Assembly: GCA_018830405.1 (NCBI GenBank)
Contig: JAHJSF010000163.1
Span: forward strand, 1 to 29,249
Direction: 5' to 3'
Length of the DNA stretch: 29,249 nucleotides
From: Nitrospinota bacterium
Lineage (GTDB): Bacteria > Nitrospinota > Nitrospinia > UBA9942 > JAHJSF01
The notes under the pieces are model-generated. The model was not told the DNA's origin. It did no database searches and saw only the letters and a program-made list of their open reading frames with translations. Below, piece after piece: positions 1 through 29,249 of this stretch. How positions within the stretch are numbered: the stretch's first letter is position 1; each line of letters begins with the position of its first letter. A program made the translations under genes and the position numbers.

Positions 1-4
1 ATTC

Positions 5-1129
5 TCATGCCGCCACCTCCATATCTCTTTCAACCAGGAAATTCCCCATCTGGTGTATGAAGCCATCCGTGGTTTCGTATGTTGCCGCATGGGTCTGGAT
101 ATTGCCGGAGGGATGGGTGATGTTGGTGGTGGTGTAGGTGGTGTTTAGGGATTTGATGCCGAGTTCTTCCATTGTATGGAGTTCCTCCGCTGCGCTGATG
201 CCATCGGAGTTGGTATCTTGCCAAACCTTTAGTTCGGCAAAGGCGGCATCGTTGATGTCAATCTTCCCATCTCCATTATCATCGAGATCGGCCAGGGCCT
301 GGAGTCCGTCTGTGGCGATTGCCCCGCTTTTTAGAAGTGTGTTATCCCCAAAGAGTTCTCTTCCATTGTTTATAAGCCCGTCATTGTTTCTATCGAGAAC
401 CAAGAGTCCATCATCGGGACTCGCCCATCCGATCTGTTCGGCAAAACCATTGGCGTCATGGTCAAAGTATGCCCCGGCATCAACGCCGATTGTTTCGGTT
501 CCATCCCCATCCAAATCAAGGATGAGTGGGTCTCTTCTAACAACAGGGAGTGCCGTGCCAATGGCGGTGTTGAAGGAATCGGAAACGATCTGGACGATAT
601 CCGACAAGTCGACCAAATCATTATAAAATTCCCCTATTTTTCCACCTATTTCATCAATAGTGGAATCGATAAAGTCCTGAATATTTTGAAAAATTCCCCC
701 AGGCGGTGGTTCTACCCACTTCCGCAAGTCACTGGTGTCTGTAATCAAGTCGCCTTTCTGGAGCTTGTCATTAACCCTCTGTCCGATATCAGGATCTAAT
801 AAGTTGGTCCAGTCATTTAGAGCTTCTTCCCCGATTTGCCTGCCTTGCTCATTATTCCATAAATCCATGTTGGTTTCCGAAGCGTCGTTTGGATTGCTCG
901 CCTCATAGTCATCCATTAAGATCTTTGCTGCACTTGGTCCGAACCAGTAAGTGAATTCCGCACTGATATAGGCATGCCGGAACGCATCTCGCTGATCATT
1001 ACGTCCACCCGCGGGTAGACTGAATCTATCCGCTTCTTCGTGTGATTTCTGGATTAAATACTTAACTACATCCTTCTTGTAGCCATCAAGAGATGCTAAA
1101 AGACTGTCGAGGTAGGTATCTAGACTCAT
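5..1129 (-). CDS. DUF6973-like protein with EF-hand/RTX-like calcium-binding C-terminal half
   Basis: A 374-residue protein. Residues about 43-110 carry a pattern like DUF6973: a DAFRHAY motif, then MDLWNNEQGR followed by IGEEAL. From about residue 200 there are acidic Dx[DN]xDG-type loops (LDLDGDGTET, LDRNNDGLIN, LDDNGDGKID, QDTNSDGIS), as in the calcium-binding segments of large secreted bacterial proteins. The ATG is preceded by a good Shine-Dalgarno sequence (GGAG, 7 bases away). No N-terminal signal peptide and no GGxGxDxxx nonapeptide repeats are visible, so an export route is not evident. It lies downstream of, and on the same strand as, a lipoprotein gene. The DUF6973 domain is of unknown function to me; an effector or surface role is only inference. 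Confidence 0.7.
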   Translation of the reverse strand: MSLDTYLDSLLASLDGYKKDVVKYLIQKSHEEADRFSLPAGGRNDQRDAFRHAYISAEFTYWFGPSAAKILMDDYEASNPNDASETNMDLWNNEQGRQIGEEALNDWTNLLDPDIGQRVNDKLQKGDLITDTSDLRKWVEPPPGGIFQNIQDFIDSTIDEIGGKIGEFYNDLVDLSDIVQIVSDSFNTAIGTALPVVRRDPLILDLDGDGTETIGVDAGAYFDHDANGFAEQIGWASPDDGLLVLDRNNDGLINNGRELFGDNTLLKSGAIATDGLQALADLDDNGDGKIDINDAAFAELKVWQDTNSDGISAAEELHTMEELGIKSLNTTYTTTNITHPSGNIQTHAATYETTDGFIHQMGNFLVERDMEVAA

Positions 1130-1206
1130 TGTATATCTCCTAAATTTGAACCCTTTACGCTAAGGTCGTCTTTAAAAAGACAATTAATACTTCGTTTGCA
1201 AAATAA

Positions 1207-1770
1207 TTACATTTCATCAAGTCGATAAGCTTTACGGCCATTCTTTACAGTCAACACTAACTTTGCCGCTTGTTTAGAAACGCATTTTTTCTGTGAGACA
1301 TGGCTTGCATAGTCAGCGGTCTTAAATCGATTTATTGGTATGCTTGTCACAGCTCGACGAACGTCGACAAAAAGAATCCCCCAGTGCTGCTCATCATTAA
1401 TCCAGTGCAACTTATTAAAGTCCTTGTATTCAAATCCGAGCATTGAGTTTACGGTTTTTTCATACTCGTACGGCAGAATCACACACGCCATCTCCCATTC
1501 AAAATCAACCACGTCTTTCAGGAAAATACTCTCTCTTCCAGCTTCCATTGCTTGAATGAGAGATAGTGCTGTCTCTGGATTCTGGCTGTCTACACGTTCG
1601 TTGGTGCAACTACTCATGGACAATACTAATAAGAGTAGCGTTGCTGCGAAGGCGCAGTTGAAAACGTAACGTCTAGCCGTTCTGAGGACACAATACTTAA
1701 TTAGAGAAATATACAAACGGATTGCGGATAGGTGTGGTTTAAAAGCTGAAACGTCCCAAGGGTTGAGCAT
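1207..1770 (-). CDS. Hypothetical lipoprotein
   Basis: A 187-residue protein I do not recognise. After a long basic N-terminal stretch comes a hydrophobic segment (AATLLLLVLSMSSC) that ends in a plausible lipobox with Cys at about residue 55, so the mature part is probably lipid-anchored. The distance from the first Met to the lipobox is unusually long. The ATG has a strong AGGGGG ribosome site 7 bases upstream; an in-frame TTG about 22 codons later would give a more ordinary signal peptide. The mature part is polar, with no domain I can name. The gene precedes the DUF6973/calcium-binding gene by 77 bases on the same strand, so the two may be co-transcribed; an immunity or chaperone relation is speculation. 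Confidence 0.6.
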   Translation of the reverse strand: MLNPWDVSAFKPHLSAIRLYISLIKYCVLRTARRYVFNCAFAATLLLLVLSMSSCTNERVDSQNPETALSLIQAMEAGRESIFLKDVVDFEWEMACVILPYEYEKTVNSMLGFEYKDFNKLHWINDEQHWGILFVDVRRAVTSIPINRFKTADYASHVSQKKCVSKQAAKLVLTVKNGRKAYRLDEM

Positions 1771-1828
1771 TTTAACACCCCCTAAATGTTAATGAAGGAA
1801 GCCGCTTACTGCTTATAAAACTAACGCT

Positions 1829-1857
1829 CTGGATTCCGGCTCGGAGGCCGGAATGAC
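1829..1857. repeat. Dispersed palindromic repeat, copy 1 (CTGGATTCCG...CGGAATGAC)
   Basis: A short hairpin repeat that begins CTGGATTCCG and ends CGGAATGAC, with a variable centre. Sister copies lie at 3391-3418 in the same orientation and 28866-28893 inverted. The stem ATTCCG/CGGAAT is conserved. Confidence 0.8.
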
Positions 1858-1892
1858 AAATGTCGAAACGCTTTTGGTACCGCTATTAAAAA

Positions 1893-1917
1893 ATGCCGGA
1901 AAGGCATCTTCTTTTTG
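1893..1917 (+). terminator. Weak terminator-like hairpin
   Basis: ATGCC and GGCAT form a 5-bp stem, followed by a T-rich run (CTTCTTTTT). The stem is short, so the call is weak. Apart from this and nearby repeats, 1771-2107 holds no gene I can support. Confidence 0.3.
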
Positions 1918-2012
1918 TGGGTGGATTGGAGCCTGAAGGTTATAAAATTATTAAAGTTTTGTCAAATGTTTTTTTGTGGTTCCCCGCTGAGGATGCGGAG
2001 AAGGAAAGGTGA

Positions 2013-2047
2013 TTAACCACAGATAGCCACTGATATGCACAGATAAA
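2013..2047. repeat. ACCACAGAT/CACAGATA-type intergenic repeat
   Basis: The stretch with ACCACAGATAGCCACTGAT and CACAGATAAAGA resembles a degenerate tandem unit (accacagat-nnnacac-agat) often found between genes in environmental bacterial genomes. It is a single block here, so it is recognised by similarity only. Confidence 0.4.
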
Positions 2048-2149
2048 GAAATTAGAGTTTCAAATCCCCCCATCTCTCACTTCCTTTTTTGCTCGCCAGT
2101 TAAAGAAGTGTGTTGCCAAAAAGCACACAATGTGTTAACTTTTAAGCCG

Positions 2150-2428
2150 ATGAAACAGATAAACTGGAGTATGGAAAAGAGCCTGAAACTGAAAGAATTA
2201 AGGGGGATCTCCTTTGAGGATATAGTTTATTATCTTCAAAAGGGGGATGTCTTGGATGACTATTCACATCCCAATCAGAAAATATACCCTGACCAGAGAA
2301 TAATGGTAATCGGCATAGATAATTACGCCTACCTCGTGCCTTATGTGGAGGATGCGGAAGAAATATTTCTAAAGACCATTATCCCCAGCAGAAAGGCAAC
2401 AGATATTTATTTAGGAGGAGAAAAATGA
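2150..2428 (+). CDS. BrnT-like toxin of a type II toxin-antitoxin module
   Basis: A 92-residue protein. It has the BrnT-like layout: a WSMEKSLKLKELRGISFED start, a central ...DQRIMVIGID..YLVPYV strand region, and the near-C-terminal IIPSRKATDIY that matches the family's I-S-A-R-K-A-T. BrnT proteins are RelE-fold ribonucleases controlled by a ribbon-helix-helix partner. The start at 2150 is chosen because family members begin close to the W-x-x-x-K motif; a GTG at 2108 would add 14 residues, and neither start has a clear ribosome site. The stop overlaps the next gene's ATG (ATGA), so translation is probably coupled. The toxin-first order matches brnTA loci. The family call rests on motif memory and could be a neighbouring RelE-like group. 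Confidence 0.65.
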   Translation: MKQINWSMEKSLKLKELRGISFEDIVYYLQKGDVLDDYSHPNQKIYPDQRIMVIGIDNYAYLVPYVEDAEEIFLKTIIPSRKATDIYLGGEK

Positions 2429-2703
2429 AAACTGGTTTGAGCAAAGAAGAGAAAGAGATATTGGATAGCTTTGAGAAGGGGGAATGGGTTCCGGTAAAAG
2501 ACCTTTCAAAAAGAAAGGCGGAATTGATGAAGTATGCCAGAAACGCCTTAAAGAAAGATAAGCGGCTAAATATAAGAATTTCTGAAAGGGATCTGACTGA
2601 ACTGCAAAAGAAGGCGGTAAACGAAGGGTTGCCCTATCAAACATATATTTCCAGCGTGATTCACAAGTTTATCAGCGGGCAACTTGTAGAGACAAAAAAA
2701 TAG
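2425..2703 (+). CDS. RHH (CopG/BrnA-like) antitoxin
   Basis: A 92-residue partner of the preceding toxin. The C-terminal half (about residues 47-86) looks like a ribbon-helix-helix fold: a strand RLNIRISERD, then two helices including LTELQKKAVNEGLPYQTYI and SSVIHKFISG. The N-terminal half is charged and probably wraps the toxin. A strong AGGAGG ribosome site sits just upstream of the ATG, which overlaps the toxin stop by 4 bases; the stronger site should make antitoxin exceed toxin. RHH antitoxins usually bind their own promoter, but no operator is obvious here. Confidence 0.7.
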   Translation: MKTGLSKEEKEILDSFEKGEWVPVKDLSKRKAELMKYARNALKKDKRLNIRISERDLTELQKKAVNEGLPYQTYISSVIHKFISGQLVETKK

Positions 2704-2723
2704 GCTGCATAGATGTTAGTCTC

Positions 2724-2777
2724 TCCTTTGTCCTCCTCCCCCGTGGCAGGGGAAGGAATATGGTGGGGGGTGATTAT
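2724..2777. repeat. G/C-rich palindromic intergenic repeat
   Basis: CTCCTCCCCCGTGGCAGGGG forms a CCCC/GGGG hairpin and is followed by GGAATATGGTGGGGGG. It resembles the other CCCCT...AGGGG elements of the window (near 14480-14610 and 28838). Confidence 0.45.
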
Positions 2778-2791
2778 ATGAGAGGCCTTGA

Positions 2792-2941
2792 TGGAAATTT
2801 ATAGAACAGTGTGATACTTTGAAACCAGTAGTCGGAGATATAACGTGCAGAAAGGTCTTGAGACAGATTAGACTTTGGCCAGAGAAGGTGATTTTTAAGA
2901 CCATTTTTACATTAGATTTAGAAGATGGAGGTATGAGATGA
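2792..2941 (+). pseudogene. Possible short reading-frame remnant upstream of the Phd-like antitoxin
   Basis: A frame of 49 codons, open between stops, runs into the antitoxin gene and ends in TGA overlapping its ATG (ATGA). It includes RKVLRQIRLWPEKVIFK. The only plausible starts are weak (TTG at 2819). I do not recognise the sequence. It may be the tail of a lost gene, a small leader gene, or chance. Confidence 0.25.
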
Positions 2942-3120
2942 GCACACAATTCGTAGTCGATGAGTCGGGCAAGAAGACAGGGGTAATCTTAAAGCTTGAA
3001 GAGTATGACGAACTATTGGAAGACATTCATGATCTGGCCATCATTGCTGAAAGAAAAGATGAGACGGCAATCAGTTTTGATGAGCTTAAAGGTAAATTGA
3101 AAGCCGATGGTCTTATTTAA
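2938..3120 (+). CDS. Phd/YefM-like antitoxin
   Basis: A 60-residue acidic protein whose N-terminus (QFVVDESGKKTGVILKLEEY) matches small antitoxins found before RelE/ParE toxins. The middle (DELLEDIHDLAIIAERKDE) fits a helical toxin-binding arm. It is preceded by GGAGG about 6 bases upstream and overlaps the toxin gene by 14 bases. It is shorter than a full YefM, which is normal for this sub-group. Its role is inferred from length, composition and the clear RelE neighbour. Confidence 0.7.
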   Translation: MSTQFVVDESGKKTGVILKLEEYDELLEDIHDLAIIAERKDETAISFDELKGKLKADGLI

Positions 3121-3370
3121 GATTGATCCAAAAGGGTCGCTGGGGCATGATTTAAGGAAGATTGACAAACAGTTCATTCCAAAGATTCTTGAAGCTATTG
3201 AAAGTCTTTCAGAGAATCCTTTCCCTGTGCAATCAAAAAAATTGAAGGGGGCAGAATCAAGTTATCGGCTACGGGTGGGGGATTATAGGGTAATTTATCA
3301 GGTCGACGCCTTGAATCAGACCGTAACTATTTATCATGCACGCCATAGAAAAGATGTTTATAAAAGGTAA
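3107..3370 (+). CDS. RelE/ParE family toxin
   Basis: An 87-residue protein with the RelE signature in its second half: KKLKG, then YRLRVGDYRVIYQVD, and a C-terminal HARHRKDVYKR. The basic residues and the terminal Tyr are the usual RNA-contact or catalytic positions in RelE homologues, which cut mRNA in the ribosome. The start ATG lies inside the antitoxin gene (14-base overlap), so translation is likely coupled. This is the second intact toxin-antitoxin pair within 1.3 kb. Confidence 0.85.
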   Translation: MVLFKIDPKGSLGHDLRKIDKQFIPKILEAIESLSENPFPVQSKKLKGAESSYRLRVGDYRVIYQVDALNQTVTIYHARHRKDVYKR

Positions 3371-3390
3371 AAGTTTAACCGCTACATGGA

Positions 3391-3418
3391 CTGGATTCCG
3401 CATCATGTGCGGAATGAC
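3391..3418. repeat. Dispersed palindromic repeat, copy 2
   Basis: CTGGATTCCG, a variable centre, then CGGAATGAC, in the same orientation as copy 1. It sits just after the RelE gene and may act as a transcript 3' hairpin. Confidence 0.8.
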
Positions 3419-3435
3419 AAGATTAGAAAAGAGAA

Positions 3436-4314
3436 CTACTTGAAATTTATCCCGAATGTGAAAGCTATCAGCGGGACGAGGTGCATAACCAGCATTATGA
3501 TAAGGGGATAGAAGACCCAAAGCATGTAGGTCACATCTCCCTCCCCGTTTTTAATTATCCCCCTTCCGTAGGAAAATATATAGGGGAGAGATGAAAGGAT
3601 AGCCAGCACGTCCCACCCTATTACCCAGATCGGATATATTCCGGTAAATATTCCTTCAGACTGCACCTTAAAAAGGTAGGCCAAGGAAATTACAGCCCCT
3701 GCAAAATTAAATAGGATAATGAGAGGCAGGAGAAGAGACTTGGAAAAATCTTTGAACCACCCGTAACTAACCGAGTTGTCCTCCTTACCCAAACCGATAA
3801 TTGATAATATCCCAACAAAGGCGGATGAGGTATTGATGAACATATCGCTCAGGCCATAGTAGCGTGCGGGATGAAGCCCCTGCTGCAGCTCATCGACAAT
3901 CCCAAGCATGGAGGCGCAGATAAATATGAGTATAAATATGCCTCCCCCTTTATAGTCTAGGGAAAAGAGGTAGAAGAGAAGCCAGGCCATGAGGATATAC
4001 TCAATGATATGGATATGCTTATTAGGGTTTGGTTCTAACTTTATAATGGAACAGACAATCACCAGGGAGAGAATGGTGGTAATAATGGTCTTCACCCAAC
4101 ATTTTTTCCTAACGGAGATTAGGAGAAATATCAGACCCATGAAAATTAGAACAAAGATAGGAACCCTACCGGCCAATTTGGAGGAATAATTCCTGACTAT
4201 TGTCCTGTAGATTACTATTACGTGCGGCAAAAGGAGGGTGTAGAGGGTTACCGCCAACCAGAGATAAACCCTCTTTACGCCTTTCCCTTTAATATCCAAT
4301 ATATTTTCGGACAT
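3436..4314 (-). CDS. VanZ-like integral membrane protein
   Basis: A 292-residue, very hydrophobic protein with about eight predicted membrane segments. The VanZ-like core lies near residues 100-170: NPNKHIHIIEY, then a second motif DELQQGLHPARYYGLSDMF with a following Asn and a small-residue-rich helix. VanZ-like proteins are membrane proteins of poorly known function; the founder gives low-level teicoplanin resistance. The C-terminal third adds more membrane helices. The ATG at 4314 is preferred; a TTG at 4329 is possible. Neither has a clear ribosome site. It is downstream of ppdK on the same strand and separated by 72 bases, but a shared function is not evident. Confidence 0.7.
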   Translation of the reverse strand: MSENILDIKGKGVKRVYLWLAVTLYTLLLPHVIVIYRTIVRNYSSKLAGRVPIFVLIFMGLIFLLISVRKKCWVKTIITTILSLVIVCSIIKLEPNPNKHIHIIEYILMAWLLFYLFSLDYKGGGIFILIFICASMLGIVDELQQGLHPARYYGLSDMFINTSSAFVGILSIIGLGKEDNSVSYGWFKDFSKSLLLPLIILFNFAGAVISLAYLFKVQSEGIFTGIYPIWVIGWDVLAILSSLPYIFSYGRGIIKNGEGDVTYMLWVFYPLIIMLVMHLVPLIAFTFGINFK

Positions 4315-4386
4315 ATAGAGATAGACCAATCATTAGCTGACTAAACACGATATACGCCTTATGCTATCTATCGTGATATGTCAGGA

Positions 4387-7017
4387 TCAATTTTTTTCTT
4401 TAAGGGCGACATGGGCCGCCGCCAATCTGGCAATCGGAACCCTATAGGGAGAACAGCTTACATAGTCCATCCCAAGCTTATGACAGAAGGCCACTGAGGC
4501 AGGATCGCCCCCATGCTCACCGCATATACCTATCTTAAGGTTTCCCCTGACCGACCTTCCCTTTTCAATACCCATCTTAATAAGTTCGCCAACACCCGAC
4601 TGGTCTATTGAGACAAACGGGTCGATGGGGAGAATATTCTTACTGAGATAATCCCCCAGGAAGCTCCCTATGTCATCTCGGCTGAAACCAAATGTAGTCT
4701 GAGTAAGGTCGTTTGTCCCGAAGGAGAAGAATTCGGCCTCGGTAGCAATCTGGTCGGCTGTAATAGCAGCTCTCGGCAACTCAATCATTGTACCGACCAT
4801 ATATTCAACCTTTACCCCATGTTTAGCCATAACCTTTTCAGCAACCACTACCAGGTTCTTCTTGGTGTAGGAAAGTTCGTTTATATGACCAACTAAAGGT
4901 ATCATTATCTCAGGTTTAACAACCTTCCCCTCCTTGGCCAATTCGCAGGCCGCTTCAAAGATAGCCTCGACCTGAATCTCATATATCTCAGGGTAGGTTA
5001 TACCGAGCCTACAGCCTCGATGTCCCAGCATAGGGTTGAACTCTTTAAGCTGATTCGACTTCTCCTTAATCGCATCCACAGATATTCCCATATCGGCGGC
5101 AATCTCTTCCATATCCTTTTTGGTATGAGGAAGGAACTCGTGCAGAGGCGGGTCAAGAAGCCTTATCGTTACAGGAAGACCATCCATAACCTTGAATATG
5201 GCCTTGAAATCCCCCTTCTGCATCGGAAGAATCTTCTTCAGGGCTGTCCTGCGCCCTGCCTCATCATCGGCCAATATCATCTCACGAACCGCCTTTACCC
5301 TATCCCCCTCAAAGAACATATGTTCGGTTCGGCAAAGCCCTATTCCCTCGGCTCCAAACTCTTTGGCGATAGCCGCATCATGCGGGGTATCGGCGTTGGT
5401 TCTGACACCGAGTTTTCTGGCCTCATCCGCCCAAGCCATAAGCTTACCGAAATTACCGGTTAGTTTAGGTTTTATAAGTTTAACCTGACCATCCATTACC
5501 CTGCCGCTGCTTCCATCAAGGGATATATAATCCCCCTCTCCGTAGGTATATCCCTTGGCCTTTAAAATCTTATTCTCTTCATCTATACTCAACTCGCTGC
5601 AACCGGCTACACAGCATCGCCCCATCCCTCTGGCTACAACTGCGGCGTGAGAGGTCATACCCCCACGCCCGGTCAATATCCCCTGCGAGACATCCATCCC
5701 TCCAATATCCTCCGGAGATGTTTCTTGACGGACCAGTATAACCTTCTCCCCCGCCCCGGACATCTTCTGGGCTGTCTCGGCATCAAATACTATCTTACCG
5801 ACAGCGGCCCCTGGGGAAGCCGGAAGGCCTTTGGCAATAACGGTAACTTCGGATTTAGGATCAATCATCGGGTGGAGAACCTGGTCTAACTGCTCAGGCT
5901 GAACCCTCAAAACAGCGGTGTTCTTATCTATAAGTCCCTCGGCAACCATATCAACGGCGATGTTAATGGCGGCTGTGGCCGTCCTTTTACCGTTTCTTGT
6001 CTGTAGCATATAGAGCTTATCATCCTGGATGGTAAACTCCATATCCTGCATATCTTTATAGTGGGCCTCAAGTCTTTGATATATCTCAACGAGCTCATTA
6101 TATATCTTTGGCTTATCTCGCTCTAATTCAAATATAGGTTTGGGTGTTCTTACCCCGGCTACAACGTCTTCCCCCTGCGCATTGATAAGGTATTCGCCGA
6201 AGAACCTCTTCTCCCCTGTGCTCGGGTCTCTGGTAAAGGCAACCCCTGTTCCTGAATTATTTCCGGTATTGCCAAAGACCATCGCCTGAACGTTAACGGC
6301 CGTGCCCCAATTGTGGGGTATATTGTACATATTTCTATACTTTATGGCCCTCTCATTGTTCCAAGACTCAAAGACCGCATTAATACTTAGTCTCAACTGC
6401 TCCTTGATATCAGATGGGAAATCTATCCCCTTCCTCTCCTTTACAATCCCCTTGAAGGCTAAAACAAGCTCCTGCAGGCTGTCCTTGCAAAGGTCTGTAT
6501 CAAGTTCGACCCCAATCGACTTTTTCTTGGCCTCAAAGACCTTATCAAAGTCCCTCTTCGGTATTTCAAGGACAACATCGCTGAACATCATTATGAAACG
6601 GCGGTAACAGTCGTAGGCAAATCTTTCATTCCCTGTCTTTTTAGCCAGCCCCTCAACTGTCTCATCATTAAGGCCTAAGTTTAGGACAGTATCCATCATC
6701 CCCGGCATAGAGGCCCTGGCACCGGAGCGAACCGAGACCAATAGGGGATCTGTTGTATCACCAAACTTCTTGCCAAAGTCAGCCTCAAGCTTGGCTATTC
6801 CCTCTTCCGCCTGCTTCCATAGTCCATCTGGATACTGGTTATTATTGGCAAAGAAATCGTTACATACCTCTGTTGTAATAGTAAAACCTGGAGGAACAGG
6901 TATCTTAAGGTTAGTCATCTCGGCCAGGTTAGCCCCCTTGCCCCCCAGCGTGTTTTTCATTCCGGCATTTCCCTCAGCCCCCTTAGAACCGAAAAAATAG
7001 ACATATTTCTTCGACAT
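4387..7017 (-). CDS. ppdK: Pyruvate, phosphate dikinase
   Basis: An 876-residue cytosolic enzyme interconverting pyruvate, ATP and phosphate with phosphoenolpyruvate, AMP and pyrophosphate. All parts are present: the ATP-grasp-like N-terminus (GGKGANLAEMTNLKIPVPPG; SVRSGARASMPGMMDT), the swivelling phosphohistidine domain with GGMTSHAAVVARGMG (His accepts the phosphate), and the TIM-barrel PEP/pyruvate domain with NDLTQTTFGFSRDD and the catalytic Cys in ICGEHGGDP. Length equals the bacterial norm. TTG, GTG and ATG codons are stacked at the 5' end (7023, 7020, 7017); AAGGAGG lies upstream and is best spaced for the GTG, while the protein family fits a start at MSKKYVYFFG. It follows glyS by about 110 bases on the same strand. 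Confidence 0.97.
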   Translation of the reverse strand: MSKKYVYFFGSKGAEGNAGMKNTLGGKGANLAEMTNLKIPVPPGFTITTEVCNDFFANNNQYPDGLWKQAEEGIAKLEADFGKKFGDTTDPLLVSVRSGARASMPGMMDTVLNLGLNDETVEGLAKKTGNERFAYDCYRRFIMMFSDVVLEIPKRDFDKVFEAKKKSIGVELDTDLCKDSLQELVLAFKGIVKERKGIDFPSDIKEQLRLSINAVFESWNNERAIKYRNMYNIPHNWGTAVNVQAMVFGNTGNNSGTGVAFTRDPSTGEKRFFGEYLINAQGEDVVAGVRTPKPIFELERDKPKIYNELVEIYQRLEAHYKDMQDMEFTIQDDKLYMLQTRNGKRTATAAINIAVDMVAEGLIDKNTAVLRVQPEQLDQVLHPMIDPKSEVTVIAKGLPASPGAAVGKIVFDAETAQKMSGAGEKVILVRQETSPEDIGGMDVSQGILTGRGGMTSHAAVVARGMGRCCVAGCSELSIDEENKILKAKGYTYGEGDYISLDGSSGRVMDGQVKLIKPKLTGNFGKLMAWADEARKLGVRTNADTPHDAAIAKEFGAEGIGLCRTEHMFFEGDRVKAVREMILADDEAGRRTALKKILPMQKGDFKAIFKVMDGLPVTIRLLDPPLHEFLPHTKKDMEEIAADMGISVDAIKEKSNQLKEFNPMLGHRGCRLGITYPEIYEIQVEAIFEAACELAKEGKVVKPEIMIPLVGHINELSYTKKNLVVVAEKVMAKHGVKVEYMVGTMIELPRAAITADQIATEAEFFSFGTNDLTQTTFGFSRDDIGSFLGDYLSKNILPIDPFVSIDQSGVGELIKMGIEKGRSVRGNLKIGICGEHGGDPASVAFCHKLGMDYVSCSPYRVPIARLAAAHVALKEKN

Positions 7018-7128
7018 CACCAAGCATCCTCCTTTCAGTTTACCGCTAACAATAGATTAACCGGTTGAGACAACATCAAGTCATTAAACCTTACGCATAT
7101 AATAATATAAAACAGGCTACGTATAGCC

Positions 7129-9197
7129 TTACTTAACAACAAGCTTACTAAAATCGGCTATTCCACTAAAGAGAGAACTAACCCTCTTAAGGAGGGAAAG
7201 CCTATTATCCCTGACAGTCGGCTCTTTATCCATAACCATTACCCCATCAAAGAAGAGGTCAACAGTCTCTCTGACGGCAACAACCTCTTTCAATGCCCCC
7301 TTATATTCTCCTCTATTGTATAGGGAGGAAACCTTATTCTCTACATTGATCAGACTTCTGTAGAGGGCCTTTTCGGCATCATCCCTGAAGAGTTGAGGAG
7401 ATACTTCGGGTAAGGAATCTACCCCTTTTAGAATATTCCCGACTCGATTAAAGGTAACAGCCAAAGACTCAAAATAAGGCTCTTTTTTGAGGGAAGCAAC
7501 CGCCTTAACCTTTTCGATATCATCGGTCAAATGGTCAAAACTGGCGGCAAAGACTCCATCTATTACATCATATTCTACCCCTCCGGCCGTAAGCTGATTC
7601 TTTAAGCGAGATATGAAGAAACCTCTTATATCTCTTTGAATTTCATCACTATTCCTTGTCAGCTTGGCTCCATAACACTCTATAGCCCTGATAATAATAT
7701 TGGATAGGCTAAAGTCCCATTTATTCTTCATTATGATATTCATAACGGCCAGTGACTGGCGCCTGAGGGCCAACGGGTCCTCTGATCCCGAGGGGATAAG
7801 CCCTACCCCGAAGCAACCGACAATAGAATCTATCTTGTCTGCAACATTTAGAATGGCCCCTATCTTAGTGGAAGGTAATTTGTCCCCGGCAAAGCGGGGG
7901 AGATACTGCTCAAAAAGTGCCTCCGAAACCTCCCTCTCCTCTTTTGAACTTCCGGCATAATCGCGCCCCATTATCCCCTGAAGCTCAGGAAATTCGTAGA
8001 CGACCTGGGTCATCAGGTCTGCCTTAGAGAGATGGGCGGCCCTAACGGCAGATTCTTTAAGGGAGGGATCAAGAAGCTCGGCGATATAGGCGGCCAAAAG
8101 CTTAACCCTGTCCACCTTCTCAGCCAAAGTACCCAACTTATCCTGCCAAACAACCTTTGACAGCTTGGAATTATAATGCTCAAGGGGCTCGCTTCTGTCG
8201 TTGGCATAAAAATATTCTGCGTCGGCAAATCTGGCCCTGACCACCTTCTCATATCCTTTACGGACCAATTTAGGTTTTGTAGAACGGTTGTTGCTGACAA
8301 CTACAAAATAGGGGAGGAGGTTGCCTTTAGTATCGGCTATGGTAAAACACTTCTGATGTTTTTTGATTACCTCTATAAGAAGTTCTTTAGGAAGTTTTAG
8401 ATATTTTTTCTCAAAACCACCGAGAATCGGGAATGGATATTCGGTCATACTTACCGTTGTCTCAAGGAGACCTTCATCCATTATAAGGCTCCCCTTAACA
8501 GAAGAGGCTAAAGATTTGGCCCCTTTAAGAATAATCTTCTCCCTCTCTTTTCTATCAACAATTACATAGCGTTTCAGAGATTTATCAAGATATGACTTAA
8601 GGTTACTGACCTTGAATTCCCTCGGGGCCAAGAAACGATGTCCGGTAGAAATGTCACCGCTTTTGATATCTCCAATCTTAAAATTGACCACCTCGGAATC
8701 GTACATAGCCACTATCCAATGGATCGGCCTGACAAAACGGGTTGCCCCCCCCCCCCCCTCATTGTCTTCGGGAAGGAGATAGATGAGATAATTTCTGGCA
8801 AGGCCTCGGCCAAAATCTTCTTGGTCTTCAGCCTATTTTCTTCTACAACAACGGCCAGATATTCCCCCCTATCCTTCTTTTCTACGTAGACCTTATCCAT
8901 AGAGACATTTTGACTTTTGGCAAACCCGATGGCAGCCTGGGTCGGTTTCCCCTCGGCATCGTATGATATACGTTTTGGGGGGCCGATTACAGTTCTCTTG
9001 AGGGCTTCTTGGCTCGATTTCATCGAATCTACATGTAAAACTAAGCGGCGCGGGGTACCGTCTACATAGATGTTTTCAAAGGGAAGCCTGTACTTGGTCA
9101 ATATATCGGAGGCCACCTTTTCAAGGCTGGCAATGGCGGAAGTAAGATAATTGGAGGGAATCTCCTCCATCCCTATCTCTAAAAGAAGTTCGCTCAT
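7129..9197 (-). CDS. glyS: Glycine-tRNA ligase beta subunit, reading frame broken at a G14 run
   Basis: Two adjacent frames make one gene. The upstream frame (from 9197) begins [20 protein letters not shown], typical of GlyS, and runs to MRGGGG, where it leaves frame. The downstream frame resumes with [14 protein letters not shown] and continues through an HD-type domain and the C-terminal anticodon-binding helices. The junction is a run of 14 G on the coding strand (8745-8758). Adding one G joins the frames into 689 residues, the usual GlyS length (that of the E. coli protein). The nearly invariant Trp of the MRWG motif is also replaced by Gly within the run. The gene overlaps glyQ by ATGA. 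GlyS forms the alpha2beta2 glycyl-tRNA synthetase with GlyQ and is expected to be essential, so an assembly error or slippage-corrected expression is more likely than a dead gene. Confidence 0.93.
8745..8758 (-). other. G14 homopolymer run inside glyS (frameshift site)
   Basis: Fourteen consecutive C on the plus strand (G in the mRNA). It lies exactly where the two glyS frames must be joined, and one extra G restores the frame. Such runs are prone to polymerase slippage and to sequencing or assembly error. Confidence 0.95.
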
Positions 9198-10087
9198 TTC
9201 TTCTTTCTTTTCCCCCCTTTCTTAAGGAGGGGGAAACCCTTCTCCTCTCTTGTTTTAAGGTAGCCCTCGGCACACTTTCTGGCTAGGTTTCTGACCCGGC
9301 CGATATAACCGGTCCGCTCGGTAACACTTATAGCCCCCCTGGCATCAAGCATGTTGAAGGCATGGGAGCATTTTAGACAAAAATCGTAGGCGGGGAGGTA
9401 TAGCCCTCTATCTATATTGGTCAAACATTCCCCCTCATAGATATCAAATATTTTAAGGTATGATTCAGGATTGGAGACCTCAAAGTTATAGGTAGAAAAC
9501 TCAACCTCATCCTGGTGATGAATATCTCCGTAGGTTATATCCCCCTTCCACTTTAGGTCGTAGACATTGTCTACCCCCTGCAGATACATGGCGATTCTCT
9601 CAATGCCATAGGTAAGTTCAACGGTAACCGGAGAAAGCTCTATACCGCCGGCCTGCTGGAAATAGGTAAACTGGGTAACCTCCATCCCATCTAGCCATAT
9701 CTCCCAACCAAGCCCCCAGGCCCCCAAGGTTGGAGACTCCCAGTCATCCTCAACAAAGTGGATATCATGCTCCTTAGGGTCTATATGGAGCTTTTTTAGG
9801 CTTTCAAGATAAAGTTCCTGAACATTTAAAGGGGAAGGTTTTAAGATAACCTGAAATTGATAGTAGTGCTGAAGACGGTTCGGGTTTTCCCCGTAACGAC
9901 CGTCGGTAGGTCTGCGGGAAGGCTGAACATAGGCCGCGCTGAAGGGTTCCGGCCCGAGTATACGCATGAAGGTAGCCGGATGGAAGGTTCCCGCCCCAAC
10001 CTCCATATCGTAGGGCTGCATTATCAAGCACCCCTGATCCGACCAGAATTTTTCTAACCTGCTTATAACTTCTTGAAAATCTAACAT
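9194..10087 (-). CDS. glyQ: Glycine-tRNA ligase alpha subunit
   Basis: A 297-residue class II synthetase subunit that activates glycine and charges tRNA-Gly together with GlyS. Motifs are textbook: [20 protein letters not shown] at the start, then [37 protein letters not shown] and [11 protein letters not shown]. The core matches the family in length (about 285-290), but the last dozen residues ([11 protein letters not shown]) are a basic tail encoded by a CCCCCC...GGGGGG palindrome that resembles the intergenic repeats of this genome. The stop overlaps the glyS start (ATGA), so the subunits are translationally coupled. cimA lies 51 bases upstream. Confidence 0.97.
9211..9236. repeat. C/G-run palindrome forming the glyQ 3' end
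   Basis: TTCCCCCCTTTCTTAAGGAG followed by GGGGAAA is a near-palindrome like the CCCCCTTA...AAGGGGG cores of the intergenic elements at 11825-11868 and 14580-14610. It encodes the basic tail of GlyQ. Confidence 0.5.
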
Positions 10088-10138
10088 ATCCTCGAAATTG
10101 TATGGCCTATAAAACCATCTATAACATGCTAAATAACC

Positions 10139-11707
10139 CTATTTTTTCCTCTTATTGAGCTTATAATCCATACTATCCACGATGGCCTGCCAACTCGCTT
10201 CTATAATGTTACCATGCACCCCGACCGTGCCCCAAGTACCTGAGCTATCTCCCGATTCTATAAGAACCCTCGTCTTGGCCTCAGTGCCGCTCTTCCCGTC
10301 CAGAATACGCACCTTGAAGTCTACCAGACTAACATCTATTAGTTCAGGATAAAATTTATAAAGCGCCTTTCTAAGGGCGTGGTCAAGGGCATTAACAGGG
10401 CCATTCCCCTCGGCAGCCGTTATTTCAACCTTTTCCCCTACCTTTATCTTGATGGTTGCCTCTGAAATAGGCTCCTCATCCTTATTTCGCTTTTCAACAA
10501 TAACCCGAAAACCGATTAGTTCAAAGAATTTCTTTCTCTTCCCTTTGGCCTCGTTCATCAGAAGCTCAAAAGAGGCATCGGCCCCCTCAAACTGATACCC
10601 CTGCCCTTCAAGGTCCTTAAGGCGTGAGACTATATTAGCCACCGTCCCATCCTTGGAATCTATATCCACCCCATACTGCTTGGCCTTAATAAGTATATTG
10701 CTCCTGCCGGAAAGCTCCGAAACCAGAATCCTTTGAACATTGCCAACCAACTCCGGTTCGATATGCTCATAGGTCTTAGGGTTCTTCATCACCGCGCTGG
10801 CATGCACTCCTCCCTTGTGGGCGAAGGCGCTCTTCCCAACATAGGGGCGATGATTGTAATGTTTCATATTGGCAATTTCATCCACAAAGGCGGAGACCTC
10901 GCTCAATTTGGCAGCCTGTTTGTCAGTAACACACTTCTTTCCAAACTTAAACTTGAGGTTAGGGATGATAGAGCAGAGATTGGCATTGCCGCATCTCTCC
11001 CCATAACCATTTATCGTCCCCTGCACCTGGGTTGCCCCATGGGCCACCGCAATAATAGAATTGGCCACGGCCATTTCGGTATCGTTATGGACATGTATCC
11101 CGATAGGTAGCTTCACAGATTCGGCAACAGCCTTCATGATATCGGGAACCTCAGTAGGCATAGTCCCCCCGTTGGTATCACACAGGACAATCCAATCCGC
11201 TCCCCCTGCCTCAGCTGCCTGTATCGCCTTTATGGCATATTCGGGATTTCCCTTATATCCGTCAAAGAAGTGTTCTGCATCAAACATAACCTCATCGACA
11301 TGCTTCTTCAGGTAGCTGATTGAATCAAAGATCATCTCCAGATTCTCTTCCTTACTGATTCTGAGAGCATCTCTGACGTGCAGATCCCAGGCCTTACTAA
11401 AAAGAGTGATGACAGAGGAATTTGATTTTAGGAGGGCCTTGATATTCTCATCGTCGGCAACCTTACTCTTGGCCCTTCTGGTGCTCCCAAAGGCGGCAAT
11501 CTTGGCGTTTTTAAGGGTGTGCTTTTTAATCTCGGAGAAGAAGGCGGTATCCTTAGGATTGGCCCCCGGCCATCCTCCCTCGATGTAGTCTATCCCCAAC
11601 TCATCGATCTTAAGGGCAATCCTTACCTTATCCTCCAGGGAGAAGGAGATATCCTCCGCCTGCGCCCCGTCGCGTAGAGTCGTATCGTATAGTTTTATTC
11701 TATTCAT
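10139..11707 (-). CDS. cimA: (R)-citramalate synthase
   Basis: A 522-residue member of the isopropylmalate/homocitrate/citramalate synthase family. It most likely condenses pyruvate and acetyl-CoA to citramalate, the threonine-independent entry to isoleucine. Evidence: the TIM-barrel start [20 protein letters not shown], the citramalate-type [13 protein letters not shown], metal-binding [12 protein letters not shown] and the [12 protein letters not shown] active-site loop, then a C-terminal LeuA-type regulatory domain (from about residue 390, ending in a segment with [19 protein letters not shown]). The last segment matches the CimA group rather than LeuA. AAGGA lies 11 bases before the ATG. 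Regulation by isoleucine through the C-terminal domain is known for relatives. Confidence 0.92.
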
Positions 11708-11745
11708 CTATTCATCGTCCTTTTTTGGTTTTTTTGGGCTGTCCC

Positions 11746-11939
11746 AGTGTTTAGTTGCATAAGTCTGCGTCAGTACCAAGACCGAGAATTTGGCGCGGCC
11801 GGCGCGAAGACAACCGCGGCACAACCCCCTTATTCCCCCTTAACAAAGGGGGATAGGGGGTTGTATACCGAAGATTGACGACAAAGCCGGGCGTGTCAAA
11901 GGCCGGTTGACTACAGCAAGATTTAGGCAATTAAGCACC
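11746..11939 (+). mobile_element. MITE-like element, copy 1 (194 bp)
   Basis: This element reappears inverted at 19067-19274. Its two ends are imperfect inverted repeats: AGTGTTTAGTTGCATAAGTC on the left and, read inward from the right, AGTGCTTAATTGCCTAAATC in copy 2 (16 of 20 agree). It encodes no protein. The centre is a strong palindrome with CAACCCCC / GGGGGTTG and CCCCCTT / AAGGGGG arms. The right end overlaps the last two codons of lysC. I see no target duplication. Ends and homology are direct observations; transposition is inference. Confidence 0.85.
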
Positions 11940-13148
11940 TAAGTCAAAGACCTTATGTAGTACGTTGGCAGCCTTCTTTAGCTGCTTCTCAGAGATAACA
12001 CACGATATCTTTATCTCCGAGGTGCTTATCATCATAATATTGATATTCTCATCGGCCAAGGCCTGAAACATCCTGGCCGCCACGCCGGAATGACTCCTCA
12101 TCCCAACCCCGACAACGGAGATCTTTCCTATCTTCGGATCAAGCTTAACATTGTCCGCCCCTATCTTATCGGCGATATCCTCGGCGATAACCTTGGCCTC
12201 GGCGGCGTCATCCTGAGGGACGGTAAAACTTAAGTCTGTCTTGTTGTTTCCTCCAACATTCTGGATTATCATGTCAACAACTATATTCTTCTTGGCAATC
12301 CGGCCAAATATCTGGGCCGCTATTCCCGGACTATCCGGGACGCCAAGCAGTGTAATCTTGCTCTGGTTCTTATCGGTAATAACCGCAGATACTATCTCAC
12401 TTTCCATCCTCTTATCCTCCTTAACGATCAGTGTCCCTTCCCCCTCCTCAAATGTAGGGATAACCTTTATAGGCACCTCATACTTGGCAGCCATCTCAAC
12501 GGCCCGACTATGCAGAACCTTGGCCCCAAGACCAGACATCTCCAGCATCTCTACATAAGATATGCGGGGTATCCTTCTGGCATCGGGGACAACAGCAGGG
12601 TCTGAGGTATATACCCCATCCACATCGTCCTTACAGATGATACACTGGTCGGCCTTAAGAGCGTGGGCTATAGCCACCGCCGTAAGATCAGAACCGCCTC
12701 TCCCTAAGGTAGTAACCTCCGATTCTTCCGAAATCCCCTGAAAACCAGCCACAACCGGGATTCCCCCCGCACCTATAATCTCGTTCAGCCGCCCAACATC
12801 TATCCTCTTTATCCGTGCCTTAGAGTGCATCGAATCGGTAACAATCCCCGCCTGCCTTCCGGTTAAAGAAGAGGCCTCGACCCCCAAAGTATTAATAGCT
12901 ATAGTAAGAAAGGAAGCAGACACCCTCTCCCCATTAGAAAGGAGAAGATCCATTTCTCGTCGGCTAGGGTTTGGGCTAAACGACTGGGCCATCTTGGTTA
13001 GGCGGTCCGTTTCGCCAGCCATGGCCGAGACTACAACCACAACCTTGGTACCCTTCCGATAGTCAGCCACAACCTTATCGGCCACCTTCTTTATCTTCTC
13101 CACGCTCCCAACGGAGGTTCCGCCAAACTTATATACAGATAAGCTCAT
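11931..13148 (-). CDS. lysC: Aspartate kinase
   Basis: A 405-residue enzyme that phosphorylates aspartate at the first step of the lysine, threonine and methionine pathways. The kinase domain starts with VYKFGGTSVGSVEKI, then TTLGRGGSDLTAVAIAHAL and the KDDVDGVYTSDP segment. Two ACT domains follow from about residue 265 (ITLLGVPDSPGIAAQIFG; ISVVGVGMRSHSGVAARMFQ), the site of feedback control by lysine and/or threonine in relatives. Length is normal for the monofunctional alpha-beta form. No riboswitch space exists upstream: the ApgM-like gene ends 35 bases before the start. The final Ala and the stop codon come from the terminal repeat of the adjoining MITE-like element. Confidence 0.97.
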   Translation of the reverse strand: MSLSVYKFGGTSVGSVEKIKKVADKVVADYRKGTKVVVVVSAMAGETDRLTKMAQSFSPNPSRREMDLLLSNGERVSASFLTIAINTLGVEASSLTGRQAGIVTDSMHSKARIKRIDVGRLNEIIGAGGIPVVAGFQGISEESEVTTLGRGGSDLTAVAIAHALKADQCIICKDDVDGVYTSDPAVVPDARRIPRISYVEMLEMSGLGAKVLHSRAVEMAAKYEVPIKVIPTFEEGEGTLIVKEDKRMESEIVSAVITDKNQSKITLLGVPDSPGIAAQIFGRIAKKNIVVDMIIQNVGGNNKTDLSFTVPQDDAAEAKVIAEDIADKIGADNVKLDPKIGKISVVGVGMRSHSGVAARMFQALADENINIMMISTSEIKISCVISEKQLKKAANVLHKVFDLGA

Positions 13149-13182
13149 ATTATAACCAAGTTACAAACAAGATAATAAATAG

Positions 13183-14361
13183 TTAATTCCCGAGCAACAA
13201 CTCTATCAGTTTATGCCCCTCAGGGACAAAAAACTTGCTCTTCTCGACTACTCTCTCTGAAAAACACTCCCCCCCCTCAATCCCCTCTAAGGGAGGGTAG
13301 ATGGCAAAAGGAACCGGCTCGGCCGAGTGGGTGCGGAGAGCAATAGGCGTTCTATGGTCAGATACAAGGAGTATCCTATATTCGGGGAAGACCTTCATCC
13401 CCTTAAGGATATTCCCCACAACACGTCTATCAAAATCCTCTATTGATCTAACCTTCAATTCGACAGAACCATTATGCCCCGACTCATCGGGAGATTCAAC
13501 ATGGAGATAGACAAAATCCTTATCTTTTAATTCGTTCAAGGCATACTCCGCCTTCCCCTCATAATTTGTATCTACATATCCGGTTGCCCCCGGGACATCT
13601 ATAGGGGTAAGACCGGCAAAAATTCCGATTCCCTTCATAAGGTCAACAGCAGCGATTACCGAACCGGTAATCCCAAAACGCTCCTTCATGGTAGGCATGA
13701 CCGGAACCCTCCCCTGCCCCCACAACCAGATACTATTGGCCTTTAAATCGCCGTTATGCGTACCGACATACTCTTTGATAATTCCCTGCGACCTATTCAT
13801 TAAATCATTCAGGATATCGGCTCTACCCCCCTGCGGAAGATAGCCTTTTATCTCTTGGCCGCTAATGTCATGCGGGGGAGTGCATTTTAGTTTTTCATTC
13901 CCCCCCTTCCAAACCATAATATGGCGATAACTCTTGCCGGGGTAGAATTTGAACTCCTCATTCCCCAACCGTTCATCAAGAAAAGAAATTAATCCTGCCG
14001 CATCCTCTGTAGAGACATGACCGGCGCTGAAGTCATCCATAACCGTCCTGTCATTCCCCAAGGTAACAAGGTTACATCGGAAAGGGATATCTCCCTCAGC
14101 AAGTTTAATCCCCATATTGGCCGCCTCAAAAGGGGCTCTACCGGTATAATATTTCCTCGGGTCATAACCAAGGATAGAGAGGTTGCAGACATCGCTCCCC
14201 GGAGACATCCCATCGGGGACGGTGTTCACCATTCCGACAGAACCCTCTCTGGCCATAAAATCCATATTCGGGGTATGGGCGGCCTCGAGGGGAGTTTTAT
14301 TGCCCAACTCTTCTATCGGATAATCGGGCATCCCATCGGCCAACAAAACTATATATTTCAA
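13183..14361 (-). CDS. ApgM-family phosphoglycerate mutase-like protein, possible homoserine kinase
   Basis: A 392-residue alkaline-phosphatase-superfamily protein of the archaeal-type cofactor-independent phosphoglycerate mutase group. Seen: KYIVLLADGMPDYPIEELGN with metal-binding Asp, the nucleophile Ser region PDGMSPGSDVCNLSILGYDP, GRAPFEAANMGI, HVESPDESGHNGSVELK and the metal site VSDHRTP...RTHSAEPVPFAIY. A sub-branch of this family (TIGR02535) is proposed to be homoserine kinase in bacteria lacking ThrB. The neighbour lysC favours that role, while glycolytic mutase activity remains possible. Both available starts are TTG; 14361 is chosen because relatives begin (M)KYIVLL; 14373 would add four residues. 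Confidence 0.8.
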   Translation of the reverse strand: MKYIVLLADGMPDYPIEELGNKTPLEAAHTPNMDFMAREGSVGMVNTVPDGMSPGSDVCNLSILGYDPRKYYTGRAPFEAANMGIKLAEGDIPFRCNLVTLGNDRTVMDDFSAGHVSTEDAAGLISFLDERLGNEEFKFYPGKSYRHIMVWKGGNEKLKCTPPHDISGQEIKGYLPQGGRADILNDLMNRSQGIIKEYVGTHNGDLKANSIWLWGQGRVPVMPTMKERFGITGSVIAAVDLMKGIGIFAGLTPIDVPGATGYVDTNYEGKAEYALNELKDKDFVYLHVESPDESGHNGSVELKVRSIEDFDRRVVGNILKGMKVFPEYRILLVSDHRTPIALRTHSAEPVPFAIYPPLEGIEGGECFSERVVEKSKFFVPEGHKLIELLLGN

Positions 14362-14486
14362 GACAATTTCCAATCTGTTAAAAAATAAAAAACTTAAAAA
14401 TCAAACAACTGATTAATAATAACAGACTGCCCATTTGTAGGCAATTAGATAAGGCTTTTTGCACCGCCCCCAATTAAAACCATACT

Positions 14487-14510
14487 TCTCTCCCCTCTAT
14501 TGGGGAGAGA
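14487..14510. repeat. Perfect hairpin TCTCTCCCC/GGGGAGAGA
   Basis: Nine-base arms around TCTATT. It belongs to the common class of CTCTCCCC...GGGGAGAG intergenic hairpins. The stretch 14374-14640 otherwise contains only repeats. Confidence 0.7.
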
Positions 14511-14579
14511 CATGAGAGAGGGGTTACAAACAAAAACATAGAATAGATTCCTCCCTTTAGCAAAGGGCTGCCCTACCAA

Positions 14580-14610
14580 CTCCCCCTTTCGTGAAGGGGG
14601 GATAGGGGGA
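14580..14610. repeat. C/G-run hairpin
   Basis: CCCCCTT and AAGGGGG arms with a short loop, followed by GGATAGGGGG. It shares the CCCCCTT...AAGGGGG-ATAGGGGG pattern with the core of the MITE-like element. Confidence 0.6.
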
Positions 14611-14666
14611 TTTAACCGGCTTCTTACAACTCAAACACCAAATAGAAGTGAAAAACAGAAATATTG

Positions 14667-14694
14667 TTTACATTGGCAAACGAAATGCTATAAT
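14667..14694 (+). promoter_or_regulatory. Promoter of tRNA-Ala
   Basis: TTTACA (14667-14672) and TATAAT (14689-14694) with a 16-base spacer give a good sigma-70-type promoter. The expected start is about 13 bases before the tRNA. Confidence 0.65.
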
Positions 14695-14712
14695 TGCAGA
14701 CTGCATTTCGTT
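14679..14712. promoter_or_regulatory. 10-bp inverted repeat around the tRNA-Ala -10 box
   Basis: AACGAAATGC (14679-14688) and its exact reverse complement GCATTTCGTT (14703-14712) flank TATAATTGCAGACT. The position, from spacer to leader, suggests an operator or a leader hairpin. Confidence 0.55.
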
Positions 14713-14714
14713 AT

Positions 14715-14794
<80 letters not shown>

Positions 14795-14906
14795 TCTGTA
14801 ACCTTCCAATATCAACATCCTAAGGGCCTTTACCGCCATCTCGGTTCTGTTTTTTGCCCCAAACTTTTTAATTACTTCTCTCAAGTAATTTGGTACACTT
14901 AGGAAA

Positions 14907-15148
14907 ATGAGCAAGTATAAATTCACACCTTATTTTGAAAATGAAGTTTTACGAAAACGGCCATATATCGAAAAAGAATGGTGTGTCCGAGTACTTGAGA
15001 ATGCAATACGAATAGAACCGCAGGAAGATAACCGATTTCGTTTCTGGGGGTTATTGAAGAACTTGACGGTAAAATTCTTCGAGTTGTCACCCTTGCGGAT
15101 AAGGTTACCATTCATAACGCTTTTCCAGACAGGAGGTTTAAATCATGA
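14907..15148 (+). pseudogene. DUF4258-like toxin candidate, frameshifted
   Basis: The first 49 residues (SKYKFTPYFENEVLRKRPYI through EDNRFRFWG) read like a DUF4258 RelE-fold protein. After the G run near 15046-15050 the frame is lost. The -1 frame continues with VIEELDGKILRVVTLADKVT and ends DRRFKS with TGA overlapping the next ATG (ATGA), so adding one G (five to six) gives a single 80-residue protein. The uninterrupted frame as it stands runs to 15188 through the partner gene and is not credible. It is either a real loss-of-function mutation of a toxin or a homopolymer error. The pair lies between tRNA-Ala 3'-end repeats. Confidence 0.75.
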
Positions 15149-15363
15149 AACTAAACTACTATCCAGACACAGATTCTCTCTATATTGACCTAGCTTCCAA
15201 GCCAAGTACTGAAAGTCGAGAGGTTTCAGAAGGCGTTGTTCTTGATTATGGCGCCGATGGGAATCTTGTTGGCATAGACATTGACAATGCCAGCAAGAAA
15301 CTGGAGCTTAAAGAGATGAGTTTAAGCAAGTTGCCCTGGGAACTTCAAACTATCTCGGCCTAA
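15145..15363 (+). CDS. DUF2283 protein (putative antitoxin partner of DUF4258)
   Basis: A 72-residue protein with the DUF2283 pattern: KLNYYPDTDSLYIDLASKPS, then SEGVVLDYGADGNLVGIDID and a final NASKKLELKEM. Genes of this type commonly follow DUF4258 genes, and the pair is regarded as toxin-antitoxin-like; the biochemical role is not established to my knowledge. An AGGAGG ribosome site precedes the ATG, which overlaps the DUF4258 stop. Unlike its partner this frame is intact, which fits selection to keep an antitoxin or a recent loss of the toxin. Confidence 0.85.
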   Translation: MKLNYYPDTDSLYIDLASKPSTESREVSEGVVLDYGADGNLVGIDIDNASKKLELKEMSLSKLPWELQTISA

Positions 15364-15390
15364 GCGAAGAGTCAGCCAGTTCATTTTTGT

Positions 15391-15430
15391 AAGAGGTCGT
15401 TGGTTTGATCCCGATCAGCTCCACTTTTCT
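15391..15430 (+). repeat. Copy of the tRNA-Ala 3' end (att-like), right copy
   Basis: Matches 14755-14794 at 38 of 40 bases, including the T arm, acceptor 3' strand and the CACTTTTCT flank. No 5' half of a tRNA precedes it, so it is not a functional tRNA. Confidence 0.85.
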
Positions 15431-15525
15431 AAGAATACTCTAGTAGTTCAACAAGCTTCGGCTTAATCTTATATTTTGTTTACTTACGCTCGATATGATG
15501 GAAAGTGTTTCCGCCTATTAACACT

Positions 15526-15576
15526 GTTAAGCGAGACCGCTTGCTCCCTCCGGTCGCTATAGCGGTCTCGCTTAAC
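15526..15576. repeat. Perfect 15-bp inverted repeat upstream of the TPR pseudogene
   Basis: GTTAAGCGAGACCGC and GCGGTCTCGCTTAAC enclose 21 bases. The ends GTTAAGC and GCTTAAC match the integron core consensus GTTRRRY/RYYYAAC, but in the wrong order for an attC site. It could be a terminator, an IS/cassette scar or part of a repeat family. Otherwise 15431-15582 is empty. Confidence 0.7.
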
Positions 15577-15582
15577 GCGCTG

Positions 15583-16258
15583 GTGATTGTTTTTTGTTTA
15601 GTTGGTTTTTTGCAACCTATTTACGCCCAAGGGGCAGGGATAGAATGGGACATCTTAAACTAGGAGGTCAATGAAACTATACCAAGAAGGAAACTATAAC
15701 AAAGCTATTCTTCTTGCTGAACAGGCACTCAAGGTGGCAAAGGAAAATGTCGGCCCCGATCATCCCGATGTGGCAACCAGCCTGAACAACCTTGCAGGAC
15801 TCTATTATACTCAAGGCAATTACGCCAAAGCCGAACCGTTTTACAAACGTTCGCTGGCAATCAGGGAAAAAGCCCTAGGCCCCGATCATCCCGATGTGGC
15901 AACCAGCCTGAACAACCTTGCGGACCTGTATAGAACTCAAGGCAATTACGCCAAAGCCGAACCGTTTTACAAACGCTCGCTGGCAATCAAGGAGAAAGCC
16001 CTAGGCCCCGACCATCCCTCTGTGGCAACCAGCCTGAACAACCTTGCGGTTCTCTATGATACTCAAGGCAATTACGCCAAAGCCGAACCGTTTTACAAAC
16101 GCTCGCTAGCAATCTAGGAAAAAGCCATAGGCCCCGATCATCCCGATGTGGCAACCAGCCTTGAAAATCTAGCTTATTTATATAGAGCCACAAATAGAAA
16201 AAGTGAAGCACAACGGTTAGAAAATCGTGCTACTAAAATACGAAGTATCAAGAGGTAG
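15583..16258 (+). pseudogene. Decayed secreted TPR-repeat protein (kinesin light chain-like repeats)
   Basis: Four 42-residue TPR units (GPDHPDVATSLNNLA...QGNYAKAEPFYKRSLAI) lie in one frame from 15671. A TAG at 16115-16117 interrupts the fourth unit, yet the same frame continues to TAG at 16256 with intact TPR sequence. Upstream, in another frame, is a signal peptide (IVFCLVGFLQPIYAQ) followed by IEWDILN, a TAG and EV, which in relatives leads straight into MKLYQEGNY. So at least two nonsense codons and one frameshift separate the parts. The ATG at 15671 has a fortuitous GGAGG, so a 148-residue cytosolic fragment might be made. The 126-bp repeats are nearly identical, suggesting recent duplication or gene conversion. 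Confidence 0.8.
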
Positions 16259-16263
16259 TAATT

Positions 16264-16337
16264 GGCTAACCACGCGCTGCACCTGACCTTTCCCGCCGCT
16301 TCGCGGTGCTCAAGGCAGGTGAGCTTGAATGTTAAGG
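16264..16337 (+). other. Integron attC-like site 1
   Basis: GGCTAAC (near RYYYAAC) and GTTAAGG (near GTTRRRY) bound 74 bases. The inner arms GCT-G-CACCTG-A-CC and GGCAGGTGAGC pair fully if the G and A are extrahelical, the hallmark of attC hairpins. The site sits between the TPR stop and the HEPN-like start. Confidence 0.7.
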
Positions 16338-16350
16338 GGGCAAATTAGAA

Positions 16351-17331
16351 ATGAGTGAGCCCCAAAAATTAGAAACAACGATTATTGATTTTGTTCCTCA
16401 AGACTGGTTTAAACAACCAGAGAATAGCAGCATTTGGATTTCTGCTTTTCGAATACTACGTGTTGACAAAAAAGATTTCGCAAGAATAACAGTTCATGAT
16501 TATAAAGACGCAAGAATACTAATTCTTTATGGAGTTTTAGATTATCTGGATTCCGGGGAAATACAGGTAGGTATTGCACAGAATGGAATGCTCAGCTTTA
16601 CCGGGCAACCTAAACTTACAAAAACCCCAGAAAGTGGATGGCTAATTGTAGTGCAACCCTTTCAAAAAGATGGTGTAAAACCAAATGAGTATACGATTAG
16701 AGTAGCGGCAGGATCATACGCATCGGTTTACACCGCTATCAATGGTCGAAACATGGCATTTGAGTTGGTATTCGAAAACACGATTTTCCTTGCAAATAGA
16801 AATATATCGGCTTCAACAGATTCTGCTATTAATCCTTTAAGTTTTCCTAAACCTGATATTTCTAATGATCAACTAGATTTTATTCATAATGTAGGCAAGA
16901 TCATAGAAGGTTTGGATGAAAATAAAAAACAACGAATAAGAGTCTCTTTGCATTGGTTTAATGAAGGAATGAATTCCAAAGGGTTGGATGAATTTATTAA
17001 GCACTGGATTGCATTGGAAACGCTTGGAATGCCTGATACTACAAATATTAAACCATTAAATGAAAGCTTAGCGAATGCATATGGTATTTCTGTTCCTGAA
17101 GCTTCAATTAAGTTTGGCATTGGCAAGATTTTTGGGTTACGAAGTCGTGTTGTTCATAATGGTGAGGACATTCCAATTCATTCATTGTTATCTGAATACC
17201 TCAAGAGCATCTATGTCGACATTCTGCTGGATCAACTAGGTCTAAAGTCTCAGCAAAGAGCTGGGAAAATAATAGATAGTCCTGAATTTGATCTCGAGAA
17301 GTTGCTACATATCCAAAAATCAACCCCTTAA
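16351..17331 (+). CDS. HEPN-domain (Apea-like) protein of unknown function, cassette-borne
   Basis: A 326-residue soluble protein. The C-terminal third looks like an Apea-type HEPN domain: a helix with RVSLHWFNEG, then FIKHWIALETLG, and the R-x4-H motif in LRSRVVHNGED (around residue 270). HEPN domains with R-x4-6-H are often metal-independent RNases in toxins and defence systems. The N-terminal 200 residues are beta-rich and I do not recognise them. A GGGGG ribosome site precedes the ATG, 14 bases after attC-like site 1; the stop TAA lies inside the core of attC-like site 2. That is the compact layout of an integron cassette. Base use is more AT-rich than the flanking metabolic genes. Defence or toxin activity is inference. 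Confidence 0.7.
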   Translation: MSEPQKLETTIIDFVPQDWFKQPENSSIWISAFRILRVDKKDFARITVHDYKDARILILYGVLDYLDSGEIQVGIAQNGMLSFTGQPKLTKTPESGWLIVVQPFQKDGVKPNEYTIRVAAGSYASVYTAINGRNMAFELVFENTIFLANRNISASTDSAINPLSFPKPDISNDQLDFIHNVGKIIEGLDENKKQRIRVSLHWFNEGMNSKGLDEFIKHWIALETLGMPDTTNIKPLNESLANAYGISVPEASIKFGIGKIFGLRSRVVHNGEDIPIHSLLSEYLKSIYVDILLDQLGLKSQQRAGKIIDSPEFDLEKLLHIQKSTP

Positions 17332-17393
17332 CTTATGCATTCACCCGACCATCCCCGCCGTTCCTTCGTCACTCTGGGGCTGGCGGGTGATGC
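17326..17393 (+). other. Integron attC-like site 2, right core missing
   Basis: CCTTAAC, then arms GCAT-T-CACCCG-A-CC and GGCGGGTGATGC that pair fully with T and A extrahelical. The extrahelical spacing (six paired bases apart) is the same as in site 1. The expected GTTRRRY at the right end is absent; repeat DNA starts there. Confidence 0.6.
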
Positions 17394-17396
17394 CAC

Positions 17397-17440
17397 GGGG
17401 GACAGGGGGACAGGGTCAGGTCTTGCAATGACACTTTTTT
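17397..17440. repeat. GGGGACAGG/TCAGGTCTTGCAAT repeat (RAYT/REP-like end)
   Basis: GGGGGACAGGGGGACAGGGT followed by CAGGTCTTGCAATGACAC resembles sequences found beside REP-associated tyrosine transposases. No transposase is present. It abuts the broken attC-like site. Confidence 0.4.
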
Positions 17441-17479
17441 CTTAACTCATAAAAACATTCCAGAATTAAATCTCCCTCC

Positions 17480-17675
17480 CTGCCTTTAACCGCCATATCA
17501 TTTTTAGGCTTGAAATAGGTTGATTTAAAGAAACAAGCCTCAAACTGTCTGAGGCAGACTTCAGTCTGACGAGTTTTTGAGGCACCTTAATCAACCTCAA
17601 TTTCAGGCCGTCAAAAAATGAACAGGCCGGCCTTCTTTCTTCCTTTTCTTGGACGAGCAAGAAAAGGTAAGGAAG
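17480..17675 (+). repeat. Diverged ~190-bp dispersed repeat, copy A
   Basis: The block from the ACCGCCAT...TCATTTTTAGG start, through a GTCTGA/GACGAGTTT centre, to TCTTGGACGAGCAAGAAA matches the reverse complement of 28950-29142 along its length, with many substitutions. A minus-strand open frame here (17466-17660) resembles the plus-strand frame in copy B only because the DNA is repeated. Confidence 0.75.
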
Positions 17676-17781
17676 TGCCGATTGCAGGGATAATGATTAT
17701 TTGCAGTCCATGCATAATGGCAATACAATGGACAGGTGTATTTAACTATTAAAATTAACCAACCTAACAAAGGAGAGAATC

Positions 17782-17880
17782 ATGGCTAAGGGGAAAGATG
17801 TGCAAAAGTCAGTTAAGAAAAAAGCGGAAAAGACACTGAAAGAAAAGCGTAAAGATAAGAAGGCCAAAAAGGGGAAGTAA
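17782..17880 (+). CDS. Small lysine-rich protein (32 residues)
   Basis: ATG to TAA encodes MAKGKDVQKSVKKKAEKTLK and 12 more residues rich in Lys. AGGAG sits 6 bases upstream. About half the residues are Lys or Arg and no membrane segment is possible, so it may bind nucleic acid. I recall similar short MAKGKDKQKSVKKK-type proteins in other bacteria, but their function is not known to me. A stem-loop follows the stop. Confidence 0.65.
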   Translation: MAKGKDVQKSVKKKAEKTLKEKRKDKKAKKGK

Positions 17881-17921
17881 ACCCTTAATAAAATATGGTT
17901 TTAGATAGATAAGAATGTTGT

Positions 17922-17955
17922 GCCCTGATGCCTAAATGGTCAGGGCTTCATTCTT
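17922..17955 (+). terminator. Terminator-like hairpin after the small basic protein
   Basis: GCCCTGA and TCAGGGC form a 7-bp perfect stem with an 11-base loop, followed by TTCATTCTT. The U-tract is imperfect. Confidence 0.55.
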
Positions 17956-18097
17956 GACAAATTGTCCTAAGCCTCATAAACACTGTTTTCAGAGACATTC
18001 ATCTTTTAGTCTGCATCTTGCCTTTGTTACTTATCGATATTAGGTGAGACGGCAAGTAAATTCTGTAAGTATCTTCAAATGTCGTAATCAACAAAGC

Positions 18098-18155
18098 ACT
18101 ATTGGGGATAAGGGCCGAGGCAGACGAGGTTTCCGGTTACCTATCCGACAATAGT
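18098..18155 (+). promoter_or_regulatory. Long inverted repeat in the leader of the oxidase-like gene
   Basis: ACTATTGGGGATA (18098-18110) and TATCCGACAATAGT (18142-18155) pair except at the ACTATTG/GGATA junction, and end 22 bases before the ATG. The transcript could fold into a hairpin next to the ribosome site. The rest of 17956-18177 shows no gene. Confidence 0.5.
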
Positions 18156-18177
18156 AATAATATTTACTAAGGAGTTC

Positions 18178-18867
18178 ATGGAAGAAGTAAGAATAGATCT
18201 TAAAAAGGAACAGAAGGCATCCCTCAACAGGCCTCGTTATAATTACTCTATGATTTCGAGGATATTCTTCTTTAAAATGGATTTTCTCACCGGCAAAGAA
18301 ACCACACTATCCAAAGTTAAACTTATAGAATCGCTGGCCAGTATACCCTATAGGGCTTGGGAGATGCGCCAATACGGCCGGCTGACCAATAATTATAAGA
18401 ACCTATCCCTAATAAAAGAGGGGACCGATATTATAAAATGGGGAAGAGAGGCGCAGGATAATGAGTATTGGCATCTGAGGGTTGTCGAAGAGAAGATGAG
18501 GGAAGATGGAGAAAAGGATGCGTGGTATCTCACCCCCCCTGTTCCCTACCTCATTGCCACCTCTTACATTATATTCTCTTGGTTACTGGCGCTATTCAGC
18601 CTAAAACAGGCCTTCCTTTTCAATGCTGAGTTTGAGGACCACGCCGAACACGTCTATGCTCAGTTCGTTGAGGAACACCCAGAATGGGACAAGCAAGAAG
18701 TAAAAAGCAGTTTGGTAAAAGAGTATGCCGACCTCCCCTCTTGGGGATATGTATTCAGATTAATCGGACTCGACGAACGAGACCATAGGAACAATAGCTT
18801 TATATTAGCTGGCCGGCCTGAACTGGTTGTGAAGTATGAGGGGATGCCGAACAGCGACCTTGTCTAA
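18178..18867 (+). CDS. Alternative oxidase (AOX/PTOX)-like diiron quinol oxidase
   Basis: A 229-residue protein with the non-haem diiron arrangement of alternative oxidases: Glu51 in LIESLASIP, Glu96-x-x-His99 in EAQDNEYWHLRVVEE, Glu153 in FEDHAEHVYAQF, and Glu200-x-x-His203 in DERDHRNNS. The hydrophobic stretch YLIATSYIIFSWLLALFSLKQ (about 124-144) would sit in the membrane face, as in AOX, an interfacial protein that oxidises quinol and reduces oxygen to water without pumping protons. AAGGAG precedes the ATG. The gene stands alone with no respiratory neighbours and has a structured leader, so conditional expression under oxidative or nitrosative stress is possible. Identity rests on motif spacing; other ferritin-like diiron enzymes are the alternative. 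Confidence 0.75.
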   Translation: MEEVRIDLKKEQKASLNRPRYNYSMISRIFFFKMDFLTGKETTLSKVKLIESLASIPYRAWEMRQYGRLTNNYKNLSLIKEGTDIIKWGREAQDNEYWHLRVVEEKMREDGEKDAWYLTPPVPYLIATSYIIFSWLLALFSLKQAFLFNAEFEDHAEHVYAQFVEEHPEWDKQEVKSSLVKEYADLPSWGYVFRLIGLDERDHRNNSFILAGRPELVVKYEGMPNSDLV

Positions 18868-18972
18868 CAAATACAGACAAAGAATTATTTAATTTGTTTT
18901 TCAAGGAATAGAGCTTTTTGACTTGGGTGCTGACTTGGTTGGTTCTGAAGCGGTATAGAAACAAAAGATAAA

Positions 18973-19059
18973 TGGTGCCGAAGGGGGGAGTCGAACCCCC
19001 ACACCCTTGCGGACACTAGACCCTGAATCTAGCGCGTCTACCAATTCCGCCACTTCGGC
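18973..19059 (-). tRNA. tRNA-Leu (anticodon CAG)
   Basis: Read on the minus strand: acceptor GCCGAAG with CTTCGGC, AATTGGTAGAC D loop, anticodon stem around TTCAGGG (CAG), a long variable arm GTCCGCAAGGGTG, T arm GGGGG/CCCCC with TTCGACT, discriminator A and an encoded CCA. Type II structure fits Leu. The MITE-like element begins only 7 bases upstream of the 5' end. Confidence 0.95.
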
Positions 19060-19066
19060 ACATCAT

Positions 19067-19274
19067 AGTGCTTAATTGCCTAAATCTTGCTTTAGCCGAC
19101 CGGCCTTTGACACGCCCGGCTTTGTCGTCAATCCTCGGTATACAACCCTCGGTATACAACCCCCTATCCCCCTTTGTTAAGGGGGAATAAGGGGGTTGTG
19201 TTGCGGTTGTCTTCGTGCCAGTCGCGCCAAATTCTCGGTCTTGATACTGACGCAGACTTATGCAACTAAACACT
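19067..19274 (-). mobile_element. MITE-like element, copy 2 (208 bp)
   Basis: The reverse complement matches 11746-11939 throughout, with about 11 substitutions in 194 aligned bases and one extra 14-base unit (GGTTGTATACCGAG duplicated in tandem). The ends AGTGCTTAATTGCCTAAATC and, inverted, AGTGTTTAGTTGCATAAGTC are terminal inverted repeats. The flanks of the two copies are unrelated, which defines the boundaries. Confidence 0.88.
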
Positions 19275-19365
19275 AGAAAACGATTCAATAAATCTAACCT
19301 ATTTTTGTATGATATGCAAACTTTGGGTGATTTCTAAAATTTGCCCCATTTTCTGATGCCTTTTG

Positions 19366-19394
19366 TTGTCCGAATATGTAGTAGAATATAGAAT
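19366..19394 (+). promoter_or_regulatory. Possible promoter of the TIGR00725-like/bamD/slt run
   Basis: TTGTCC (19366-19371) and TAGAAT (19389-19394) with a 17-base spacer lie 36 bases before the first ATG of the plus-strand group. Confidence 0.4.
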
Positions 19395-19430
19395 GTTTTC
19401 AAAAGATAGAGAATAGCTTGGTTGGTTGAT

Positions 19431-19892
19431 ATGAAAGATAAGAGACAGAAGATAATAGGCATTGTCGGGTCGGGGATTTGTGATGAAAAGATTGCCGCCC
19501 TGGCCGAGGAGACGGGCCGGCTGATTGCCGAGGCGGGCTATACCCTGCTTTCCGGAGGTTTGGGGGGCGTTATGGAGGCGGCTTCGAAAGGGGCTAAGGG
19601 AGCGGGGGGGCTTACCATCGGAATACTTCCCGGGAACAAAAGCACGGATGCGAATAGTTTTATCGATATTCCGATTGTTACCGGTATGGGGCACGCCCGA
19701 AATATTATAGTTGTGCATAGTGCCGATTGTATTGTCGCTATTGCCGGGGAGTATGGAACTTTATCGGAGATTAGTATTGCCCTTAAGATCGGGAAACCGG
19801 TTATAGGAATAAAAACTTGGGGGCAGTTACATGGTATAATTGAGGTCAAGACAGCTGCCGAGGCGGTAGCCAAGTTAAAGACATTTATTTAG
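19431..19892 (+). CDS. TIGR00725-like Rossmann protein (LOG/MoCo carrier-like)
   Basis: A 153-residue protein of the LOG-like Rossmann fold: IIGIVGSGICDEKIAALAEE, the loop SGGLGGVMEAASKGAKGAGG, GILPG, and EYGTLSEISIALKIGKPVIG near the end. Relatives include proteins annotated TIGR00725 and molybdenum-cofactor carrier proteins; the LOG-type PGGxGTxxE motif is replaced by AGEYGTLSE, so phosphoribohydrolase activity is doubtful. The ATG at 19431 is preferred to an in-frame TTG at 19422; neither has a clear ribosome site. It precedes bamD by 24 bases and may share a transcript. Confidence 0.8.
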   Translation: MKDKRQKIIGIVGSGICDEKIAALAEETGRLIAEAGYTLLSGGLGGVMEAASKGAKGAGGLTIGILPGNKSTDANSFIDIPIVTGMGHARNIIVVHSADCIVAIAGEYGTLSEISIALKIGKPVIGIKTWGQLHGIIEVKTAAEAVAKLKTFI

Positions 19893-19916
19893 TTAGTAAT
19901 TATTTAGGGATTTATA

Positions 19917-20717
19917 ATGTTTCGTAATTTATCTAAAGGTTGCTTAGGAGTTGTTCTCCTTCTAATGATTCTATCAGTTACAGGCTGTGCCAAAATACCG
20001 ACCAGTAGTAAGGACCCTATCTATATCCTTGATAGGGGGAACTACTATTATGCGAAGGGGAATTATATGGAGTCGGAGAAGATGTACCAGAGGGTTTTGA
20101 ACGAATTCCCCGACAGTCCCTATCGGGCCGATGCCCTAATGGGTTTGGCCGATTCCCTCTTCTATCAGGAAGATTATGGTAGGGCGGCTTTGAGTTACGT
20201 AGATTTTTACAACCTTTATCCGACGCACCCTAATGTGATTAATGCCTATTTTTACAAGGGTATGAGTTCTTTCAATGAACGTAAAACTTTTGATAGGGAT
20301 CAGACCAATGCGATTAAGGCGATAGAAGATTTTGAGAATATTACGAAGAGTGGGCGTTTTCAGCAGAGCATATTCTACGGGGAGGCCTCAAAGAATATTG
20401 AAGTCTGTAAGAGGCTTCTGGCTCAACATATATTTCATGTCGGTAAATATTATTTCAAGACCGGCGCCTACGGTTCTACGATTACAAGGATGGAGCAGCT
20501 TATAAAGGAGTATCCGAATGAGTCATATCAGGATGAGGCGGTTTTCCTTATAGCGGAGTCTTATTTCCTTAAAGGTAACACCAAGATGGCGACAGAGTAT
20601 TACAAGAGGGTGAGTGGCGAGTATCCCGGCAGCCAGTTGGCCGCAACGGCCAATGAGAGGATTGCCGAGATAGAAGAACGTACGAATAGGTTGATTTCAA
20701 AGGGAAAAAGTGGTTAA
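19917..20717 (+). CDS. bamD: Outer-membrane assembly lipoprotein BamD
   Basis: A 266-residue lipoprotein: a signal peptide ends in a lipobox (LSVTGC, Cys about residue 24), followed by TPR-like helices (DRGNYYYAKGNYMESEKMYQ; EFPDSPYRADALMGLADSLF; YYFKTGAYGSTITRMEQLIK; ESYFLKGNTKMATEYYKRV). BamD supports BamA in folding beta-barrel proteins into the outer membrane and acts on the periplasmic face. Length is typical (about 245-270). It is strong evidence that the host is diderm. The transglycosylase gene follows after 24 bases, a likely operon. Confidence 0.93.
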   Translation: MFRNLSKGCLGVVLLLMILSVTGCAKIPTSSKDPIYILDRGNYYYAKGNYMESEKMYQRVLNEFPDSPYRADALMGLADSLFYQEDYGRAALSYVDFYNLYPTHPNVINAYFYKGMSSFNERKTFDRDQTNAIKAIEDFENITKSGRFQQSIFYGEASKNIEVCKRLLAQHIFHVGKYYFKTGAYGSTITRMEQLIKEYPNESYQDEAVFLIAESYFLKGNTKMATEYYKRVSGEYPGSQLAATANERIAEIEERTNRLISKGKSG

Positions 20718-20741
20718 AATCAGACTAACCGTTGAGCTGCT

Positions 20742-21335
20742 ATGAAAAGATTTGCCGTAGTTTCTATATTAGTGCTGTTGCTGCTTCCTAAAAATGCTTC
20801 GGCCGATATATATACCAAAGTAAGGAAGGATGGCACGATTGTATTTACTGATAACCCTTCAGGGAGCGGTTATCGTCTCTTAAGCAGCAAGAAAAGAAGC
20901 CCCCATTTCGGCTATGCCGCCTATAGCCGTAAGTATTCCAATGAAGAGATAGACGAGAAGATAGAGTCTGTTGCCCGAGAAAAAAATCTTGACCCCCGCC
21001 TTGTTAGGGCAGTGATAAGGGTTGAATCAGATTTTAATCCGAACGCCATTTCCAATAGGGGGGCTATCGGTCTTATGCAGCTTATGCCCGATACAGCCCG
21101 TCTTATGAGTGTTAACAACCCGTTTGATGCTATGCAAAATATTGAGGGGGGGACGACCTATCTGGAAACTCTGCATAGACGCTACAATGGAAACATAGAT
21201 TATATTTTGGCCGCCTATAATGCCGGAGAGACGGCGGTATCTCAACATGGGGGGGTTCCCCCTTATGCGGAGACGGTCAGATATATCAGGAAGGTTAAGC
21301 AGTACTACAAATCAGGTTTAGAAGATACTCTTTAA
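20742..21335 (+). CDS. Periplasmic lytic transglycosylase (DUF4124 + SLT domain)
   Basis: A 197-residue protein with a signal peptide (FAVVSILVLLLLPKNASA), a short DUF4124-like strand segment (IYTKVRKDGTIVFTDNPSG) and an SLT domain from about residue 75. The catalytic Glu is in AVIRVESDFNPNAISNRGA; IGLMQLMPDTARLM and ILAAYNAGETAVSQHGGVPP follow, as in Slt70-type enzymes. It cleaves peptidoglycan between MurNAc and GlcNAc to give anhydro ends. The combination of a DUF4124 and SLT domain in about 200 residues is common in Desulfobacterota-like genomes. A shared hairpin terminator lies downstream. Confidence 0.92.
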   Translation: MKRFAVVSILVLLLLPKNASADIYTKVRKDGTIVFTDNPSGSGYRLLSSKKRSPHFGYAAYSRKYSNEEIDEKIESVAREKNLDPRLVRAVIRVESDFNPNAISNRGAIGLMQLMPDTARLMSVNNPFDAMQNIEGGTTYLETLHRRYNGNIDYILAAYNAGETAVSQHGGVPPYAETVRYIRKVKQYYKSGLEDTL

Positions 21336-21363
21336 TTTCCCCCCTCCCCTGTTTTTATTGTAA

Positions 21364-21397
21364 CCCGGCCAAAGGTTTTATTAAGGCCGGGCCTTTT
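21364..21397. terminator. Terminator between slt-like gene and purF
   Basis: CCCGGCC and GGCCGGG pair over an AT-rich loop, followed by CCTTTT on the plus strand. It lies between convergent genes. Confidence 0.65.
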
Positions 21398-21414
21398 ACC
21401 GACAAAGGGGTAAA

Positions 21415-22827
21415 TCATTCAAAAAGTCTCATCTGCCTTGTTTTTGTGTCGCTGCAAAATTCTATCGGGTAGTTTCCGCTGAAACAGGCCGAACAAAAGT
21501 TTTTACTATTTTCGCCGAAGACATTAAGCATATTTTCTATAGAAAGATATTGAAGTGAATCGGCAGTGATATATTTTGTTATCTCCTCTATGCTATGAGT
21601 AGCGGCTATCAGTTCTTTCCTGCTTGGGGTGTCTATCCCGTAGTAACAAGGGTATGAGGTTGGGGGGGAACTTATTCTCATATGCACCTCTTTGGCTCCC
21701 GCCTCTCTAATCATCTTGATAATCTTTCGGCTGGTCGTCCCCCTAACGATAGAGTCGTCTATAACAATTACTCTCTTGCCGGCGATAACACTCCTGATTG
21801 GATTAAGTTTCAGCTTTACCCCAAAGTGTCGTATAGATTGTTCCGGTTCTATGAAAGTCCGTCCCGTGTAGTGATTGCGTGTAAGACCAAGGTCGAAAGG
21901 TATCCCCGATTCTTCGGAGTAGCCGAGGGCTGCCTGCATGCCTGAATCTGGTATAGGAATAACTATGTCCGCGTCAACATGAGTGGTGCGGGCCAGCTCA
22001 CGCCCCAGTTTTCGCCTAATTTCGCTTACATGATGACCGAATATGTAACTGTCAGGACGGGCAAAATATACAAATTCAAAGACACATGACGATATTTTGG
22101 CCTTTGGAAATGGGTGATATGATTTTATCTCCCCTTTGTCTGTTATATGAATCAGTTCTCCCGGCTCTATCTCTCTAACCAATTTAGCCTCTATCAGGTC
22201 GAAGGCACATGTCTCTGAAGCAACTACATAGGCATCACCGATTTTTCCAAGGAGCAAAGGCCTGAAACCGGCCGGGTCTCTGACGGCAAAGAGGTTCTTC
22301 TCATCCATTACGACTATTGAATAGGCCCCTTTGATAATATGTAGGGCCCCGATAATTCGGTCTAATAGCTGGCCGTGGTTATGTTTGGCGATTAGATGAA
22401 CCATAACCTCGGTGTCCATTGTGGAATGAAATATCGAACCGTAGGCTTCTAATTGATCCCTAAGGATGCTGTCGTTGACAAAGTTGCCGTTATGGGCAAT
22501 GGCTAACGGCCCCAAGGCGTAATCAACCAGTATAGGCTGGCAGTTCTTTATGTGGGAAGAACCGGTTGTTGAGTATCTGTTATGCCCTATGGCTATATTT
22601 CCATGAAGTTTGTCTAATTTATCCTGGGTAAATATATCGGCCACCAGACCCATAGCTACCTCTCGATAGAAGTTAGTTCCATCCGATGAGACTATGCCGG
22701 AACTCTCCTGCCCCCTGTGCTGAAGGGCGTGTAGTCCCAGATAGGCCATTTTGGAGGCCTCGGGGTGTCCGATTATCCCCATTACCCCGCATCCGTCTTT
22801 AAACTGGTCGTTTGATTCTGAATCCAT
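21415..22827 (-). CDS. purF: Amidophosphoribosyltransferase
   Basis: A 470-residue enzyme for the first committed purine step, PRPP plus glutamine to phosphoribosylamine. A 12-residue propeptide precedes the catalytic Cys13 (KDGCGVMGIIGHPEA), so self-cleavage is expected. The glutaminase motifs LQHRGQESSG and HNRYSTTG are present, as is the PRPP loop VIVIDDSIVRGTTSRK. Cys residues in KISSCVFE, SYPCYYG and FCSACFSG match the four ligands of the Bacillus-type [4Fe-4S] cluster, which implies oxygen-sensitive stability. The gene is last in the purine group, 20 bases after purL. Confidence 0.97.
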   Translation of the reverse strand: MDSESNDQFKDGCGVMGIIGHPEASKMAYLGLHALQHRGQESSGIVSSDGTNFYREVAMGLVADIFTQDKLDKLHGNIAIGHNRYSTTGSSHIKNCQPILVDYALGPLAIAHNGNFVNDSILRDQLEAYGSIFHSTMDTEVMVHLIAKHNHGQLLDRIIGALHIIKGAYSIVVMDEKNLFAVRDPAGFRPLLLGKIGDAYVVASETCAFDLIEAKLVREIEPGELIHITDKGEIKSYHPFPKAKISSCVFEFVYFARPDSYIFGHHVSEIRRKLGRELARTTHVDADIVIPIPDSGMQAALGYSEESGIPFDLGLTRNHYTGRTFIEPEQSIRHFGVKLKLNPIRSVIAGKRVIVIDDSIVRGTTSRKIIKMIREAGAKEVHMRISSPPTSYPCYYGIDTPSRKELIAATHSIEEITKYITADSLQYLSIENMLNVFGENSKNFCSACFSGNYPIEFCSDTKTRQMRLFE

Positions 22828-22846
22828 TTTTAATCTTTTCTTAAAT

Positions 22847-25063
22847 TTAAGCCATGTATGACGGGATGGCCTCTGCCCAAGCCTTTTTTATCTGCTCAAT
22901 TGGACAGGATATTGTTTGGTTATTGTTTACCCTTATCGAGAGGTTCACCCCCCCCGTTTTTCCCAAGTAAGATGTCTCTATCCCATTTGCAAGAAATAGT
23001 TCTTCAAGGATATTTCTATCCTTATCAAGAATAGATACAATAATCCTTGATTGCCCCTCTCCAAAGAGAATATTGTCTATCCGTCCATCATCCTCTATAG
23101 ATACCTCAGCTCCAAATGTTTTATCCCCCGACATGCATGATTCAGCGATGGTTATGGCCAATCCCCCTTCGGAACAGTCGTGGGCCGAACGGATGATTTC
23201 CTTGTCTATAGCGGCTAGGAGAGCGGTTTGCAGTCTCTTCTCCGTATCAAGGTCTAGGGGAGAGATGGTTCCCTTTTCAAGACCATGAATTAGGCTTAAA
23301 TATTCACTTCCGGCCAAAGACTTCTTGTTGGAACCGATTAGAAAAAGGAGTTCCCCCTCCCCTTTTATATATTGGGTAACGCACTTTTTAATATCTTCAA
23401 CAACCCCGATTGCCCCAATGGTAGGAGTTGGATATATGCCGATGCCGTTTGTTTCGTTGTATAGACTTACATTTCCGCTGACTACCGGAGTTCCCAAGGC
23501 GACACAAGCGTCTGATATCCCTCTTATCGCCTCTTTCATCTGCCACATAACCTCCGGTTTTTCCGGATTACCGAAGTTTAGGTTATCGGTTATGGCCATC
23601 GGTTTTCCACCGGAACAGGCGATATTACGAGCTGCTTCAGCTACCGCCATTGCACCACCCATGTATGGGTCGAGATAACAGAGGCGAGGATTACAGTCGG
23701 ATGTTATGGCTATCCCCTTCTTGGTTCCCTTTACCCTGATTACAGAGGCATCGGATCCGGGGAGGGTAACCGTATCGGTTCTAATGGTATGGTCATACTG
23801 TTGGTAGACCCATTCCTTGCTCCCAAGATTTAGAGAACCGATAAGCTTTAAGAGTGTTTGATTATAATCTTTAGGTTCAGCAACCTTATCTGTGTCGAAG
23901 TTTTGCAGAGCATCAAGATAGGCCGGCCTTTTAGAGGGTCTGTCATATATAGGGGCCTTATTGGATATATCGGCTACCGGTATCTCAACGACTGTTTCCC
24001 CCTTCTCAACTATTCTAAATAGACCATCCCCTGTTACCTTGCCGACGACTACCCCTTCAAGTCCCCACTTTTTGTATATATTTATAAGTTCTTCTTCACG
24101 CCCCCTTTTGGCGACGATAAGCATTCTCTCCTGTGATTCGGAAAGGAGAAGTTCGTAGGCGGTCATCCCCTCTTCACGCCTTGGGATGTCATCGATGTTC
24201 ATCTCTATTCCCGTGCCGCCTCTACCGGCCATTTCGCACGATGATGAGGTCAATCCGGCCGCCCCCATATCCTGAATGCCGAGAATGGCGTCGCTCTTCA
24301 TCGCCTCAAGGCAGGCCTCTATAAGGAGTTTTTCGGTGAATGGGTCTCCGACCTGGACGGTGGGGCGCTTCTCCTCAGATTTTTCATCGAATTCACCTGA
24401 GGCCATTGTGGCCCCATGTATCCCGTCACGCCCCGTTTTGGAACCGACATAGATTACAGGATTACCTACCCCTTCACATATTCCGGTGAATATCTTATCC
24501 TTCTTGGCTATACCGAGACAGAAGACATTGACTAGTATGTTCCCGTCGTAGCTCCCGTTGAAGAACATTTCTCCTCCAACGGTTGGGACACCGACGCAGT
24601 TTCCGTAGCCTGATATACCTGATACTACCCCATCGACCAGATATTTTGTCCTTGGGTGTTCAGGAGAACCAAAACGGAGTGAATCGAGAAGGGCTACCGG
24701 TCTGGCCCCCATGGTAAATACGTCTCTAAGTATTCCTCCAACTCCGGTGGCAGCCCCTTCGTAAGGTTCTATGAAGGAGGGGTGGTTGTGACTCTCCATT
24801 TTAAATACCGCTACAAAGCCATCACCTATATCAACAACTCCGGCGTTTTCCCCGGGGCCGTGGACAACATAAGGAGCCTTGGTTGGGAGTGTCCCCAGAT
24901 GTTTGCGGGAACTCTTATAGCTGCAATGTTCGCTCCACATTACGGAGAAGATACCAAGCTCGGTAAAGTTTGGTTCCCTCCCAAGTATGGAGAGAATCAT
25001 CTCATATTCTGATTCAGATAGGCCATGTTCGGCTATAACTTCTTTGGTGATTTCTTTATTCAT
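22847..25063 (-). CDS. purL: Phosphoribosylformylglycinamidine synthase subunit PurL (small type)
   Basis: A 738-residue ATP-dependent subunit that converts FGAR to FGAM using ammonia from PurQ. The size, without fused glutaminase, marks the small PurL that works with PurS and PurQ. Seen: [33 protein letters not shown] (catalytic His), [17 protein letters not shown] in the first half and its counterpart [20 protein letters not shown] near the end, plus [13 protein letters not shown]. The start overlaps the purQ stop by 4 bases (ATGA), so translation is coupled. Confidence 0.97.
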
Positions 25064-25749
25064 GAGACCGCTTCGATCATAGATTCAAATATTAGACGTC
25101 CATCCTCGTTGCCGACAATAGACTCCATAGAACGCTCAGGATGAGGCATCATCCCCAAGGCATTCCCCTCTTTGTTGAGTATACCGGCTATATTTAGGAG
25201 CGAACCGTTAGGGTTGGTATCGTTACTAACATTCCCCTCCTTATCGGCATAACGGAATAGCACTCTCCCCTCCCCTTCCAACCTCTTAAGCTCTTCAGCG
25301 TCGGCGTAGTATGATCCTTCGGCATGGGCTATAGGGAGTGAAATTAGCTTTTTATCATTAAACTTGTTGGTGAACTTAGAGTTGTTATTTTCAACCCTAA
25401 GAAAGGTATCTTTACATATAAAGCGGAGGTCTTTGTTTCTTATCATTGCACCGGGGAGGATGCCCGATTCGAGGAGTATCTGAAAACCGTTACAGATACC
25501 GATTACAGGATTTCCCCTTTTAACAAATGCCTTTATCTCAGTTAGAGCCGGTGAGATGGCAGCCATAGCACCTGCTCTCAGGTAATCTCCGTAGGAGAAC
25601 CCTCCCGGAACAATCAGGGCATCACAGCCGTTAAGGTCTGGATTGGCATGCCATATAAAGGCCGCCTCTTGCCCCAAGACATGCTTTACCGCATGGTAGC
25701 AGTCATGGTCACAGTTTGAGCCGGGAAAAACAACTATTCCAAATTTCAT
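25060..25749 (-). CDS. purQ: Phosphoribosylformylglycinamidine synthase subunit PurQ
   Basis: A 229-residue class I glutaminase that supplies ammonia to PurL. The catalytic Cys86 is in [18 protein letters not shown], preceded by the N-terminal [14 protein letters not shown] and [15 protein letters not shown]; the His-Glu of the triad is in [10 protein letters not shown] near the end. Length is typical for stand-alone PurQ. It lies between purS and purL and overlaps purL by ATGA. There is a 47-base gap after purS. Confidence 0.97.
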
Positions 25750-25796
25750 GAGGGATTTATAATCAGAACAATAGGTTTAAATAATTTAGAAGGATA

Positions 25797-26042
25797 TTAC
25801 TTCTCCCACTCTATCTCGTAATTCTCTATAACCGGGTTAGATAGGAGCCTCTGACACATCTCTCTGACAAGCTTGTCCCTATCTCCATCTGCGTCATCGG
25901 CCAGGGTTACCTCAATATACTTCCCTATTCTAACTCCCTCAATCCCTTTGTAACCGAGAGATTCGAGCGATTTGTGGGCGGCCTTCCCCTGCGGGTCGAG
26001 AACCCCTTCCTTGAGCATTACATGTATTTTGGCCTTCTTCAC
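25797..26042 (-). CDS. purS: Phosphoribosylformylglycinamidine synthase subunit PurS
   Basis: An 81-residue structural subunit that bridges PurL and PurQ. Family features: KIHVMLKEGVLDPQGKAAHK, then LGYKGIEGVRIGKYIEV and CQRLLSNPVIENYEIE. The start codon is GTG placed directly after the purC stop (TAG-GTG), with AGGTGA as the only ribosome-site-like sequence, so expression probably relies on translation of purC. Confidence 0.95.
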   Translation of the reverse strand: MKKAKIHVMLKEGVLDPQGKAAHKSLESLGYKGIEGVRIGKYIEVTLADDADGDRDKLVREMCQRLLSNPVIENYEIEWEK

Positions 26043-26759
26043 CTATTTAATTCCCTTCTCTGATAGTCTCTTTAAGACCTCCTGGTAGGCCTCTTCTATA
26101 TTCCCCAATCCACGGCGGAATCTATCCTTATCCATCTTCTCCCCGCTCACCTTATCCCAGAGGCGGCAATTGTCGGGGGATATCTCATCGGCCAGGATTA
26201 TCTCACTCCCTATCCTTCCAAACTCAAGCTTGTAGTCGACCAGGGTCAACCCGACATCATCAAAGAGCGCAGTCATAATCTTGTTGACCTTAAGGGCCTT
26301 TTCACGGCAGATGTCTATCTCCTTCTGAGTTCCCAGACCAAAGGCGCGGACATGGTAGTCGTTTATCATCGGGTCGCCCAGGGCATCATCCTTGTAGTAG
26401 AGCTCTATGATAGTCTCAGTCATGACTCTCCCCTCCTCCACCCCCATCCTCTTGGCTAGGCTCCCGGCGGTGATGTTTCGGACGACAACCTCAATCGGGA
26501 TGATATCGACCCTCTTAATCAGCATCTCCCTATCAGATACTTTTTCTACGAAATGCGTTTTAATCCCTTCTTTTTCCAGGAGTTGGAAGATAAGAGAGGA
26601 GATAGAGTTATTCAGTATCCCCTTATCCTTTATGCTCCCCTTCTTCTTTCCATCAAAGGCTGTGGCATCATCCTTAAAATATTGGAGTATTAGCGATTTG
26701 TCCTCTGTTTCATAGAGAATCTTGGCCTTCCCTTCCGATATTTGCGCTCCCTGTTTCAT
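26043..26759 (-). CDS. purC: Phosphoribosylaminoimidazole-succinocarboxamide synthase
   Basis: A 238-residue SAICAR synthetase that joins aspartate to CAIR using ATP. Motifs: SEGKAKILYETEDKSLILQY, FDGKKKGSIKDKG, PIEVVVRNITAGSLAKRMG, YYKDDALGDPMIND and LADEISPDNCRLWD. The ATG at 26759 is chosen because homologues begin a few residues before the SEGKAK motif; the longer frame (to 26816) would overlap purB and adds 19 unlike residues. It is 31 bases downstream of purB. Confidence 0.96.
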   Translation of the reverse strand: MKQGAQISEGKAKILYETEDKSLILQYFKDDATAFDGKKKGSIKDKGILNNSISSLIFQLLEKEGIKTHFVEKVSDREMLIKRVDIIPIEVVVRNITAGSLAKRMGVEEGRVMTETIIELYYKDDALGDPMINDYHVRAFGLGTQKEIDICREKALKVNKIMTALFDDVGLTLVDYKLEFGRIGSEIILADEISPDNCRLWDKVSGEKMDKDRFRRGLGNIEEAYQEVLKRLSEKGIK

Positions 26760-26790
26760 AGTCTCTTTTAAATATAGGTTGATTGTTAAA

Positions 26791-28089
26791 CTAATTAACC
26801 CCGAAGACCCTGGCAAAGATTGTATCGACCTTGCTCAGATGTTTTTCGAGGTTAAATATCTTCTCCACATCATCCTTGGAGATGTGCGACATGATTGTTT
26901 TTTCATTCAGGATAAGGGTCTTAAAGTCTTCCCCCTTCTCCCACACCTTCATCGCCTCTTTCTGAACCAGACGGTAGGCATCCTCTCTCGTTAATCCTTT
27001 CCTTACAAGGGCCAAGAGTATGCTTTCAGAGTATATGAGTCCCCCCATCATTTCAAGGTTTCGCATCATATTCTCGGGGTAGACAATCAGGTTTTCTATC
27101 AGGTTGGTTGTCTTGAATAGCATATAGTTAATCAGGATGGTGCTGTCGGGGAGGATTATCCTCTCAACTGAAGAATGGCTTATATCACGCTCATGCCAGA
27201 GGGGGATATTCTCGAGGGCAGCCATGGCGTTCCCCCTGATAATCCTGGAAAGTCCGGTCATCTGCTCCGAGACTATAGGGTTTCTCTTATGCGGCATGGC
27301 TGAAGAACCTTTCTGCCCCTTGGAGAAGAACTCTTCCGCTTCAAGGACTTCAGTCCTCTGTAGGTGACGAATTTCAACTGATATCTTCTCAATCATCCCG
27401 GCTATTAGGGCCAGGGTGGTCATAAACTCGGCGTGTCTGTCTCTCTGTATAACCTGGGTAGAGATGGGGGCAACTTTAAGGCCGCACTTTTTACAGACAT
27501 ACTCTTCAATCTTAGGGTCGATATTTCCATATGTCCCGACCGCACCCGATATCTGCCCTACCCTGATGGTCTCTCTGGCGGTCTCCATCCTGGTAAGGTT
27601 TCTTTGGCATTCTGCATACCAGAGGGCAAGTTTTAGACCGAATGTTGTAGGTTCGGCGTGTATGCCGTGCGAACGCCCTATCATCGGGGTATTTTTATGT
27701 TCCAAAGCCCGCTTCTTCAAAACCTCTGATAGTCTTTTCAGGTCTTTTAGGATTATATCTGAGGCCTCAAGCATCTGGAGAGACAGGGCGGTATCGAGAA
27801 CATCGGAGGAGGTAAGCCCCATATGGATATATCTGGAAACCGGTCCAACATGTTCGGCTACATTGGTTAGGAAGGCGATTACATCGTGCTTAACGGTTGC
27901 CTCTATCTCCTGAACACGCTCCGGCTCAAAGGCGGCTTTCTCTTTAATCGTCTTTAGGGCATCATCGGGGATTTCTCCCATCTCGTTATAAGCTTCACAG
28001 GCGGCCAATTCTACCCTAAGCCATGTCTTATATCTGTTCTGGTCGCTCCAGATGGAGGCCATCTCTTCTCTTGTATAGCGTGAAATCAT
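26791..28089 (-). CDS. purB: Adenylosuccinate lyase
   Basis: A 432-residue fumarase/aspartase-superfamily enzyme, used twice in purine synthesis: it removes fumarate from SAICAR and from adenylosuccinate. Seen: the N-terminal YTREEMASIWSDQNRYKTWL, the HMGLTSSDVLDTALS active-site segment, the general-acid His region MIGRSHGIHAEPTTFGLKLA and the signature loop GSSAMPHKRNPI. Length matches the 430-residue bacterial class. It is the first gene of the purine cluster; the 214-base gap before folK, read divergently, holds two palindromes that may be control sites. Confidence 0.97.
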   Translation of the reverse strand: MISRYTREEMASIWSDQNRYKTWLRVELAACEAYNEMGEIPDDALKTIKEKAAFEPERVQEIEATVKHDVIAFLTNVAEHVGPVSRYIHMGLTSSDVLDTALSLQMLEASDIILKDLKRLSEVLKKRALEHKNTPMIGRSHGIHAEPTTFGLKLALWYAECQRNLTRMETARETIRVGQISGAVGTYGNIDPKIEEYVCKKCGLKVAPISTQVIQRDRHAEFMTTLALIAGMIEKISVEIRHLQRTEVLEAEEFFSKGQKGSSAMPHKRNPIVSEQMTGLSRIIRGNAMAALENIPLWHERDISHSSVERIILPDSTILINYMLFKTTNLIENLIVYPENMMRNLEMMGGLIYSESILLALVRKGLTREDAYRLVQKEAMKVWEKGEDFKTLILNEKTIMSHISKDDVEKIFNLEKHLSKVDTIFARVFGVN

Positions 28090-28138
28090 TATCCTAAGCC
28101 TATATCTTCTATTAAAATCAATGTAAACTTAACGGAGT

Positions 28139-28155
28139 GCCTTACCAAGTAAGGC
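28139..28155. promoter_or_regulatory. Palindrome 1 upstream of purB (7-3-7)
   Basis: GCCTTAC-CAA-GTAAGGC is a perfect 17-bp interrupted palindrome, about 50 bases before the purB start. It may be an operator or a leader hairpin. Confidence 0.45.
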
Positions 28156-28175
28156 CGTACTGCAACAATTAAATT

Positions 28176-28192
28176 ATGATCGGTACGATCAT
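28176..28192. promoter_or_regulatory. Palindrome 2 upstream of purB (7-3-7)
   Basis: ATGATCG-GTA-CGATCAT is a perfect 17-bp interrupted palindrome in the purB/folK divergent region. A TATAAT box on the minus strand lies a little further upstream (near 28217), so this could overlap the transcript start region. Confidence 0.5.
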
Positions 28193-28303
28193 TAGGGTGG
28201 GGTAAAATGTATGCGGTTATTATAGCAGATAAAGAAATAACATCATCCATTTTATTTTTTATCTGTTGGGAAAACAGAAACTCTCTCAAATAGAGACTTA
28301 TCT

Positions 28304-28798
28304 ATGAAAGATGGCCGAGAAATAGCATTTATAGGTATCGGATCCAACATGGGGGATCCCACAGCTAATTGCCTTGAGGCGATAACCAGGTTGGAGATTG
28401 TTGGAGATATAGAGATTCTGAGCCGTTCTTCACTCTACAAGACTGCCCCGATTGGTTCTAAGGAACAGGATTGGTTTGTAAACTGCGTAGTTGGGGTGGC
28501 CACTACGCTTGGCCCCCTCCCTCTCCTTAAAAAACTTATGATCATAGAGGATTCGATGGGGAGGGTTAGAAAAGAGAAATGGGGAGAGAGGATTATCGAC
28601 CTCGATATCCTTCTCTACGGAGATAAGATTGTTAGGGAGGAAGGGCTGACCATTCCGCATCCTCTTATGCATGAAAGGGGGTTTGTCCTTATTCCTCTTG
28701 AGGAGATCGCCCCCGATGTCCCCCACCCTGTTCTGAATATGAGTATAAGCCTTGTGGCTGATATGGTTAGGGATCAGAAGGTTGTTAGGATTGGTTAG
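28304..28798 (+). CDS. folK: 2-amino-4-hydroxy-6-hydroxymethyldihydropteridine pyrophosphokinase (HPPK)
   Basis: A 164-residue folate-pathway enzyme that transfers pyrophosphate from ATP to hydroxymethyl-dihydropterin. Family landmarks run in order: FIGIGSNMGDP, SSLYKTAPIGSKEQDWFVNC, GRVRKEKWGERIIDLDILLY (with the catalytic Arg and the Mg-binding DLD), then IPHPLMHERGFVLIPLEEIAPD. Length is normal for HPPK alone; no FolB or FolP fusion. It is read divergently from purB and no strong ribosome site is visible before the ATG. A hairpin-rich repeat block follows the stop. Confidence 0.95.
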   Translation: MKDGREIAFIGIGSNMGDPTANCLEAITRLEIVGDIEILSRSSLYKTAPIGSKEQDWFVNCVVGVATTLGPLPLLKKLMIIEDSMGRVRKEKWGERIIDLDILLYGDKIVREEGLTIPHPLMHERGFVLIPLEEIAPDVPHPVLNMSISLVADMVRDQKVVRIG

Positions 28799-28837
28799 TT
28801 ATTCTTCATTTCTTATTCCAAAGTTTATCCTCTTCTC

Positions 28838-28866
28838 CCCTTGCGGGAGAAGGTTTGGATGAGGGG
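28838..28866. repeat. CTTCTCCCCTT/GGGAGAAG hairpin after folK
   Basis: CTTCTCCCC and GGGAGAAG form a hairpin that leads into GGATGAGGGG, a typical member of the window's C/G-run repeats. It may end the folK transcript. Confidence 0.5.
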
Positions 28867-28893
28867 TCATTCCGCACTTGATGCGGAATCCAG
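28866..28893. repeat. Dispersed palindromic repeat, copy 3 (inverted)
   Basis: GTCATTCCG, a variable centre, then CGGAATCCAG: the reverse complement of the units at 1829 and 3391. Confidence 0.8.
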
Positions 28894-28949
28894 TGTCCTT
28901 ACCTCTCTTCCTTTTTTGTCATTTCCAAACGAAGTGAGAAATCTCTTTT

Positions 28950-29142
28950 CTTCTTCATTTCTTGCTCGTCCAAGAAACGAAGCAAAGAAGGACGGCCTAC
29001 CCATTTTTTACGGCTTGGAATTACGATTGGTTTCGGCGCCTAAAGAACTCGCAAGGCTGTGCCTTGCTCAGACATGCTTTAGGCTTTTTCCTTCAACCAA
29101 CCTATTCCAATCCTAAAAATGAGATGGCGGTAATGTAAAGCT
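28950..29142 (-). repeat. Diverged ~190-bp dispersed repeat, copy B
   Basis: The reverse complement matches copy A (17480-17675) from the ACCGCCAT start to TTCTTGGACGAGCAAGAAA. The remaining sequence to 29249 shows no gene or structure I can support. Confidence 0.75.
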
Positions 29143-29249
29143 AAAGCCCGCGACTTTATTTATATAAGGGTCATGACTAGAACAGAGGACATTTTCTGAT
29201 GATTTTAAGTATCAAAAAGTACAAATCACCACCCCTGTTATTAAACCTA

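Follow-up and report, generated by a model that had tools for sequence, protein, structure and literature searches.

The window analysed here, a stretch of 29,249 nucleotides, lies on contig C150 of a draft genome that comprises 185 contigs with a total of 1,422,735 bases and is estimated to be 87% complete. On its minus strand lie glyQ and glyS, coding for the alpha and beta subunits of glycyl-tRNA synthetase (GlyRS), with glyQ overlapping the start of glyS by 4 bases (Table 1). Each gene is present in a single copy, and neither a second glyS nor a GlyRS of the alpha2 type was found above the cut-off in this genome, of which 13% may be missing. In the assembly, glyS contains a homopolymer of exactly 14 bases, read as C on the plus strand and as G in the direction of the gene, which is bordered on the plus strand by G (8744) and T (8759).

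Table 1. Features of the glyQ-glyS locus (positions refer to the window).
Feature	Position	Strand	Remarks
glyQ, glycine-tRNA ligase alpha subunit	9194..10087	-	TIGR00388, E 2.1e-151; intact
glyS, whole	9197-7129	-	Directly after glyQ
glyS, N-terminal part	8712..9197	-	ATG start at 9197; TIGR00211 profile 1-147, E 1.3e-40
G14 run	8758-8745	-	C14 on the plus strand; likely mis-sequenced or misassembled; relatives encode W-G/x-D/x-x after M-R here
glyS, C-terminal part	7129..8744	-	TIGR00211 profile 152-684, E 1.6e-192

The first-pass annotation had described glyS as split by this run into two portions that are one base out of frame, and both the sequence and the matches of the two parts to TIGR00211, the NCBIfam profile for GlyRS beta with 684 positions, confirm this description. 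The N-terminal part encodes 147 amino acids ahead of the run and continues past it out of frame up to a stop at 8712-8714, which gives an open reading frame of 161 amino acids. The C-terminal part, offset from it by one base in phase, is read from 8745 onwards, ends with the stop at 7129, and contributes 538 residues past the run; counted from its first start, the corresponding open reading frame (7129-8712) has 527 amino acids. Jointly, the two parts cover all of the profile except positions 148 to 151, and the C-terminal part alone scores 641.6 against a cut-off of 300. This part shows 42 to 51% identity to its relatives over its length and holds no stops. When rejoined, the two frames give a GlyS of 147 + 4 + 538 = 689 residues, which agrees with the normal length previously claimed for it, since most relatives have 688 to 720 amino acids. 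Outside the run neither part shows any decay: the frames are clean and the profile is fully covered. The locus thus resembles the bacterial tetrameric enzyme GlyQS in the order of its genes and in its profile coverage (1-147 and 152-684 of 684), and the G14 stretch is the only difference.

The site of the run was compared with that of relatives. GlyS matches were obtained in 50 of 60 relatives, 80 more loci came from a second collection, and 109 loci were examined. The alignment from which tryptophan was counted was made without selecting for the motif, and the three loci truncated before the site were left out. Tryptophan directly follows M-R/K in every one of the 106 loci that cover the site. 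This conserved tryptophan of the M-R-W motif of GlyRS beta is absent from the assembly, where the G run stands in its place, in agreement with the earlier statement that its codon had been overwritten by G. The three nearest relatives covering the site belong to the same order, are approximately 50% identical, and include none of the same genus or family. Their motif is M-K-W-G-D-G or M-R-W-G-D-G, and the four codons from tryptophan onwards are TGG GGG GAT GGA, TGG GGG GAT GGG, and TGG GGA GAT GGA; the stretch is therefore rich in G with interruptions by T and A, as in AGG TGG GGG GAT GGG. A comparison of these codons had been proposed as a check, and it gave TGG at the tryptophan in all three and a G14 run in none. 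Among the 109 relative loci, which include no member of the same genus, neither a split glyS nor a conserved slippery tract was found.

Since TGG is the sole codon for tryptophan, a run made up of G alone cannot specify this residue, whatever the frame or the length of the run. Given the T and A interruptions at the site in the relatives, the run replaces non-G bases in addition to altering the length of the stretch. The missing tryptophan is taken as a mark of artefact and not as evidence against membership in the GlyRS beta family. Separately, no GlyS-beta match was obtained in six searched genomes of the same class (G007, G008, G009, G011, G012, and G014, from families f3, f4, and f5), and these families may use another type of glycyl-tRNA synthetase.

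The G14 run is the only G run of at least 12 bases in the 1.42-Mb draft genome. There are 109 G runs of exactly 8 bases and 41 of at least 9; of the latter, 36 have 9 bases, two have 10, two have 11, and one has 14, so that the counts drop about fourfold per added base overall and the run in glyS stands isolated. A geometric extrapolation from these counts predicts approximately 0.026 runs of at least 14 bases, and the G14 run exceeds this chance expectation.

Faulty places coincide with G runs elsewhere in this assembly too. A gene for a transporter of the RND/AcrB type has a +1 break at a G9 run (C131:10147-10155, equal to L156:1501-1509). Its two parts match the Pfam profile ACR_tran up to position 744 and, starting at residue 3 of the second part, from position 750, and at the break there are 10 bases where the profile has room for 3 residues. 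This break is probably an artefact of the same kind as the one in glyS. Furthermore, contigs C31 (L140) and C98 (L152) end, and contig C7 starts, within runs of 8 to 9 G, for example G9-A-G9-A, which suggests that G runs hinder assembly. The fault would be local and not present at every G run, because most of the runs of 8 to 11 G in this genome sit in intact frames. Two other candidate frame breaks, at an A8 run (L148) and at a G7 run (L192), were discarded, as inspection of the sequence by eye indicated ordinary boundaries between glucose-6-phosphate dehydrogenase and transketolase and between GrpE and DnaJ, respectively.

Runs of at least 12 G occur in 22 of the 60 class relatives and in none of the three single-contig genomes. 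In the regions extracted, these runs fall either at the ends of long reading frames or beyond them, and no housekeeping gene interrupted midway by a G run was found there. One relative (G010, approximately 30 contigs; L256, L257, and L258) carries runs of 23 to 26 G, again beyond or at the margins of long frames, which may be either real spacer tracts or artefacts.

Taken with the fact that the change is limited to a single G-rich stretch, on either side of which the frames are clean, these observations make it very probable, as judged from sequence comparison, that the G14 run arose as an artefact of sequencing or assembly within an otherwise intact and normal glyS. The native sequence here is probably rich in G but interrupted, as in the M-R/K-W-G-D-G of the nearest relatives. 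Errors of base calling or consensus would have turned a few non-G bases into G, fusing the pieces of G into a single run with the loss of one base, and the cell would read glyS in one frame throughout to make an ordinary GlyRS beta. We infer the exact mechanism of the error and, the nearest relatives being only approximately 50% identical, the native bases. The earlier proposal of a collapsed homopolymer holds in that an assembly error is the kind of event favoured here, but a simple collapse does not account for the site, where non-G bases were lost too, including the T of the invariant TGG.

Errors of this kind have precedents. Among systematic Illumina errors, the strongest motif is GGT with its T changed to G (PMC3295828); on HiSeq instruments, substitution errors are most often preceded by GGG (PMC4787001); and homopolymers of 8 bases are mis-sized in sequencing (PMC11140927). 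As in the systematic errors of short reads, non-G bases following G tracts would have been miscalled in glyS, the reading of T after GG as G being the most characteristic change (PMC3295828; PMC4787001). In contrast to those errors, the one in glyS would be fixed in the consensus, would affect more than one base, and would include the loss of one base. For one class of the cases seen in a single genome, a survey of frame transitions in prokaryotes expected sequencing errors rather than true mutations (PMC3711429).

A different reading, offered by the first-pass annotation, is that the G14 run is real and that transcriptional slippage or -1 ribosomal frameshifting yields a full-length GlyS. In an extended form of this reading, the efficiency of slippage by polymerase or ribosome on the sole glyS would set the level of GlyRS. 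As a switch this would be remarkable if true; long homopolymers are slippery, and both frames of glyS are clean. Transcriptional slippage, ribosomal frameshifting, and replicative slippage alter only the length of a homopolymer, and for this reason the product would carry M-R-G-G-G-G-A-T-R and not M-R-W: changing the length of the tract restores the frame but not the tryptophan that all of the relatives covering the site possess. Moreover, the run is absent from all relatives compared, and no stimulatory RNA structure for -1 frameshifting was found just downstream of it, where the RNA folds no better than its shuffles (stem-loop z of -0.17). Frameshifts at homopolymers, possibly rescued by slippage, have been described mainly for poly-A/T tracts of insect endosymbionts such as Blochmannia and Buchnera (PMC3017870). 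The likeness lies in a housekeeping gene with a one-base offset at a homopolymer; in the endosymbionts, however, the tracts are of A or T in genes that are otherwise in frame, whereas here a conserved codon is replaced as well, the tract is not shared by relatives, and this genome has no abundance of long A/T runs, those of at least 9 A or T occupying only 11 positions. No paper on slippage in glycyl-tRNA synthetase was found with the search terms used. We consider slippage at a real run highly improbable, and a slippage-set level of GlyRS no less so; the proposed switch is not supported.

The run could also be real without being read through. One such explanation is a very recent inactivation, in which glyS would have become a pseudogene, either in this strain or in a fraction of the population, with a different GlyRS encoded in the unassembled part taking over its role. 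The estimated completeness of the genome leaves space for a missing second enzyme, but both glyQ and the remainder of glyS are intact, no GlyRS of the alpha2 type exceeds the cut-off, and several base changes plus a deletion would be needed, all in one G-rich stretch and with no other decay; we regard it as very unlikely indeed. Some bacteria use poly-G tracts for phase variation, and the presence of runs of at least 12 G in 22 of 60 class relatives is compatible with a replicative tract of mixed lengths in the population. However, a cell would not survive the switching off of its sole GlyRS, none of the runs sampled in relatives is located within a housekeeping gene, and the tryptophan codon is lost at whatever length, which reduces the probability of such a tract to a negligible level. 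Finally, two separately translated polypeptides might assemble, the second starting from GTG at 8712, where TAGTG provides a stop overlapping a possible start. Yet this GTG belongs to a conserved H-W-I-V stretch, the F-V-R-P-I-H-W motif conserved in relatives would fall in neither product, and none of the relatives has a split gene, and a two-piece enzyme is scarcely credible.

The evidence points to the G14 split of glyS being a fault in the data and not a real feature of this organism. Caution is accordingly due with long G runs in this assembly, which should not be taken as biology, and the frameshift in the annotation of glyS deserves a flag as a probable error. As a general lesson, a homopolymer that replaces a residue with a single codon, such as tryptophan (TGG), is not explicable by slippage alone.
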